Source: Acidobacteriota bacterium
GTDB lineage: Bacteria > Acidobacteriota > Thermoanaerobaculia > Multivoradales > JBCCEF01
NCBI GenBank assembly: GCA_039028635.1
Contig: JBCCHV010000016.1
Location: forward strand, 1-64,000
DNA length: 64,000 nt
Direction: 5' to 3'
Below the pieces are notes generated by a model that was given only the letters and a program-made list of their open reading frames with translations, had not been told where the DNA came from and made no database searches. Made by a program: the position numbers and the translations under genes. Positions 1-64,000 of the stretch are shown one piece after another (position 1 is the stretch's first letter; every line of letters begins with the position of its first letter).

Positions 1-1
1 C

Positions 2-946
2 GCCGGCACCTGGAACCACCGGGAAGACCACATCCATCGGGATGGTCAACTGCTGGCTTCCTGGAGGCCGGCCGAGGGGCTACGCTTCTTCCACCTCGAC
101 CATCTCGGCACGCCCCGGCTCATCACCAAGGCCGACGGGAGAAGCGCTGGGCTTCATACCTACTTTCCCTTTGGGGAAGAGTCCGTGCCCAATGGGTCCA
201 GTGAGCGGATGAAGTTCACCGGCCACGAGAGGGACACCCACGGCACCGCCGGTCAGGGAGATGACCTCGACTACATGCATGCCCGGTACTGCAATCCCCT
301 CAATGGGCGGTTTCTGAGCGTCGATCCGGCACGGGAGTCGGCGATCGTCGAGTCACCTCAAAGCTGGAACCGATATGCCTACGGCATGGGTAATCCCGTC
401 AAGCATGTGGATCCCGATGGCAGGATTTTCTGGGAGGTTCTCGATTACGCGTCGTTCAAAGCCTCCCAAGAGGCTTGGGTCGAGGCCGCAAACAACTTCC
501 AAGAGAATCCCTCGGTCGATACTGGGGTTGCCGCAGCTCAGGCCTTCATCAACAACGCCCTCGACTCTGTTGCGATCCTTCTGCCGGGAGTCCCTGGGGG
601 AGCGGGCCTTCTCAACAAGGGAGTTCAAAAGGCCGATGACATCGTCGATGTCGTGAAGGCCACAGATTCAAATCCTGCAGGCTCCTATCGGCCCGATCGA
701 ACGCTGCCGCGAGATGAATACGGAAACGCGATTCCTGACGTCAACCTCCCACACACTCAACTCGGCAGGCGAAGTAGTGCAAAGAGCGGAGAGTACACTC
801 AGGCCCGTGAATTCGGTCACGATGGCGAAAAGGTCCGCGATGTTGACTTCACCAATCATGGCCGTGGAGACCATCCCGATCCCCATCAGCATCGCTACGA
901 TCCCTCCACAGGGAAGCGTCTTCGTGCAGAAGAGCTCCGGTACTAG
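2..946 (+). CDS. Rhs-family polymorphic toxin, C-terminal part (5' end outside window)
   Basis: The frame is open from base 2, so the gene enters from upstream. The first 45 residues carry the DHLGTPRLIT motif of Rhs repeats. They are followed by the Rhs core signature LDYMHARYCNPLNGRFLSVD and by SWNRYAYGMGNP plus VDPDG, which mark the conserved end of the Rhs shell. After VDPDG comes a variable region of about 170 residues: a helical segment with a hydrophobic stretch (SVAILLPGVPGGAGLL), then a His-rich end with DFTNHGRGDHPDPHQH. Rhs shells encapsulate and deliver a C-terminal toxin in contact-dependent competition. The His-rich tail resembles polymorphic toxin type 24-like domains from memory; that assignment is tentative. 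A short gene follows 27 bases later, as expected for an immunity gene. Confidence 0.9.
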   Translation, partial: AGTWNHREDHIHRDGQLLASWRPAEGLRFFHLDHLGTPRLITKADGRSAGLHTYFPFGEESVPNGSSERMKFTGHERDTHGTAGQGDDLDYMHARYCNPLNGRFLSVDPARESAIVESPQSWNRYAYGMGNPVKHVDPDGRIFWEVLDYASFKASQEAWVEAANNFQENPSVDTGVAAAQAFINNALDSVAILLPGVPGGAGLLNKGVQKADDIVDVVKATDSNPAGSYRPDRTLPRDEYGNAIPDVNLPHTQLGRRSSAKSGEYTQAREFGHDGEKVRDVDFTNHGRGDHPDPHQHRYDPSTGKRLRAEELRY

Positions 947-973
947 CCTTCTTCATACCTTAGAGAGGTGAAC

Positions 974-1423
974 ATGAAGACCGTTCAGATTAGAGATAGT
1001 GACAGGTCGGGTTGTCTGGAAGTGAGCTTCGAAGATGTCCTGAGGATCGTTCTTCCTATCTGGAAAGGGCGATCCTGGCGCCTTCTGGAGATGGAGGCTG
1101 TGAGTTCCGGCGAGATCAATGTCGCCGCAATCGAAGCCCAATTGTCGGATAGTCCTGGCGGTATTGAATACTCCGGCCCAGACTTGATGACGCTGGCGCT
1201 TGGCCTGTTCCAGGAGATCAACTTGGTTGCTTGCGTTCCAGTTGATGATCGGAGACTGCCGCGTTTCCCGATGGATGAGGATTACTACCGTTCAGTGGAA
1301 CTAAGTCTGATGTGCCACGACAGTGATCTCTGGGAGATTGTGACAAGCAGCGAGGTCGCTCATGCTCGGATCAGAGAGCGCTTTCGTGACGTCGAAATTC
1401 ATTCCGGTCTTCCCGAGCATTGA
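974..1423 (+). CDS. Probable immunity protein for the upstream Rhs toxin
   Basis: A 149-residue acidic soluble protein with no signal peptide or membrane segment. I recognise no family. It starts 27 bases after the Rhs stop, and a GAGAGG ribosome-binding sequence at 963-968 fits the ATG at 974 better than the in-frame GTG at 968, which overlaps it. Its position directly after a polymorphic toxin C-terminus, its small size and its acidity (the toxin tail is basic and His-rich) are the only evidence for an immunity role. Codon use is less GC-biased than in the housekeeping genes to the right, consistent with exchange of toxin-immunity pairs. Confidence 0.6.
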   Translation: MKTVQIRDSDRSGCLEVSFEDVLRIVLPIWKGRSWRLLEMEAVSSGEINVAAIEAQLSDSPGGIEYSGPDLMTLALGLFQEINLVACVPVDDRRLPRFPMDEDYYRSVELSLMCHDSDLWEIVTSSEVAHARIRERFRDVEIHSGLPEH

Positions 1424-1544
1424 GGTTCGGTTTCGGTTCAGGCTATTTTGATTCTCTTCTTCGGCGCAGTAGGCATGGTCGAGGCTCTGGGCTTCTCGGG
1501 CGCGAGTTCGGCGTGTCTCCTCTCGAGATCTTGAGGAGCGCAGA

Positions 1545-1943
1545 ATGATGGTTCATTATTTGGCCTACTCAGATCTCGATCGCGCGATGCCGGAGCTCGG
1601 AGGGCCGGTCGCAGCCTTGCTCGATTGTGAGGACGAGAGGCATCGAGGAAACGGCCTCTTGCGGACTGCAGTTGAGAGCCTGATTGAAGCTGGGTGTGTC
1701 TATTTCGTCTCTTTCGGGCCTAGAGCTGAGGAAGTTCACGATTTCATTGATGATCTTTTGGCTTACGCTGGCCTGAAGGACATCATGACGACCTTCCATG
1801 ATGAAGAGACCGCTGAAGATGTGGCTAACTTCTTCGTGGCCATTGCGATGCAGAAGGTGAGAGAGGGGCTCACTCTTTCAGGAGAGAGGAATCGTTGGGA
1901 GGGCGTTTTCGCGAGGATAGACGGTGGCGAGATTTCGCCATAG
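1545..1943 (+). CDS. Small hypothetical protein downstream of Rhs/immunity
   Basis: 132 residues, cytosolic by appearance. The centre holds GCVYFVSFGPRAEEVHDFID, a short hydrophobic strand followed by an acidic helix, then a second acidic helix with HDEETAEDVANFF. This pattern is like small proteins often found beside Rhs/contact-toxin loci (DUF7684-like), but I could not establish homology. It may be a second, orphan immunity gene from an earlier toxin module, which is common downstream of Rhs genes. The start is one of two adjacent ATGs at 1545/1548, preceded by GAGGAGCG. It is convergent with the patatin gene, with 44 bases between the stops. Confidence 0.6.
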   Translation: MMVHYLAYSDLDRAMPELGGPVAALLDCEDERHRGNGLLRTAVESLIEAGCVYFVSFGPRAEEVHDFIDDLLAYAGLKDIMTTFHDEETAEDVANFFVAIAMQKVREGLTLSGERNRWEGVFARIDGGEISP

Positions 1944-1987
1944 GCGTGATTGTTGGGAATGGACGGTCTTCCTTGGTTCCCGTTCAG

Positions 1988-4246
1988 TCAGTCGAAGGTG
2001 CGTCCGAGGAAGAAGTAGAAGGAGTCGTCGCCTTGGTCGGTTTGGGCGTAGCCGAGGTAGACGGGGCCGATGAAGGTCTTGCGGCCGATGTAGGCGAGGG
2101 CGGAGTAGACGAGATCGCCGAGGTCGAGGTCGCTGGCGTCGTCCCAGGTGTTGCCGGCTTCGAGGGCGATGCCGGCGTAGAGTTTTGGACGCATTTCGCG
2201 ATAGACGCCGACGGAGGCGAGGGCGAGGGCGTCGCCGCGCAGCGCCTGGGGGCGGAGGCCGGAGAGGTTGAAAAAGCCACCGAGGTCGAGCTCGGCGTAG
2301 TCGGGGAGCTCGGTGGAGAGGGCGCTGCCGTAGGCGGCGCCGCCGAAGAAGGTGGTTCGACCGCGCGAGGCGGCGCCGAAGAGCTGGCCCTCGACGAGGT
2401 CGAATTCGTCGTCGGCGCCGAGGCTAGCGTCGGACCGGAAGACCTCGAAGCGAGCCAGCGATCCCGAGCGCGGGAACTCGATCTCGTCAAGGCGGTCAAA
2501 GGTGAGCTCGGCGCCTATTCCGCCGGTGTCGGCCTCGACCAGGTTGCGAATCCGCGAGCTGTTACCGCGGACTCGGCCGCTTTGGACGCCGAACCGGATC
2601 TCGCCATAATTCCCGAATTGCACTCCGACGTCGACTCCGATGTCGAACTGGTCGAAGTCGATGCCGCCGAGCTCGCCGGTGGGCTCGACGAGTTCGTCCT
2701 CGAGCCACTGGACAAACGGGGCGATGAAGGTGAAGCCGCGATAGTCGAGGGGCTGGAAGAACTCGCTGAAAATCCGCTCCTGGTCGCCAAGAGTGGTCAG
2801 GAGCTTCCATTCGGCACCGAGGCGATTGATCTGTGTTCGGCGGTAGTTGGCGATGGCCAGGAACTCCGACTCTCCTTCCAGATTGGCTTCGAGCTGAAGG
2901 CCCGGTTGGAGATAGCCAGCCGGTGCCCACTGACGCTCTTCGACCTCGATGACGAGTCGGGTACCGGCGGGGAGAGCCTCGAAGCGGAAGTCGACCTGCT
3001 CGAACTCCTCGAGCTGATAGATGCGGCTGAGGTCGCGGCCGAGCTGTTCGAAGTTGAGAAGCTGCCCCGGCTGGGTCCGCAGGCGCGCGGTGATCTGACG
3101 CGCGGCAACGCGCTCGGCGCCGCGCACCACCACCTCGGCGAGGAGCGGATCGGGGACTGCCCGCTGCTGCTGGCGGCGCTGTTCGAATTGCTCGAAGCGA
3201 TCTTCCGAGACGGCGAAGGGCTGCAGGTCGAGCCGGTTCTCCTGGGCAGCTCGACGACCGAGCGCGATGGCTTCGCCGACGCGCTGGAAGCTGGCCGCCG
3301 AGATGTCGCCGAGGTCGGGAGACAGCAGTAGGTCGTTCGGGCGAATCTGGTCGCGGGAAGCTTCCACGTTGCGCTTGTTGATGACGCTGAAGGTCTGGAA
3401 CATGACGGTGAAGAAGGACTCGGTGCCCTTGAGGGATCTCGGAGGGGTTCCGATGTCGATGGCCAAGACGCGGTCGCCGGGCCGGTCGGCGCACAGCTCG
3501 CGGGCGACGTCGACGGGCAGATTGCGCACGATGCCGCCATCGACCAGGGTACGACCATCGATCTCAACCGGCGTGAAGGCGCCGGGGATCGACATGCTGG
3601 CGCGCAGCGCCTCGGCCAGAGAGCCGCCCTCGAGCACCACCATTTCGCCACTGTCGAGGTCCGCCGCAATGGCGCGGAAGGGGAGGGGGAGACGGTCGAA
3701 GTCGTCGAGGGTGGCGGCGGGCAGGGTGAGGCGCCGGAGCAGAAAGCCGAGCTTTCGGCCTGCGATCAGGCCGGCCGGAGCGCGAAGGCCACGGCGCGAG
3801 ACGCCCAACTCGATGGGAAAGAGGGGGAGGAAGTCGTCTTGCTTGCGCCGAAAGGAGGTGCGTTTGCGCGGCGGAGCGTCGTCGAAGACGTCTCTCCAGT
3901 CGGTGTCGCGCAGGTGCCCCTCGAGCTCCGCCGGAGTCCAGCCGGCGGCGTAGAGGCCCCCGACGATGGCCCCCATGCTGGTGCCGACGACGCAGTCGAC
4001 GGCCACTTGCTGTTCTTCCAAGACCTGGAGCAGGCCGACGTGTGCCGCCCCGCGGGCTCCGCCTCCGCTGAGCACCAGGGCGGTGCGGGGGCGGTGGTCT
4101 TCCAGGGCGGGCAGCGACCCGCTGGCTGGGTTCGCCATGGCGCCGAAGAGGCCGGCCGCCAGGAGCACCAGGAGGGCCGGCCTCGATGCTCTCCGACGCC
4201 GACTGGCGCCGCCCGAGGTGCGTGATTCGGTTTGCATCTCGAACAT
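1988..4246 (-). CDS. Patatin-like phospholipase fused to POTRA/BamA-type outer-membrane barrel
   Basis: 752 residues. The N-terminus has basic residues and a hydrophobic stretch (about 22-44), a plausible export signal. The patatin domain spans about 54-340: oxyanion loop GGGARG at 61-66, nucleophile elbow GTSMG with Ser90, and the catalytic Asp in DGG at 236-238, so the Ser-Asp dyad is intact. A POTRA-like segment follows (RTQPGQLLNFEQLGRDLSRI), then alternating beta strands to a C-terminal FFLGRTF ending in Phe-Asp, close to the aromatic end of outer-membrane barrels. This matches PlpD-type type Vd autotransporters, which place a lipase at or beyond the outer membrane. It lies 5 bases after the sulfatase-fold gene, with GAGGAG overlapping that gene's stop. 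An internal ATG at 4237 is an alternative start. Confidence 0.9.
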   Translation of the reverse strand: MFEMQTESRTSGGASRRRRASRPALLVLLAAGLFGAMANPASGSLPALEDHRPRTALVLSGGGARGAAHVGLLQVLEEQQVAVDCVVGTSMGAIVGGLYAAGWTPAELEGHLRDTDWRDVFDDAPPRKRTSFRRKQDDFLPLFPIELGVSRRGLRAPAGLIAGRKLGFLLRRLTLPAATLDDFDRLPLPFRAIAADLDSGEMVVLEGGSLAEALRASMSIPGAFTPVEIDGRTLVDGGIVRNLPVDVARELCADRPGDRVLAIDIGTPPRSLKGTESFFTVMFQTFSVINKRNVEASRDQIRPNDLLLSPDLGDISAASFQRVGEAIALGRRAAQENRLDLQPFAVSEDRFEQFEQRRQQQRAVPDPLLAEVVVRGAERVAARQITARLRTQPGQLLNFEQLGRDLSRIYQLEEFEQVDFRFEALPAGTRLVIEVEERQWAPAGYLQPGLQLEANLEGESEFLAIANYRRTQINRLGAEWKLLTTLGDQERIFSEFFQPLDYRGFTFIAPFVQWLEDELVEPTGELGGIDFDQFDIGVDVGVQFGNYGEIRFGVQSGRVRGNSSRIRNLVEADTGGIGAELTFDRLDEIEFPRSGSLARFEVFRSDASLGADDEFDLVEGQLFGAASRGRTTFFGGAAYGSALSTELPDYAELDLGGFFNLSGLRPQALRGDALALASVGVYREMRPKLYAGIALEAGNTWDDASDLDLGDLVYSALAYIGRKTFIGPVYLGYAQTDQGDDSFYFFLGRTFD

Positions 4247-4251
4247 TCTCC

Positions 4252-6873
4252 TCAGTCGAGGTACCCGAGGGCTTTGAGCTGCTCGCGGAGCTCGCGATCA
4301 TCGGTGCGAGCTGCCTCAGCGGTGGCGCCCTCGTCGTGCCACAGCACGATGGAGGGCAGAGATTCTTCTTCGTGGTCGGCGATTTGCCAGGTCCCATGGC
4401 GCTGCGCCAGCACGGTGCGCTCACCGAGCTCGGCGACGGCGAACCGAAAGCGCTCACCGTCGTCGATAGCGAGACCCAGGAAGTCGGTCAGCAGGCGGCG
4501 TCGAAAGACCAAGGTGTAGCTGCTGCCCGGCGGTACCTCGAAGGCGATTCGCTGCTGGTCTAGCCAGGTGACACAAGCGCAAGGTAGGTCGAGGGCTTTG
4601 AGGCCCGTGGGTACGAATCGCTGGCCCTCGAGGGTGCCCTGAACGGTCTCCGCGGAAGGATTGTGGAAGCGGAGAAACAGGCCGCGGGGATTCTCGCTTA
4701 GGCGCTGACTCGCCCAGCGCCTCAGGGCCTCGATCTCCCGCGGATCGGCGGCCGACCCGCCGCCAGGGTGACCAATCTCGGCGTGAGGTCGCCAAGCGGT
4801 GTCGTCGAAGGTGAAAACGCCGCGGCGGCCGAGGTCGGCCTGAAGACCTCCGTTGCTGCCACCGGCATAGCTCCAGGTGCTGCGCGGGCCGTCGGATTCG
4901 CCCGCCATGAGCGGGAGCAGGGAGGTGCCGTCGAGGCCTGCGAGGGGCTCGGCACCGACCAGCTCGAGCAGCGTTGGCAGGAGATCGACGCTGCCCACCG
5001 GCCGCTCGATGCGGCGCCCTGCGCCGAGTCCCTCGGGGGTCGAGATCAACAGCGGTACCCGCAGGTTCTCGGGGCGCAGGTAAGCGTGGCTGGCGAGGCC
5101 GTCCTCGCCCAGCAACTCGCCGTGATCGGAGGTGATCACGATCACCGTGTCGCGATCCAGGGCGAGCTCTTCGAGGCCTGCGAGAAGGCGACCGATCTGG
5201 ACGTCGGTGTAGGCGATGGCGCTGTCGTAGAGATCGCCCGGGAGGTCCTTCTCGGCTGCCGTCAAGGGGCGGTCCTGGGGCGCCTCGCCCGGCGCCGCAC
5301 GCGTTTCCAGGGCGAAGCCGTAGCGGGTCTTGAAGCCTTGGTCGGCGGCGCTCTTGTGCTGTCGGGTCACCAGCTTGCCGGCGAGCTTGGCACCGCCCGA
5401 GTAGGTCTCGAACCAGGGCTGCCGAGGAGTGAACGGCGAGTGGATCTCGTAGGTGTGGAATAACAGGAAGAAGCGACCCTCGGCGAGCTCGGCGAGGCGT
5501 TCGAGGGCGTGGTCGACATTGCGGGTGAGCTCGTTCTCCTGACGCTGTCGCGAGGGCCAGAAGCGAAAGCGGTCGAAGCCGCGTGCGAGGCCGTAGTCGG
5601 GGCGCAGGAAGCCACCTCCGGTGATCGCTTCGGTGGCGTAGCCGAGGTCTTGCAGGGCACCGGCGAGGGTCGCCACGTCGCCCATCCGGTCGTTGTTGTA
5701 GTTCACCCCGTGGCGCTGGGCGTCGATGCCGGTGAACATCGAGACGTGGGACGGGAGGGTCCAGGGCGAAGCGGCGAGGGCCTGTTCGAAAACGGCGGCT
5801 CCAGCGGCCCAGCGATCCAGCAGGGGCGAGGTTTGACGGTGGTGACCGTAGAGCGAGAGGCGATCGGCCCGCAAGGTGTCGAGGGAGATCAGCAGCACGT
5901 TGGGGCGATCTCGCCCCGGCCGCGGCGCGATCACCTGCGGTCGGCTCCAGGCGGCGAGGGACACGGTCGGGTCGGCGGGGGATCGGGGCGAGGTCGCGGC
6001 GAGCTCGAGGACCAGATCTTCACCGGCGATGGCGGCGAGGTCGATCGTCTCGTCGTGCCAGGGTCCTGGTTGCCGGTCCACCTCGAGGAGCGGTTCCCGG
6101 GAGCCGTCGTCATGGAGACGCTCGACGATGAGACGGGTGGCCTCTGGCCGGCTCCCGAGGAGAGCGTGACCGAGATGGAGGCGGGCGCCCCGCGGTACTT
6201 TGCCCATCGCCAGGCGGCGCGGCGAGTCGACCGGCGTCAGCCAGCCATCGCGGGCCTCGCCCTGATGGGAGACCTTCCACGGCCGGTCGACCGCCTGTCG
6301 CCATCGACTGCCATCGAACTGGCGCCGACCGCCCAGGACATAGCGCAGGGCATAGCCATCCGGAGACGAGCCTTCGATGCGCAGCCGGATGCGGTCGATG
6401 GTTCCCCGCCATCTGGGATCGGATCCCACCGCGAAGCGGTAGGTCTTGAAGAAGCGGTGGTAGGGGTGGCGCACCGGCTGGGTCAGGAAGGCGTCTGCGG
6501 TCTCCTCGCCGGACCAGCCCAGAATGACTCGGCCGCCGCGCAGGCCAGCCAGCTTGACCTCGACGAAAGCGACCTCCGCAGCGACGAGGTCCGCCGACCG
6601 CTCGATGGTGGCGACACCGCTGTCGGAGGCCATCACCACCTGATCTTTCCGGCGCTCGAGGCGGCTGTCGTGCCGGGCGCTCCAGGCAAAGCGCTCCGGG
6701 TCGCGCGAGAGCTGCCAGCGAAAGACCGTCTCGGCGGGCAACAGGCTGTCGAGATCGAGCAAGTCCGGGGGCCGAGCCACCGCCGCACGCAGCACCACTT
6801 CGTCCGCTGGCGCGGCACAGCCGGCAGCGGTGAGGAGGGCGGCGAGGAGCAGGGGGAGAAGACGACGTGGCAT
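4252..6873 (-). CDS. Sulfatase/phosphoesterase-fold lipoprotein (alkaline phosphatase superfamily)
   Basis: 873 residues from the ATG at 6873, chosen because it begins a clean lipoprotein signal (hydrophobic core, then LTAAGC with Cys19). An ATG 7 codons earlier is also possible. Residues 20-320 form a beta-rich N-terminal region with no recognised domain. The sulfatase fold starts near 324 (NVLLISLDTLRADRLS, metal-binding Asp331) and continues with TSDHGE and LPTLLELVG. At the nucleophile site the sequence is ASPWTLPSHVSM: there is no Cys or Ser for formylglycine in the C/S-x-P-x-R position, and Thr372 sits where phosphoesterases of this superfamily have Thr or Ser. A phosphodiesterase or phosphoglycerol-transferase-like activity is therefore likelier than sulfate ester cleavage. 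The protein ends in LKALGYLD. It forms a two-gene operon with the patatin gene. Confidence 0.88.
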   Translation of the reverse strand: MPRRLLPLLLAALLTAAGCAAPADEVVLRAAVARPPDLLDLDSLLPAETVFRWQLSRDPERFAWSARHDSRLERRKDQVVMASDSGVATIERSADLVAAEVAFVEVKLAGLRGGRVILGWSGEETADAFLTQPVRHPYHRFFKTYRFAVGSDPRWRGTIDRIRLRIEGSSPDGYALRYVLGGRRQFDGSRWRQAVDRPWKVSHQGEARDGWLTPVDSPRRLAMGKVPRGARLHLGHALLGSRPEATRLIVERLHDDGSREPLLEVDRQPGPWHDETIDLAAIAGEDLVLELAATSPRSPADPTVSLAAWSRPQVIAPRPGRDRPNVLLISLDTLRADRLSLYGHHRQTSPLLDRWAAGAAVFEQALAASPWTLPSHVSMFTGIDAQRHGVNYNNDRMGDVATLAGALQDLGYATEAITGGGFLRPDYGLARGFDRFRFWPSRQRQENELTRNVDHALERLAELAEGRFFLLFHTYEIHSPFTPRQPWFETYSGGAKLAGKLVTRQHKSAADQGFKTRYGFALETRAAPGEAPQDRPLTAAEKDLPGDLYDSAIAYTDVQIGRLLAGLEELALDRDTVIVITSDHGELLGEDGLASHAYLRPENLRVPLLISTPEGLGAGRRIERPVGSVDLLPTLLELVGAEPLAGLDGTSLLPLMAGESDGPRSTWSYAGGSNGGLQADLGRRGVFTFDDTAWRPHAEIGHPGGGSAADPREIEALRRWASQRLSENPRGLFLRFHNPSAETVQGTLEGQRFVPTGLKALDLPCACVTWLDQQRIAFEVPPGSSYTLVFRRRLLTDFLGLAIDDGERFRFAVAELGERTVLAQRHGTWQIADHEEESLPSIVLWHDEGATAEAARTDDRELREQLKALGYLD

Positions 6874-7050
6874 CGCGGATTCGGTGCCGATCATAGCGCT
6901 GCCGAACCAGCTTCGAGGGGCCGACGGCGACTTCAGCAGTGATCGCACCCTAGATCGAATCGGCGGGCGCTCGGCGAGGGTGATCGCCACGGACCGAAGG
7001 CATTCTGGATTCAACGAGATAGGGAGGGCGGTCGCAGCTCCGGGCTGGGG

Positions 7051-7255
7051 TAGAATTCGGCCTTCATTGACGGGTTGCTGAAAACGGGTCGCATCCGAAG
7101 GCCTTTCCGCCATCGCGGAAGGCGTCGGAGCAGGGCCCCGTCCGGCTTGGCCGAAAGCCAGTAGTCCGTCTGCCGTGCTCACCCCGCGGGGTGAGCTCGG
7201 GTCGTCGCTCGCACACGGCGGGCCGCCAGGAAACTGCAAGGGCCGAGGGAGAAGC
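7051..7255 (+). promoter_or_regulatory. Candidate promoter and structured leader of the AGCS symporter gene
   Basis: The gap 6874-7255 between the divergent sulfatase-fold and symporter genes has no convincing ORF. TAGAAT at 7051-7056 resembles a -10 element. Downstream are a hairpin of GCCTTTCCGC/GCGGAAGGC type (about 7101-7123) and a perfect 10-base inverted repeat at 7177-7196 (GCTCACCCCG and its complement). Near 7074 the leader carries GGTTGCTGAAAA, shared with the end of the element at 28024. A GAGGGA ribosome-binding sequence lies at 7245-7250. I looked for glycine riboswitch landmarks, because AGCS genes often follow them, and did not find the conserved CTCTCAGGCA block. Confidence 0.4.
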
Positions 7256-8941
7256 ATGGACAGAATCGCAGCAATCATCGGTTGGCTCGAACATCTGGTG
7301 TGGCAGACGGGGATTCCGGTCGGGGAGGAGCGCATTCCCTTCCTGGTGATCGCTCTGCTCGGCACCGGCCTCTTCATGACGCTGCGACTGGGATTCATCC
7401 AGGTTCGACGCCTGGTCCATGGCTTCGGCGTCACCAGTGGACGATACGACGATCCGGATGAGCCCGGCGACGTCTCCCACTTCCAGGCCCTGACCACCGC
7501 TCTGTCGGCCACCGTCGGCATCGGCAACATCGCCGGGGTGGCGATCGCGATTCACTGGGGCGGCCCGGGAGCTCTCTTTTGGATGTGGGTCACGGCCCTC
7601 TTCGGCATGGCCCTGAAGTACTCGGAGGTGACGCTGGCGCTGCACTTTCGCGAGGTGGAGTTCCCGGACCAGGATGCCAAGGTTTGGGAAGGCTCCGTTT
7701 CGGGCGGCCCGATGTACTACATCGAGAAGGGCCTCGGTCGGCGCTGGAAGCCGCTGGCGATCTTCTTCGCCGGCGCCCTCATCATCACCTCGTTCCTGAC
7801 CGGCAACGGCATTCAGGCCAATACGGTTTCGGACACGGTGCTCACGGAGTTCGGCATCTCACCCTGGCTCACCGGTTTGGTGACCTCGGCGATCGTCGCG
7901 CTGGTGATCCTCGGTGGCATTCGCCGGATCGGCAAGGTGACCGGCATCCTGGCACCGGTGATGGCGGCGGTCTACGTCTTTGGCGCCATGATCATCCTGA
8001 TCTCGAATGCCAGCGAGATCGCTCCGACCTTCGGGCTGATCTTCCGCGAGGCGTTCAATCCTTCGGCGGGGGTTGCCGGCACCGGCACCGGCGCCTTGCT
8101 CCTCACCATGATGTGGGGCGTCAAGCGCGGCCTGTTCTCGAACGAGGCCGGTCAGGGCTCGGCGCCGGTCGCTCACGCGGCCGCCAAGACCGACGAACCG
8201 GTTTCGGAGGGCGTGGTGGCGCTCCTCGAGCCGTTCATCGACACGATTCTGATCTGCACCATGACCGGTCTGGTGATTCTGATCACCGGCGTTTGGAACC
8301 AGCGGGTGGCAACGGAGCTCAACCTGAGCGGTGGCGATTCTTCCTGGGTGGCGGTGGCCGACGGCTCGAGCGATCCGGAGGCCGAGATCCAGATCGTCGA
8401 TGGCTACCCTCAGGGTGACGGCGCGCGTTTCGCCTGGCACGAGGTCGCGATCGAGCGCTTCTATGTCGATCTCGCCCAGCAGGTGCCCTTCGACGGAGTC
8501 CTGGTGTCGGCCGACGGCACGGCCCGGGGCCGCGATGGTCAGAGCTACGAGAGTCTCTATGGGGCGGCGGTCGAGAATGGAGCGCCGCTGACCAAGCTGG
8601 CCTTCGAGAGGGCGTTGGGCAAGGCGGGGGGATACATCGTGCTGTTGTCGGTGATGCTGTTTGCGGTCTCGACGGCAATCTCCTGGAGCTACTACGGTGA
8701 CCGCAGCGTCAATTACATCTTCGGTAGCAAGGCGGTCTTGCCCTACAAGCTGGTGTTCGTGGTGATGCACTTCTTGGGTGCGGTGGCACCCTTGGCGACC
8801 ATCTGGGCCCTCGGCGATGTCGCTCTGGGGATGGTGACCTTCCCCAACCTGGTCGCGGTGTTGTTGCTCTCGGGCTTGGTGTCCAAGCTCACCAAGAGCT
8901 ACTTCGACCGCCGGCCTTGGGAGCGGAACAAGGGGGCCTGA
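7256..8941 (+). CDS. Sodium:alanine/glycine symporter (AGCS family)
   Basis: 561 residues from the ATG at 7256 (GAGGGA 5 bases upstream); an earlier in-frame start at 7175 would add an unlikely Gly/Arg-rich leader. It is a polytopic membrane protein with AGCS hallmarks: TVGIGNIAGVA, WGGPGALFWMW, GGPMYYIEKG, and GLFSNEAGQGSAPVAHAAA. It should import alanine or glycine with sodium at the inner membrane. Compared with the usual 450-500 residues, it has about 100 extra hydrophilic residues (about 345-443) between ITGVWN and LTKLAFERALG, interrupting the late membrane segments. The next gene begins 1 base after the stop, so it is probably co-transcribed. Confidence 0.93.
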   Translation: MDRIAAIIGWLEHLVWQTGIPVGEERIPFLVIALLGTGLFMTLRLGFIQVRRLVHGFGVTSGRYDDPDEPGDVSHFQALTTALSATVGIGNIAGVAIAIHWGGPGALFWMWVTALFGMALKYSEVTLALHFREVEFPDQDAKVWEGSVSGGPMYYIEKGLGRRWKPLAIFFAGALIITSFLTGNGIQANTVSDTVLTEFGISPWLTGLVTSAIVALVILGGIRRIGKVTGILAPVMAAVYVFGAMIILISNASEIAPTFGLIFREAFNPSAGVAGTGTGALLLTMMWGVKRGLFSNEAGQGSAPVAHAAAKTDEPVSEGVVALLEPFIDTILICTMTGLVILITGVWNQRVATELNLSGGDSSWVAVADGSSDPEAEIQIVDGYPQGDGARFAWHEVAIERFYVDLAQQVPFDGVLVSADGTARGRDGQSYESLYGAAVENGAPLTKLAFERALGKAGGYIVLLSVMLFAVSTAISWSYYGDRSVNYIFGSKAVLPYKLVFVVMHFLGAVAPLATIWALGDVALGMVTFPNLVAVLLLSGLVSKLTKSYFDRRPWERNKGA

Positions 8942-8942
8942 G

Positions 8943-9299
8943 GTGTGGCGCGGTAAGGCGGTTCGTGCCCTGTTGGTCGACGACGTCGCCGGCTTGCGGA
9001 TTCCGCGCGACGGTGACCTCGATGCCGACGCCATCGTGGCCATCGAGCGCGAGGAGCTGCGGCGGGCCAGTCGCCGCGCCCTGGCGGTGTCGTTGCTCTG
9101 CCTGGCGGCGGTGGTGGTGTTGTTCTGGTTCCGATCGACAGGGACACCGTTTCTCGAACCCGGGCGCGGTGAGCAGGGAGTCTTCACCTGGGCTATTCTC
9201 CTGGTGGTGGCCTATGCCGGTTTTCGGCTGGCGCAGTATTTGAACTTACGCACCGTGGTGCGCCTCCACGAAGAGGTGGTGCACCACGAGGCGGATTGA
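8943..9299 (+). CDS. Small two-helix membrane protein
   Basis: 118 residues from a GTG at 8943, immediately after the symporter stop. It has an acidic N-terminal segment, then two predicted transmembrane helices (about residues 45-63, LAVSLLCLAAVVVLFWF, and 77-97, FTWAILLVVAYAGFRLAQYL), then a short cytoplasmic tail with HEEVVHHEAD. I do not recognise a family. Tight spacing behind the symporter and ahead of the M48 protease suggests the same transcript; it could be an accessory subunit, but nothing in the sequence proves that. Confidence 0.65.
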   Translation: MWRGKAVRALLVDDVAGLRIPRDGDLDADAIVAIEREELRRASRRALAVSLLCLAAVVVLFWFRSTGTPFLEPGRGEQGVFTWAILLVVAYAGFRLAQYLNLRTVVRLHEEVVHHEAD

Positions 9300-9359
9300 T
9301 GGATGATCGAATCGCCGGTACCGCGGTCTGCCGTCGCAGACGACCAAGAGGAACCAACG

Positions 9360-10802
9360 ATGAGTCGATTCTTTAGCCTCGCCCTCGCCCTGGTGTTCAC
9401 CGTGCCGTGGATCGGGTGCGCCACCAACCCGGCGACCGGCAAGACCCAGCTCGCCTTGATCAGCGAACAGCAAGAGATCGCCATGGGACGGCAGTCGGAT
9501 CAGCAGATCGTCGCCTCCCTCGGCCTCTATCCGGACGAAGAGGCGCAGCGCTATGTCTCGGACCTCGGCCAGCGCCTGGCGGCGGCGTCGGAACGGCCCA
9601 ACCTGCCGTGGACCTTTCGGGTGGTGGATGATCCGGTGGTCAACGCCTTCGCCTTGCCCGGTGGCTTCATCTACATCACCCGCGGCATCCTCACCCACAT
9701 GAACAACGAGGCCGAGCTGGCGGCGGTGCTCGGCCACGAGATCGGCCACGTCACCGGGCGCCACAGCGTGTCGCGCTTGAGCAAGGCACAGCTGGCGACC
9801 CTCGGTCTCGGCATCGGCATGATGGTCGAGCCCTCTCTCCAGCGCGCCGGCAATCTGCTGCAGACCGGCATGGGCCTGCTGTTCCTGAAGTATGGCCGTG
9901 ACGACGAGCGCCAGGCCGACGATCTCGGCCTGCGCTACCTGCGCCGGGCCGACTACGACCCGATGGAGATGATCGGGGTCTTCGAGATGCTCGGGGCGGT
10001 GAGCCGGGCGGCCGGTGCCGAGGGCCGTGTTCCCGGCTGGCTGGCCACTCATCCACCGCCGGAGAACCGGCGCGAGCGGATCGCTGCGGCGGTGGCCGCG
10101 GCGGGCGAGACGGAGACCGGTAGGGAAGTCGGGACGGAGCGCTTCCTCGAACGCGTCAGCGGTATGACCTTCGGCCCCAATCCGCGCGAAGGCTATTTCG
10201 AAGGCTCGACCTTCTACCACCCGGACATGGCCTTCCGCCTCGACTTCCCGGACGGGTGGAAGACCGTCAACCAGCGTCAGCAGGTGATCGCCATCAGCCC
10301 GCAGGAGGACGCTGCCATGGTGCTTCGGCTGGCGCAGGGGGATTCGCCGGAAGCGGCGGCCCGTGAGTTCTTCTCGCAGCAGGGGATTCGCCGCGGCAAT
10401 GCCCTCGGCTCGGTGGTGCGGGGGCTGTCGTCCTCCGGCAACTACTTCTCGGTGCCGCGGGAGCAGGCCGAGGACATCGTCGGCCTGGCCGCCTTCATCG
10501 GCTATCGCGAGCAGGTGTTCCAGCTTATGGGCTACACCATGGAGCCGCGGTGGCAGTCGGTGGGCACGCCGCTGCAATCGTCCGTCGCCAGCTTCTCTCG
10601 CCTCACCGATCGGCGGATCCTGAATATCGAGCCGAAGCGGGTCGAGATCTTCACCCTGCCCCGCGAGCTGACGCTGGAGGAGGTCAACTGGCGCTGGCCG
10701 TCGTCGGTGCCGATCGAAACCCTCGAGCTGATCAATCGCGTGCAGCGCGGCGACCGCCTCGCCGCCGGCACCAAGATCAAGCGGGTGCTGGGCGGGGAAT
10801 GA
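9360..10802 (+). CDS. M48-family metalloprotease lipoprotein (BepA/LoiP type)
   Basis: 480 residues from the ATG at 9360, with AGAGGA at 9347-9352; this start gives a classic lipoprotein signal ending PWIGC (Cys20). The zinc protease motif HEIGH is at 126-130 and the third ligand Glu183 is in DERQADDLG, so the enzyme is complete. Family members are periplasmic, outer-membrane-attached proteases that degrade misfolded outer-membrane proteins. The C-terminal 230 residues form an extra region with YHPDMAFRLDFPDGW and, at the end, LELINRVQRGDRLAAGTKIK, which looks like a degenerate LysM-type peptidoglycan-binding ending. The stop overlaps the next start (ATGA), so translation is coupled to the methyltransferase gene. 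Confidence 0.93.
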   Translation: MSRFFSLALALVFTVPWIGCATNPATGKTQLALISEQQEIAMGRQSDQQIVASLGLYPDEEAQRYVSDLGQRLAAASERPNLPWTFRVVDDPVVNAFALPGGFIYITRGILTHMNNEAELAAVLGHEIGHVTGRHSVSRLSKAQLATLGLGIGMMVEPSLQRAGNLLQTGMGLLFLKYGRDDERQADDLGLRYLRRADYDPMEMIGVFEMLGAVSRAAGAEGRVPGWLATHPPPENRRERIAAAVAAAGETETGREVGTERFLERVSGMTFGPNPREGYFEGSTFYHPDMAFRLDFPDGWKTVNQRQQVIAISPQEDAAMVLRLAQGDSPEAAAREFFSQQGIRRGNALGSVVRGLSSSGNYFSVPREQAEDIVGLAAFIGYREQVFQLMGYTMEPRWQSVGTPLQSSVASFSRLTDRRILNIEPKRVEIFTLPRELTLEEVNWRWPSSVPIETLELINRVQRGDRLAAGTKIKRVLGGE

Positions 10803-12547
10803 GTCGGGATCGGGTGTCCTCCCACTGGGGGGACGCCGACCACACCCGCCAGCTGGCGGAGATCCACTGGATGGGTTCGCCGGTGGTGCGGGCGTACCTC
10901 AATCGTCTGGTCTCCGGAGATCCCGCCCAGGACTGGCTCACCTGGACCTGGAATCGTTGGGTGCGGGGCCAGGATCTCACCGTCGCCGTCTTGGGCTGTG
11001 GAGAAGGCTGGCTCGAGCGCTCGATCGCCGGCGATCCGCGGATCGCCGCCAACGATGCTTGCGACGTCGCCGCCGACGCCGTCGAGCGAGCGCGCCAGCA
11101 GGCCGCTGCCGAAGGGCTCGACAATCTGCGCTACCAGGTGATCGACCTCAATCTCGATCGGCTGCCGCGAGCGCGCTACGACGTGGTCATCGCCCATTCG
11201 GTGCTGCACCACGTCGAGAACCTGGAGCACTGCTACGGCGAGCTCGAGCGGGTGCTGGCGCCGGACGGCCTGTTGATCCTGAACGAGTACGTTGGTCCGA
11301 CCCGCTTTCAGTTCACGCAGCGCCAGATGGCGGTGATCAACCGCCTGCTGGCTCGTCTGCCAGAACGATTTCGACGCAGTGCGGCCACCGGCGGCATCTA
11401 TCCACGCAAGGAAGTGCCGACGGTCGAGGAGATGATCGCCACCGACCCTTCCGAGGCGGTGCGCTCGGCCTCACTCGAGGAGTGGACCTCGCGCACCTTC
11501 GAAGTCCTCTGGCGCGCTCCCTACGGCGGCACGATCCTGCATCATCTGCTCTACGACATCGTGCAGAACTTCTCGCCGACGGAGATCTGGGACGATCGAC
11601 TCTTGGCCTTTCTCTGCTTCGTCGAGGAAGCGCTGATGGCGGAAGGTGTGCTGCCCGCCGACTTCGTCGTCGCGGTGGCGCAGCTGCCTGGCGGACCCGG
11701 GCGTCGCGGGGGCTCGCCTGACCGCAGGCCGCGGGCGCTGCCGCTGCTGGGCGATGGGGAAGGGGAGAACGGCGCGGTGGCCACCGCCGAAGTGCATTCG
11801 CGTCCGTCCTGGAACCGCCGGCTGGGCTTGGCCTGGCCGTCCGTCCGCGACACGCTCCAGGAGTGGTCCTCGGGCTTTCCCGAGTGTGACTGGTGGACCT
11901 GGGTGCTGGCCGAAGCCGGGCCGGCGCCGGGGGACCGTGTGCTGGTGCTGGTCGATGATCAGCGCCGCTGGCTGGCCGGCCAGGTGGCGGCCGGCGGCAT
12001 CGATCCGGTGGTGATCGATCCCCGCCACGAGGCGATTCCGGCGGGGCCCTTCGACCTGGTTCTGACCAATGGGGTTCTCGGCTTGGCGGAGGATCGCCAA
12101 GCCTTGGTCTCGGCCATCGCGCAGCGCCTGGTGGCCGGTGGTCGCTGGTTGGGTGACGAGTACGGCGGGCCGACCGGTGGCTTCGGCAGCCGGCGGGCCC
12201 TGCACTACGCCCGTCAGTGCCTGCCTCACCTCGGCGTGCCGGTGGCGTCCGCGAGGTGGCGGCGGTCGGTGGCGGGCTGGTATCAGGAGCGGCGCCGCGC
12301 TGCTGCCGTCGCGATGGAGGAGCTGTTGGCCGAGTCCTTCGCCGTCGAGCTACGGCGGCCCCTCGGCGGGGCGGTGCGTCAGCGCGTCTTCTCGACCTAC
12401 GAGGCCGTGGCCGGTGATCAGGTGCCGGAGGACGACAGAGCCCTGGCGCTGGCCGCCATGATGTGCGACCTCGAGCGTTGGCTGATCGAGGCCGGGGCCC
12501 TCGAGAACGATGACTTCTGCTTCATCGCTCGTCGGCGCTCTTCCTGA
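10799..12547 (+). CDS. Tandem SAM-methyltransferase-like protein (second half degenerate)
   Basis: 582 residues. The first half is a class I SAM-dependent methyltransferase: motif I VAVLGCGEG (62-70), acidic VAANDACD-type strand, and VVIAHSVLHHVENLEHC typical of small-molecule methyltransferases of the Methyltransf_11/12 type, then LNEYVGPTRFQ. The second half (from about residue 340) repeats the plan: a Trp-rich lead-in (WWTWVLAEAG, compare WLTWTWNRW in the first), a motif-I-like RVLVLVDDQ without the GxGxG glycines, a FDLVLTNGVLG strand, and DEYGGPTGGFG matching NEYVGPT. It therefore looks like an internal duplication whose second copy has lost SAM-binding residues. The substrate is unknown. 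It overlaps the protease gene by ATGA. Confidence 0.85.
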   Translation: MSRDRVSSHWGDADHTRQLAEIHWMGSPVVRAYLNRLVSGDPAQDWLTWTWNRWVRGQDLTVAVLGCGEGWLERSIAGDPRIAANDACDVAADAVERARQQAAAEGLDNLRYQVIDLNLDRLPRARYDVVIAHSVLHHVENLEHCYGELERVLAPDGLLILNEYVGPTRFQFTQRQMAVINRLLARLPERFRRSAATGGIYPRKEVPTVEEMIATDPSEAVRSASLEEWTSRTFEVLWRAPYGGTILHHLLYDIVQNFSPTEIWDDRLLAFLCFVEEALMAEGVLPADFVVAVAQLPGGPGRRGGSPDRRPRALPLLGDGEGENGAVATAEVHSRPSWNRRLGLAWPSVRDTLQEWSSGFPECDWWTWVLAEAGPAPGDRVLVLVDDQRRWLAGQVAAGGIDPVVIDPRHEAIPAGPFDLVLTNGVLGLAEDRQALVSAIAQRLVAGGRWLGDEYGGPTGGFGSRRALHYARQCLPHLGVPVASARWRRSVAGWYQERRRAAAVAMEELLAESFAVELRRPLGGAVRQRVFSTYEAVAGDQVPEDDRALALAAMMCDLERWLIEAGALENDDFCFIARRRSS

Positions 12548-12872
12548 CGACCGAAAAGGTGCGACTGTTCCGATTCGGTTCACCTTTGTGGACTCATCGG
12601 CAGGCTTCAGGGTCGAACGCCAGAAATTGTCTCGCAATCTTGACAAATTACGTCAGTCTTTGGGCCCTGAAGGCGAAAAAGCCCTGGAAACATGGCGATT
12701 GCGAACCTGGCACGCATCCTGCTCTAAGAAAAGAGTGGCCGCGCTGGATAGTGTTGAATCACTGATTTGAAGGTTGCAGGTTTGAGGGAGTTTCCGGAGA
12801 CTGTGAATCCGGAGCGTTGGTCTCACATGAGTTGGTCGTCGGGCGGTCAGGGAGGGCGTTCCGACGGATTGT

Positions 12873-12920
12873 CCAGGGAACTCCGCTTCTTCGCGGAGGC
12901 CGGAGTTCCCTGGAGTTTTC
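12873..12920. terminator. Strong bidirectional hairpin terminator
   Basis: In the 425-base gap between two convergent genes (12548-12972). A perfect 13-base inverted repeat, CCAGGGAACTCCG at 12873-12885 and its complement at 12901-12913, encloses a CTTCTTCGC-type loop and is followed by a T-rich run (AGTTTTCTCTTTTC) on the plus strand. It ends the 7256-12547 transcript and probably the opposite aldehyde dehydrogenase transcript too. The remaining parts of the gap (12548-12870 and 12921-12972) show no gene or structure that I can support. Confidence 0.8.
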
Positions 12921-12972
12921 TCTTTTCCCCACAAAATTCGAACGGCCTGATTCAGGCGGTGTCGCGCGCCAT

Positions 12973-14718
12973 CTAACCGCGCAGGGCTTCCCAGAAGATG
13001 CCCGGTAGGCGGAACGGCGACGGGGCGGCCTCGAACCGGGTCAGCGCCTCGGCGAGCTCGGCGTCGGTGCGGTGCCCCGGGAACCACGGCGGCTTGGGCA
13101 TGGCCCGAAAGGGTGCCCGGACGACGCTCTTCTCGGCGCGGGAGAACATCAGCGTGTTGTGCACGACGCCGTTGCCGGACTGGATGTCCTGGGCCGGATG
13201 GCCCGGGAAGGCTCCCCAGGTGGTGACCACCAGGCCGTAGCCGACGGCTGCCCAGTGGTTGACCGCCACGGTGCCGTAGCGCAGGTTTGAAATCGCCTCT
13301 TCGACGGCGGCCTTGCGGCGCGCCGCCGGGTGCACGATGAGGGTTGCGTTGAGGCTGCCCCAGAGGGCCTGATTGCAGAACTCGGTGGCCCTTTCGAGGT
13401 AGTCCTCGAGGTCGTCGCCGGCGAGGCGGGTGGCGGCGAAAAGCCCACAGAAGGCTTCCTGGCGGAAGCAGATGTCGTCCGATTCGCGCGGATCGACGTC
13501 CGGCACCAGCGCCCAGGGGAGCTCGCCCTCGGCCGGCTGGCCGAAGGTCTCCATCTCGGGATGGGCTTCCTGAAAGGCGGCGAAGCGATCCCGGGCGCCG
13601 GGATAGTAGGCCTGGCGGGTGGAAATTCGCTCCAGGGTCCGACGCAGCTCGTCGAGCAGGCGATCGCTCCCGGGCCAACTGGCGGGCAACACGATGACTC
13701 GGGTGGCGTTGCAGTTGAAGCCGGCGTTGTTGACCAGCATGGCGGCGAGGTTTTGGGCCTGGTACGAGAAGTCGCCGTCTTTCCAGGGCCCGGGAACCAC
13801 GATCACCGGGCTGACGTTGCCGAGCTCGGCGGTGATCGTCTTCTGGTTGCGGGGCCGGTTCTCGGCCTTGGCGGCCTGACCGTCGGCACCGGGACCGAAG
13901 ACGATGGCGTCGTAGGTGCGATCCGACCCGGTGATGTGAATCTCGTCGATCTCCGGGTGGCGACAAAGGTAGTCACCCTCCTCGGCTCCGCCGTAGACGA
14001 TGCGCAGGAAGCCCTCGGCGATCAGGCTGGCGAACCCCTCCTCGAAGAGCGGACCGAGGAAGGCGTTGACCGGGTGCGCCTTGACCACCACCGTCTTCTT
14101 CTCCACGAACAGCTTGTAGAGCGCATCCATCGGTCCGATGGAGGAAACGTTGCCGGCGCCCAGGACCAGCACCGAGCGACCTTCCGGGGGCGGGTCGTCG
14201 TAGGCCACCGCCTGAGTGCTCGGGAGATCCGTCAGGGCCACCCCAGGCTGCATCCAAACTTCCGCCGTGACGTTGGGGTAGAACATGCGGTCATAGAGGG
14301 AGCTGGGAAAGACACCGGCCGTGACCCGGCCATCGGGACGGGTCTTGACCGGTCCCGGAATCTCCGGTTTGCCGGCTTCGGCGATGTCTTCGAGGGCATC
14401 GTGGAGCAGCCGGAGATTGCGCACTACCAGGTAGGGGCCGGTGAGCCATTCCTCGCCGCCGGCGGGGCCGCCCTCGGTCAGCCCTTTGGCGGCCAGACCG
14501 GCTTCCGCCCAGCGCGGTGCGACGGCGAGAAACTCGCGGGCGGTGCGGTCGAGGAGGCGTCGGCGCTCCTTCAGACCGAGCCGGGCCCAGCGCTGTTTCG
14601 ACTCGGCGACGGCGGTGACGGCCCGGTCGAGAACCGCGGTGTCGGGCGCCCGGGATCCCGGATTGGAGGCTTCCTGGGAGGCGGCAGAGGTCTCGGAAGG
14701 GGATGTTGCCTGGCTCAT
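12973..14718 (-). CDS. Aldehyde dehydrogenase family protein
   Basis: 581 residues, longer than the usual 480-500 because of a Ser/Ala-rich N-terminal tail (about 1-30) and inserted loops. NAD(P)-binding elements are present (VLVLGAGNVSSIG, VVVKAHPVN, HITGSDRTYD). The catalytic Glu lies in TITAELGNVSPVIV, and the catalytic Cys in NNAGFNCNATRV, so it should be an active dehydrogenase. Substrate specificity cannot be read from sequence. An upstream GAGGAG precedes the ATG at 14718. It is flanked by hairpin terminators on both sides, so it is probably a monocistronic gene. Confidence 0.93.
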   Translation of the reverse strand: MSQATSPSETSAASQEASNPGSRAPDTAVLDRAVTAVAESKQRWARLGLKERRRLLDRTAREFLAVAPRWAEAGLAAKGLTEGGPAGGEEWLTGPYLVVRNLRLLHDALEDIAEAGKPEIPGPVKTRPDGRVTAGVFPSSLYDRMFYPNVTAEVWMQPGVALTDLPSTQAVAYDDPPPEGRSVLVLGAGNVSSIGPMDALYKLFVEKKTVVVKAHPVNAFLGPLFEEGFASLIAEGFLRIVYGGAEEGDYLCRHPEIDEIHITGSDRTYDAIVFGPGADGQAAKAENRPRNQKTITAELGNVSPVIVVPGPWKDGDFSYQAQNLAAMLVNNAGFNCNATRVIVLPASWPGSDRLLDELRRTLERISTRQAYYPGARDRFAAFQEAHPEMETFGQPAEGELPWALVPDVDPRESDDICFRQEAFCGLFAATRLAGDDLEDYLERATEFCNQALWGSLNATLIVHPAARRKAAVEEAISNLRYGTVAVNHWAAVGYGLVVTTWGAFPGHPAQDIQSGNGVVHNTLMFSRAEKSVVRAPFRAMPKPPWFPGHRTDAELAEALTRFEAAPSPFRLPGIFWEALRG

Positions 14719-14759
14719 CGGTGGCTCCTCGAAGTGGCCACCAGCCTAGCACAAGCAAA

Positions 14760-14786
14760 CCGGGCTGCCGCGATGCGGCAGCCCGG
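14760..14786 (-). terminator. Hairpin terminator for the DUF4214-like secreted protein gene
   Basis: A perfect 12-base inverted repeat (CCGGGCTGCCGC and its complement, 3-base loop). Read on the minus strand it is followed by TTTGCTTGTG, so it ends transcription of the 14816-15733 gene before the aldehyde dehydrogenase start at 14718. Confidence 0.75.
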
Positions 14787-14815
14787 AAAGATCCTGAATT
14801 CAAAAGGAATTCAGA

Positions 14816-15733
14816 TCAGTTGCGTCGGCGCACGCCGCGCGGCGGCGAGGCCGCCAGGCGGTCGAGGCCCTGGTGGCGCCGAAACTCTTCGGAGGTCACC
14901 AGGACATCGACGACGGGGCTCAATCCGCGATTCATGAAGGTCGAAACGGCGTCGCGAAAGCCCTGGTCCCGGTCCCACATCTGCTGATCCGTTCCGGTTC
15001 GACCGAGCAGGGCGCGGTAGAGGTCGCCGATCAGCTGACGGCTCTGCCAACGGTCGCCGCGCGGTGCCCGTGCGTCGGCTGCGAGGTTGGCGGCCAGGGT
15101 CCGCACCTCGCCGACACCGTAGCGGTCGACGCGATCGGTGGCGGTGCTCAGCTCGCGGCTCGAAGGAGCGCGCCCGAGGATGCCGTGGTAGAGGCTGCCG
15201 ACGACGGCTCGAGCGGCGGCACTGGAAGAGTCTCCACCGCCGAGATCGCCGCCGCCACCACCGCCGTGGCCGCTACCGCCGATATCGAAGGTCAGGAAAC
15301 CGTGCAGGATGACCTTGCGTCCGGTGTAGGGACCCTGCAAGGTGAACTCGAGCTGGCTCAGGTTGCCGTTCTTGCCGCGGTTGTCCTCATTGGAGGACAC
15401 TGCGCGGAGCTCGATGAAATCGGGTTGCGATTTCAGAACGTCGAGGCGCCAGCCGCCGCGGTTGACCTCCCAGCGAGCCCGCAGATCGATCGCCTTGCGA
15501 ATTGCCGGACCCTCGCCGCGCAGGCGAATCACCACCCGCTCACCGACCTGCAGCGGGATGTGCTGGCCGAGCTCGTAGTTGTAGACCTCGCCGCTGTCGA
15601 CGTGGCGGACGCGGGTGGTCAGACGCTTGATCTCGAGGGACTGATCGGCCGCCTGGCCGAAGACCGTCGAAGTTCCCAGGGTGAGGGCAATCGCTAGCGT
15701 GGAAAGCGCAATCTTCAGGGATCGTCGGGTCAT
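14816..15733 (-). CDS. Secreted protein with two DUF4214-like repeats
   Basis: 305 residues from the ATG at 15733, which has a near-perfect AAGGAGG 7-8 bases upstream; an earlier start would place a poor leader in front of the signal peptide. The signal peptide (1-28) ends near TVFGQA. The middle (30-165) is beta-rich, with LGQHIPLQVGERVVIRLRGE suggesting a Greek-key fold. A Gly-rich linker (GGSGHGGGGGGDLGGGDSS) leads to two copies of a helical motif: VVGSLYHGILGRAPSSREL and LIGDLYRALLGRTGTDQQM, followed by VTSEEFRRHQG. This LY..LLGR..... pattern with (S/T)SEEFR is characteristic of DUF4214/phycobilisome-linker-like repeats, seen in secreted and S-layer-like proteins. Function is unknown. Confidence 0.75.
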   Translation of the reverse strand: MTRRSLKIALSTLAIALTLGTSTVFGQAADQSLEIKRLTTRVRHVDSGEVYNYELGQHIPLQVGERVVIRLRGEGPAIRKAIDLRARWEVNRGGWRLDVLKSQPDFIELRAVSSNEDNRGKNGNLSQLEFTLQGPYTGRKVILHGFLTFDIGGSGHGGGGGGDLGGGDSSSAAARAVVGSLYHGILGRAPSSRELSTATDRVDRYGVGEVRTLAANLAADARAPRGDRWQSRQLIGDLYRALLGRTGTDQQMWDRDQGFRDAVSTFMNRGLSPVVDVLVTSEEFRRHQGLDRLAASPPRGVRRRN

Positions 15734-15943
15734 GAGATCCTCCTTGTCGGCATCTATCGTCAATCGATGGCCGCAAGCCCGCAGGCCGGGATTGCGACTC
15801 CCTTCAAAGCAGTGCAACAACCTTGCCGCCCCGGATTACGGGGCGAAGACTCGCTGCGGTGTCGGAGCTTTTCCCTGCCAGGGAAGCTTACCCTCCCAGC
15901 GCCGGGTTGGCTTGCCCTGTCCTGTGGAGGCGGCGGGGCGGAG

Positions 15944-15949
15944 TAGAAT
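15944..15949 (+). promoter_or_regulatory. Candidate -10 element for cstA
   Basis: TAGAAT in the 253-base divergent gap, 37 bases before the cstA ATG. The same hexamer, usually as GTAGAATC, appears just upstream of several other plus-strand genes in this window (7051, 23335, 36142, 44462, 47521). No good -35 match is visible here. Confidence 0.35.
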
Positions 15950-15986
15950 CCCGCGAACCTTGATTCGTGCTTGATCGGGAGTTGCC

Positions 15987-17747
15987 ATGGTCGCCGTCGT
16001 CACCGCTCTCTGCCTGCTGGGCTATGCCACCGGGTACTTCGTCTATGCCCGCTATCTGGCGCGGCGGGTTTTCGCCCTCGATCCCAGGGCCGAGACGCCG
16101 GCTCACGCCCAGCGCGATGGCGTCGACTACGTTCCGACGGGGCGGTTCGTGCTCTTTGGGCATCACTATGCGTCGATCACCGGCCTGTCTCCGATGTTGG
16201 GGCCGGCGGTGGCGGTCATCTGGGGCTGGGCTCCGGCCCTGCTGTGGGTGCTGCTCGGTGCTGTCCTGGTCGGCTGTGTCCACGACTTCGGAGCCTTGGT
16301 GGTCAGCATGCGGGCCCGCGGTATGTCGATCGGGAAGGTGACCGAGGGCATCATCGGGCGCCGCGCCAAGACGCTTTTCCACCTGATCATCTTCTTCGGC
16401 ATCGCCCTGGCGATGGGAGTGTTCGTCTACGTCATCGCGGTGATGTTCTCGATCACCGAGAGCTGGGATCCGGCGCAGCCCCTGGCCGACCCCTCGTCCT
16501 TCCCGACGGCGGTTCTGCCCTCCGCCCTGCTGATCTTGGTGGCGATGGTCACCGGGCACCTGGTCTATCGCAAGGGCTGGTCCCTGGCGCCGCTGGCGGC
16601 GGCCGGCTTCGGTCTGCTGTTGGTCGGCGTCTATGCCGGCTTGCGCTTGCCGACCCTCGGCCTCGAGCGCGCCGCCTGGCCGAGCCAGCCGCAATGGGTC
16701 TGGATTCTCCTCGCCTATGCCTTCATCGCCTCCGTGCTGCCGGTCTGGAGCCTGTTGCAGGCGCGCGATTTTCTCAACTCCCTGCTGCTCTACCTCGGCC
16801 TCGGTCTGGCCTACGTCGGAGTCTTCGTCGGCGCGCCGGAGTTCGCGGCGCCGGCCTTCCGCATGAATCCCGAGGGGGCGCCGAGCTTCCTGCCCTTCGT
16901 CTTCATCGTCATCGCCTGTGGCGCCGCCAGCGGCTTCCACTCCCTGGTGTCGTCGGGAACCACGGCGAAGCAGATCGCGAGCGAGACCGACGCCCGGTTC
17001 ATCGGCTACGGCGGCATGGTCGGTGAGTCGCTCCTCGGCCTGTTGGCGGTGGTCGCCTGTACCGCCGGCGTCCTCGGTCGTTCGGGCCTGTCGGCTGCGG
17101 AGGTGTGGAGCAGTACCTACCACGATTGGTCGTCGATTCAGGGCCTCGGCAAGCAGGTCGGCGTGTTCATCACCGGGGCGGCTCACTTCGTCGAGAATCT
17201 CGGCGTCCTGGACCATCGCGGGGCGACCGCCCTGATCGCCGTGGTGGTGGTGTCCTTTGCCCTCACCACCCTCGATTCGGCCACCCGCTTGCTGCGCTTC
17301 AACATCTCGGAGATCGGCGAGACGCTGGGTTGGAAGGTGCTCGACAATCGCTTCTTGGCGTCGGCCGCGGCGGTCGCCGTGATTGCCTTCTTCGCCTTCT
17401 ACGAGGTCGCCGGGCGGCCGGCGGGGTTGGCACTGTGGCGCTTGTTCGGAACCGTCAACCAGTTGCTCGCCGGTCTCGCCCTGACGGTGGTCACCCTCTA
17501 CCTGGTGCAGCGCCGGCGCAATCCCTGGTTCACCGGCCTGCCGGCGGTGTTCATGATGGTGTCGACGCTGATCGCGATGGTCTCCAACCTGCGCGACTTC
17601 TGGGCCGATCGCGGTGCCGGTGGCGGTCTGCTCTTCGCCGTCGGCCTGGTCTTGCTGGTGCTGGCTCTCTGGCTGATGGTGGAGGCGGTGGGGTGCCTGG
17701 CGCGGGCTCGGCGGGAGCCGCCGATCGAGTCCCTCCGGATCTCCTGA
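15987..17747 (+). CDS. cstA: Carbon starvation protein CstA (peptide/pyruvate transporter family)
   Basis: 586 residues, polytopic throughout. CstA signatures are present near the N-terminus: a FVYARYLARRVF segment, VPTGRFVLFGHHYASITGLSPMLGP, WGWAPALLWVLLGAVLVGCVHDFGALVVSMRARG, and later FHSLVSSGTTAKQIASE and TTLDSATRLLRFNI. This family imports peptides or pyruvate during carbon limitation. The length fits the shorter CstA group. The weak Shine-Dalgarno (CGGGAGTTGCC) supports the ATG at 15987. No CstA-associated small DUF466/YbdD gene follows; the next gene is convergent. Confidence 0.95.
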   Translation: MVAVVTALCLLGYATGYFVYARYLARRVFALDPRAETPAHAQRDGVDYVPTGRFVLFGHHYASITGLSPMLGPAVAVIWGWAPALLWVLLGAVLVGCVHDFGALVVSMRARGMSIGKVTEGIIGRRAKTLFHLIIFFGIALAMGVFVYVIAVMFSITESWDPAQPLADPSSFPTAVLPSALLILVAMVTGHLVYRKGWSLAPLAAAGFGLLLVGVYAGLRLPTLGLERAAWPSQPQWVWILLAYAFIASVLPVWSLLQARDFLNSLLLYLGLGLAYVGVFVGAPEFAAPAFRMNPEGAPSFLPFVFIVIACGAASGFHSLVSSGTTAKQIASETDARFIGYGGMVGESLLGLLAVVACTAGVLGRSGLSAAEVWSSTYHDWSSIQGLGKQVGVFITGAAHFVENLGVLDHRGATALIAVVVVSFALTTLDSATRLLRFNISEIGETLGWKVLDNRFLASAAAVAVIAFFAFYEVAGRPAGLALWRLFGTVNQLLAGLALTVVTLYLVQRRRNPWFTGLPAVFMMVSTLIAMVSNLRDFWADRGAGGGLLFAVGLVLLVLALWLMVEAVGCLARARREPPIESLRIS

Positions 17748-17758
17748 GAGCTCGGCCT

Positions 17759-19132
17759 TCAGCCTTCGGCGGACTCTCGCAGTTCGGCGAGGGTGGTGCG
17801 CGTTTGGTCGTCGACCGAGGGCTCTGGTGTTTCGACTGCTGAGAGCTCTGTTGGCTCGCCTGCCGAGGGCCCCGCTGCGCTCTCTGCCTCAGTGCCCTTT
17901 CGATCGATCCCCGAGGGTCCTGTTGCGCCCTCGGTCGAGGGTGCCGTCGCGCCTTCCGCCGAATTGTCCGCTCGCTGGTCCTCTGAGGGCCCCGCTGTGC
18001 TCTCCGCTGCCGGTGCCGTCGCGCTCTCCGTCGAAATGTCCGCTCGCTGATCCTCTGAGGGCTCTGTTGCGTACTCCGTCGAGGGCTCCGTCGCGCTCTC
18101 CGCCGAAATTTCCGCTCGCTGATCCTCTGAGGGCTCCGCTCCGTTCTCCGCTGAGGGTGCCATCGCACTCTCCGCCGAAATGTCAACTCGCTGGTCCTCT
18201 GAGGGCTCTGTAGAGTTCTCCGTCGAGGGTGCCGTGGCGGTCTCCGCCGAAATGTCCGCTCGTTGGTCCTCTGAGGGCTCGGTTGCGTTCTCCTCTGAGG
18301 GCTCTGTTGTCGAGGACTCCTGGACGGCAGCGGTGTCGGCGATGCTCTCGTCGCCATCGGCGAGGCGCCGCAGGGCGCGGCTGCGCAGGGCGTACTCGAC
18401 CGCCAGCAGCGAGTGGGCGGCGGCGCCGGTGGCTTCGGGGTCGTAGTCGAAGATGGTCTTGCCTCGGCCGGGGGCCTCGGCCAGGCGCGTGTTGATGCGG
18501 ATCTCGACGCCGAAGACCATGCGCCCGTACTGCTGGCGGATGCGCTCGACGTTGGCGCGGGTCTCGTTGGTCCGGTAATCGACCATCGTCATCAGGATGC
18601 CGAGACACTCGAGATCGCGATTGAAGTAGGCCCGTACCCGCTGGGCCGCCTTGAGCAGGCTTTCGACCCCTTCGATGGCGAGGAAGTGCGGTACAACCGG
18701 GGCGATGAAGGCGTCGGCGGCGGTCAGCGCGTTGATCGGTAGCAGCGACAGCGACGGGGAGCAGTCGAGCAGAATGGCGTCGTAGGAGTCGCGTAGCGGA
18801 TCGAGGGCCGAGCGCAGGCGAGTCTCGCGCTGCCGCGACTGGCCGAGATCGATGTCCGCCGAGACCAGGTCCGCCGACGCCGTGATCAGGTCGAGGTTCT
18901 CGACCTCCGTCGAGCGCACCGCTTCGCGAGTCGGGGTTCCCCAGAAGAGAACGTCGGCGATCGAGGGAGCGAGCTTGGAGCGCGGCACGCCGAGGGAGCG
19001 GGAGGCCGAGGCTTGGCTGTCGAGGTCGACCAGCAGCACCCGTTGACCGGTGCGGGCGAGGGCGCCGGCGAGGTTGACGGTGGTGGTGGTCTTACCGACA
19101 CCACCCTTCTTGCTGATCATGGCGGTGATCAT
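17759..19132 (-). CDS. ParA-type ATPase with repetitive acidic C-terminal tail
   Basis: 457 residues from the ATG at 19132 (MITAMISKKGGVGKTT); alternatives are the ATG at 19120 and an in-frame one at 19183. The deviant Walker A with signature lysine is KKGGVGKTT (about 8-16). LLVDLDSQASAS and ILLDCSPSLSLL are the Walker A' and B regions of the Soj/ParA family. Residues 1-275 make the ATPase; residues about 285-457 are an extended acidic Ser/Thr/Glu/Pro tail containing five 24-residue repeats. No ParB gene is adjacent. It follows the TPR and PP2C genes on the same strand with a gap of about 100 bases. The tail could be a flexible tether or phospho-acceptor for a partner; that is inference. Confidence 0.9.
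   Translation of the reverse strand: MITAMISKKGGVGKTTTTVNLAGALARTGQRVLLVDLDSQASASRSLGVPRSKLAPSIADVLFWGTPTREAVRSTEVENLDLITASADLVSADIDLGQSRQRETRLRSALDPLRDSYDAILLDCSPSLSLLPINALTAADAFIAPVVPHFLAIEGVESLLKAAQRVRAYFNRDLECLGILMTMVDYRTNETRANVERIRQQYGRMVFGVEIRINTRLAEAPGRGKTIFDYDPEATGAAAHSLLAVEYALRSRALRRLADGDESIADTAAVQESSTTEPSEENATEPSEDQRADISAETATAPSTENSTEPSEDQRVDISAESAMAPSAENGAEPSEDQRAEISAESATEPSTEYATEPSEDQRADISTESATAPAAESTAGPSEDQRADNSAEGATAPSTEGATGPSGIDRKGTEAESAAGPSAGEPTELSAVETPEPSVDDQTRTTLAELRESAEG
17918..18277 (-). repeat. Five tandem 72-bp in-frame repeats in the ParA tail
   Basis: The TCCTCTGAGGG core recurs at exactly 72-base intervals (cores starting 17979, 18051, 18123, 18195, 18267), giving five units of 24 residues each beginning PSEDQR and continuing (A/V)(D/E)(I/N)SAE.ATAPS. 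All units stay in frame, and differences are mostly substitutions. Partial copies with PSEE and PSG flank both ends. Confidence 0.92.
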
Positions 19133-19236
19133 CGCTCTGCTCGGGCTCACCCTCGGAAATCGCTCATCGTTACGCACAAGCATATCCCGAGGTCGGGAAA
19201 TGGGGGGAACCGGCGCGCTGCCGGTCGCTCGCGGCG

Positions 19237-20574
19237 TCAGCGGGCGCGGGCGGTGTCCTGGGGCTGGCCGCCGAAGACGCCGTTCCAGCGCTCCGTCAGG
19301 ACCGGGTTGACTCGTCGCGCTTCCGCCAGCCGGGCATTCGCCTCGTCCTCTCTGCCGAGTTGGCGGAGCACCTTGGCGTGCTGGATCTTGACCGCCACCT
19401 TGAAGGTGCCGGACTGCAGGGACCAGTAGTGCAGGCGGTCGTCGATGGCGGCGAGGAGAGGCTCGGCGGCGGCGGGATCGCCATCGAAGTCGAGCTCGAT
19501 GGCCTCCAGGAAGGGGATCAGGTCGGAGGGCTCGCCGGGGTCCGACTTGTAGCCGGCGATCATTTCGCGTAGCTCTTTGGCGTCTTCGCGCCGGTCGAGG
19601 GCGAGGGCGGCGCGGAAGAAGGGCACCGGCGAGAAACGCGGCAGGTCCGGGCAGGCGGGATCGTCCGCGAGCTGCCAGACGGCCTTCCAGTCGGCGAGGG
19701 CGAAGCGCTCGTCGAGGTCGACGAAGCACTGCGGGTTGATATCGCGGTAGAACTGCCGGCAGTACTCGCTGTCGAGGCCGGCTTCGATCGCCCGGCGGGC
19801 CTCGTCGTGGGAGCCGGCGAGGAGGTAGCTCTCCACCAGGTGACCCCAGGCGGGGCAGAAGTCCTGGCGTACCTCGATGGCGCGGCGGAAGTTCTCCGCC
19901 GCCTCGTCGAAACGGCCGGTGAGGGCTAGGAGCTCGCCCATCGAGTCGTGGGGATTGGCCTGATCCGGGGCCAGGTAGCGGTAGATCGTGAACTGCTCTT
20001 CGGCGGCTCGGAAGTCGCCCCGCGACATCGCCAGATAGCCGAGGAGATTTTGCGCCATCACCCAGTTGGGATCGTCGGCGATGAGGCGCCGATAGCACTC
20101 TTCGGCCTCCAGGAAGCGCTGCTGATCCCAGCGTTTTTGGCACTCGATCTTGAACACGAAGGGGTCGTCCGGGTAGCGCTCGAGGTATTCGGCGAGCACC
20201 CGGTCCGCAGTCTCCTGGTCCTTCTGGTCCTCGGCCAGGCGATAGCGCACCAGAACGACTTCCCGCGGCGTCAGGGTGGTGAGGTCGACGGCCTCGATCT
20301 CCTGCTTGAGCTTCTTCGCCGTTTCGCTGCCGCGGACGTTCCACCACCAGGCGAGCTTGGCGCCGACAAAGTCCGGGTCGATCTCGACGGCGCGGCGGAA
20401 GTGCTCATTCGACTCGGCGGTGTAGAGCTTCATCTGCGCCTGAAGCCCGGCTTCGAAGGCGGCCATCGCCTCCTCGGAGACGGTCGACCAGGCCGGCGCC
20501 GGGTCGCGCGCCGTGACGGCGATGGCGACGGCGGCGCAGAGCAGGACGATCAGCGGTAGGGCGAGCTTCTTCAT
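19237..20574 (-). CDS. TPR-repeat protein with N-terminal signal/anchor
   Basis: 445 residues. The N-terminus MKKLALPLIVLLCAAVAIAVTA is a signal peptide or anchor. The rest is tetratricopeptide-like helices (FEAGLQAQMKLYTAESNEHFRRAVEIDPDF, FLEAEECYRRLIADDPNWVMAQNLLG, DEAAENFRRAIEVRQDFCPAWGHL). The start overlaps the stop of the upstream SpoIIE-phosphatase gene by ATGA, so the two are translated together. A periplasmic scaffold role is likely, but no specific partner can be named. Confidence 0.85.
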   Translation of the reverse strand: MKKLALPLIVLLCAAVAIAVTARDPAPAWSTVSEEAMAAFEAGLQAQMKLYTAESNEHFRRAVEIDPDFVGAKLAWWWNVRGSETAKKLKQEIEAVDLTTLTPREVVLVRYRLAEDQKDQETADRVLAEYLERYPDDPFVFKIECQKRWDQQRFLEAEECYRRLIADDPNWVMAQNLLGYLAMSRGDFRAAEEQFTIYRYLAPDQANPHDSMGELLALTGRFDEAAENFRRAIEVRQDFCPAWGHLVESYLLAGSHDEARRAIEAGLDSEYCRQFYRDINPQCFVDLDERFALADWKAVWQLADDPACPDLPRFSPVPFFRAALALDRREDAKELREMIAGYKSDPGEPSDLIPFLEAIELDFDGDPAAAEPLLAAIDDRLHYWSLQSGTFKVAVKIQHAKVLRQLGREDEANARLAEARRVNPVLTERWNGVFGGQPQDTARAR

Positions 20575-23150
20575 GTCGGTCGGGTCCTCGTCGTCTCCTC
20601 CCTCGAGCGGCCGAGGGCGAGGACGGTCAGATCATCGTACGGCTCTTCGCCGCGGGTGAAGTCGGCGAGAGCCGCCAGCACGCTGGCCACCACCGCTTCC
20701 GGCTCGGCCGCCGAGGCGGCGAGCACCTCGGCGAGTCGCTGCACGCCGAAGAATTCACCGTCCGGGGCGCGGGCGTCGAGGACTCCGTCCGAATATACGA
20801 GCAGAATCTCGCCGGGTTGCAGGCCCACCTCGAGGCTGCGGTAGCCCTTGCTACGCAGAGCTCCCAGGGGCAGACGATGGTCCGCCAAGGGCAGGGTTTC
20901 GATCTCGCCGCCGAGGGCTCGCTTGAGGGGCTGCGGCTGGCCGGCGAGAAGGTAGCGCAGGCCGTGCCCGTCGCGGCATGGGGTGAGGTAGCCGAGAGAG
21001 ACGAAGCTGCGTTGGCCGAGCTCGTAGAGGCGGGCGTTGGCGAGGTCGAAGAGGTCGTTGGGATCGTGATTGGCGAGGGCCAGGGAATGCAGGACCTCTT
21101 TGGCGGCCATCATCATCAGGGCGCCGGGAACGGACTTGCCGGAGACGTCGCCGTAGATCACCGCTTTGCCGGCCGGTGCCGGGCCCGGAATGACGGCGTA
21201 GAAGTCGCCACCGATGTGGCGCGCCGGATGACAGGCCGCCGCCACTTGCCAGCTGGCGTCGAGGGTCACCGCATCGGGCAACAGCGAGCGCTGGATGGCG
21301 GAGGCGATCTCGAGGTCGCGCTCGATCTCCGCCTGGCGGGCGCGCTCCTCGAGCAAGATGCTGGTTTCGAGGGCGATGGCCGCCTGATTGAGCAGCCCGC
21401 GCAAGAGGGTCCAGTCCTCTTCCTCGAGGGGCGTCTGGCCGTTGGGGCCGGAGAGCAGGACGAGACCGACCCGGCGGCGCGAGGTGGCGAGAGCTCCGAT
21501 GCCTTCGACGCCGGCCAGGGCGAGGTCGTCAAGCAGTTGCGCGGCGGCAGCATCCTGGCGGCGCACCGAGGCGAGGTCGTGCATGCGGGCCAGCACGCGG
21601 TGGCCGCGGAGATGGCGATAGAGCAGTGCCGGCAGCGGGAAACGGTCCGGGAGCTCGGCTGGACCGTCGGCCCGCACCAGGTCGTCGTCCTCGAAGAGAT
21701 AGAGCGCCGAAAAGCGCAAGCCGAGGAGATCGGGCAGGCGGCGCACCAGATCGTGGACCACCACCGCCGGGTCGACGCGGTCGGCGTAGGCCGCCCCCAT
21801 CTCGACGAGGGTGCGCTGCAGGCGGGTGCGGTCGGCGAAGAAGAAGCGGTCGACGGGAACCTGCACGGAGCGCCGCAGCGGCTCGAAGAGCAGCACGATG
21901 GCGAGAGCGAAGACCAGCGGAAAGTAGGGCGAGGCGGCAAGCTCGGTGCCGCGGAAGACAGCATTGAAGGAGGCGATGCCGAGGGCGTAGAGGCCGGTGA
22001 CGAGAGCCGTTGTCAGGGTGTACAGAAGGCTCTTGCGCAGAATCACCCGCACATTCATCAGCTGGAAGCGGATGATGGCGTAAGAGAAGGTCAAGGGGAT
22101 CAACGCCAACGGAACCAGGCCCCAGTTGAGGAAGCGCTCGGTCTCGAGGAAGCTCGGCACCACCACGGCGGCGAGCAGGAACGGGCCGAGACCGGCGAGG
22201 GAGCCGAACAGGACCCAGCCGGCACCGCGGCGCTCGCGGCGGGACGGCAGGCGGGTGGCGTTGGCCGCCAGGACGCCGAGGCCGATCGGCACGAAGGCCG
22301 CCACCAGCCACCAGTTGGCGGCCGGAGCGCCGCTGATCAATCGCGGCGCGGCGCCCGGCTGGCGAGTCCACCAGAGGGATCCGGCCAAGACCGCCACCGG
22401 CAAGAGGTAGAGGGAGCTGAGCAGCAGGGGCCAGCTCCAGCGTCCGCCCAGGGCCGCCAGGCGCGGGCCCCAACGGCCGTCCCAGATGGGACGCGGAAAG
22501 ATCAGAAAGAGGTGGAGAAAGCTCGCCGGCAGGAGGACCAGGGCGGCGGTCCCGGTGCTCAGCACCAGGTTGTCGATCTCGGAGTAGGACGCGGGTCTCA
22601 GGCGGCACACCAGGATCAGCAGAAAGAGGGTGCAGAGGACGAAGAACACCTGGCTGACGCGCAGCGCCGGTTGCTGCTTGAGAACGAAGAAGCCGATCGC
22701 GAAGAAGCCGCCGCCGAGGAGGCAGGCGAAGAGATAGCCGGTGGTGCCGATCTGCCGCCGCCCGAGCTCGACCTCGACTTCGAAGGGGCGGTCGAGGGCG
22801 GGATCCGGCAGGCGGAAGGAGAGATCGCCGTCCAGGCCGCGGGGCCGCTTGACGAGATAGGAAACGAACTCTCCGATGCGGTAGCGATTGAGGGTTTCGG
22901 CGGCTTGCTCGGGCGAGTTGAGGAGCGAGCGATCCATGCCCAGGATGAGATCTCCGGGCCGAATGCCGGCGATCTCGGCGCCGGAGCCGGTCTCGACTCG
23001 GCGGACGCGGATGCCGCCCGGCGAGTCGGTGTCGAGAATGACGCCGTCATAGGGCCGCGGCAGATACATGTCGAGCACCGACAGGGCGGCCAGCACGAAG
23101 GCCAGAATGCCGAAGGCGTAGAGTCCGGAGATGGGGCGGCGGTAGGGCAT
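20571..23150 (-). CDS. PDZ - multipass membrane - GAF - SpoIIE-type PP2C phosphatase
   Basis: 859 residues. A first transmembrane helix (10-28) precedes a PDZ-like domain (about 40-110, AEIAGIRPGDLILGMD). Then comes a block of roughly eight hydrophobic helices (about 135-440), a GAF-like sensor region (about 460-600, VDPAVVVHDLVRRLPDLLGL, LLRGLLNQAAIALE), and a PP2C/SpoIIE phosphatase domain (about 625-855) with GGDFYAVI, IYGDVSGKSVPGALMM, and LVYSDGVLDARAPDGEFFG carrying the metal-binding Asp residues. Such proteins dephosphorylate anti-sigma-factor antagonists or similar Ser/Thr targets in response to a membrane or cytosolic signal. No anti-sigma or STAS gene is adjacent. It is the first gene of a minus-strand unit with the TPR and ParA genes. 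Confidence 0.9.
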   Translation of the reverse strand: MPYRRPISGLYAFGILAFVLAALSVLDMYLPRPYDGVILDTDSPGGIRVRRVETGSGAEIAGIRPGDLILGMDRSLLNSPEQAAETLNRYRIGEFVSYLVKRPRGLDGDLSFRLPDPALDRPFEVEVELGRRQIGTTGYLFACLLGGGFFAIGFFVLKQQPALRVSQVFFVLCTLFLLILVCRLRPASYSEIDNLVLSTGTAALVLLPASFLHLFLIFPRPIWDGRWGPRLAALGGRWSWPLLLSSLYLLPVAVLAGSLWWTRQPGAAPRLISGAPAANWWLVAAFVPIGLGVLAANATRLPSRRERRGAGWVLFGSLAGLGPFLLAAVVVPSFLETERFLNWGLVPLALIPLTFSYAIIRFQLMNVRVILRKSLLYTLTTALVTGLYALGIASFNAVFRGTELAASPYFPLVFALAIVLLFEPLRRSVQVPVDRFFFADRTRLQRTLVEMGAAYADRVDPAVVVHDLVRRLPDLLGLRFSALYLFEDDDLVRADGPAELPDRFPLPALLYRHLRGHRVLARMHDLASVRRQDAAAAQLLDDLALAGVEGIGALATSRRRVGLVLLSGPNGQTPLEEEDWTLLRGLLNQAAIALETSILLEERARQAEIERDLEIASAIQRSLLPDAVTLDASWQVAAACHPARHIGGDFYAVIPGPAPAGKAVIYGDVSGKSVPGALMMMAAKEVLHSLALANHDPNDLFDLANARLYELGQRSFVSLGYLTPCRDGHGLRYLLAGQPQPLKRALGGEIETLPLADHRLPLGALRSKGYRSLEVGLQPGEILLVYSDGVLDARAPDGEFFGVQRLAEVLAASAAEPEAVVASVLAALADFTRGEEPYDDLTVLALGRSREETTRTRPT

Positions 23151-23347
23151 CGCTTCGATCCCGCGCCTCTATCTCTGTCGGGCGCGGCGGAGATTCGAGA
23201 GACCGGACTCGAATCTAACCCATCTCCCGAGCCGATGCCGCCTCGCGGAGCTGTGGGCGCGTCATTCCGCGGAAGCGCTGGCGCCTCGACGGTGGGGATT
23301 TCGGGGCGGTGCTCGTCGATCCTCTGATCGACCATAGAATCGCGCCC

Positions 23348-24103
23348 ATGGCGCCGGTACCTCCACACTCGCAGGTTCCGATGGCCGCAGCACCGGCCGG
23401 CTTCCGCCGTATCGCCCTGTTCGGCGTGCTGGCCGGCATGTGCCCTTGGATTCCTTTGCCGGGGGTCGACGACTGGGCCCTGCGGGTGGTCCGCCGGCGG
23501 ATGGTGCGCGATCTTCTGGGGGAGTCCGGCGCGGTGGTGAACGGCGATCGCCTGAGCGTCTTGACCGGGACCGAGTTCCGTCTCGACAGCGGCTGTCTGC
23601 GCTGGCTCTTCCTGTGGCCGGTGTTCAAGCTCATCGGCTATGTCTTTCGCAAGCTGCTGCGCAAATTCCTCTTTCTACTCACCCTCCACGACAGCGTCAA
23701 CCGATCGTCGGAGGTCCTCCAGGAGGGTGTGCTGATCGCTCGGGCAGGGCAGCTCGGGGCTCTCGCCGGCGATCTCGATGGGCTGCGGCGGGTGCGCTCC
23801 GTCGTCGAGCAGACGATGAACGATCTCGATCCACAGCCGGTGCGGCAAGCGATCCGGCGGGCCTACGCCGGCAGCCGAAGACTGCTGCGTCGGGGGGCGG
23901 TCTTGCTGCGTCGGGCGTTGCGGCGACGGCCGCGGGACGAGGCGGAGGAGGCTGTCCCCCTTGCCGAAGAGGAAGTCCTCACGGCGTCCTTGGTCGACCG
24001 CCTGGTTTTTCTCCTGTGGCGCGAGCGCGCCTACTTCGATGCCCTCACAGCGCGCTTCGACGAGCGCATGAAAGGGCCTGCGAATGGGGGCGATGTATTA
24101 TGA
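23348..24103 (+). CDS. Hypothetical protein with central hydrophobic segment
   Basis: 251 residues from the ATG at 23348; an in-frame start at 23309 would add 13 residues. It has a possible membrane-associated centre (CLRWLFLWPVFKLIGYVFRK and LLRKFLFLLTLHDSVN). A basic segment follows (RRAYAGSRRLLRRG), then an acidic stretch and a C-terminal helix. I recognise no family. A TAGAAT at 23335 sits immediately upstream. It is divergent from the phosphatase gene and followed 57 bases later by the PilZ-AMIN gene, with which it may share a transcript. Confidence 0.6.
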   Translation: MAPVPPHSQVPMAAAPAGFRRIALFGVLAGMCPWIPLPGVDDWALRVVRRRMVRDLLGESGAVVNGDRLSVLTGTEFRLDSGCLRWLFLWPVFKLIGYVFRKLLRKFLFLLTLHDSVNRSSEVLQEGVLIARAGQLGALAGDLDGLRRVRSVVEQTMNDLDPQPVRQAIRRAYAGSRRLLRRGAVLLRRALRRRPRDEAEEAVPLAEEEVLTASLVDRLVFLLWRERAYFDALTARFDERMKGPANGGDVL

Positions 24104-24160
24104 TGTCCGACTCGTAGCGGATCGCGTTCCAGCACCTCAAACTGCCATCGGAAACGGATT

Positions 24161-25939
24161 TTGGCCGGAAGATTTCCCCCTCGAATTTTTCGACGTGTGC
24201 CCTTCGATGGCGAGGTCCATCTGACCTTCGAGGACGGCTCGCGGGTCGCTGCCCACGCCTCCAACATCTCCCTCGGCGGCATGTTCATCGCGACCGAAGA
24301 GCCTCGACCGGTGGGAACTTCCTTCTCGGTGGAGTTTCGTCTCACCCCCGACGGCCGGGCGATCGAAGGTCGCGGCCGGGTGCTGTGGGTGCGCGAGCAG
24401 CCGGAGGGTCCGGAGTACCCACGCGGCCTCGGCCTGCGCTTCCTCGAGCTCACGCCGGGTAGCCGAGAGCTCATCTTCCAAGTGGTCGACCGCTATGTGC
24501 GGGAAAGTGATCCGGCCGCCGACAGCGCCGCCGAGCGGCAGCGCGAGGCGGTGCCGATGGCGCCCATCGAGAGCCTACCGGAGGCGCTCGACGAGGTCAG
24601 CCCGGAGACTTTGAACGCCGCCATCGAGGAGGCCGTCGACCGCCAGATGCCGAAGCCACCGGAAACGCCGTCATTCGGCGGCCTCGAGGCGCCCCGACCG
24701 CCGTCGCAGCCGCCCACCGACGATTCTCAGGCAGGCCTCTCGCTGGCCGCCTCCGGAGCCTCCTTTGGAGCGCTCAACGAAGGGCCGGAGTCGGAAGACC
24801 GGCCGGTCTTCGACTTCTCGCCGCCGCCGGCGCCGCCGGAAGAGCTCGACGCCGGTGCCGCGCCACCGATCGAAGCCGTGCCGCCGTTGCCGGAGTCGCC
24901 GTCGGTGGCCCCGGAGTTGGCTGAGACTCCGGTCTCTGTGCCGCCGGTTGAGGCGGAGCCTTCGGCCTCCTTCGGCGAGGTGCTGCCGGCGATCGACGAG
25001 GCGAGCGATCTGGACAGCCCCGTGATGCCTGCCTTCGAGGCATCTCCGGCAGTCCCGGAGCCGGCCCCGGCGACCTTCGACTTCTCGGAGCCGCCGGCGA
25101 GCGCCCCGCCGGTCAGCCCGATGGTTGCCGACGAGCCGGCCGTGCAATCGACCCCCGAAAGCTGGGACGGCGAGTCCTCGGACGCTTCCTTCGCCAGGAA
25201 CTACGGTGGGAGCGCGTCGGCCGCCAATGTGCCGTTTTATCGCCAGCCCTGGCTTTGGATCCTCGGGGCCTTGGCGGTGGTGGCGTTGGCCTTTTGGTTT
25301 TTCTTTGGTCGCGGCCCCAGCGGTGACGACGTGGTTGCCAGCGCACCGCCGGCGGTGGGTCAGGAGGCGGCAGTCGCTGCCGAAACGAGCGATGAATCTC
25401 TCACCTCGACAGACGAGGGAGCTGCGACGGAGTCGGCCGATGAAGCCTCGGCCGGCGAGCCGACTGCGGCTGTGGGGGAGCCGGCCGGCGCCGGCGAGGT
25501 CGCCGATGGAGCGCCGGCGGGGGATTCTTCGGCCGCCTCCGCCCCGGCACCTGCTGCGCCGTCGATCGCCGCGCCGGCTCCGGCCGCCAATCTGCCGCCG
25601 GTGCGGCGAGTCGAGGACATTCGCTGGGAGCGGGACGGCGGAGCCACCATCGTCGTCGTGCAGGGCGATGGGGCCTTTTCGTCGTCGGCGGTGCAGAGCT
25701 TCCATCTCGGCGGCGCCAACCCGCGCGAAGTGGTCAAGATCCGTGGCATCGTCGAGCCCTTTGCCGGTGGTTCCGTCGAGGTCGGCTCGGCAGCGGTGGC
25801 GCGGGTGCGGACCGGCCATCACGTCGAGACCGATCCGGACGAGCTCCATGTGGTGGTCGATCTCACCGCGGCGAGCGTCGAGCTGGCGGACGTCGACGTC
25901 CGCGGCGATCGCCTGCGCCTGCGGTTCCAGGGACCCTAG
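24161..25939 (+). CDS. PilZ domain - proline/glutamate linker - TM helix - AMIN domain fusion
   Basis: 592 residues from a TTG at 24161; a GTG at 24197 is a poorer alternative because it removes part of the c-di-GMP motif. The PilZ domain (about 1-115) has both c-di-GMP signatures: RIFRR (RxxxR) and NISLGG (NxSxxG). An acidic/proline-rich linker of about 250 residues follows. A single transmembrane helix (PWLWILGALAVVALAFWFFF, about 363-383) leads to a second low-complexity linker and a C-terminal AMIN domain (about 480-592: VRRVEDIRWERDGGATIVVV, SFHLGGANPREVVKI). AMIN domains bind peptidoglycan and target amidases to division sites. Cytosolic PilZ and periplasmic AMIN in one chain would pass a c-di-GMP signal across the membrane. 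The amidase gene follows 21 bases later. Confidence 0.88.
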   Translation: MAGRFPPRIFRRVPFDGEVHLTFEDGSRVAAHASNISLGGMFIATEEPRPVGTSFSVEFRLTPDGRAIEGRGRVLWVREQPEGPEYPRGLGLRFLELTPGSRELIFQVVDRYVRESDPAADSAAERQREAVPMAPIESLPEALDEVSPETLNAAIEEAVDRQMPKPPETPSFGGLEAPRPPSQPPTDDSQAGLSLAASGASFGALNEGPESEDRPVFDFSPPPAPPEELDAGAAPPIEAVPPLPESPSVAPELAETPVSVPPVEAEPSASFGEVLPAIDEASDLDSPVMPAFEASPAVPEPAPATFDFSEPPASAPPVSPMVADEPAVQSTPESWDGESSDASFARNYGGSASAANVPFYRQPWLWILGALAVVALAFWFFFGRGPSGDDVVASAPPAVGQEAAVAAETSDESLTSTDEGAATESADEASAGEPTAAVGEPAGAGEVADGAPAGDSSAASAPAPAAPSIAAPAPAANLPPVRRVEDIRWERDGGATIVVVQGDGAFSSSAVQSFHLGGANPREVVKIRGIVEPFAGGSVEVGSAAVARVRTGHHVETDPDELHVVVDLTAASVELADVDVRGDRLRLRFQGP

Positions 25940-25960
25940 TCCGACCCCGGGCGAAAAGCG

Positions 25961-27004
25961 ATGGCGAGCGCCAAGCGCATCAAGCGTCGGGTTCTGAGTG
26001 AGCTGGTGGCTCAGAACGTCGAGTTGATGCGCGGCTCCATGCCTTGGAAGGTGCGCCGCGGTCGGCGCTATCTGCGGGTCGCCTTGCGCTGGGCGGTTGC
26101 GGCGCTGGTTCCCGCCGGGCTCGCCTTGCCCTCCTACTGGGTCCTGTCGTCGCCACCGACGGTGGTGCCGGTGGCGGCTCGCGCCGATCGCTCGCCCGCG
26201 ACTCCCGAGGGCGGCAGCGAGGCCGGCGCTGGGGCGGAGGCGGCGCCGGCGCCGATCGCCGAGAGCCTGACCAGCGCTCCCCGGCCGGTGGACTCGGCAG
26301 TCTTCCCGCTCGCCGTGCGGCGAGTCGTGATCGACCCGGGGCACGGCGGCCCGAGTCCGGGAACGCGCACCCCGGCCGGCGTCAACGAGAAAGACATCAC
26401 CCTCGACATCGGTCTCCGGCTGCGGCGCCTGCTGGAAGCCGACTCCTTCGAGGTGGTGATGACCCGCGACAGCGACGTCGACGTCGCCCTGCAGGACCGT
26501 TCCCGGATCGCCAATGGCGCGAAGGCCGACCTGTTCGTGTCGATCCACGTCAACTGGATCGCCAATCAGGCCGTCCGCGGGGTCGAGACCTACTACCTCG
26601 GCTCCACCGACGATCCCATCCTGAACCAGTTCGCGGCGCGCGAGAACCGCGGTTCGGGATATTCCCTGACCGATATGCGGGACCTCCTCGAGGGCATCTT
26701 CGTGGGGGTGCGACAGCAGGAGTCGCGCGCCCTGGCGGAGGCGATTCAGACCTCGCTGCTGCGCTCCCAGCGCAAGATCAACCCGTCGGTGGTCGATCGT
26801 GGCGTCAAGACGGCGCCGTTCATCGTCTTGATGAACACCGACATGCCGGCGGTGCTGGCCGAAGTGTCTTGTCTTTCCAACGAGCAGGAAGCCGATCTGC
26901 TCGCCAAACCCCTGTACCGAGAGTTCCTGGCGGAAGCGGTGTTCGCGGGCATCCGAGCCTACTCGGACGCCCTCGAGAATCCGGAACTGAAGAGGATGAG
27001 CTGA
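25961..27004 (+). CDS. N-acetylmuramoyl-L-alanine amidase (Amidase_3)
   Basis: 347 residues. A cytosolic basic N-terminus and a transmembrane helix (about 48-68, ALRWAVAALVPAGLALPSYW) anchor it. A low-complexity linker leads to an Amidase_3 catalytic domain (about 118-340). Zinc ligands are visible as His in IDPGHGG, Glu in GVNEKD, and His in VSIHVN; the catalytic Glu is in VLAEVSCLSN. It should cleave the bond between muramic acid and the stem peptide. Unlike AmiA/B/C it carries no AMIN domain itself; the AMIN is on the upstream PilZ protein. The stop TGA shares one base with the ATG of the actin-like gene. Confidence 0.92.
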   Translation: MASAKRIKRRVLSELVAQNVELMRGSMPWKVRRGRRYLRVALRWAVAALVPAGLALPSYWVLSSPPTVVPVAARADRSPATPEGGSEAGAGAEAAPAPIAESLTSAPRPVDSAVFPLAVRRVVIDPGHGGPSPGTRTPAGVNEKDITLDIGLRLRRLLEADSFEVVMTRDSDVDVALQDRSRIANGAKADLFVSIHVNWIANQAVRGVETYYLGSTDDPILNQFAARENRGSGYSLTDMRDLLEGIFVGVRQQESRALAEAIQTSLLRSQRKINPSVVDRGVKTAPFIVLMNTDMPAVLAEVSCLSNEQEADLLAKPLYREFLAEAVFAGIRAYSDALENPELKRMS

Positions 27005-28026
27005 TGACGAAAAGCGATGACGTGCTGAGGGTGGGAATCGACCTGGGGACCTCCCGCAGCTCCGTCTCCGGATCCAACGGCGAACGCCACGTGGTGGAAA
27101 GCTATGTCGGCTGGCCGGTCGACATGGTGGCCCGCAAGGTCCTCAAGCAGGAGGTCCTGATCGGTCGCGACGCCCTCGACAACCGCTCCATGCTGGACCT
27201 CTACCGGCCCCTCGAGGAGGGGTTGATCAAGGAGGGCTCGCAGCGCGACGACGAGGCCGTCCGGGAGCTGCTGCGGCATCTTCTCAGTCTCGCCCGTGGT
27301 GAAGCCGACAACGGCAAGGTGCGAGCGGTGGTGGGAGTGCCGGCGGAAGCTCTGCGGGTCAACAAGCAGAACCTGCGCAAGGCGTTGGCCGATCTGGTCG
27401 ATGGCTTGATGATCGTTTCCGAGCCCTTCGCCGTCGCCTACGGCCTCGAAGCCCTGCTGCACAGCATGATCATCGATGTCGGTGCCGGCACCGCCGATTT
27501 CTGCGTCATGAAGGGGCGACTGCCGACGGAGGAGGACCAGCGCACCCTGACCACCGCCGGCGATTGGCTCGACCAGCAGCTCGAGCTGCAGATCGCCCAG
27601 CGCTACCCGGAAGCCAAGTTCTCCATCCACATGGTGCGCGGCTGGAAGGAGCGGCACAGCTTCGTCGGGCCGGCACCGGAGCCGGTGGTGGTGACCATGC
27701 CGGTGCACGGCAAGCCGACGGAGGTCGACATCACCGAGCCGATGCAGATGGCCTGCGAGTCGCTGCTGCCGCCGATGATCGAGACCATGGTCGATCTGCT
27801 GACGCGGGTCGAACCGGAGTACCAGGAACGGGTGCGGCGCAACATCATCCTGGCCGGCGGGACGTCCCTGATCCGCGGCCTCGACAAGCGCATCGAGCGC
27901 GAGCTGGCGGAGATCGGCGGCGGCAAGGTCAAGGTGGTCAAGGACCCGCTCTACATCGGCTCCGACGGTGGCCTCGCCATCGCCCTCGACGCCCCCGATT
28001 CGGACTGGGAGAAGCTCTCGGGCTAG
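27004..28026 (+). CDS. MamK-like bacterial actin
   Basis: 340 residues, actin/Hsp70 ATPase fold. The phosphate-1 loop is GIDLGTSRSSV, the phosphate-2 loop IIDVGAGTADFC, and the adenosine motif ILAGGTSLIRGL. From my memory of magnetosome MamK, the resemblance is unusually close across whole segments: VVGVPAEA..VNKQ, SEPFAVAYGL, EEDQRTLTTAGDWLD, FVGPAPEPV, and DITEPMQMACESLLP with PEYQ at the expected place. The length matches MamK. MreB differs at most of these positions. No other mam gene is present in the window, so a non-magnetosome filament is likely. It is translationally coupled to a wall amidase and lies two genes from a PilZ-AMIN protein. Its TAG stop lies inside the inverted repeat of the next element. 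Confidence 0.85.
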   Translation: MTKSDDVLRVGIDLGTSRSSVSGSNGERHVVESYVGWPVDMVARKVLKQEVLIGRDALDNRSMLDLYRPLEEGLIKEGSQRDDEAVRELLRHLLSLARGEADNGKVRAVVGVPAEALRVNKQNLRKALADLVDGLMIVSEPFAVAYGLEALLHSMIIDVGAGTADFCVMKGRLPTEEDQRTLTTAGDWLDQQLELQIAQRYPEAKFSIHMVRGWKERHSFVGPAPEPVVVTMPVHGKPTEVDITEPMQMACESLLPPMIETMVDLLTRVEPEYQERVRRNIILAGGTSLIRGLDKRIERELAEIGGGKVKVVKDPLYIGSDGGLAIALDAPDSDWEKLSG

Positions 28027-28260
28027 CAGGTTGCTGAAAAACTCATCGGCAACCTGCGACCGAGCCCAGACGGGCTCGGCGGCGGCTCAGCCGCCGCGAC
28101 GGGAGAGGAGGCCCAAGAACCGCGCTTCTTGGGCCGGAGCGGGACGCGCAGTCAGGGGCGCTCAGCCCGGGACGCGCAGTCAGGGCGCGTAGCCCCTCTC
28201 GGAAAGAACAGCTAGCAGCGCTGGAAAAGTCGCGAAGCGGACTTTTTCAGCAGCCTGCTA
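28024..28260. repeat. 237-bp terminal-inverted-repeat element between convergent genes
   Basis: The ends are TAGCAGGTTGCTGAAAAA (28024-28041) and its near-perfect inverse TTTTTCAGCAGCCTGCTA (28243-28260), matching at 17 of 18 positions. The TAG/CTA at each extreme is the stop codon of each flanking convergent gene. Inside are further palindromes: CGAGCCC..GGGCTCG, GGCGGCT..GCCGCC, and a perfect 10-base GGCCCAAGAA hairpin near 28110-28135. Two direct repeats of CGGGACGCGCAGTCAGGG lie near 28140-28195, and AAAGTC..GACTTT near the right end. There is no ORF. It looks like a MITE or REP-type element, or a bidirectional terminator that became mobile. Confidence 0.8.
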
Positions 28261-29247
28261 AGACGCCTTCAGCAAATCCCTCACGCCGTCGTCGCCGAGG
28301 TGCAGAGTGCGCTGCGGGAAGGGGATCTCGATGCCGGCCTCGTCGAGGGCGATCTTGGCCAGCTCGACGAGCTCGATCTCGGCCCGGCGCTCGAGGTGGG
28401 GATCGCTCAGCCAGAGGCGCAGCTCGAGGTCGACGGCGGAATCGCCGAGGCCGACGACGGCAATCTCCGGAGGACGGCGCTGGTGGCGCCGGGGAAAGTC
28501 TTCGAGCGCCGCCAGCAGAACCTCTCGGGCTCGCCGCGTGTCCTCCTTGTAGGCGATGCCGATGGGAATGTCGAGGCGCAGCTCCGGCGACAGGGTGTGA
28601 TTGATGATCTTCTGATTGATCACGTCGCGGTTGGGGAAGATAGCGTCGCGGTTCTGCACCGTGCGCAGGCGCGTCGAGCGTAGGCCGATCTCGAGCACCT
28701 CGCCGTAGGTGTCGGCGATGGTGACGCGATCGCCGGAGCGAAAGGGCCGGTCCCACAGAATCGTGATGCCCGCCATCAGGTTACTCAAGGTTTCCTGGGC
28801 GGCGAGGCCGACGGCCAGACCGGCAACGCCGAGGCCGGCCAGCAGGGAGCCGATGTTGAGCCCGATCTGGCCCGCCGCCATCACCAACCCGATCCCGAGG
28901 ATGGCGTACTTGGTCAGCCGGCCGACGATGCCCTGGAGCGCCGGGTCCGCCTGGGTGCGCCGCAGGATGCCGCAGAGAATGCGCGACACCACCTGATAGA
29001 TGACGTAGAAGACCAGCATCAGCAGGGTCGCCAGCAGCAGGTCCGGCAGCGCCTCCCGGATCTCGCGGTGGCACTGCTCGGCGAAGTTCTCCCAGGTCAT
29101 GCGTTCGAACGGGTTACCGGAGATCAGCTCCAGGCTCTCCTCCTGAGGTTCGGCAGCGGTCGCCGGCGCCGGAGTCGCGATGAGCTCCACCGGGACGGTG
29201 GTGAGAGCGGTGAACAGGCAAAGGACGAAGACGATCACTCGAAGCAC
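28258..29247 (-). CDS. MscS-family mechanosensitive channel (small)
   Basis: 329 residues. Signal/anchor at the N-terminus, a short periplasmic stretch, two transmembrane helices, then the pore helix GLGVAGLAVGLAAQETLSNLM and the MscS beta domain (ILWDRPFRSGDRVTIADTYG, STRLRTVQNRDAIFPNRDVI), ending in the alpha-beta domain. It should open as a pressure-release pore at the inner membrane. It is convergent with the actin-like gene, and its stop codon comes from the inverted repeat at 28260. A second, larger MscS is at 55522-57147. Confidence 0.93.
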   Translation of the reverse strand: MLRVIVFVLCLFTALTTVPVELIATPAPATAAEPQEESLELISGNPFERMTWENFAEQCHREIREALPDLLLATLLMLVFYVIYQVVSRILCGILRRTQADPALQGIVGRLTKYAILGIGLVMAAGQIGLNIGSLLAGLGVAGLAVGLAAQETLSNLMAGITILWDRPFRSGDRVTIADTYGEVLEIGLRSTRLRTVQNRDAIFPNRDVINQKIINHTLSPELRLDIPIGIAYKEDTRRAREVLLAALEDFPRRHQRRPPEIAVVGLGDSAVDLELRLWLSDPHLERRAEIELVELAKIALDEAGIEIPFPQRTLHLGDDGVRDLLKAS

Positions 29248-29319
29248 GGCTGTCTCCTTCGGCGAAGAGGTTCGGGAACAGGGTCCTACCTTCTACCAGA
29301 CCGGCGTCCGCGCCGGGAG

Positions 29320-30861
29320 TCACCGCTTGGGCGGGGTCTCGTCGTTGTCGGCCAGCAGAGGGCGCTGGGCGGGATCGAGATTGCTGCCACAGATCACCGT
29401 GGCGACGTGTTCGCCGGCGAGGCTGGGGGCGGCGGCGATGGCGGCGAGGCCGGCGGCGCCGGCAGGTTCCGTCACCAGGCCGGCATGACGGTGGATCTGG
29501 GCCATGGCGCGGGCGATCTCGCGGTCGTCGACCAGCACCACGTCGTCGACGATGTCGCGCAGGTCGGCGACCGCTTCGGGAATCGGAACCCGCACCCCGA
29601 GGCCGTCGGCGATGGTCTCGACCCGGGCGCTCTCCACCAGCGGGCTGCCGGCGGGAAGATGCCAGGAGTCGTGCATGGCGGGTGCTCCGGCGGCGGCGAC
29701 GCCGACCACCCGGGTCGACGGTGAAACCGCCTTGCTCCAGCAGGCGAGGCCGGCCAGCATGGCGCCGTTGCCGAGGGGAACGAACAGGGCGTCGAGGGGA
29801 TCGTCCATCGCATCGGCCCAGGAGAACAGCTCGATCGCCATCGAGCCGTGACCGGCGGTGACTTCCGGCTCGAGGCCATCCTCGACGAACCGCATGCCCT
29901 CGGCGGCGGCGAGGCGGCGACCTTCTTCCTTGGCGGCATCGAAGTCGCGGCCGGCGATCCGCACTTCGGCGCCGAGCTGGCGCATGCGCTCGACCTTGAG
30001 AGGGTTGGCCGTCTCGGCGGCCCAGACGGTGATCGGAATCTCGGCCCGGCGACCGCAGTAGGCGAGGGCCTGCCCCCAGTTACCGGCGCTGGCGGCGGCC
30101 AGCGGACGTCGGCCCTGGTCGGCCTTGTGGTGCGTCACCAGGACGCTGGCGCCACGGCCCTTGAAGCAGCGGATCGGGTTGAGGGTTTCCACCTTGAAGG
30201 TCAGGCGGACGCCGAGTTCCTCCCCGAGGGCCTCGCACTGCCACTGGGGCGAGTCGGCGAAGACCGGATCGACCAGCTCCGTGGCCTGCCGGATGCCCGG
30301 CGCCGTGATGCGGGGCTGGCGGCGCTGGGGTCCGATATAGCGGGCGCGCTCTGTCAGCGGCGCGAGATCTTCGGGCCCGGCGATGCGATCGATCATCAGG
30401 ATGCCGTCGAGGTGGTCGATCTCGTGCTGCAGGAGCTCGGCGAGGTCGGCCGGAAGGTGGCGCCAGTGGCGTCGTCGGCGGGCCGCGTCGTCGTAGTGCA
30501 GGGAAATGCTGCGGTGTCGGCGGACGCGGGCGATGCGGTCCGGTACCGACAGGCAGTCGTCCCACAGGCTGAATGTCTCGGTGCTGCGCCAGGTGATCTC
30601 TGGGTTGATCAAGGGCAACGGGCCGGCCTCGAGGTCGAGCACGATCAGGCGCTTCGAGATGCCGACCTGGGGCGCGGCCAGGCCGCGGCCGAAGCCGTGC
30701 TGCCGGCGAAACTCGGTGAGAGTGGCCGCGAGGTCGGCGATTTCGCCCGCCAGCTCGGGGTCGTCCGCCGCCACTGGAGCGGCCCGGCGATGGAGCAGCG
30801 GATGACCGACGGTGAGGATTTCGCGGGCTCGGCCGCCATCGTCGGCCGCTGGGCGTCTCAT
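29320..30861 (-). CDS. Fusion: peptide deformylase - threonine dehydratase-like PLP enzyme
   Basis: 513 residues in one uninterrupted frame. Residues 1-175 are a peptide deformylase: motif I GRGLAAPQVG (58-67), motif II WDDCLSV (Cys103; the usual EGCLS is DDCLS here), motif III QHEIDHLDG (145-153) with metal ligands His146 and His150 and catalytic Glu147. After a linker with LTERARYIGPQRR, residues about 185-505 form a fold-type II PLP enzyme like threonine/serine dehydratase: PLP lysine 234 in NPIRCFKGRGAS, a glycine-rich PLGNGAM loop, and a C-terminal CGSNLD. The first domain would remove N-terminal formyl groups; the second would deaminate hydroxy-amino acids. I know of no standard fusion of these two. 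A missed frameshift joining adjacent genes is possible, but no frame break is visible. Confidence 0.85.
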   Translation of the reverse strand: MRRPAADDGGRAREILTVGHPLLHRRAAPVAADDPELAGEIADLAATLTEFRRQHGFGRGLAAPQVGISKRLIVLDLEAGPLPLINPEITWRSTETFSLWDDCLSVPDRIARVRRHRSISLHYDDAARRRRHWRHLPADLAELLQHEIDHLDGILMIDRIAGPEDLAPLTERARYIGPQRRQPRITAPGIRQATELVDPVFADSPQWQCEALGEELGVRLTFKVETLNPIRCFKGRGASVLVTHHKADQGRRPLAAASAGNWGQALAYCGRRAEIPITVWAAETANPLKVERMRQLGAEVRIAGRDFDAAKEEGRRLAAAEGMRFVEDGLEPEVTAGHGSMAIELFSWADAMDDPLDALFVPLGNGAMLAGLACWSKAVSPSTRVVGVAAAGAPAMHDSWHLPAGSPLVESARVETIADGLGVRVPIPEAVADLRDIVDDVVLVDDREIARAMAQIHRHAGLVTEPAGAAGLAAIAAAPSLAGEHVATVICGSNLDPAQRPLLADNDETPPKR

Positions 30862-31053
30862 GATGGTTCCGGATCGGCCGTTGCTGCGGACGAAGGCTGG
30901 CAGGGGAGTATCGGGAGCGTCGTCATGTCGTGTTTCCTTGAACAGTTCTCGTCGCGGCCATCCTCCCCTATACTGCCAGCCGGAGGCGCGAATCGGGTCG
31001 CCGCCAAGACGGCCGAGGCTGGGTTCCGCGCCGCCCCTTCACAAGGAAAGCAC

Positions 31054-32325
31054 ATGAGTCACTTGGTTTTGATCGTCGACGATGAGCCGGGCATCCGCAC
31101 GGCCCTTTCTGGCATCCTCGAAGACGAGGGCTACGAAACCGTTGCCACCGGCAGTGGCAGCGAGGCCCTCAGCCTTTATCAGGGGCGCCGTCCGGACGTC
31201 GTCTTCCTCGACATCTGGCTGCCGGACCGCGACGGTCTCGAGACCCTCCAGGCACTGCGCGACGAAGATCCCTCGGCAGCGGTGATCATGATGTCCGGCC
31301 ACGGCACGGCGACCACCGCCGTCAAGGCGATCAAGATGGGGGCGATCGATTACCTCGAGAAGCCGCTGTCCTACAACCGTACCCTCGAGGCCGTCGCCGG
31401 CGCCCTCGGGCGCCGCTTGACGTCCTTGGAGCCGCTGCCCAGCCGTCAGGAAGGGGAACGCGACTACGAACCGGCGCCGCCCCTTTCGCTGCTGCGCGAG
31501 TCGCCGCGCCCACAGCGCACCTTGAGCAAGGCGACGGTGCTCTACGGCCTCGGTCTGCACTCGGGAAGTCGCACCGGGATGGCGATCCAGCCGCTGCCGC
31601 CGAACAGCGGGATTCACTTCGTGACCCTGCCGACGGGGACCCAGATTCCCTGCCACGTCGGCATGGTGGCGGATACGGACTACGCCACCACCCTGTCGCG
31701 GGACGGCGAGAACATTCGCACCGTCGAGCACCTGTTGTCGGCCCTGCATGCTTACGGGGTGACCAATCTCCTGATCAAGGTGCACGGCGAGATTCCGGTC
31801 CTCGATGGTTCGGCCGTCGAGTTCTGCAAGACCCTCGATGAGGTCGGCGTCGTCGACCAGCCGGCGCCGCGGCGGGAGCTGGTGGTCGATCGTCCCTTCC
31901 AGGTCGGCGAGGGCGACAAGTCGCTGCTCCTCGAGCCCTACGATGGCTTTGCCGTGTCCTACTTCTTGCGCTACCCACCGCCCCTCGGCGAGCAGCTCTG
32001 CGAGTTCGAGCTCGGCAGCCCGGCGGGCTATCGGGAGGAGATCGCGCCGGCCCGCACCTTCGGCTTCATGCGCGACCTCAAGATGATGAACGAGCTCGGC
32101 CTGGGCTCCGGCGGTCGCCTCGACAACTTCATCCTGGTGGGGGACGACCAGGTGATCAACACCGAGCTGCGCTTCCCGGACGAGTTCGCCCGCCACAAGG
32201 TGCTCGACATTATCGGCGACCTCTATCTGCTGGGCTATCCGATTCGTGGCAAGGTGACGGCTCGCCTCACCGGCCATCGCGACAACATTCGGGTGCTGCG
32301 CCAGATCCTGGCCCAGGCCGCCTAG
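31054..32325 (+). CDS. lpxC: Fusion: response-regulator receiver - UDP-3-O-acyl-GlcNAc deacetylase (LpxC)
   Basis: 423 residues from the ATG at 31054 (AAGGAAAG upstream). Residues 1-120 are a receiver domain with Asp9/Asp10, phospho-acceptor Asp53 in FLDIWLPD, Ser81 in MMSGHG, and Lys103 in EKP, so it should be phosphorylatable; the sequence is NtrC-like. After a linker, residues about 155-423 are LpxC: LYGLGLHSGSRTGM at the start, zinc His in TVEHLLSAL, His and Asp ligands in RHKVLDIIGD, and active-site His in TGHRDN. LpxC catalyses the committed step of lipid A synthesis and is normally controlled by proteolysis. A receiver at its N-terminus suggests two-component control. No adjacent kinase is visible. 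I recall REC-LpxC annotations in some Geobacter-like genomes. Confidence 0.92.
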   Translation: MSHLVLIVDDEPGIRTALSGILEDEGYETVATGSGSEALSLYQGRRPDVVFLDIWLPDRDGLETLQALRDEDPSAAVIMMSGHGTATTAVKAIKMGAIDYLEKPLSYNRTLEAVAGALGRRLTSLEPLPSRQEGERDYEPAPPLSLLRESPRPQRTLSKATVLYGLGLHSGSRTGMAIQPLPPNSGIHFVTLPTGTQIPCHVGMVADTDYATTLSRDGENIRTVEHLLSALHAYGVTNLLIKVHGEIPVLDGSAVEFCKTLDEVGVVDQPAPRRELVVDRPFQVGEGDKSLLLEPYDGFAVSYFLRYPPPLGEQLCEFELGSPAGYREEIAPARTFGFMRDLKMMNELGLGSGGRLDNFILVGDDQVINTELRFPDEFARHKVLDIIGDLYLLGYPIRGKVTARLTGHRDNIRVLRQILAQAA

Positions 32326-32347
32326 CCCCTGAGCGCTGGCCGGGGAC

Positions 32348-34177
32348 CTACTGGATGTAGCCCAGGCTGCGCATGGTCTCGCGCAGCTCTTCGTCGCGCG
32401 GTGAAGGCACTGGCGTGCTGTCGCCGCCGCGGCCGCGCTCGTAGGTGGCGACTTCACCCCAGGCGGTGCGCGGGAACTGCCGCCGATAGTCGGCCGAGGT
32501 GGCTTCGAGGAAGGCGCCTCGGCGCGCTCCCGGCATGTCCTGCGGCTGCGGCAGGCGGAGCAAGTGGAGCACCAGCGGCGCGATGTCATAGACCGACATG
32601 CCGTCGATTCGCCGGCCGGCCTCGAAGGCCGGACCGCGGGCGAAGAACATGCCCGCCGGTGCCCAGGTGTGGTGGTTGCGCTCGAAGTCCCAGCCGTGGT
32701 CCGAAAGCACGATCCAGTGGACCTCGTCGCCGACCTGCGCCATCAGCTCTCCGAGGCGCTGATCGGTGAGGCGGTAGCCGGCATCGACGACCTCGCCGAA
32801 GGGCCCCTCGTCGCCGCGGTTGGCGGCGAAGAAGTGGTGCAGCGGGTCTACCGGGTAAAAGGAGGCCACCGTCAGCCGTGGCGTAAAGCGCGCCATCAGG
32901 TCCGGCAGGACGTCGACCGTCGGATCGGCGAGGAGGCCTTCGATGGCGGCGAGGCGCGCGTCACCGGGGCGCAGGGCGCCGGCCGGCAGAAAGGCTCGAC
33001 GGTCGTCCTCGGTGACCTGCCGCTGTCGCCGTCGCCGGGCGCGCCGCACCTCGTCGGCGAGCTCCGGTGGGTGGGTCGAACGGCGGGCGAGATCTTGGCC
33101 GATCTGCTCGCGGAACTCTCCCGCCAACTGGATCCAGCCGAGACCGCCGGCGACGTTGAAGCCGTTGACCGGCTCCGCCGGCCAGGTGATCAGCCACTGG
33201 TAAGCGCCCACCGGGTAGAAGCGGTCGACGATGCTCCACAGGGCCTCGGCACGCCGCATGTTGCTGCTGTAGGGAATCTGCAGCGGCGGCATGGTCGGCA
33301 GTTTCTCGAGCCAGGGGAAGACTTTGTAGTTCAGCCCGGTGTGGATCGGGAACTCCTCGATACTGGGACGCAGCCCGGGCAGGCGGAACGATATGAAGCT
33401 GCGAATGCCGTGATCGGCCGGTTCCTTGCCGGTGATCAAGGTCGTCCAGACCACCGCCGAGAGGGTCGGTTCGAGGGTCTCCAAGGGGCCCCAGGTGGAC
33501 TCCTCGAGGAGCTTTCCGAAGGCCGGAAGCTCACCGGCGGCGACCGCCGGCAGCAGCACATCGTCGAGATCGGCGCCGTCGATGCAGAGCAAGATCACCG
33601 GCGTCGGCGGAGGCTCCGTCGGAGCCTGCAGCGAGATCGCCGAAGATTGCGTCTGGGGCGCGGGTGGCGCCTCTCCGGCCATCAAAACGGCGTCGCCGAA
33701 GGCCAACAGGGGCAGGGCGAGCACCACGGGAGCGAGTCGGCGGCTCTGCAACAGGCCGAGGATGCGGTGCACGACGAGGCCCAGCAGAGCGCAGGCACCG
33801 CACAAGATCGCCACGAACAGAAGCTGGCGCAGACGCGAGGCCGAAAACAGGAAGTCCGACAGCAGGCTCTGGGCGATGCCGACGTCCGGTAGGAGCAAGC
33901 AGTAGAGAGGAGCGGCGAAGGCCACCAGACCACCCGCGGCGGCGGTGGAGAAGGGCCGGCCCCGGCCGACTGCCGCCATCAAGCGTCCGGCGAGGCCGGC
34001 GAGCAGCCCGGCGAAGAGCCCGGCGAGGAGGAAGTACCCCACCAGGATGACAGCCTCCGCCGTCTGTTGATGAATGTGTGGATTGCGCCGCAGGGTCAGC
34101 GCGCCGACCAGGCCGGCGGCCGCCAGGCCGCCGAACAGTCCACACCAGAGCTGCGAGGGAGGGGAGGTCTTCTCCAT
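32348..34177 (-). CDS. Membrane-anchored alkaline-phosphatase-superfamily (nucleotide pyrophosphatase/phosphodiesterase-like) protein
   Basis: 609 residues. The first 170 residues contain five to six hydrophobic helices. From about residue 195 comes a type I phosphodiesterase/AP-superfamily domain: metal site LLCIDGADLDD, a possible nucleophile Thr in PTLSAVVWTTLITG, and WIVLSDHGWDFERNHHTW for the second metal cluster with EFPIHTGLN between. This suggests a periplasmic phosphodiesterase or phospholipid-head-group enzyme. It ends LRETMRSLGYIQ, closely like the LREQLKALGYLD end of the protein at 4252-6873. The S1-protein gene lies upstream on the same strand with about 110 bases between. Confidence 0.85.
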   Translation of the reverse strand: MEKTSPPSQLWCGLFGGLAAAGLVGALTLRRNPHIHQQTAEAVILVGYFLLAGLFAGLLAGLAGRLMAAVGRGRPFSTAAAGGLVAFAAPLYCLLLPDVGIAQSLLSDFLFSASRLRQLLFVAILCGACALLGLVVHRILGLLQSRRLAPVVLALPLLAFGDAVLMAGEAPPAPQTQSSAISLQAPTEPPPTPVILLCIDGADLDDVLLPAVAAGELPAFGKLLEESTWGPLETLEPTLSAVVWTTLITGKEPADHGIRSFISFRLPGLRPSIEEFPIHTGLNYKVFPWLEKLPTMPPLQIPYSSNMRRAEALWSIVDRFYPVGAYQWLITWPAEPVNGFNVAGGLGWIQLAGEFREQIGQDLARRSTHPPELADEVRRARRRRQRQVTEDDRRAFLPAGALRPGDARLAAIEGLLADPTVDVLPDLMARFTPRLTVASFYPVDPLHHFFAANRGDEGPFGEVVDAGYRLTDQRLGELMAQVGDEVHWIVLSDHGWDFERNHHTWAPAGMFFARGPAFEAGRRIDGMSVYDIAPLVLHLLRLPQPQDMPGARRGAFLEATSADYRRQFPRTAWGEVATYERGRGGDSTPVPSPRDEELRETMRSLGYIQ

Positions 34178-34290
34178 GGCGGATCGGCGGCCCGGGAAGG
34201 GCGTGGCTTCACCTCGCGGAGGGTCGTCGCCGGGCGCCGGCAGGGCGATGATGCCCGACCGCCCCCGCGACGACCTCGCTCATGGTCGAC

Positions 34291-35967
34291 TCAGCCCTTG
34301 TCCTTGAGCTTGGCGAAGGCCGCCTCCATGGCGCTCATGCCCTTCGCCTCGGATGCCTTCTGGCTCTTCATGTAGGCCTGGTAGTCGGCGCGCGAGCCTT
34401 CGACCTTGGAGCCCTCGCGGGCGAGGGAAATGCGCTTGCGGCGACGATCGATCGAGACCACCTGGACCTGCACCTTCTGGCCCGGCGAGTAGGCACGGCT
34501 GATGTTGGCGCCACGGGGCAGTCCGGTTTCCGAGTTAGGCAGCAGTCCGGTGAGACCCGGCGCCAGGTTGATGAAGATGCCGAACGGGGCGACGCTCTCC
34601 ACGGTTCCCTGGAGGAGCTCGCCTTCGGGCAGCTTCTCGTCGACGCCGTGCCAGGGATCGTCCTTCGGGATCTCGCGCAGCGAAAGGGAGATGCGCTGGC
34701 GCTTGGCATCGACCTCCTGGATCCAGCCCTTGACCTCCTGGCCGATCTCCAGGCTCGGGTCACCCATCTCGGTGCCGTGGGGCAAGCGCGACAGGTGGAC
34801 CAGGCCATCGATGTCCGGCTCGAGCTCGACGAAGAGACCGAACTCGGTCTTGCGCACCACCTTGCCGGTGAACTCGGAGCCACGCTGATGGCGTTCCGCC
34901 ACGCCGTCCCAAGGATTGGGCTCGAGGGCCTTCATCGAGAGGGAGATGCGCTTGCCGCCCTGCTCGACCTTGAGCACCTTGACCTGCACCTCCTTGCCGA
35001 GCTGCACCGCCTCCTTGGCGTGACCGACGCGGCTGCGGGAGATCTCCGAAACGTGCACCAAGCCCTCGACGCCGCCGAGGTCGACGAAGGCACCGAAGTC
35101 GGTGATCGAGGACACGCGGCCGCTCAGTACCGCGCCGGGCTCGAGCTTGGCGAGGGTTTCGGCGGCCTGCTTGGCGCGCTCTTCACGGGCCAGCTCGGCG
35201 CGCGACAGCACCACCCGCCGGCCGCGCTTCTGCACTTTGATCACGCGGAAGGAGAACTCTTTGTCGATGTAGGTGGTCGGGTCCTTGGGACGCCCGGGCT
35301 CCATCTCCGAGTTGGGGCAGAAGGCGGTGAAACCCTCGAGGGCGATATGGAAGCCGCCACGATTCCATCCGATGACGCGACCCTTGACCGGCGTCTTGGT
35401 GTCCTTGGCGATGCGCAGGGCGGCGACTTCCGGCGGCTCCTCTTCGCTCTCCTCTTCGGCGGCGGCTTCGGCCGCCGCGCCGTCCGCTGCCGGAGCGGTT
35501 CCTTCCTGCTTCGCCGCTTCGGCCGCCGGCTCCGCCGCTGCGGCTTCAGTCGTCGCTTCGGCCACCGGCGCGGACTCGGCTTCGGCTACCGGCTCGGCTT
35601 CGGCCGCTGCCTCGGCCACCGGCGCGGGTGCGCCTTCGGCCGGCTCGCCTTCGGCGGCCTGGGCCGGTTCTTCGGCGACCGCTTCGGCAGTCTGGGCCGG
35701 CTCTTCGGCGACGGCCTCGACGGTCGGTGCCGGTTCGTCGGTTGGGCTCTCGGCATTCACCGAAACCGTCTCCTCGCTCGGGCTTTCCGCCACCGTGGGC
35801 GCCTCGGCTGCCTCGGCCTCTGGCGCTTGGTCGCTGGCCGCCGGCGGCTCCGGAGTTGCGCCCTCGGGAGGATCGGCGGGTTTGACCTCGACGCTCTCGG
35901 CAACCGCCTCGGGAGCCGTCGCGTCTTGGTTGGTGGGGGCCTCGGTTTCGGTGAGCTTGTCGGACAT
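34291..35967 (-). CDS. S1-domain RNA-binding protein (ribosomal protein S1-like) with long acidic N-terminus
   Basis: 558 residues from the ATG at 35967 (GGAG upstream). Residues 1-175 are a low-complexity Ala/Glu/Pro/Val tail (repeated VAEEPAQ(T/A)AE). Four S1 domains follow: VKGRVIGWNRGGFHIALEG (about 188), SGRVSSITDFGAFVDLGG (about 275), TGKVVRKTEFGLFVELE (about 355), and QGTVESVAPFGIFINLA (about 440), each ending in a (R/K)ISLS-like strand. It ends in a basic helix MEAAFAKLKDKG. S1 proteins deliver structured mRNA to the 30S ribosome; bacterial rpsA usually has six domains, so this four-domain form may be the ribosomal S1 of this lineage or an S1 paralogue. Confidence 0.88.
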   Translation of the reverse strand: MSDKLTETEAPTNQDATAPEAVAESVEVKPADPPEGATPEPPAASDQAPEAEAAEAPTVAESPSEETVSVNAESPTDEPAPTVEAVAEEPAQTAEAVAEEPAQAAEGEPAEGAPAPVAEAAAEAEPVAEAESAPVAEATTEAAAAEPAAEAAKQEGTAPAADGAAAEAAAEEESEEEPPEVAALRIAKDTKTPVKGRVIGWNRGGFHIALEGFTAFCPNSEMEPGRPKDPTTYIDKEFSFRVIKVQKRGRRVVLSRAELAREERAKQAAETLAKLEPGAVLSGRVSSITDFGAFVDLGGVEGLVHVSEISRSRVGHAKEAVQLGKEVQVKVLKVEQGGKRISLSMKALEPNPWDGVAERHQRGSEFTGKVVRKTEFGLFVELEPDIDGLVHLSRLPHGTEMGDPSLEIGQEVKGWIQEVDAKRQRISLSLREIPKDDPWHGVDEKLPEGELLQGTVESVAPFGIFINLAPGLTGLLPNSETGLPRGANISRAYSPGQKVQVQVVSIDRRRKRISLAREGSKVEGSRADYQAYMKSQKASEAKGMSAMEAAFAKLKDKG

Positions 35968-36130
35968 CGGAAAACTCCAGGTGGCTCGGTGCGGGGATGG
36001 TTCGGAATGGGCTGCGCCGCAGGGCGGCGCGAACCGCCAGCATACCTCACCGACGCGAGAATCTGAAGTGACTTTTCGTGGACAAGTTTTCGCGACCGGC
36101 GTCACCTTGCAGCCGGGGCGACGCACCGGT

Positions 36131-37563
<1,433 letters not shown>

Positions 37564-37581
37564 CGGACACAGGAGGGCGGG

Positions 37582-40494
37582 ATGAAGCTGAGAGAAGGCC
37601 CAGGGCCGTTCGCCTACGACGCCCTGATGCCCTTCTTGGTGAGCGATATTTTGCTCGTTGCCAGCGCCTACGACAGCTTCATCCTGGAGGAAGAGGGTCA
37701 GTTCTCGGATCGCCTGCTGCGCCAGTACCGCGAGCTCGACCTGTCGACGGCGCCGCATCTCGACCACGTCTCGACCGGCAAGGCCGCCCTCAAGCAGCTG
37801 CGGCGCCGGTCCTACGACTTGGTGATCACCACGCCTCATGTCCACGACATGACGCCGCAGCGCCTCGGTGCCGAGATCGCCAAACGCCACGAGGGGCTGC
37901 CGGTCGTCCTGCTGAGCTACGACCGGGCCGATCTCGCCCTGCAGGACATCGGCGGGGGCATCGACCAGGTCTTCCTGTGGACCGGTGATCCGCGCCTGTT
38001 CCTGGCCCTGGTGAAGTCGGTGGAGGATCGCAAGAACGTCTCCCTCGACGCCAAGCGCGGCCTGGTGCGGGTGGTCATCCTGGTGGAAGATTCGCCGGCC
38101 TTCTATTCGTCCTACCTGCCGATCATCTACAGCGAGCTGCTCGAGCAGGTGCGCTCGCTGCTCGCCGATCGTCTCAACGAGCGCGAGCGCCACTACCGCA
38201 TGCGGGCGCGCCCCAAGATCTTGCTCGCCCGCACCTACGAAGAGGGCAAGTCGCTGCTGCGCAAGTACCGCAAGAACCTCCTCGGGCTGATCTCGGACAT
38301 GCGGTTCCCGCGCAAAGGGGAGCTCGATCCGGAGGCCGGCCGAGCCCTGATTCGCTCGGTCCGGCGCAGTCGGCCGGACATCCCGGTGCTGCTGCAGTCG
38401 AAGGACCCGGGGCACGCCGAGCTGGCGCAGCAGCTCGAGGTCCACTACGCCGACAAGAACTCGCCGGAGCTGCTCGGTGAGCTGCGCGAGTTTATGCGCC
38501 GCAACTTCGGTTTCGGGCCCTTCGTGTTCCGTCAACCGACGGGCAAGGAGGTGGCGCGGGTCGACGGCATCGAGGCGATGGTGGAGGTGTTGCCCAACGT
38601 GCCGGGCCCGTCGTTGTTGTTCCATGCCGAGCGTGGCCATTTCTCGAACTGGCTGATGGCCCGCAGCGAGTTCGAGCTCGCCCAGGAAGTGCGCAGCCAC
38701 CAGGTGACCGACTTCACCGGCGCCGAGGACGTGCGCACCTACCTGGTCGGCATCCTGACGTCCTTTCTGGATCGGCGCCAGAAAGGCCAGGTGGTCGATT
38801 TCGCCCGCCGCACGACGCGCCGCGAACGCGACTTCACCCGCATCGGCAGTGGCTCGATGGGGGGGAAGGCCCGTGGCCTGGCCTTCATCTCGCGGTTGCT
38901 CGCCAACCATCCGGTGCACGAGAGCTATCCGGAGGTCGAGATCTCGGTGCCGCGGACATCGGTCATCTGCACCGATGCCTTCGATCGCTTCTGTGACCGC
39001 GGCCAGCTCCGGGAGCGCGTTCTACGGGCCGAGTCCGACGCCGAGATCGCCGCCCTGTTTCTCGAGCGGGAGCTCGCTGCAGACCTGCTCGATGACCTGC
39101 GAGCGCTGCTGGCGACCACCGAGTACCCGCTGGCGGTGCGCTCTTCGAGCCTGCTCGAAGATTCCGAGTTCCAGCCCCTGGCAGGGCTTTACAAGACCTT
39201 CCTGGTGCCCAACAGCTCGGCTTCCATGGCGACCCGCCTGGCCCAGCTCTCGCGCGCCATCCGGCTGGTCTACGCCTCGACCTTCTTTCGCGGTCCGCGG
39301 ACCTACATGGACGCCACCCATCAGCGCATCGAAGAAGAGAAGATGGCGGTCATCATCGAGCGCCTGGTGGGGCGCCGTCACGGGCGCCGCTTCTATCCCG
39401 ACTTCGCCGGCGTCGCCCAGTCCCACAACTATTACCCGATGGCGGCGGCGCGGCCGGCGGACGGTATCGCCACCGTCGCCCTCGGCCTCGGCGAGACGGT
39501 GGTGGGAGGAGGTCGAGCCTTTCGCTTCAGCCCGCACCATCCGCGGGCGGCCCTCACCATGGCGACGCCGGCCGACGCCTTGCGGACGTCGCAGAACCGC
39601 TTCTACGCCCTCGACCTCGGCGATCCGGGGATGGTGCCCGGCCTCGACGAAGCGGCCAATCTGCTGCACCTCGATCTCTCAGTGGCGGAAGAGGACGGCA
39701 CCTTGGCGGCGGTCGGCGCCACCTACTCCCTCGACAACGACGTGGTCTACGACTCGCTGGGGCGCGAGGGCCCGCGATTGGTCAACTTCGCCGGCGTGCT
39801 GAAGCACGATGTCTTCCCCCTCGCCCCTCTGCTGGCGGAGCTTCTCGAGCTCGGTCGCGAGGGCATGGGCACGGAGGTCGAGCTCGAGTTCGCCGCCGTC
39901 CTCGGAGAGCCCAAGGAGCTCAGCGTCCTGCAGCTCCGCCCGCTGCTCTCCCACGGCCGTGAGCGCGAGGTCGACCTCGACGAGCTCGGCTCTGAGCGGC
40001 CTCGGCTACTCGCCGGTCCAGCCCTGGGGAATGGTGTGGTGCGCGACCTCTGCGATGTCGTCTATGTTCACCCGGAGCGTCTCGACCTGCGCGACACGAC
40101 GTCGGTGGCGCGACAGGTCGGTCGCATCAACAGCATTCTGGCGCGCCGTCATCGGCCGTACATCTTGATCGGGCCGGGGCGCTGGGGCACGGCCGACCGC
40201 TGGCTCGGAGTCCCGGTGTCCTGGGGTGACGTGTCGGCGGCGCGGGTGATCGTCGAGCTGGAGGTGCCGGGGCAGTCCATCGAGGCGTCCCAGGGCACTC
40301 ACTTCTTCCACAACATCACGTCGCTGCGGGTGGGCTATTTCTGTCTCGCCGGCGAAAGCTGCGAGGTCGACCTCGAGTGGCTCGAAGGCCTGCCGACGGA
40401 GCACCAGGCGGGACCGATTCGGCACGTCGTGCTACCGCGACCGGCGGAGGCCCACATCGACGGCCTGCACGGTCGCGGCTTGATCCTGCGCTGA
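37582..40494 (+). CDS. Receiver-like domains fused to PEP synthase/PPDK N-terminal (ATP-binding) domain
   Basis: 970 residues. Residues 20-150 look like a receiver fold without the key Asp pattern (SYDLVITTPHVHD at the phospho-acceptor place). Residues 155-310 look like a second receiver-type domain (VRVVILVEDSPAFYSSYLPI, LGLISDMRFPRKGEL with an Asp). Residues about 425-900 are the PEP/pyruvate-binding ATP-grasp domain: GSGSMGGKARGLAFISRLL, PLAVRSSSLLEDSEFQPLAG, and a late LSVLQLRPL. The phosphohistidine swivel domain and the C-terminal TIM barrel of PEP synthase are missing, so it cannot run the complete reaction alone. Known homologues are annotated only as PEP/pyruvate-binding. Co-transcription with gdhA suggests a link with nitrogen/carbon status. 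Confidence 0.85.
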   Translation: MKLREGPGPFAYDALMPFLVSDILLVASAYDSFILEEEGQFSDRLLRQYRELDLSTAPHLDHVSTGKAALKQLRRRSYDLVITTPHVHDMTPQRLGAEIAKRHEGLPVVLLSYDRADLALQDIGGGIDQVFLWTGDPRLFLALVKSVEDRKNVSLDAKRGLVRVVILVEDSPAFYSSYLPIIYSELLEQVRSLLADRLNERERHYRMRARPKILLARTYEEGKSLLRKYRKNLLGLISDMRFPRKGELDPEAGRALIRSVRRSRPDIPVLLQSKDPGHAELAQQLEVHYADKNSPELLGELREFMRRNFGFGPFVFRQPTGKEVARVDGIEAMVEVLPNVPGPSLLFHAERGHFSNWLMARSEFELAQEVRSHQVTDFTGAEDVRTYLVGILTSFLDRRQKGQVVDFARRTTRRERDFTRIGSGSMGGKARGLAFISRLLANHPVHESYPEVEISVPRTSVICTDAFDRFCDRGQLRERVLRAESDAEIAALFLERELAADLLDDLRALLATTEYPLAVRSSSLLEDSEFQPLAGLYKTFLVPNSSASMATRLAQLSRAIRLVYASTFFRGPRTYMDATHQRIEEEKMAVIIERLVGRRHGRRFYPDFAGVAQSHNYYPMAAARPADGIATVALGLGETVVGGGRAFRFSPHHPRAALTMATPADALRTSQNRFYALDLGDPGMVPGLDEAANLLHLDLSVAEEDGTLAAVGATYSLDNDVVYDSLGREGPRLVNFAGVLKHDVFPLAPLLAELLELGREGMGTEVELEFAAVLGEPKELSVLQLRPLLSHGREREVDLDELGSERPRLLAGPALGNGVVRDLCDVVYVHPERLDLRDTTSVARQVGRINSILARRHRPYILIGPGRWGTADRWLGVPVSWGDVSAARVIVELEVPGQSIEASQGTHFFHNITSLRVGYFCLAGESCEVDLEWLEGLPTEHQAGPIRHVVLPRPAEAHIDGLHGRGLILR

Positions 40495-40506
40495 CTCCCG
40501 GGAGGC

Positions 40507-41889
40507 CTATTCGAGGCAGGCGAGCATTTCGTCGACGGTCACCATCTTGACCCGCGGCCGTCCTTCGGCGGCGCCGCGCTCGACTTCGACGGCGTCGATC
40601 CGGGTCCAGTCGTCGAAGGACACTTCGCGCACCCCGCGCTCGACCAGGATTTCGCCGATGGTGGCGGTCTCGCAGCCGCAGCCCGGGCCCGCCGTGGCAT
40701 CTTCGATGATGGCGGCGGCGGTCTCGTTGCCGTCGGGCTTGTTGCTGCCGATCAGGCCGGTGGGGCCGCGCTTGACCCAGCCGGCGACGTACTCGCGCTC
40801 GACCAACTGGTCTTCGGCCGGGTCGACGATGCGGCCGCTGCGATTCGGGATGATGCCGCGGCGGTCATCGAAGGGCAGGTCGGCGAGAGGCTCCGACCGG
40901 TAGCCGATGGCGCGCACCACCAGTTGGGCCTCGAGGTCTTCGGTCTCGCCGGTGCCCTCGGAGCTCAGGTAGCCATCGTCGAGCTCGCGCAGGCGGTTGC
41001 GCTCGATGCGGACGCCCTGGACTCGGCCGTCCTGCTCCAAGATCTCCACCGGGGAGGCGAGGAACTTGAGGTGAATCCGCCGCGCAGCCTTGCCGGCCGG
41101 TCGCTCGGCGACGTGCCGCAGGATCTCGAGGTTCTTGCGCGCCTTGCGATCGCTCTCGGCGGTGGTGGCGCTCACCGGGTCGAGCTCGAGGTCGCGGGGG
41201 TCGACGACCAGATCGACCTGGTCGAGCTCGGCCAGCTCCTTGAGCTCCGCCGGCGTGCACTTGGCCTGCGCCGGTCCGCGCCGCGCCAAGACGTAGAGAT
41301 CGCTCACCCGGCTGTCCCGCAGGCGCTCCAGGGCGAGGTCGGCGATGTCGGTACTGGCGAGGTCCTCGGCCGGCCGCGCCAAGACCCGGGCGACGTCGAT
41401 GGCGACGTTGCCGATGCCTACCACCACGGCGGCGTCACCGGTGAGGTCCACCGGCAGATCGATGAAGTCTGGATGGCCGCTGTACCAGGCGACGAAGGCG
41501 GTCGAGGAGAAGCTGCCGGTGAGATCCTCGCCGGCGACGCCCAGACGCCGATCACTCTGCCCGCCGACGCTGTAAACGACATAGTCGTAGTTGGTGAGAA
41601 GCTCCTCCCGGGTGACGTCGCGGCCGATCTCGACGTTGCCGCGAAAGCGCAGCCGCGGGTCGCGGGCGAGCTTTTCGAACACCCGGCTGACGGCCTTGAT
41701 CTTGGGGTGATCCGGCGCCACGCCATAGCGCACCAGGCCGTAGGGGGCCGGCAGGCGATCGAAGAGATCGATGGTGAAGCGGGGCTCTTCGGCTTTGAGC
41801 AAGGCGGCGGCGGTGTAGAAGCCGGAAGGTCCGGCGCCTACGATTGCAACCCGCCGGAGGGGCGCGGAAGCAGCAGAATTGTCAGCCAT
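40507..41889 (-). CDS. Ferredoxin/adrenodoxin-type NADP+ reductase (FprA-like flavoprotein)
   Basis: 460 residues. FAD-binding GAGPSGFYTAAAL (19-31), then the family motif APYGLVRYGVAPDHPKIK, NADP-binding VVVGIGNVAIDVARVL, and the late ATG-like GWVKRGPTGLIGSNKPD that contacts FAD and NADP in FprA/adrenodoxin reductases. It passes electrons between NADPH and ferredoxin. The last 55 residues extend past the usual end and contain CGCE and EILVERGVREVSFDDW. It is convergent with the PPDK-N gene (12 bases between the stops) and divergent from dusA. Confidence 0.95.
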   Translation of the reverse strand: MADNSAASAPLRRVAIVGAGPSGFYTAAALLKAEEPRFTIDLFDRLPAPYGLVRYGVAPDHPKIKAVSRVFEKLARDPRLRFRGNVEIGRDVTREELLTNYDYVVYSVGGQSDRRLGVAGEDLTGSFSSTAFVAWYSGHPDFIDLPVDLTGDAAVVVGIGNVAIDVARVLARPAEDLASTDIADLALERLRDSRVSDLYVLARRGPAQAKCTPAELKELAELDQVDLVVDPRDLELDPVSATTAESDRKARKNLEILRHVAERPAGKAARRIHLKFLASPVEILEQDGRVQGVRIERNRLRELDDGYLSSEGTGETEDLEAQLVVRAIGYRSEPLADLPFDDRRGIIPNRSGRIVDPAEDQLVEREYVAGWVKRGPTGLIGSNKPDGNETAAAIIEDATAGPGCGCETATIGEILVERGVREVSFDDWTRIDAVEVERGAAEGRPRVKMVTVDEMLACLE

Positions 41890-41989
41890 GGATGGCGATT
41901 ATAGCTCGACCAGGAAGTCCTTCCGGCGGTGGCGGTGCTGCCGCCGGGCACTATCGTCCGGTTCACCCCTTCGGTAGAGTTCGCAGGCC

Positions 41990-43003
41990 ATGACCCTCTC
42001 CCGCCGGGGCTGCCGCCACCCTTTGAGCATCGCGCCGATGATGGACCATTCGGATCGTCATTTCCGCTTCTTCCAGCGGCAGCTTTCGCGGCGCTCCCTG
42101 GTCTACACCGAGATGATCACCACCGGGGCCCTGCTGCACGGTGATCGCGATCGCTTTTTGGCCTTCGACGAGCGCGAGAAGCCGGTCGCTTTGCAACTCG
42201 GCGGTGACGATTCAAGGGACCTGGCGGCCTGCGCCCGAATGGCCTGGGAGGCCGGCTTCGACGAGGTCAACCTCAACGTCGGCTGTCCTAGCGAGCGGGT
42301 GCAGAAGGGCCGCTTCGGGGTCTGCCTGATGGCGGACCCGGAGCGGGTGGCGGAGGCGGTGGACGCGATGCGCCGGGCGGTGCCGATCCCGGTCACCGTG
42401 AAGCACCGCATCGGCTTCGACGACCTCGACCGCTACGAGGACATGGAGCGCTTCGTCACGCAGGTGGCGGCGGCCGGCTGTGATCGCTTCGCGGTGCACG
42501 CCCGCAAGGCCTGGCTGTCGGGCCTCGACCCGAAGCAGAACCGCGAGATCCCGCCGCTGCGCTACGACGACGTCTACCGCCTCAAGGCGACACGAGCTGA
42601 TCTCTGGATCGAGATCAACGGCGGTATCCGCAGTCTGGCGGCGGCGGCCGAGCATCTCGAGCGGGTGGATGGGGTGATGGTCGGACGGGTGGCCTACGAG
42701 GACCCCTTTCGCCTGGCGGGAGCCGATCAACGGCTCTACGGCGAGGCCGGCGCTGGGCCGAGTCGCGACGAGGTCATCGCGGCGATGGCGGACTACCTGG
42801 GGGCTCGGCCGCCGGAGGTGCCCGCCGGCAGGGTGCTGCGCCACCTCCTCGGGCTGATGGCGGGGTGCCCCGGCGCGCGCCGTTGGCGGCGCACTCTGAG
42901 TGAGGGAATGCACCGCCCCGGGGCCGGTGTCGGGGTTCTCCAGGCCGCTCGCGACGGTGTGCCCCGAGAGGTTCTCGAGGCACGGCCCGGGGCACCCTCT
43001 TGA
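41990..43003 (+). CDS. dusA: tRNA-dihydrouridine synthase A
   Basis: 337 residues. DusA features: LSIAPMMDHSDRHFRFFQRQ near the start, YTEMITTGALLHGDRDRFL, VALQLGGDDSRDLAACA, and NLNVGCPSERVQKGRFGVCLM with the catalytic Cys, then VKHRIGFDD and FAVHARKAWLSGLDPKQNREIPPL. It reduces uridine to dihydrouridine at positions 20/20a of tRNA, using FMN and NADPH. TAGAGT lies 18 bases upstream as a weak -10-like box. Its stop overlaps the TTG start of the next gene. Confidence 0.95.
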   Translation: MTLSRRGCRHPLSIAPMMDHSDRHFRFFQRQLSRRSLVYTEMITTGALLHGDRDRFLAFDEREKPVALQLGGDDSRDLAACARMAWEAGFDEVNLNVGCPSERVQKGRFGVCLMADPERVAEAVDAMRRAVPIPVTVKHRIGFDDLDRYEDMERFVTQVAAAGCDRFAVHARKAWLSGLDPKQNREIPPLRYDDVYRLKATRADLWIEINGGIRSLAAAAEHLERVDGVMVGRVAYEDPFRLAGADQRLYGEAGAGPSRDEVIAAMADYLGARPPEVPAGRVLRHLLGLMAGCPGARRWRRTLSEGMHRPGAGVGVLQAARDGVPREVLEARPGAPS

Positions 43004-44448
43004 CCATCGAAGGCCTCGGTCGCCTGCAGCGCTATCGCTCCCTGGTGGACGACTGGCAGGCCTTTCGCGAAGCCGTGCAGCGGCCTCTGCCGATCGCGAT
43101 CTGGAGCCATCCACTGCGCACGACGCCGGCGGCTCTCGCCGCCCGCCTGGGATCGTCGGCGCAGCCGGTCGCAGGCCGGCCGGGGGTCTTTCGCCTGCCG
43201 CCCGGCGATCGACCGGGCAACCGCATCGAGTTCGCGGCCGGCCTCTTCCACGTTCAGGAAGAGGCCTCGCAGATCCCGCCGCATCTGCTGGCTCCTCGGT
43301 CCGGCGAGCGCGTGCTCGATCTCTGTGCCGCTCCGGGCAACAAGACCGCCCAGATCGCCCTCGCCATGGACAATCGCGGCACGGTGGTGGCCAACGATCG
43401 CGACCGCAACCGCCTCGGCCCCCTGCGGCGGGTGCTCGATCGACTGGGCATTGCCAACACTGTCGTTGTGCAACGCGATGCCGCCGGCTATCCCGGCGCC
43501 AGCGGCTACTTCGATCGCGTGCTGGCGGACGTTCCCTGCTCCTGCGAAGGGACCGTCCGCAAGAGCCCGGAAGTTCTCGCTCGCCAGCCCGACTACCAGC
43601 GCCTGGCCCGCGTCCAGCGGGCGATTCTGGCGGCCGCCGTCCGCCTGACCCGGCCCGGGGGGCGCATCGTCTACTCGACCTGCACCTTCGCTCCGGAAGA
43701 GAACGAGGCGGTCATCGACTGGCAGCTGCGTCGCGGCGGGGTGAGCCTGGTCCCGGCGGAGCTGGCGGGTTATCGCTTGAGCTCGGGGCTGAGCGAGTGG
43801 CAGGGGCAGCGTTTCGACTCCAGCCTGGTTCGGGCGCGACGCCTGTGGCCGCATCACAACGACACCGGAGGTTTCTTCGTCGCGGTGCTGGAGAAGGCAG
43901 CGACCGGAGCGCCCTTCAATGGCGTTGCCGGGCCGCCCCCGGCGGTCGATCCGGAGCCTTGCCTCGAAGTCTTCGGGCAGCGCTTCGGCATTCCCGCCAG
44001 GGCCTTCGAGGGCTATCGGCTGGTGGCCGCCACGCAGGGGCGCCTGGCGTTGGTGCCAGATGATCTCGAGCTCCTCGAGGCGCCGGTTCCGCGGGGCGTT
44101 GGGCTGCCTCTGTTGCGTTCCGCGATGCGGCCGCCCAAGCCGACCTCGGCGGCGGCTCTGTTGCTCCACTCGTGGGCGACCAAGAACGTCGTCGAGCTCG
44201 ACGACCGGCAGGCGGACGACTTCCTGCGCGGCGGAGAGCCAGGCCTCGCGGAGGCGGCTCTTGGCGCCTGTACCGATACCGGATACGTCTTGGTGCGCTT
44301 TCAGGGTCTGGGCCTCGGCCTCGGCTGGCTCAATCGCCGCTCTGCCGGTGCTTCGCTGCGCAGCCAGCTCCCGGCCGGTTGGCGCTGGGCGCCCCGGCGC
44401 GACCTGGACTCCGCTTTCCAGATTCCCTCGGCCGCCGCGGAACAGTAG
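43000..44448 (+). CDS. rRNA (cytosine-C5-)-methyltransferase, NOL1/NOP2/Sun family (RsmF-like)
   Basis: 482 residues from a TTG at 43000 that overlaps the dusA stop (TTGA). SAM-binding motif I is VLDLCAAPGNKTAQIA; motif IV holds DVPCSCEGTVRKS; motif VI holds YSTCTFAPEENE, so both cysteines of the m5C mechanism are present. The C-terminal about 160 residues match the RsmF/YebU extension with a PUA-like fold (LLLHSWATKNVVELDDRQ, YVLVRFQGLGLGLGWLN). It methylates cytosine in rRNA, and its pairing with dusA makes an RNA-modification unit. Confidence 0.93.
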   Translation: MTIEGLGRLQRYRSLVDDWQAFREAVQRPLPIAIWSHPLRTTPAALAARLGSSAQPVAGRPGVFRLPPGDRPGNRIEFAAGLFHVQEEASQIPPHLLAPRSGERVLDLCAAPGNKTAQIALAMDNRGTVVANDRDRNRLGPLRRVLDRLGIANTVVVQRDAAGYPGASGYFDRVLADVPCSCEGTVRKSPEVLARQPDYQRLARVQRAILAAAVRLTRPGGRIVYSTCTFAPEENEAVIDWQLRRGGVSLVPAELAGYRLSSGLSEWQGQRFDSSLVRARRLWPHHNDTGGFFVAVLEKAATGAPFNGVAGPPPAVDPEPCLEVFGQRFGIPARAFEGYRLVAATQGRLALVPDDLELLEAPVPRGVGLPLLRSAMRPPKPTSAAALLLHSWATKNVVELDDRQADDFLRGGEPGLAEAALGACTDTGYVLVRFQGLGLGLGWLNRRSAGASLRSQLPAGWRWAPRRDLDSAFQIPSAAAEQ

Positions 44449-44486
44449 GGCGAGAGGGCCGTAGAATGGAGGAGGAAAGGAAGCCG

Positions 44487-45350
44487 ATGAGCCAACTCGA
44501 CGACCAAGACCTACAGCCTTCCGTCTCACCCCCCGAAGGAGAGCGGCCGGCGCGCCGGCGGCCGATTTGGGTCGGGCTGCTGGTGGTAGCGGCCCTCGGA
44601 GCCCTGCTGGTGGCTTTTTTTCTCGGCCGAGTGAGTCGCGACGGTGACCGTGGCCCGGCGCCGAGCAATGCCTCCAAGGAGCCCGTCGAGGTTCCGGGAA
44701 GCGCTCCGCCGGAAGAAGAGCCGCCGCTGCCGCCGCTACCGACCCTCGACCGCAGCGACGCCTTCGTCGAAGAAATGATGACGGCTCTGGGGACAGCGCC
44801 CCGGCTGCGCCGGTTGGCCTCCGGTGGCGATCTGATTCGAAGGTTGACGGCGGCCGTCGACAACCTGGCCGAGGGGGCGAGTCCGCGGAACCACTTTGGC
44901 GGGCCTGGGCTCGAAGAGCCCTTTCGTGCCCGGCCCGGCAGCGACGGACGGTTGCGCATCGATCCCGACTCCTACCGCCGCTACGACGGTTGGGCAGAAG
45001 CCGTGGCCGGCCTCGATGCAAACGCTCTGGCGAGCGCCTTTCGGCGCCTCGAGCCCTTGATCGAATCGGCCTACGGTGAGTTGGGGTATCCCGGTCGGTC
45101 CTTTTCTCAGACCCTTGCTCAGGCCCTGAGCCACCTGCTGGCGACGCCGGTACCGGAGGAGCCGCCGGAAGTACGCCTCGACGTGATCACCTATGGGCTC
45201 GTCGATTCTCGCCTCGAGGCGCTGTCGCCGGCCCAGAAGCATCTCCTGCGGATGGGACCCGAGAATGCCAATTTGGTGCTGGCGAAGCTACGGGAGCTGG
45301 AGGCCGCCCTGGCGCTGGCGCCGCTCGAAGAGCCCGCGGCAGTTCGCTGA
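44487..45350 (+). CDS. DUF3014-like membrane-anchored protein
   Basis: 287 residues from the ATG at 44487, supported by the GGAGGAAAGGA upstream; an earlier ATG at 44466 is in frame. It has a short cytosolic N-terminus, one transmembrane helix (about 29-50, IWVGLLVVAALGALLVAFFLG), a proline/glutamate linker, and a conserved periplasmic domain with LDRSDAFVEEMMTALG, LIRRLTAAVDNLAEGASP, YDGWAEAVAGLDA, and RRLEPLIESAYGELGYPGRSF. This pattern is that of DUF3014 proteins, whose function is unknown. TAGAAT at 44462 could be its own promoter box. Confidence 0.82.
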   Translation: MSQLDDQDLQPSVSPPEGERPARRRPIWVGLLVVAALGALLVAFFLGRVSRDGDRGPAPSNASKEPVEVPGSAPPEEEPPLPPLPTLDRSDAFVEEMMTALGTAPRLRRLASGGDLIRRLTAAVDNLAEGASPRNHFGGPGLEEPFRARPGSDGRLRIDPDSYRRYDGWAEAVAGLDANALASAFRRLEPLIESAYGELGYPGRSFSQTLAQALSHLLATPVPEEPPEVRLDVITYGLVDSRLEALSPAQKHLLRMGPENANLVLAKLRELEAALALAPLEEPAAVR

Positions 45351-45497
45351 GCGGAGAGCTTTCCTTTTAGGGGAGCCGGTCTTTGGACCGGCGAGGATGG
45401 GGCTTCGAGTCCGGCAGGGTGCAAGCTGCGCACGGCCCCTGCGACCGCCTGGGACGAGCCCCGCCATCGGGACTACCGCTCGGTGCCGAAGTTGCGA

Positions 45498-45722
45498 TCA
45501 GTCGGTGAGGTCGAGGATCATTCGAATGCCGGCTCGAATGATCTCCGTCTCGCTGAGTCGCTCCTCGAAGGCCTTGCGCCTCAGGGCTTCGTTCTCTTCG
45601 TCCGAAATCCACAGATTTTTGCGAATCATGCCCGACTTGGTGACCGTCGTCGTGCCCCCGCGCGGTCCCGTACGGCGCTCTTTGCTCGAACCGCTGGTCA
45701 GCGGTTTCTCGCTCACTCTCAT
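45498..45722 (-). CDS. Ribbon-helix-helix DNA-binding protein
   Basis: 74 residues, with AAGGAGGT about 10 bases before the ATG at 45722. A basic disordered N-terminus (1-30) leads to a ribbon-helix-helix segment: strand MIRKNLWIS, helix DEENEALRRKAFEERL, turn SETE, and helix IIRAGIRMIL, typical of CopG/Arc-type repressors and antitoxins. No toxin gene is adjacent, so it is more likely a stand-alone regulator. The upstream sequence up to 45900 is AT-rich, with plausible promoter elements and a possible autoregulated operator. Confidence 0.75.
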   Translation of the reverse strand: MRVSEKPLTSGSSKERRTGPRGGTTTVTKSGMIRKNLWISDEENEALRRKAFEERLSETEIIRAGIRMILDLTD

Positions 45723-46140
45723 CGCTCAATGACCTCCTTGCACGCGCAGCTTCTGACCCATGCCGACACCGTCGACAGTCAAGAGATGTCGCTCTTCCCG
45801 CCCTCGGTTCGAGCACTCATGAAACGCACTGTACTTGAGATAAAAGTTTAACATGATTCAGGCGACTAAATACTTTGGAAACAGAAAAGAAGGACTGGCC
45901 GGCCTGCTGCGCTCGCCCGACCTGCTCGCCAGATCCTGCGGCGAAAGGTCGTAGATTGCTGAAGATGCGAGGCATCGGCCGATCGGCCTCAGGGTTGCCT
46001 CGGTAGGGGGTCGCGATCCCGGCTGGAGGTCGCCGACACCGGTCCGCAGCTGGGAAGGGAAGCGGCCACCGGCCGAGCTCGGGCCGGTGGCGCGCTGCGA
46101 TCAAGCTCGATCGCCGCTCGAGGCGGCGACCGCTGGGGGG
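45723..46140. other. Intergenic region with AT-rich segment and hairpin
   Basis: 418 bases without a supported gene. Bases about 45815-45900 are clearly more AT-rich than the surroundings (GATAAAAGTTTAACATGATT) and probably hold the promoter of the RHH gene. Bases 46065-46091 hold a perfect 10-base inverted repeat (GCCACCGGCC, 7-base loop) just beyond the stop of the minus-strand gene at 46141. It may act as that gene's terminator, although the following tract is pyrimidine-rich rather than T-rich. Confidence 0.5.
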
Positions 46141-46914
46141 CTAGGGCTTGTCTTGATAGACGACGGTCACCATGGCGCCCTTGCCGTTTCCCTGGTCGAC
46201 GATCGTCGCGGTGAGCTCGCGGGAGCCGTCGTCACTCTTGCCATTGAGGGCCACCAGCGCTTGGCCACCGCCCGAAAAGGAAGATCTCTCGGGCTTGATG
46301 CCGAGATCTTCGAAGGCCTGGCGATAGAACGCCTCCAGGTCTTCACTCGACTCGTCGGTCTGGATGGCGAAGCTTCCGGAGCTGCCCGAGTCGTTGCTGG
46401 TGGTCCAAGCATTGGTGGCCTCGTAGCCGGGGTAGGCAGGCACCCAGTCGGGGGCGTCATTGCGCGTCGCGCCGCCGCCGATGCGGACTTCCGAGGTGGT
46501 GCCGGAGTCGTCCGTCTGGGTCACCTGCATGCCACCCGCCGAATCGCTGAAGGTCACCGAGGTGGACTGGCCGTCGGAGGTTTCGAAGCCGAACCGCCCC
46601 TCTTGAACGTCTTCGAGATTGACCGTGACGGTCTTGCCGGTCTTGGACTCGAGAATGGTCAAGGTGCCGGCCTCGGGATCGCTTTCGACCAGCTCGAGCT
46701 CGGGGTTGAGACGGACGATCATCTCGGCGGCGGCGAGGGCTGGATTGTCTTCGAAGCCGCCGGCGAACTCGTTCACTTTCTTGCCGACGAAGATGCCACC
46801 GATGGTGAACAAGACCGCCGTGACAAGGAGCAATCCAACGCATCCGATCGCCACCCAGGCGAGCGGGTGAAGGCCTTTCTTGGCCGGCGGCGCAGGGGAG
46901 TGCGGCTGATTCAT
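46141..46914 (-). CDS. Membrane-anchored secreted protein of unknown function
   Basis: 257 residues. A Pro/Lys-rich N-terminus is followed by a transmembrane helix (about 18-42, PLAWVAIGCVGLLLVTAVLF). The rest is extracytoplasmic: NEFAGGFEDNPALAAAEMIVRLNPELELV, then Ser/Thr/Asp-rich beta strands, a VPAYPGYEATNAW segment, and DESSEDLEAFYRQAFEDLGIK with a final beta strand VTVVYQDKP. This layout is familiar from hypothetical proteins in Acidobacteriota, but I know no function. It stands between the RHH regulator gene and the secreted peptide gene, which is divergent. Confidence 0.75.
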   Translation of the reverse strand: MNQPHSPAPPAKKGLHPLAWVAIGCVGLLLVTAVLFTIGGIFVGKKVNEFAGGFEDNPALAAAEMIVRLNPELELVESDPEAGTLTILESKTGKTVTVNLEDVQEGRFGFETSDGQSTSVTFSDSAGGMQVTQTDDSGTTSEVRIGGGATRNDAPDWVPAYPGYEATNAWTTSNDSGSSGSFAIQTDESSEDLEAFYRQAFEDLGIKPERSSFSGGGQALVALNGKSDDGSRELTATIVDQGNGKGAMVTVVYQDKP

Positions 46915-47183
46915 GAAACCTCCAGAGATTGAATTCGGGGAGCGTCGAAGCGCGGAACCAAGGAGCGTAAATCTATCATGCGGCGGGCTCTGCGAAAGGA
47001 CCTCGGCCGGCGGTATTTGGATGTGAGGATAGGTGTCGATAATTACTCTTTTTAAGAATGGTATTCCATTTTTACGAAGATTCGCGTCTCAAAAAATGTT
47101 TCGCAGGCACAGACGGTTCCTAGAGGCGGAGCGAAGCCCCACGCTGAAGTGGGGATGTCGGAGTCGCCTCCTGGGAGGGAACC

Positions 47184-47456
47184 ATGCGGTGCATTCGTTC
47201 TGGAGCCATTCTGGCCCTCGTGTTGACCCTCAGCTTGTCGCTGCCGATCGCAGCGGCGCCCTCGGACCGTGACGACTCCGCCTCCTGGTGGAACGACCTC
47301 GAAGACCTCATCTCGTCCTGGCTCGAAGCCTTGCAGCAGCCGGCGCCGGAAGGCGGCGATCAGCTTGGCGAAACCGGTTCCGATCCCGGCGGCGGTGGCG
47401 ACGATGGCGACGATGGGCCCGGGCTGGATCCCAATGGCCCGCCGACTGGGCCATAG
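47184..47456 (+). CDS. Small secreted SWW/DPNG peptide (cassette 1)
   Basis: 90 residues with GGGAGG upstream. Signal peptide (1-25, ending IAAAP). The mature part is about 65 residues: acidic DRDDSASWWNDLEDLISSW, a linker, then a Gly/Asp-rich stretch and an end GPGLDPNGPP. The same plan occurs at 57517-57717: ASWWERLREIVSDW and IDPNGGG, with the SWW motif right after the signal peptide and DPNG near the C-terminus. Each copy is followed by a TPR-type gene. Exported peptides with conserved ends are compatible with signalling, a cell-surface component, or a processed bioactive peptide; none is proven. The upstream 150 bases include AT-rich sequence. Confidence 0.75.
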   Translation: MRCIRSGAILALVLTLSLSLPIAAAPSDRDDSASWWNDLEDLISSWLEALQQPAPEGGDQLGETGSDPGGGGDDGDDGPGLDPNGPPTGP

Positions 47457-47574
47457 ATGTTAAAAATATTTATATGATTGACTTTTGTTATATTTAATAT
47501 CAGCGAGCTCGTTTGGGCTCTAGAATGCAGGTGGACGCCATCGCCGTTGCGTCCCTCTGGTGTGTTGAGGTGGA
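47457..47574 (+). promoter_or_regulatory. AT-rich spacer with possible promoter for the TPR gene
   Basis: Between the peptide stop and the TPR gene. Bases about 47459-47500 are almost pure A/T (TTAAAAATATTTATATGATT), a sharp contrast with the GC-rich coding sequence on both sides. TTGACT at about 47478 and TAGAAT at 47521-47526 are promoter-like. The TPR gene may therefore have its own promoter rather than depend only on the peptide transcript. Confidence 0.45.
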
Positions 47575-48927
47575 ATGGAAAAGCACCCTGATCCTGAAAC
47601 TCTGGCTCGCTTCGCCAAGCTCGGTCTCGAGCGCGACGCGCTTCGCACGACCGCCTGGCATCTCTATCAATGTGGGATGTGCCGCCGCGCGATGGCGCGC
47701 TCGGCCCCGGAGGGCCTCGCGGTCCTCGGCCATTTGATCCGCTCGGCGGGGCTGGAACGTCCGGCTCGAGAGCCGCGAGGCAACCCCTCCTACGCGGAAA
47801 TCTTCGCCAAGGTTCGCAGCTCCGTCGAACGAACCGTTTCGGCCCTGCCGTGGGAGCGCAGCCAGGCTCCGGGCATCCTGCGCAAGCTGCTTCCCCTCGA
47901 TGGACCGGAGCGCCGTCGCCTGCTGCGGGAAAAGCCGGAGTTTCGACGTCGGGCGGTGGCGGAGCTCTGCGTGCAGCGGGCGATGGCCCTCTACGAAGAC
48001 GAGCTCGAGCGGGTCGAGCCGCTGGCCCAGCTCGGTCTCGAGATCCTGGAGCTCCTCGACGACCCGGATCCGGTCGCCGCCGCCCTGGCGGCGGATCTCG
48101 CCGCCGAGGCTTGGTGCGCCATTGGCAATGCCCGTCGCATTCGCTCCGATCTGCGCGCTGCCGATCGCGCCTTCGCGCGCTGTCGCGATCTGCTGGCGAA
48201 GGGCACCAAGGATCCCCTCGCCTGGGCTCAGGTGGCGACCTACGAAGCCTCCCTCAAGCGTGCCCAGCGCCAGTTCGCTGCCGGTGAGCGCCTGCTCGGC
48301 CAGGCCATCGCGATCTTCCGCCGTGCCGGCGACCGCGAGTGGCAGGCGCGGGCGCTGATCAATCGCGCCCTGTCGCAGAGCTACCGCGGCGCCACCGCCG
48401 AGGCCATCGAAGATCTCGAGCTGGCCCAGGAGACGGCCGACTTCTCGGCCCATCCGCGGCTCGAGCTGGTGATTCAACAGAACCTCCTGTTGTGTCTCAA
48501 GAACGCAGGTCGCCTGGCCGATGCCCTCGCCCTGCTGCCGCGGGTGCGGCAGCTCTGCGCGCGGCGCGACCGTCATCTCGATGGCCTCAATCTCGACTGG
48601 CTCGAAGGGCAGCTCCTGATCGAGCTCGGTCGGCGATCGCAGGCGCGCCAGCTGCTCGAGCAGGCGCGGGATGGCTTCGTGGCGGCGGGCATCGGTTACA
48701 GCGCTGCGCTGGTTTCGCTCGATCTCGCGTTGGTGCTGCTGGAGCAAGGCCTGGTGGCCGAGGTCAAGACCCTGGCCCAGGAAAGCCTGCCAATCTTTCT
48801 GTCGCGCGACGTGCCGGCGGAATCGGCGACGGCCCTGGCGCTGTTTCGCCAGGCCGCCGTCGCCGAGCGGGCCACCGCCGATATGGTGCGCGACCTGCTG
48901 CGTACGCTGCGTCCGCAGATGGGCTGA
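47575..48927 (+). CDS. TPR protein with N-terminal HxxxCxxC zinc motif (cassette 1 partner)
   Basis: 450 residues. Near the N-terminus HLYQCGMC gives His29-Cys33-Cys36, the H-x3-C-x2-C pattern of zinc-binding anti-sigma (zf-HC2/ZAS) domains, but no transmembrane helix follows. The remaining sequence is helical TPR-like repeats, e.g. SDLRAADRAFARCRDLLAKG, KRAQRQFAAGERLLGQAIAIF, DALALLPRVRQLCA, and GLVAEVKTLAQESLPIFLS. This architecture, with RRRLLREKPEFRRRAVAELC before the repeats, is the same as in the protein at 57728-58987. A cytosolic regulatory role is plausible by analogy with TPR regulators that sense peptides; that is inference. Confidence 0.82.
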   Translation: MEKHPDPETLARFAKLGLERDALRTTAWHLYQCGMCRRAMARSAPEGLAVLGHLIRSAGLERPAREPRGNPSYAEIFAKVRSSVERTVSALPWERSQAPGILRKLLPLDGPERRRLLREKPEFRRRAVAELCVQRAMALYEDELERVEPLAQLGLEILELLDDPDPVAAALAADLAAEAWCAIGNARRIRSDLRAADRAFARCRDLLAKGTKDPLAWAQVATYEASLKRAQRQFAAGERLLGQAIAIFRRAGDREWQARALINRALSQSYRGATAEAIEDLELAQETADFSAHPRLELVIQQNLLLCLKNAGRLADALALLPRVRQLCARRDRHLDGLNLDWLEGQLLIELGRRSQARQLLEQARDGFVAAGIGYSAALVSLDLALVLLEQGLVAEVKTLAQESLPIFLSRDVPAESATALALFRQAAVAERATADMVRDLLRTLRPQMG

Positions 48928-49096
48928 CGGGCAGTTCGATCGGCGCGCTGCGGCGAGGCTTTTCAGCTTCTTCGTGGCCCCCTCGGGGAGCGCTCGAAGA
49001 TGCCCCGCGCAGAGCCGGCGACGGGGATTCCCAGGAGACCAGGAGTACGGTAGCCTCGGCCCTCCTCCCGACGGGAGGCGAGCCGAGGAGATCCCG

Positions 49097-50347
49097 ATGG
49101 TCCAAGTCCGACCCTTTCGCGCCGTTCGTCCGCCCGCCGCCGAGGCGGCTCGCGTGGCGAGCGTCCCCTACGACGTCGTTTCGGCGGCCGAAGCGCGCTC
49201 CCTGGCGGCGGGAGATGCCGCCAGCTTTCTCAACGTCATTCGCCCGGAAGTGCAGTTCGAGGCCGGCCGAGAGCCGGCGCCGGAAGCCCTGCACGATGCC
49301 GCCCGCCGCGCCTTCGATCACCTGCTGACGGAGGGTCTGCTGGCGGAGAGCCCGCATCCGGCCCTCTATCTCTATCGCTTGACCTGGCAGGATCATCGTC
49401 AGACCGGCGTCGTGGCCTGCTGTTCCGTCGACGAGTACGACGCCGGCGTGATCAAGAAGCACGAGAAGACCCGGCCCGATAAGCAGGAGGACCGCACCCG
49501 CCACGGCCTGGCGGTCGGGGCCCACGTCGGTCCGGTCTTCCTGACCTATCGTTCGAAGCCGATGATCGACGAGCTGGTGGCGGCCTCGACGGAGGTCGCC
49601 CCCTGGGTCGACTTCACGGCCCCGGACGGGGTTCGCCATGAGCTCTGGGAAGTGCGCGAGAGCGCGGCCCTCGAAGCCGCCTTCGCCGCTGTTCCGGCGC
49701 TCTATATCGCCGACGGACACCATCGTTCGGCGAGTGCCAGCGGCATCCGGGCCGCTCTGCGGCGCGGCAATTCCGGGCATCGTGGAGACGAGCCTTACAA
49801 TCGGTTTCTATCGGTCCTATTTCCCGCTGACCAGCTCCGTATCCTGTCGTACAACCGCTTCGTCAAGGATCGCCTGGGAGCGAGCCCGGAGGCCTTCTTG
49901 GCAAAGCTTCGGCAGGATTTCGAGATCACCTTCATCGACGATCCGAGCTCCTGCGCGGTCGGCCGAGTGGCCATGCATCTTGATGGCCGGTGGTTCGGCA
50001 TCGACCTCGGCGAGCCCCCGGAGGATCTGGTGGCGGCCCTCGATGCGGCCATGCTGCAGGATCGCATCCTCGGCCCCCACCTCGGAATCGACGATCCCCG
50101 CACTTCCCAGCGCATCGACTTCGTGGGTGGCATTCGAGGCGTCGGCGAGCTCGAACGGCGGGTGGCGGCGCGCCCCGAGGGAGTGGCCTTCGCCCTCGCG
50201 CCGCTGCCGATGGACGACCTGCTGGCGGTCGCCGATGCCGGTCGCGTCCTGCCCCCGAAGTCCACCTGGTTCGAGCCCAAACTGCGCTCGGGCCTACTGA
50301 TTCATCGTTTCGAAGCCGCAACCGGCTCGACGGAGGCCTCCCGATGA
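49097..50347 (+). CDS. DUF1015 family protein
   Basis: 416 residues from the ATG at 49097 (GAGGAG 6 bases upstream). DUF1015 signatures: VRPFRAVRPPAAEAARVASVPYDVVS at the start (shown here in pieces: VRPFRAVRP and VASVPYDVVS), FLNVIRPE, KKHEKTRPDKQEDR, and YIADGHHRSASA, then AEQ-type middle strands and FVGGIRGVGELE. The conserved KHE.T and DGHHR motifs look catalytic. It overlaps serC by ATGA. DUF1015 genes are often next to serC or serA, pointing to serine or phosphoserine metabolism, but the reaction is not established. Confidence 0.93.
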   Translation: MVQVRPFRAVRPPAAEAARVASVPYDVVSAAEARSLAAGDAASFLNVIRPEVQFEAGREPAPEALHDAARRAFDHLLTEGLLAESPHPALYLYRLTWQDHRQTGVVACCSVDEYDAGVIKKHEKTRPDKQEDRTRHGLAVGAHVGPVFLTYRSKPMIDELVAASTEVAPWVDFTAPDGVRHELWEVRESAALEAAFAAVPALYIADGHHRSASASGIRAALRRGNSGHRGDEPYNRFLSVLFPADQLRILSYNRFVKDRLGASPEAFLAKLRQDFEITFIDDPSSCAVGRVAMHLDGRWFGIDLGEPPEDLVAALDAAMLQDRILGPHLGIDDPRTSQRIDFVGGIRGVGELERRVAARPEGVAFALAPLPMDDLLAVADAGRVLPPKSTWFEPKLRSGLLIHRFEAATGSTEASR

Positions 50348-51423
50348 GGGTTTTCAATTTCAGCGCCGGTCCGGCCACGCTGCCGGAGGCGGTGCTCGAG
50401 GAAGCTCGTCAGTCCTTGCTGTCCTACGGCTCGTCCGGCCGCAGCGTGATGGAGCTCAGCCATCGCTCTCCGGAGTACGACGAGATCCATCGCCACGGGA
50501 TCGATCGCCTGCGTCGTCTGCTGGCGGTCCCCGAGAATTTCGAGATCCTTCTGCTGCAGGGAGGCGCCAGCCTGCAGTTCGCGATGGTGCCGGCCAACCT
50601 GATGCACGGCTCCGGTCGCGCCGATTATGTGCTCACCGGTACTTGGTCGCGCAAGGCTGCGGCGGAGGCGCGCAAGGTCGGTGAGGTGAGGATCGCCGGC
50701 AGTGGAGAAGGCGATGACTTCCGCCGCATTCCACGGCCCCAAGAGCTCGACTTCGATGCCAGCGCGGACTTCGTCCACCTGACGTCGAACAACACCATCT
50801 GCGGCACCCAATGGCGCGATCTGCCGGAGACCGCGAGCGTTCCGGCGGTGGTCGACATGTCGTCCGACATTCTGTCGCGACCGATCCCCTGGGAGCGGGT
50901 CGGGTTGGCCTACGCCGGGGCGCAGAAGAACCTGGGGCCGGCGGGAGTGACGTTGGTGATCGTGCGCCGCGATCTCATGGCGGGTGCCCCGGATGATCTG
51001 CCGGCGATGCTCGACTACCGGGTGCATGCGGCCAAGGGCTCGCTCTACAACACGCCCCCCACCTGGTCCATCTACATGCTGGGCCTGGCCTGCCGGTGGG
51101 TCGAAGAGCAGGGTGGCCTGGCCGCCATGGAGGCGGCCAGCCTGCAGCGCTCGCGCGCCCTCTATGAGGCCATCGACCGGCTGCCGGCATTCCGCGGTAC
51201 CGCCGAGGTGGACAGTCGCTCGCGCATGAACGTCACCTTTCGGCTGGCGACCGAGGAGCTCGAGGCGGAGTTTCTGCGGCGCGCCGGCGAGCGCCGGATG
51301 ACCAATCTCAAGGGCCATCGCTCGGTGGGTGGAATTCGGGCCTCCCTTTACAATGCTCTGCCGATGGCCGCCGTCGAAGCCTTGATCGAGTTGATGGAAG
51401 AGTTCGCTCGCGAGTCCGGCTAG
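50344..51423 (+). CDS. serC: Phosphoserine aminotransferase
   Basis: 359 residues, normal for SerC. Recognisable segments: VFNFSAGPATLPEAVL, YGSSGRSVMELSHRSPEY, LLLQGGASLQFAMVPANL, the PLP lysine in YAGAQKNLGPAG, and NTPPTWSIYMLGLA. It transfers the amino group from glutamate to 3-phosphohydroxypyruvate in serine synthesis, in the cytosol. The DUF1015 gene overlaps it and is co-translated. Confidence 0.97.
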   Translation: MRVFNFSAGPATLPEAVLEEARQSLLSYGSSGRSVMELSHRSPEYDEIHRHGIDRLRRLLAVPENFEILLLQGGASLQFAMVPANLMHGSGRADYVLTGTWSRKAAAEARKVGEVRIAGSGEGDDFRRIPRPQELDFDASADFVHLTSNNTICGTQWRDLPETASVPAVVDMSSDILSRPIPWERVGLAYAGAQKNLGPAGVTLVIVRRDLMAGAPDDLPAMLDYRVHAAKGSLYNTPPTWSIYMLGLACRWVEEQGGLAAMEAASLQRSRALYEAIDRLPAFRGTAEVDSRSRMNVTFRLATEELEAEFLRRAGERRMTNLKGHRSVGGIRASLYNALPMAAVEALIELMEEFARESG

Positions 51424-51460
51424 AGCCCGCTCGCTTCCGAAGCTGCCCCGAGAGTCCACC

Positions 51461-52243
51461 GTGTACAGCCGCCAACCTCATCCTCGTCTGCCCAGCTTCG
51501 GAGGCCTGGGCGGTCCTCCGCCGCGGGACCTGGTGATCCTGCTGGCGGTGATTTTGGTGACCTTCAGCCTACGCTTCTTCGCTTCGACCGCGATCCTGCC
51601 GGCCTTGCTCGAGCTCACCTCCGAGGGATGGCGCCGAGGCTTTCTCTGGCAGGCCGGAACCTATGCCTTCATCGGGCGCGGTGGCGCTGGGCTGTGGCTC
51701 CTGCTCGAGCTCTTCATCCTCTATCTCTTCGGCCGAGACGTCTTCTGGTCCCTCGGGCGTCGGCGATTCTGGACCCTGCTCGGCTTTGGGGTGCTGGCAG
51801 CGGCCGGTGCCGCCATCGTCACCGATGCGGTCGCGAAGCTGCTCGGCCATCGGGTACAGCCGGGATTCGAGGTCTTCGATCTCATCCAGGGACAGCGCAC
51901 CTTGGTGTTGATCCTGATCGCCGCCTTCGCCACCCTCCATCGCGATGCCACGATCTATCTCTTCTTCGTCCTGCCGATCAAGGCGCGCTGGTTCATCCTC
52001 CTCGAGCTGCTGTTCGGGTTCTTCGCCTTCCTGCCGTCTCACGACATCGCCGGGCTGGTGGGGATTTGCGCCGCCGTCGCCATGACGGTCGCGAGCTTGC
52101 GGCCCGGCGGACCTCGCCGAGCCCTGCGCGAGCTCCGCCTCCGGGCGCAGCATCGCTGGTTGCGATTCAAGCTCGATCGCGAGCGCCGGCGTCGGCGATT
52201 GCGAGTCGTTCCGAGCCAGGATTCCGAGCCACCGGTGAACTGA
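51461..52243 (+). CDS. Rhomboid-like polytopic membrane protein without clear catalytic residues
   Basis: 260 residues from a GTG at 51461. There are about six transmembrane helices (DLVILLAVILVTFSLRFF, LWLLLELFILYLFG, FWTLLGFGVLAAAGAAIV, TLVLILIAAFATL, WFILLELLFGFFAFL, DIAGLVGICAAVAM) and a basic cytosolic tail (RHRWLRFKLDRERRRR-type). The helix pattern with AGLVGICAA near the end recalls rhomboid proteins, but the catalytic GxSG is absent: the corresponding region reads FDLIQGQRTL. It may therefore be an inactive rhomboid-fold protein or an unrelated membrane protein. It lies 37 bases after serC. Confidence 0.65.
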   Translation: MYSRQPHPRLPSFGGLGGPPPRDLVILLAVILVTFSLRFFASTAILPALLELTSEGWRRGFLWQAGTYAFIGRGGAGLWLLLELFILYLFGRDVFWSLGRRRFWTLLGFGVLAAAGAAIVTDAVAKLLGHRVQPGFEVFDLIQGQRTLVLILIAAFATLHRDATIYLFFVLPIKARWFILLELLFGFFAFLPSHDIAGLVGICAAVAMTVASLRPGGPRRALRELRLRAQHRWLRFKLDRERRRRRLRVVPSQDSEPPVN

Positions 52244-52497
52244 TCAGTGCCCGCGCCGGCAGATTTTCACCAGCCGGCGACAACTTCGGCCGAAATTTGC
52301 CGACGTCCCCTGATTTTCAAGGGATATGTATGTATGAGTGTATTTTTTGCCGATGATTTACAAAAATTCTTGTCTAAAGAGCCGGCAACATGAGAAGATC
52401 GGTGTATTAACGGTATTTCGTGAGTCTTCGAAGAATCGTCGTTAGCGAGAAAAGACTCGTTGACGGATCTTTTTTTGATCTCGTTTGGGGAGAATGG
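52244..52497 (+). promoter_or_regulatory. AT-rich upstream region of the ParA/H-NOX operon
   Basis: 254 bases without a gene. Bases 52316-52440 are strongly AT-rich (for instance GTATTTTTTGCCGATGATTT and ACAAAAATTC), and TTGTCT at 52370 and TATTAA at 52404 are promoter-like without ideal spacing. GGGGAG at 52487-52492 is the ribosome-binding site of the ParA gene. An in-frame ATG-less extension to 52420 exists but does not look like coding sequence. Confidence 0.4.
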
Positions 52498-53304
52498 ATG
52501 CGTTCACTTGCGATTTCTTCTCAGAAGGGGGGCGTGGGCAAGACCACCCTTTCTCTCAATCTCTCCTTCGCTCTGGCCCACCGCGGCTGGAACACGCTGC
52601 TGGTCGATGGCGATCCCCAGGGCTCCGTCGGCCTCTCCCTCCAGGGCGATGTGCGGACGGCGACCGGCTTGGTCGAGGTCCTCGAAGGTCAAGTCGGCCT
52701 CGCCGAGGCGGCGCGCCCGACCCGCATTCCGAGCCTCAAGATCGTGCCTGCCGGCGCCCCCGAGCCGAGTCGCTCGGAGCGCTGGGCGGGAAGCCTCGCC
52801 GCCGGCAGCTTTCCCTCCTTCCTCGAAGCCGCGGAAAAGGAGGGTTTCGATCTCGTCGTCGTCGACACGCCATCGGGTCTCCACGGCGCCAACCTCGAGA
52901 TTCTCCGGGCCGTGGACGCCATGCTGGTTCCGATTCAGGCCGAGCCGCTGGCCTTGCGTTCGGTGACCCAGACCCTCGAAGCGGTCGGTTTGCTGCGCGA
53001 TGGCGGTAGCGAAGTGACCATCGCCGGCTTCGTCGTCACGATGCTCAATTCGCGCCACGACGTCTCCCTCTCGGTCGCCCAGGAAGCCTGGGGCATGCTG
53101 CCGTCGGAGCTGGTGCTCGAAGCCTTCGTTCCCCGCGACGATGCCTTCCTGCTCGCCAGCGCCCACGGCGTTCCCTTGGGACTGTTGAGCCGCCGGCCAC
53201 CGCCGGTCGCGACGGTCTTCGATCGCCTGGCCGCCGAGATCGAACCCAGCCTAGGACTCGTCGAAGAGGAGGCCGAGCTTGCCCCAATCTCTCTCATGGA
53301 TTGA
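52498..53304 (+). CDS. ParA/MinD-superfamily ATPase (first gene of H-NOX operon)
   Basis: 268 residues from the ATG at 52498. Deviant Walker A SSQKGGVGKTTLSLNL (8-23), Walker A' LLVDGDPQGSVGLSL, and Walker B VVVDTPSGLHGAN. The body matches ParA-type ATPases that dimerise on ATP and position cargo on the nucleoid or membrane. It lacks an obvious amphipathic C-terminal membrane helix of MinD and has no adjacent ParB. It differs from the ParA at 17759-19132 in having no repeat tail. The downstream Roadblock gene starts inside its 3' end, so production is coupled. Confidence 0.92.
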   Translation: MRSLAISSQKGGVGKTTLSLNLSFALAHRGWNTLLVDGDPQGSVGLSLQGDVRTATGLVEVLEGQVGLAEAARPTRIPSLKIVPAGAPEPSRSERWAGSLAAGSFPSFLEAAEKEGFDLVVVDTPSGLHGANLEILRAVDAMLVPIQAEPLALRSVTQTLEAVGLLRDGGSEVTIAGFVVTMLNSRHDVSLSVAQEAWGMLPSELVLEAFVPRDDAFLLASAHGVPLGLLSRRPPPVATVFDRLAAEIEPSLGLVEEEAELAPISLMD

Positions 53305-53893
53305 TCCTCAAGCTCTTTCGTCGGCCCTCGTCAAAGCAGGCGTGCGGCGGGCTCCGCGCAATCAGGCGCGACCGGTCAATGTCGGCCTGCAACGCCTCGC
53401 TGTGGCTCCCGGTCCGGAGCCCGCGAAAGGCTCGTCGCCGATGCCAGTGGCGGCGGTGGAATCGACCACCGCAGCGGTATTGGTCCCATTTGTGGCTCCG
53501 GAAGGCACACTCCAATCGAGGCTCGAGGCATACCTCGAGTGGGCGGTCGGGGTTGCCCGGTGCCGTCAGATTTTTGTTTCCGATGAGGAGGGACTCGTGC
53601 TCTTGGAGCAGGAGAGCGACGGCGAGCTGATTGCCGTGTCGTCGTCATTCATGACCGTTCTCGACCGTATCCGGTCCTGTCTGGGCTCGGAAACGCCGGG
53701 CGTCATGGCTCTCGATATCGACTCCGAGCAGGTTCTGCATCTGATGCAGGTCAAGTCGAACCTCGGACGTTTCAACCTGGGCTGCGTGGTGTCGGAGCCG
53801 CTCCCGAGGGCCGTCGTCGAATCCCTCAAAGGCGGCCTCGAGGCGATCTTCGCCAGTGAGGAAGCAGTCTTTGCAGTCGAGCAGACATCATGA
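53279..53893 (+). CDS. Roadblock/LC7-like protein
   Basis: 204 residues from a TTG at 53279 (GAGGAGG at 53265-53271, overlapping the ParA gene by 26 bases). Residues 1-70 look disordered. The rest reads RLEAYLEWAVGVARCRQIFVSDEEGLVLLEQ with later strands and a long helix, in the length and order of a Roadblock/LC7 domain (split here for readability: VGVARCRQIFVSDEEGLVLL). Roadblock proteins form dimers that bind and regulate small GTPases or related NTPases. No Ras-type GTPase gene is next to it; the ParA ATPase is the only NTPase nearby. Its stop overlaps the next start (ATGA). Confidence 0.72.
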   Translation: MPQSLSWIDPQALSSALVKAGVRRAPRNQARPVNVGLQRLAVAPGPEPAKGSSPMPVAAVESTTAAVLVPFVAPEGTLQSRLEAYLEWAVGVARCRQIFVSDEEGLVLLEQESDGELIAVSSSFMTVLDRIRSCLGSETPGVMALDIDSEQVLHLMQVKSNLGRFNLGCVVSEPLPRAVVESLKGGLEAIFASEEAVFAVEQTS

Positions 53894-54786
53894 ACGAGGC
53901 TCCCGTGACAACTGAGGGCCACTTCCGTGGCTGGAATCTGTCGACCATTCTGCAGATGGTCGAGATGGACAAACGGACCTGCACCCTGCGGGTGCGCTGC
54001 GGCGAGAATCTCGGCCTGCTGTTTTTCCGGGCCGGAGATCTGATCGATGCCGAGAGCGGGCCGCTCCAGGGGATCGATGCCGCCTACGAGATTGTCAACT
54101 GGGACGGAGATACATCGGTCGAGGTCGAGGGCTTCTGCGGCTCGGAGCAGAAGAGCATCGACCTGCCGGTGACCCACCTCTTGCTCGAGGGCTTGGCCCG
54201 TCGCGACGAGGAGCGTCGCGAGAGCGAGACGGGCGAGACGAGTAAACCCAACGGTCAGGCTTCCCTGACGCCGCAAGACGCCGCGATGGCAGCGCCGGCC
54301 GCTTCTCAGAATGCCGTTGCTCCACAGCATGCCGTCGCTTCACAGAATGCCTTCGAGGCCTTGCGGGATGAGGTCGATTCTTTGGATGCCGAAAAGGAGG
54401 AGGAAGTGAGCAATTTGCAATCGGTTCTGGACCGTTTCAGGGATGAAGTTCCAGAGTTCGTGGCCACCGATCTGGTCAACATCGACAGCGGGCTGTCGAT
54501 CGGTGGTGCGACCCTCGACGCCGACTTCGACTCTTCCGTGGCGTCGGCCTGCTACGCCGAGGTGGTGAAGTCGAATCGCCGGGCCCTCGATCTGCTGGGC
54601 CTCGGCTCCGACTCGACCGAGGACATTCTGATCTCCACCGAGAAGGTCTTCCTGCTGTTGCGGCTGCTGGGGTCCGAGTACTACCACGTGGTCGCGATCA
54701 CGCGGAAAGGCAACCTCGGCTTCGCCCGCGCCATCATGAAGAAGTTCGAGCCCGCGCTATTGCAGGCCGTCAACCAACTGGCCTGA
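53890..54786 (+). CDS. DUF4388 (PATAN) - Roadblock two-domain protein
   Basis: 298 residues. Residues 8-108 match DUF4388/PATAN (GHFRGWNLSTILQMVEMDKR, TCTLRVRCGENLGLLFFRAG, DLIDAESGPLQGIDAAYEIV), a domain frequent in two-component and gliding-motility regulators. A Gln/Ala-rich linker (115-155) leads to a second Roadblock-like domain (about 158-298) with LVNIDSGLSIGGATLDADFD and VFLLLRLLGSEYYHVVAI. The pairing of DUF4388 and Roadblock with an NTPase is usual for MglA-type systems; here the NTPase is ParA. It overlaps the preceding gene by ATGA. Confidence 0.8.
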   Translation: MNEAPVTTEGHFRGWNLSTILQMVEMDKRTCTLRVRCGENLGLLFFRAGDLIDAESGPLQGIDAAYEIVNWDGDTSVEVEGFCGSEQKSIDLPVTHLLLEGLARRDEERRESETGETSKPNGQASLTPQDAAMAAPAASQNAVAPQHAVASQNAFEALRDEVDSLDAEKEEEVSNLQSVLDRFRDEVPEFVATDLVNIDSGLSIGGATLDADFDSSVASACYAEVVKSNRRALDLLGLGSDSTEDILISTEKVFLLLRLLGSEYYHVVAITRKGNLGFARAIMKKFEPALLQAVNQLA

Positions 54787-54809
54787 GTCGTCGGTCGAGA
54801 GGGAAGGTG

Positions 54810-54827
54810 CCCTCCGTGCGCGGAGGG
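54810..54827 (+). other. Intra-operon hairpin before the H-NOX gene
   Basis: A 7-base perfect inverted repeat (CCCTCCG, 4-base loop) lies in the 61-base gap, and GGAAGGAG (54836-54843) then precedes the GTG of the H-NOX gene. There is no T-run, so it may protect or process mRNA and alter H-NOX levels rather than terminate. Confidence 0.4.
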
Positions 54828-54847
54828 ACACCCGGGAAGGAGTTCGC

Positions 54848-55438
54848 GTGCACGGTTTTATTTTCACTGAAATTCAAGACTATGTGAGCACGAAGCTCGG
54901 TCCTGAGGTATGGAAGGCACTGCTCAAGCAGGCCGGCCTCGCGTCCCGGGTTTACGAAAAGTTCTTCGAGTATCCGGACGAAGAAGCGGTCAAGATCGTG
55001 GTGACCGCCTCGGAGATGACCGGCAACAGCGTGCCGGCGATTCTGGAAGACTTCGGCCGTTTTCTCGGTCCCCACCTGCTCAAGGCCTATCGGCCCCTGA
55101 TCAATCCGAGCTGGTCGGCCCTCGACTTCCTCGAGCACACCGAAGAGACCATTCACCGGGTGGTGCGTTCGCGCAATCGCATGGCGAAGCCGCCGGCCCT
55201 TTCGTGGACCCGCATGGGGCCCGACGAGGTGATGCTGCGCTACAAGTCGCAGCGCCAGATGCAGCATCTCGCCATCGGAATCGCCAAGGGGGTAGCCGAC
55301 GACTACGGCGAGGTTCTCGATGTCCACATGGACGATCACGGCGACGAAGGATGCACCATCCGCTTCCGGCGGCGGGCCCCGGCGCCGGCTCCGACGCCCG
55401 CTCCCTCGGAGCCTCCGCTGACCGCCAACGGCGGCTGA
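54848..55438 (+). CDS. Stand-alone H-NOX heme gas-sensor protein
   Basis: 196 residues from a GTG at 54848. It aligns with bacterial H-NOX from its first residues (HGFIFTEIQDYVSTKLGPEV, then WKALLKQAGL). The proximal heme ligand is His103 in HTEETIHRVVR. The heme-propionate motif YxSxR is Tyr132-Ser134-Arg136 (YKSQRQM), at the spacing known for canonical H-NOX (Tyr131/Ser133/Arg135 in the Thermoanaerobacter protein). Both diagnostic elements are present, so it should bind heme and sense NO or O2. H-NOX genes usually sit by a histidine kinase, diguanylate cyclase or chemoreceptor; none is here. It lies 61 bases after the DUF4388/Roadblock gene on the same strand. A Pro/Ala tail ends it. Confidence 0.9.
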   Translation: MHGFIFTEIQDYVSTKLGPEVWKALLKQAGLASRVYEKFFEYPDEEAVKIVVTASEMTGNSVPAILEDFGRFLGPHLLKAYRPLINPSWSALDFLEHTEETIHRVVRSRNRMAKPPALSWTRMGPDEVMLRYKSQRQMQHLAIGIAKGVADDYGEVLDVHMDDHGDEGCTIRFRRRAPAPAPTPAPSEPPLTANGG

Positions 55439-55460
55439 ATCCCGGCCAGGACCTACCCCC

Positions 55461-55490
55461 AAGCCCTCGGCACCCCGGTGCCGAGGGCTT
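55461..55490. terminator. Strong terminator after the H-NOX operon
   Basis: Perfect 14-base inverted repeat (AAGCCCTCGGCACC, 2-base loop) 22 bases after the H-NOX stop, followed on the plus strand by GCTTTCCTTCCCTC. It also lies just beyond the stop of the convergent MscS gene, so it probably serves both directions. Confidence 0.85.
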
Positions 55491-55521
55491 GCTTTCCTTC
55501 CCTCGACAGGATCCGGACGAC

Positions 55522-57147
55522 TCAGTCCGTACTCTCTGCAGCCGGCAAGGCCAGCGGACTCTCCGCGGGCGCCGATGCCAGGTGGAGGGTGCGGGTGGGG
55601 AAGGCGAACTCGATCCCGAGGCGCTCCGCCAGGGCGATGATGTCGATCATCAAGCGCTGCCGTCCCTCCAGCTCGACGGCCCATTCGCTGGTCTCGAAGA
55701 AAACGTAGAGCAGGATGTTCAGGCTCGAATCGCCGAACTCGTTGAGGTGGACGTAGAAGCCCTCCTTGCGGGTCGCTGGATGCTGGCGAATGAGGTCCCG
55801 AATGCCTTCGCAGAAGGACTCGAGGGCGGCCGCGGAGGTGCCGTACTCGACTCCCAGGGTGGTCTTCCAACGGCGGAACTGGCGGGCTCCGAAGTTGTCG
55901 ACGGAGGCACTGATGAGGTTGGCATTGGGCACCGTGACCAGGGAGTTGTAAAAGGTCCGCACTCGGGTGCTGCGCATCCCGACCTCTTCCACCGTGCCCT
56001 CGACATCGCCGATGGAGACCGCGTCGCCGACGTGGAAGGGCTGGTCGAGTAGCACCGTGATCGAGCCGAAGAGGTTCTTCACCGTGTCCTGGGCGGCGAG
56101 AGCGAGGGCCAGCCCGCCAAGGCCGATGCCGGCCAGCAGGCTGCTGACATCGATCTCCAAATTGTCGGCGACGAAGACCGTGCCGAAGATCACCAGGACG
56201 ACCTTGGAGGCCTTGCGCACCAAGGGGGCGAGGAGATCGTCGAAGCGACTTTCGGACTCCTGAGCGCGCCGCATCATCACCGCCGAGATGACGTCGATGG
56301 CGCGGTAGCTGAACCAGATCAAAGCGACCAGGGCGACCAGCTCGAGGCCGACCTTGAGGATGCCGAGGGCGCGCGGCGGGAGCCCGAGGAAGGGCAGGCC
56401 CAGACGCCACAGGCCGGCCGCCACCAGGAGCCGAGCCGGCGCCAAAACCCGGCCCAGCAGAGGAGCATCGAGCTCCGCGAACCAGCGCGCCAGGCGAGGT
56501 AGAAGAAGGGAGCCCAGGAGGGTGGCGACGAGCCGCGCCAGCAGCGGCCCGACGACCGCCAGCAGGAGCAGGCCGAGCCACTGCCAGTGCTCGAGCAGAA
56601 AGCCCACTCGACGCAGATTGGGAGGAACCTGGCTGCGCACCCAAAGACCGAGGGTCCGAGGGGCTTCGGTGACACCCTCGACGATCTCCTGGCCTTCGCT
56701 GGCGCGCCAGAGGGCCGGAATCGAGGCCACCGTCTGACGATTGAACAGCCATTCGCCGTTGCGCTGGCGCTCGAGGGTGATCTCGAGCTCACCGCGCTCG
56801 AGGAAGCTCCAGGGTGGTCCCGAAGGGTCGTCTGGAATCGCTGCCAGGTCGACGTACTCGGTGCGATCGATGACGTCCTTGAGCTGCACCGCCAGATCGG
56901 CCCCTTGCAGCTCGCGCGCCGCGGCTGGCAAATCGCTGAGGTCGAGGGTGGCCGCGGCGACGCGGCGGGCGCGGGTTGCGTTGTCGTCCTTGAAGGCGCT
57001 GAGGAAGGTGGTGAGAGTCGCTCGCGGGGAGGCTACCTCGGGACGCGGTTCGGTGACTTCCTCCGGCCCCTCCTGCCCTGGGACGGGGTTGGCGAGGAAG
57101 GCGAAGAACGCCACAAGAAGGGCGAGAACGTATCGGTTGCTGGCCAT
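55522..57147 (-). CDS. MscS-family mechanosensitive channel with N-terminal periplasmic domain
   Basis: 541 residues. A signal peptide (1-24) leads to a periplasmic region of about 150 residues (PRATLTTFLSAFKDDNATRA and later VIDRTEYVDLAAIPDDP). Then come several transmembrane helices (about 185-340) and the MscS core: pore helix IGLGGLALALAAQDTVKNLFG, beta domain LLDQPFHVGDAVSIGDVEG, and STRVRTFYNSLVTVPNANLI. It is larger than MscS and resembles YbdG/YnaI-like channels of medium size. It may gate under osmotic downshift. It is the second MscS in the window. Confidence 0.93.
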   Translation of the reverse strand: MASNRYVLALLVAFFAFLANPVPGQEGPEEVTEPRPEVASPRATLTTFLSAFKDDNATRARRVAAATLDLSDLPAAARELQGADLAVQLKDVIDRTEYVDLAAIPDDPSGPPWSFLERGELEITLERQRNGEWLFNRQTVASIPALWRASEGQEIVEGVTEAPRTLGLWVRSQVPPNLRRVGFLLEHWQWLGLLLLAVVGPLLARLVATLLGSLLLPRLARWFAELDAPLLGRVLAPARLLVAAGLWRLGLPFLGLPPRALGILKVGLELVALVALIWFSYRAIDVISAVMMRRAQESESRFDDLLAPLVRKASKVVLVIFGTVFVADNLEIDVSSLLAGIGLGGLALALAAQDTVKNLFGSITVLLDQPFHVGDAVSIGDVEGTVEEVGMRSTRVRTFYNSLVTVPNANLISASVDNFGARQFRRWKTTLGVEYGTSAAALESFCEGIRDLIRQHPATRKEGFYVHLNEFGDSSLNILLYVFFETSEWAVELEGRQRLMIDIIALAERLGIEFAFPTRTLHLASAPAESPLALPAAESTD

Positions 57148-57516
57148 GAGGCTCTCCTGACGAGTGATCGCGCTCGGGGTGATGATCCGGCATGGGTTTC
57201 GGCGGCAAGGATCCTATGACGGGAACCGCCGAGGCGGAAGGCCGCGACCCCGCCGGCTCCCTTTCACCCGCAGCGAGGCGGATGTCGGGCCGGCTTCTCC
57301 CGCCGTCGTCCCGAAGATTCGGCGGGGGATTGCGAGAAATCTCCATCGCGTCTCGCGGCAGGTCCCGCGAGCGGCGTCCAGCTCTCGGCGATGGTCTGAC
57401 GAGAGTCCATCTCCGGTGCTTCGACGCCGCCAGTTCCTGCCTTGCGAGTTCTCGAAACATGACATCTTGTATCCCATTGCAATGTCCTAAATCTGTGCAA
57501 AGGGAAAGGAGTTGTC
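57148..57516. other. Gap upstream of peptide cassette 2
   Basis: 369 bases between the divergent MscS and peptide genes. I see no convincing gene. A short inverted repeat (CTCGCGG/CCGCGAG) is near 57352-57371. The last 60 bases (about 57455-57510) are more AT-rich (ATGACATCTTGTATCCCATT, CCTAAATCTGTGCAAAGGGA) and should hold the promoter of the peptide gene. GGAAAGGAG (about 57502-57510) is its ribosome-binding site. Confidence 0.4.
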
Positions 57517-57717
57517 ATGAAAAAGCGCTCGATGGCCCTTCTGCTGGCTCTCTTGCTGGTCTCGTCGCCGCTCGCGTTGGCAGCGTCGCCGGACCACGAA
57601 GCGTCTTGGTGGGAGCGCCTCCGCGAGATCGTGTCCGATTGGATGGCCGCCAACGAGGGGGAGCAGTCCGGGGAGGACAGTGGGGGAGGAATGATCGATC
57701 CCAACGGAGGTGGCTGA
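57517..57717 (+). CDS. Small secreted SWW/DPNG peptide (cassette 2)
   Basis: 66 residues, with a strong AAAGGAG upstream. Signal peptide MKKRSMALLLALLLVSSPLALA (1-22). The mature part is about 44 residues: ASPDHEASWWERLREIVSDW, then EGEQSGEDSGGGMIDPNGGG (split by MAANE). It shares with the peptide at 47184-47456 the acidic DxxASWW-L-(I/V)S-W block immediately after the signal and the C-terminal DPNG. The next gene starts within or a few bases after it, giving the same peptide-then-TPR order. Confidence 0.78.
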   Translation: MKKRSMALLLALLLVSSPLALAASPDHEASWWERLREIVSDWMAANEGEQSGEDSGGGMIDPNGGG

Positions 57718-57727
57718 CGATGAGTCT

Positions 57728-58987
57728 ATGATCCGGAGGCGCGACGATCGAGGAGGTGAGTTGAGCACGCGACGGCCGGCAGAGCATTGGCGGGGAGGCG
57801 AGGGGATTGGCTTTCACCTCGAAGGGGAGGACAGGGTTCGGATCCGGCGCCGGGACGGAACCGAGCTCATCGTCTCGCGAAGGGATCTCGAAGGCTTCGT
57901 GGCCTGGCTCGGCCACGGGTCGAGACAGCTTGCGGCCGAGCCCGACGAGCCCACCGCCAATAGCCTCGCAGAGCGGCTGAGGCGGCTCGTGGAGCTGCCG
58001 CCCCGGGAGCGCCCGCGGCTGCTCGAAAGCGAGCCTGCCTGGGGCAGCGTCGGGCTGGTCAGATTGGCCCTGGCGCAATCCCGGGCGCTGGTCTTCGAAG
58101 ATCCTGCACGGGCCGTCGAGCTCGCCGAGATCGGACGGTTGGTGAGCTCGGTCCTCGACCCCCGTCGCCTCGGTGGACCGACGATCCGCGACCTGCAGGG
58201 CTGGGCCGAGGCGATGCTTGGCAATGCTCGTCGGGTCGGCGGTCGGCTGGCGGCATCGGAGGAGTGTTTCTTCCGGGCTCACCTGTTTCTGTCCCTCGGA
58301 ACGCCGGGTTCTCCGGAAGAGACCAAGGTTGCCGCTCTGGAGGTTTCTCTGCAGCGCGATCTGCGGCAATTCGAGGCCGCCCTAGAGCTCTCTCGGGCGG
58401 TGATCGCGGTTCATCAGCGACGGCGGAACCGGCCAGCCCTGGTCGAGGCATTGTTGACCCGTTCGACGATTTTCGAGGCCCTTGGCCGGCCCGCTGCGGC
58501 GGTGCCGGTCCTGCGCCGGGCGGCCGAGCTCGACGATGGCGCCAGCCAGGACTGGATCGCTCACAATCTGTCCTTCGCTCTGGCTCGCCTCGACCGACGC
58601 CGGGAGGCCCGCCAGGTGATGGCTTTGCTCGGTGAGGCCGGCTCTCGGCCGGCGCTGCGCGGGCGCCGCCTCTGGCTGGAGGGATTGGTCGCGGACGATC
58701 CCGTCGCGCCCTTGGAGGGAGCTCGGCAGCTCTTCGAGGGCCAGGGCTTCGCCCTCGATGCAGCCCTCGTCGGGCTCGATCTGACCATTGCCTTGGCGGC
58801 GCGTCGTCGTTTGGGCGAGGCTCGCAGGGTGGCGATGACGACCTATCGGGAGCTGCTTGAGCAGGGTGCCACGGGCGACTCACTCACCGCTTGGCGCCTC
58901 CTCGGGCGCGCCACCCTGGAAGAACTGCTCGATCGCGAACGCCTGACCCGGGAATTGAGATCGGCTCTGGCTGCCCGCAGCCAGTGA
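57728..58987 (+). CDS. TPR protein (cassette 2 partner)
   Basis: 419 residues from the ATG at 57728. A TTG at 57761 with an AGGAGG 4 bases upstream is a serious alternative, and a GTG at 57710 would overlap the peptide gene. The N-terminus (about 20-50) is a short beta unit (VRIRRRDGTELIVSRRDLEG) that replaces the zinc motif of the cassette-1 protein. Then come the same helical repeats: ERPRLLESEPAWGSVGLVRL, VELAEIGRLVSS, AEAMLGNARRVGGRLAASEE, and DLRQFEAALELSRAVIAVHQ. Order, length and several motifs (LGNARR, R.LLE..P) match the protein at 47575-48927, so the two are paralogous in their repeat regions. Confidence 0.8.
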   Translation: MIRRRDDRGGELSTRRPAEHWRGGEGIGFHLEGEDRVRIRRRDGTELIVSRRDLEGFVAWLGHGSRQLAAEPDEPTANSLAERLRRLVELPPRERPRLLESEPAWGSVGLVRLALAQSRALVFEDPARAVELAEIGRLVSSVLDPRRLGGPTIRDLQGWAEAMLGNARRVGGRLAASEECFFRAHLFLSLGTPGSPEETKVAALEVSLQRDLRQFEAALELSRAVIAVHQRRRNRPALVEALLTRSTIFEALGRPAAAVPVLRRAAELDDGASQDWIAHNLSFALARLDRRREARQVMALLGEAGSRPALRGRRLWLEGLVADDPVAPLEGARQLFEGQGFALDAALVGLDLTIALAARRRLGEARRVAMTTYRELLEQGATGDSLTAWRLLGRATLEELLDRERLTRELRSALAARSQ

Positions 58988-59017
58988 TTGGGGCGCTCCG
59001 CGGCCTCTTGGAACCCG

Positions 59018-60154
59018 CTAGCGATCGTAGCCGGTGAGCTCGACATAGCCCTCGCCGGAGACGGGCTCGCCGGCCTGCTCACCGGTAACGCGCACGGCGC
59101 CCTCCCAGTAGCGAAACGAGTGGGCGAGCTCCTGACCATCGAGGAGGGGCTCGACCTCGAGCCACAGGGCCAGATCGGGAAGCTCGAGGGTCCAGGCCAC
59201 CGGGTATCGCGCGCCGGTCCTGTCGCTGGTCCAGTAGCGGCGCTCGCGCAGGGTCACGTCATCCACTTTCAACGGACGCACCGGGCCGTCGGCCGGAGCC
59301 AGGCTGCCGGAGCTGTTGGTGTCGATGCGGCCATCGTTCCGGCGCAGGCGGAAGAACATCAGGTCGGTGCCGTTCGACAGGCTGATCGAGAACCAGTCCC
59401 AGCCGACCTGACCGGTCTCGAGGACACTCGTGCTCCACTCACGGTCGAGCCAGCTCTGGCCCTCGACGGTGAGCTCGCGGCCGCCGATCTCGAGACTGCC
59501 GCGGCTTGCCAGCCGCGGCATCGAGTAGTAGTAGGAGGCGTTGCCCGGCTCTCGCCCCTTGCGGCTCAGGCCGCCGTCGCCTTGCAGAATCGGGGAGCGG
59601 CGCGGGGTGAGCTGAAGCTGCAGTGCCCGGTCGCCAGCGCGTGCCGTGATCTCGAAGCCTCCGGCGCCGTCGTCGCGAAGCTCCCAATCGGCGAGCCAAA
59701 CCCGCAAGCTCGGCTCGCTGCGGGCGCCGGCGAGACCCAAGGCGCCGCGATTCCAGCGCTCGAAGGAGCGAAAGTTTCGGCCGGTGGCGTCGGAGACGGC
59801 GAAATGGGCCAGGAAGGCTTGCTCCGTGGCCCAAGGGGAGCTGCGCGCCGGAGCCTCGCCAGGCGCCAGCAGGCGATTGCGGAAGAAGGTCAACTGATAG
59901 CCGTAGTGATTCGCCGACGAGTCTTTCAGGTGGCCGGTGAAGTACCACCACTCGTTGCGAAAGTCGGGATGGGGTCCATGGTCGGCGGGGAAACGGAAGC
60001 TTCGGGGCTCGACGGCGCGGGCGAAACCCTCGGCGGCGGTGCCGCCGAGAATCGCCGTCACCGAGGACTCGTCGGAGGAGTCGGCCGGTTTCCGGCAGCC
60101 GGCTGCCATGGTGGCGACGGCGAGTGCCAGGGCGAGGGCGACGTGGCGTTTCAT
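59018..60154 (-). CDS. AttH/CrtC-like lipoprotein (carotenoid 1,2-hydratase fold)
   Basis: 378 residues. Lipoprotein signal ending TMAAGC (Cys20). The lipocalin-like hydratase family motifs are present: FPADHGPHPDFRNEWWYFTG, YGYQLTFFRNRL, QAFLAHFAVSD, LDREWSTSVLETGQVGWDWF, and a late SFRYWEGAVRVTGE. CrtC hydrates carotenoids, but homologues next to ABC transporters (AttH) are thought to act in lipid or isoprenoid export rather than carotenoid synthesis. Its start overlaps the permease stop (ATGA), so it is the last gene of the ABC operon. Confidence 0.92.
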   Translation of the reverse strand: MKRHVALALALAVATMAAGCRKPADSSDESSVTAILGGTAAEGFARAVEPRSFRFPADHGPHPDFRNEWWYFTGHLKDSSANHYGYQLTFFRNRLLAPGEAPARSSPWATEQAFLAHFAVSDATGRNFRSFERWNRGALGLAGARSEPSLRVWLADWELRDDGAGGFEITARAGDRALQLQLTPRRSPILQGDGGLSRKGREPGNASYYYSMPRLASRGSLEIGGRELTVEGQSWLDREWSTSVLETGQVGWDWFSISLSNGTDLMFFRLRRNDGRIDTNSSGSLAPADGPVRPLKVDDVTLRERRYWTSDRTGARYPVAWTLELPDLALWLEVEPLLDGQELAHSFRYWEGAVRVTGEQAGEPVSGEGYVELTGYDR

Positions 60155-62652
60155 TCTTCTCGCAATCCGACGACCGGAGGGGTGCGCGACATGCGAAGGG
60201 CCGGATAGATGCCGGCCAGCACGGCGGCGACGAGGGCGAGGAGGAGGCCCTCGGCGAAAACCTGCGGCGAGAAGTCGAGGCGCAGGCTCCAGCCGAAGGA
60301 GCGCAGGTTGATGACCGACACCATCAAGGTGGCGAGGAGGGCGCCAAGGGGCAGCGAGAGGAGACCTGCGGCGAAGCCGGTGAGGGCTGTTTCGCCGGCG
60401 ATCAGGCGCCAGACCTGGCCGGGGGTTAGGCCGGTGGCGCGGAGGATCGCGATCTCCCGCTGGCGCTCGAGCTGCAGCGCCATCAGAGCACTCAAAACAC
60501 CCAGGAAGGCCACGATGCCGGTCAGCCAGCGCAGCACCCCGGTGATTCGGAAGGTGCGATCGAAGATCACCAGCGAGGCGCTGCGCAGGGAATGTTGCGA
60601 CTGCACGTCGAGACGATCGGCGAAGGCGGTGGTGAGGCGCTCTTCGAGGGCCGCGAGGTCGGCGCCGCGCCGCGCCCGGACCGCGAGACCGTTGCGTCGG
60701 CGGTCGTCGAAGAAGCGCTCGAAGATCGGTCGGGCCATGATCACCTCGCCCTGATCGGAGGCGTAGCTGTAGACGACGCCGGCGATGGTGAAGGCCTCGG
60801 GACCGCGGTCGGTGGCCAGCGTCACGGTCGCGCCGCGGCCGATCCTGCGATGGCGGTAGAAGGGCTCGGTCACCAGCACCGAACCGGCGGCGAGCTCGTC
60901 CCAGGCGGTGTCGGGAAACTCTGGCAGGAGCTCGAACCCCCGTTCTCCCGGATCGGTCACTAGCAGGCGGTCGACACCCTCGGCCCGAGGCAGCTCCACC
61001 TGCCGGATGCCGGCCACGTCGGCGACCTCCGGCAAGGCTGCAGCCTCGTCGATCCACGAGGCGTCGAAACCGACCGATGATCGCCCCGGTGGCGCAAGGT
61101 AGAAGTCGGACTGCAGGGTGACGTTGAGCCAGTCGATCAGGGTGGTGCGAAAGCTGTTGATCATGGTGGCCACGCCAACGGTCATGGCGACGGCGATGAC
61201 CAGGGCGGCGATGGCGACGGCGGTACGGCTGAGGGAGTTGACGACTCCGCCGACGGCCATCCGTCCGAGGCCCCCGAAGGCCCGACCGACGAGGGGCCGG
61301 AGCGACGCCATCAGCAAGAGCGTCGCGGAAGGGGTGAGCAGGGCGGCAGCGACGACGACAGCGAAGAAGCCGGCGAAGGCCCATTCGAGGTCCCCGCTGC
61401 GGCCGAGCAGCCAGGCGCCGAGGGCGGCCGCCGCCAGCGCGGCGAGGATTCTCCGGCCGGAGGCTTCGCGATAGCGACTCTCGATCAGCGATCGCTGGCG
61501 CGCCGCCCGCGGCGGGACCCGAGTCGCCTCGAGGGCCGGGGCGCCGGCGGCGACCAGGGTGGCGACGATTCCCAGGAGGGCGCCCCGTGCCAGCGGCCAG
61601 GCCCGCCAGTCATCGACCGTCGGCGTGACCCGCAGGTAGAGATCGTTGAGGGTGCGGGTGATCAGGGCGAGGAGGCCGTTGCTCAGAAGCAGAGCTAGGC
61701 ACAGGCCGAGGACGGTGCCGAGGAGAGCGATCACCAGGGCCTCCCCGAGCACCAGGCCGAGGACTTGGCGGCGATCCACTCCGAGGGCGCGCAGGGTGCC
61801 GATCTGGGGGCGCCGCCGGACCACTGAAAACGAGATCGTGCTGTAGATCAGGAAGATGCCGCAGAGCAGGGCGAGGAGGCTCAAAGCGCGCAGGTTGATG
61901 CGAAATCCACGGGTCATGGCGCGGGCGCTGTTGCGGCCGGCGGAGGCACTGACGAGCTGATAGGCGGGGTCCAGGGAGCTGCGCAGCGCCTCCACTTCCG
62001 CCTCCTCGAGGTTGAGATCGATGCGGGACAGGCGGCCTTGGCGGCCGAGGACTTCCTGAGCGGTCGCGATATCGGCGAGCAAGAGGTCCGCCAGGCCTTG
62101 CTTTTGGACCTCGTCCCGCGGCTCGATCAGGCCGATGATCTCGATCTCGATCTGGTCGTCGCCCCGCTGGAGCGACAACCGCGAGCCGATCTCGAGGCCG
62201 TGATTGGCCGCCGGGCCCTGTGCCATCACCGCCGTTGCCGGCCGACCGAGGAGCGCCGCCAGATCGACCCGGGAGCTGCCGCCAACGGCGAGGTAGGGGC
62301 GGAACGGGCCCTCCGAGAAGGCATCGACGCCAAGCAGCCTCCAGGTCCCGCGGGCCGGACTCGCGAGCTCGACGGTGGCTTCGACGATCGGGGCTGCTCG
62401 TCCGCCGTAGCCGGCGGCGATCAGCTCGGTGAAGAGGGCGTCCGGCAGGCCCGAGGGTCCTCCGACGATGCGATGGGTGGCACGTCCCATCACCGCGTCG
62501 GTGGCGCGCTCGAAGGCGCGCAGGGCGGTGTCGTTGGCGAGGTCGATGGCAACCGTCACCGCGACCCCGAGGGCGACGCCAACCACCGCCAGGGCGGCGA
62601 GGACGGGATGACGCCGAACGCCGCGCAGGGCGACGCGCGTGGACCAGCTCAA
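60151..62652 (-). CDS. ABC transporter permease, FtsX/MacB-type with two permease cores
   Basis: 833 residues from a TTG at 62652 that overlaps the ATPase stop (TTGA). One N-terminal transmembrane helix (about 17-37) precedes a large periplasmic MacB-like domain. Then a set of three helices (about 265-375, FRINLRALSLLALLCGIFLI), two central helices (about 405-450), a second periplasmic domain (about 510-715), and a final FtsX core (about 720-830, ITGVLRWLTGIVAFLGVLSAL). This doubled FtsX arrangement is found in permeases that pair with LolD-like ATPases and an AttH lipoprotein. It probably moves a lipid or lipoprotein to the outer envelope. Confidence 0.92.
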   Translation of the reverse strand: MSWSTRVALRGVRRHPVLAALAVVGVALGVAVTVAIDLANDTALRAFERATDAVMGRATHRIVGGPSGLPDALFTELIAAGYGGRAAPIVEATVELASPARGTWRLLGVDAFSEGPFRPYLAVGGSSRVDLAALLGRPATAVMAQGPAANHGLEIGSRLSLQRGDDQIEIEIIGLIEPRDEVQKQGLADLLLADIATAQEVLGRQGRLSRIDLNLEEAEVEALRSSLDPAYQLVSASAGRNSARAMTRGFRINLRALSLLALLCGIFLIYSTISFSVVRRRPQIGTLRALGVDRRQVLGLVLGEALVIALLGTVLGLCLALLLSNGLLALITRTLNDLYLRVTPTVDDWRAWPLARGALLGIVATLVAAGAPALEATRVPPRAARQRSLIESRYREASGRRILAALAAAALGAWLLGRSGDLEWAFAGFFAVVVAAALLTPSATLLLMASLRPLVGRAFGGLGRMAVGGVVNSLSRTAVAIAALVIAVAMTVGVATMINSFRTTLIDWLNVTLQSDFYLAPPGRSSVGFDASWIDEAAALPEVADVAGIRQVELPRAEGVDRLLVTDPGERGFELLPEFPDTAWDELAAGSVLVTEPFYRHRRIGRGATVTLATDRGPEAFTIAGVVYSYASDQGEVIMARPIFERFFDDRRRNGLAVRARRGADLAALEERLTTAFADRLDVQSQHSLRSASLVIFDRTFRITGVLRWLTGIVAFLGVLSALMALQLERQREIAILRATGLTPGQVWRLIAGETALTGFAAGLLSLPLGALLATLMVSVINLRSFGWSLRLDFSPQVFAEGLLLALVAAVLAGIYPALRMSRTPPVVGLREE

Positions 62653-63353
62653 GGCGCCCCGCGGGCGAGCAACTCGCCATCGCGGAACTGCAGGATGCGG
62701 TCGCTCCGCTGAGCCACCGCGTCACTGTGGGTGGCGACCAGCAAGGTCTTGCCGCGCTGGCGCGTCAGCTCCACCATCAGGTCCAGAATGTGGGTCCCGG
62801 TCTCCGGATCGAGGTTGCCGGTGGGCTCATCGGCGAGCACCAGAATCGGATCGTGAATCAAGCCCCGGGCCACCGCCAGGCGTTGCCGCTCGCCACCGGA
62901 GAGGCGGTCCGGGAAGGTCCCGGCGCGGTCGCCGAGGCCGACCCGCTCGAGCAGGCCAGCGGCTCGGTGGCGCTGCTCGGAACGGGCCGTGCCGCGGAGC
63001 TCGAGGGGCAGCCAAAGGTTCTCCTCGGCGGTGAGGGTGGGGATCAGGTTGAAGAACTGGAAGACGAAGCCGACCTGGTGGCGCCGGTAGAGGGTGCGTC
63101 GGGCCTCGTCGAGGGCTCCGATCGACTGACCCGCCACCCAGACCTCGCCGGCGGAGGGCTGGTCGAGACCACCGATCAGGTTGAGCAAAGTCGATTTGCC
63201 GCAGCCGCTACGCCCCAGGATCGCGACCATCTCGCCCGCTTCGACCTCGAGATCGATGCCCGCCAAGACCTCGCGCTGGTTGTCGCCCTCACGGAAGACC
63301 TTGCTCAGGTTGCGGCAGGCGACGAGGGCGTTGGGGGAGTCGGGGTGAGGCAA
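62649..63353 (-). CDS. ABC transporter ATP-binding protein, LolD/MacB type
   Basis: 234 residues. Walker [20 protein letters not shown]-loop [18 protein letters not shown], signature [15 protein letters not shown], Walker [14 protein letters not shown], and switch His in ATHSD are all intact, so it should hydrolyse ATP. It is the first gene of a three-gene operon with the double-FtsX permease and the AttH-like lipoprotein, with overlapping starts throughout. Confidence 0.95.
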
Positions 63354-63377
63354 GGAGGCTCCTGGCTGGGGAGCAGT

Positions 63378-63764
63378 CTATACCGCCGTTGGCACCGTGG
63401 AAACGCTTCCGGAGCGATCCTCCGCGGTGCCTCCGAAGGCGGCATGGAGGGCGCTCTGCAGGCCCGAGAGGTGGCGCATCTCGGGGCCCTCGAAGAGACC
63501 CCGCTCGCAGGCGCCTTCGAGGAGCCGCGCCATCCGCCGAAGGATGGCGCGGGCGCGCTCCGCGAAGCGTCGCCGGCGCTCGTCGCAGGGAGTGCGGAAG
63601 TGCCCGACGGCGAGCACGCCGACGCCCGCCACGCCGTGGCGCAGAGGGCGTCCGTAGAGCCGCTGAAGCTCGTCCGGCCAGGGCTCGACATGACGATGGA
63701 GGATGCGATCCAGGCGATCGATGAGGTCGAGGGTGAGGGCATCGCGGCGGGGTGAGTCGAGCAT
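63378..63764 (-). CDS. Small hypothetical helical protein
   Basis: 128 residues with CGGAGA before the ATG at 63764. It is Arg-rich and mostly helical (LTLDLIDRLDRILHRHVEPW, DERRRRFAERARAILRRMAR, LSGLQSALHAAFGG). There is no signal or membrane segment and I recognise no family. It lies 24 bases upstream of the ABC ATPase gene on the same strand, so it may be the first gene of that operon. Several competing frames are open here, and the evidence for this frame is its ribosome-binding site and context. Confidence 0.5.
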   Translation of the reverse strand: MLDSPRRDALTLDLIDRLDRILHRHVEPWPDELQRLYGRPLRHGVAGVGVLAVGHFRTPCDERRRRFAERARAILRRMARLLEGACERGLFEGPEMRHLSGLQSALHAAFGGTAEDRSGSVSTVPTAV

Positions 63765-64000
63765 GGCATCTCCGATGTCGAGTTCGATTGGTAGGGGCTT
63801 CGACTGGGAGGACGCCGATTCGATCGAAGAATCGCTCGCGATCCATGTTTTGATGATTGTTGCAGTTATAATTAGTTAGAAGGACTGAAATGTAGGTATT
63901 CATGCATGTCGCCAAGGGGGCGGCGAGTCGCTGCCGCGAAGCAGCTCGTGTTGCGCGCGCTCGATCTCTCCATCTCCCGACGAATCAACGGTTTCGAGGA
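63765..64000. other. Right-end intergenic region with AT-rich block
   Basis: 236 bases to the window end with no supported gene. Bases 63844-63905 are AT-rich (GATTGTTGCAGTTATAATTA), including TTATAAT, a good -10-like sequence, in contrast to the GC-rich surroundings. It may be the promoter of the 63378-63764 operon or of a gene beyond the window. Confidence 0.4.

Follow-up and report, generated by a model that had tools for sequence, protein, structure and literature searches.

An H-NOX gene in a conserved operon with a ParA-type ATPase and two Roadblock proteins suggests a ligand-gated ATPase switch in Acidobacteriota

What might a sensor protein of the H-NOX family do in an operon whose other genes encode a ParA-type ATPase and two Roadblock proteins? 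The question is raised by a locus in the window, i.e., the whole stretch of 64,000 nucleotides analyzed here, which lies on contig 16 of a 6.28 Mb Acidobacteriota genome (G000). Characterized H-NOX partners have been tabulated as kinases, cyclases or phosphodiesterases (PMC8738867). An earlier note on this DNA suggested that a gas signal, NO or O2, may control a ParA-type positioning or polarity switch through Roadblock adaptors. Open reading frames and hairpin energy (-29.1 kcal/mol for the terminator stem, z = -6.95) reproduced the layout described there, with its four plus-strand genes, overlaps, intergenic gap and strong terminator (Table 1). All four genes are under purifying selection when compared with those of a relative from the same genus (dN/dS 0.12-0.24, to be read as rough ratios given that dS is high). 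Amongst the four, no MglA-type Ras-like GTPase was found by ORF and Pfam reading, and no ParB by Pfam.

Table 1. Features of the operon, in positions of the window
Feature	Position	Strand	Length	Remarks
ParA-type ATPase	52498..53304	+	268 aa	Pfam AAA_31 3.7e-25
RB2, putative MglB-like Roadblock protein	53279..53893	+		TTG start; 26-nt overlap with ParA
RB3, DUF4388 and MglC-like Roadblock	53890..54786	+		4-nt overlap with RB2
H-NOX, stand-alone	54848..55438	+	196 aa	GTG start; 61-nt gap after RB3
Intrinsic-terminator-like hairpin	55460..55491	+		14-bp stem, then T-rich tail; operon end

The order ParA-RB2-RB3-H-NOX was kept in the one relative of the window's genus (G001), as well as in two genera of another family, f7 (G022 and G029). 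Within the genus the flanking genes were common too, whereas between families the matches were limited to the four operon genes, with differing neighbors on either side. Identities between the window and the other family were about 50% for ParA, about 40% for RB2, 71-72% for the Roadblock domain of RB3 and 43% for H-NOX. The ParA/RB2 overlap measured exactly 26 nt in all four H-NOX operons, and the gap preceding the H-NOX gene ranged from 16 to 64 nt without any overlap. Since the order is kept in these relatives, and across families in differing surroundings, the observation withstands the gene-order test proposed in the earlier note, which was to search for the four families co-occurring in order and to give the idea up if no relative conserved it. 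The operon-bearing relatives belong to Acidobacteriota, Thermoanaerobaculia; weak HNOB matches in three other genomes (G010, G033, G044) were not accompanied by an H-NOX operon. The sample consisted mainly of 396 genomes of this phylum, and a scan of named genomes for RB3 yielded three loci only, so that the survey is mostly of one phylum. All ParA-Roadblock-sensor instances found were from that phylum.

The fourth gene product is a clear H-NOX protein (HNOB, PF07700, E 1.1e-32; 113.6 bits against a cut-off of 25.5). The residues singled out in the earlier note, i.e., His103 and Tyr132-x-Ser134-x-Arg136, were correctly assigned and, together with P115, are invariant in the five H-NOX sequences compared. 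In Thermoanaerobacter H-NOX, Trp9, Asn74 and Tyr140 of the distal pocket stabilize O2. We take their counterparts in the window H-NOX to be Ile, Gly/Pro and Leu, the two numberings being offset by one residue (141 versus Tyr140). An O2-type distal network was thus absent, with Leu/Val at position 141, Ile/Leu at position 9 and, in the window, Gly/Pro at 74/75. Because the distal residues of O2-binding H-NOX proteins are lacking, O2 sensing appears unlikely and NO would be the better guess as ligand. In an H-NOX tree, the proteins of the ParA operons formed their own clade (support 97/98). The closest H-NOX outside it with a readable neighborhood (L030) precedes two genes, one for an apparent membrane-bound histidine kinase and one for an apparent NtrC-type regulator, which suggests that the ancestors of the ParA-operon sensor had kinase partners.

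The same core was also found with a different fourth gene. Three complete operons of equally tight spacing (G022 contig 42, G033, G040) read ParA-RB2-RB3'-V4R, the last gene encoding a protein of about 421 aa that was modeled as two V4R-like domains in tandem. Each half of the model matched the domains by which PoxR, MopR and DmpR sense phenol (VIA Z about 11-12; for PoxR, Z 12.0 over 180 residues at 2.8 A), and matched TRAPP Bet3 and H-NOX at lower scores (Z about 7-8). The best Foldseek E value was only 5e-3, at a probability of 1.00; by sequence, the protein reached only E 0.098 against Pfam V4R and gave a chance match in the PDB. Judged by its model, the 421-aa protein is a predicted V4R-fold sensor. 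V4R, Bet3 and H-NOX are structurally related (PMC10933270). Given that V4R and H-NOX share a fold and occupy the same operon position, the sensor slot looks exchangeable, and on the models it appears to be filled from one fold superfamily whose members are swapped between operons. Incomplete V4R-type versions were seen in G008, G020 and G078. The genome that holds the window also has one on contig 19, an RB3'-V4R pair without an adjoining ParA. In a third variant, found in G145, a ParA-RB2 pair is separated by about 2 kb from two V4R-like genes, and two more ParA-RB2 pairs lie near contig ends in G112 and G168. The V4R paper of Podar and others (2008) does not mention Roadblock.

Between ParA and the sensor lie two proteins of differing architecture. 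RB2 has an N-terminal peptide of the form MxxSLSWIDPxxL, a variable linker and a C-terminal Roadblock domain (about residues 75-204). Sequence searches of Pfam, NCBIfam and the PDB gave no match for RB2, and a profile-profile comparison with RB3, using four sequences of each, returned nothing; its assignment therefore comes from the fold model instead. The 30 best PDB matches of the AlphaFold model were all MglB (Foldseek top E 9e-6, probability 1.00), and its topology, alpha-beta-beta-alpha-beta-beta-beta-alpha, is that of the Roadblock fold. With pLDDT mostly 70-90 in the core and 58 for the whole chain, the model supports RB2 as a putative MglB-like Roadblock protein. A SLSWIDP-type motif was present in 7/7 aligned RB2 proteins, even at 29-40% overall identity, and is unchanged between the window and the other family. 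The peptide is basic in most members; that of G168 has one K/R against five D/E in its first 35 residues. ParA/MinD ATPases are activated by short basic N-terminal peptides that are attached to a variety of domains (PMC7993993), and by analogy RB2 would appear to be arranged like these known activators. RB2-type proteins were identified in five of the 396 Acidobacteriota genomes, each adjoined by ParA, and no RB2 without an adjacent ParA was seen wherever the contig allowed inspection.

RB3 combines an N-terminal DUF4388 domain (residues 9-108; Pfam 1.6e-11) with a C-terminal Roadblock domain (about residues 172-298), of which residues 192-288 matched MglC (7ct3) by sequence at E 3e-5; the Pfam Robl_LC7 cut-off was not reached by the window protein. 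In a Roadblock tree the window RB3 was nearest to Aminicenantia-type Roadblock proteins, at a join that the tree does not resolve. The f7 operons have an RB3 without DUF4388, and this domain was dropped as an essential part of the system.

Roadblock proteins dimerize and serve NTPases as platforms, as in the case of MglB and Ragulator. RB2 and RB3 probably dimerize likewise to form a platform, from which the N-terminal peptide of RB2 probably contacts ParA, just as ParB, MinE and PomX use short N-terminal peptides of their own. This contact would set the ATP hydrolysis or the dimer state of ParA. The heme of H-NOX would take up NO, and H-NOX would dock onto the Roadblock platform, with RB3 as the best candidate for the docking site, and so alter the action of the platform on ParA. 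In the V4R operons, the tandem V4R-fold protein would occupy the sensor slot for another ligand. Given that the core of ParA and two Roadblock proteins is found elsewhere with a different sensor from the H-NOX fold superfamily, a route from sensor to Roadblock to ParA is the natural reading. We assign a probability of about 0.58 to the operon being a ligand-gated ATPase switch of this kind, i.e., an NO-gated ParA acting via a Roadblock platform; the physical contacts, the binding of heme and NO, the direction in which regulation runs and the output of ParA are what we infer. Of the earlier proposal, the path from a gas signal through Roadblock to ParA is supported, with a linkage conserved across two families and a core that recurs with V4R, but its O2 variant is unlikely in view of the distal pocket.

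The positioning or polarity part of that proposal has been weakened by the ParA sequences. The second arginine of the PRNIRLAEAP stretch of Soj-type ParAs corresponds to Soj R218, which Hester and Lutkenhaus (2007) reportedly found to be required for nucleoid binding. By alignment, its equivalent is A, I, S, M or V in 10/10 Roadblock-linked ParAs, the window protein reading PRDDAF in this region, and the equivalent of Soj R189 is kept in some of them only and lost in the H-NOX operons of f7. Nine of the ten share PRDxxFLxAS, with PRAPVFLRAS in G145, so that these ParAs are, as far as the alignment goes, a distinct set with its own signature. The window genome's own Soj-like ParA (contig 23) retains PRNIRLAEAP, including the DNA-binding arginines. 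The ParA of the operon has a conserved C-terminal tail, ending in LMD or LLD, that is acidic and thereby differs from the basic amphipathic helices that bind membranes. We discarded a role in partition, as there is no ParB amongst the four genes and the genome has the separate Soj-like ParA.

These features bear on the strongest rival, namely that ParA travels along the nucleoid or the cell with the Roadblock/H-NOX complex as its cargo, and that NO shifts its placement. Such a role would suit the intact ATPase motifs, i.e., the deviant Walker A KGGVGKTT with its signature lysine, the Walker A' DGDPQG (DxDPQG) and the Walker B VVVDT, the use of activators with an N-terminal peptide by known ParA cargo systems (PMC7993993), and the function of the Roadblock proteins MglB and MglC in cell polarity. 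However, the loss of the Soj R218 equivalent in all ten proteins makes ordinary nucleoid-based positioning less likely, and neither the retained arginines of the Soj-like ParA nor the acidic tail speaks for it; we regard this alternative as unlikely. Taken together, the motifs argue for a ParA that would hydrolyze ATP but would not travel on the nucleoid as ParAs usually do. An alternative DNA-binding surface on the Roadblock-linked ParAs is conceivable.

Roadblock and H-NOX genes are also neighbors where ParA is missing. In families f22 and f31, which include an Aminicenantes genome, one or two H-NOX genes come after that of a response-regulator (REC)-DUF4388-Roadblock protein, in clusters that also carry genes for a histidine kinase and a regulator of the NtrC type (both assigned from sequence by eye). 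Across the phylum, a Roadblock gene lay within 1.5 kb of H-NOX in 9 of 28 sampled H-NOX-bearing genomes. The Aminicenantia-type H-NOX clade is far from that of the ParA operons, and the pairing either has two origins or persisted through an exchange of H-NOX; in either case, two H-NOX lineages adjoining Roadblock genes point to a functional link. Roadblock-V4R and Roadblock-H-NOX pairs without ParA further suggest that the sensor-Roadblock half may work without it. On these grounds, H-NOX and Roadblock could form a working pair that acts on an MglA-like GTPase or a histidine kinase elsewhere, with ParA as an assembly aid or a separate output, and on contig C52 the window's genome does encode an MglA/Arf-like GTPase adjoining a Roadblock protein. 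We consider this somewhat less probable than positioning, given that RB2 is always next to ParA where visible, that the 26-nt overlap recurs in the four H-NOX operons, and that the Roadblock-linked ParAs have a common signature of their own. Mere co-expression, with H-NOX as a hitch-hiker in a ParA-Roadblock operon, would fit its non-overlapping gene and its nearest outside kin, which sit elsewhere, one by a kinase, but is very improbable in view of a gene order kept across families with differing flanks and a slot that paralogous operons fill with a different protein of the H-NOX fold.

The proposed NO-gated ParA switch resembles several known systems in part. As in MglA/MglB/MglC of Myxococcus, two Roadblock proteins, one MglB-like and one MglC-like, lie beside a nucleotide switch; here, however, ParA, a SIMIBI ATPase, stands in place of the Ras-like GTPase, and the operon also encodes a ligand sensor but has no MglA. 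PomXYZ, ParABS, McdAB and PpfA/TlpT likewise place ParA beside a protein with an N-terminal peptide, a linker and an interaction domain, whereas the candidate activator here is a Roadblock protein, the Soj Arg218 equivalent is lost and a sensor subunit is present. H-NOX/histidine kinase and H-NOX/diguanylate cyclase pathways also have a stand-alone H-NOX beside a presumed partner gene, but in this operon, which has no kinase or cyclase, the partner genes are Roadblock and ParA. Actinobacterial conservons (CvnA-D) join a sensor, a Roadblock protein, a further conserved protein and a P-loop NTPase in one operon, with a kinase-like sensor and a Ras-like NTPase in place of H-NOX or V4R and ParA.

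In TRAPP, Bet3 subunits of the same fold as H-NOX and V4R flank a longin pair. TRAPP and the Asgard TRAPPC3/Roadblock proteins (PMC10933270) thus also combine a Bet3/V4R/H-NOX fold with Roadblock/longin-type subunits and an NTPase; the operon is bacterial and has ParA rather than Rab, and the likeness is one of composition and fold only, with putative contacts. The Asgard TRAPPC3 study was the sole paper on H-NOX and Roadblock found among the openly licensed papers searched, where no description of H-NOX or ParA linked to Roadblock in this way was found, in keeping with the earlier note, which knew of no described system of this composition; such absence is not proof. Tentatively, and at somewhat less than even odds, the operons may represent a new class of bacterial signaling complex, in which H-NOX or V4R sensors on Roadblock dimers gate a dedicated non-nucleoid ParA in a TRAPP-like composition. 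The novelty rests on this composition and its modular recurrence, every single part being from a known family, and on a stricter view the system could be a variant of Roadblock-NTPase modules.

Since every component is a small and apparently soluble protein, these claims are directly testable in vitro. If they are true, H-NOX would gain a new type of effector, ParA ATPases would respond to a small molecule and have a partner of a new kind, and Roadblock proteins would have an NTPase outside the Ras type as their target. That H-NOX or V4R is paired with Roadblock recalls TRAPP, and would thereby bear on the origin of that arrangement.

Convergent with the ParA-Roadblock-H-NOX operon lies an MscS-type channel gene, a neighbor that was common to the window and the same-genus relative but was not shared by the other family. 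The H-NOX match of genome G076 (locus L021) contained one TGA in the search output, so that the end of this gene may be disrupted or wrongly assembled.

In the Aminicenantia-type clusters (L066, L067, L068, L069, L070, L072), REC-DUF4388-Roadblock was accompanied by one or two H-NOX genes, together with a putative histidine kinase and NtrC-type regulator, both named by eye from sequence; ParA was absent from these clusters.

The window's own genome, G000, also carries a Roadblock and tandem-V4R pair with no adjoining ParA or RB2. At three loci, a small gene of unknown family was found immediately 3' of the tandem-V4R gene. Elsewhere in G000, a Roadblock gene adjoins an Arf/MglA-like GTPase gene, and thus a GTPase-Roadblock set is also present in this genome.

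In genome G168, the slot held by H-NOX in other loci is occupied by a 158-aa protein with several Cys residues, encoded after a Roadblock gene. It had no Pfam match, and is possibly another small-ligand sensor.

Coordinates of the features described
Feature	Location	Position	Strand
MscS-type channel gene	window	55522-57147	minus
158-aa protein	G168, L074	5261-5740	
Roadblock and GTPase genes	G000 contig 52, L078	7482-10102	
Roadblock and tandem-V4R pair	G000 contig 19, L132	7558-9445	
Small 3' gene	L134	6444-6803	
Small 3' gene	L132	9455-9784	
Small 3' gene	L136	3485-3766
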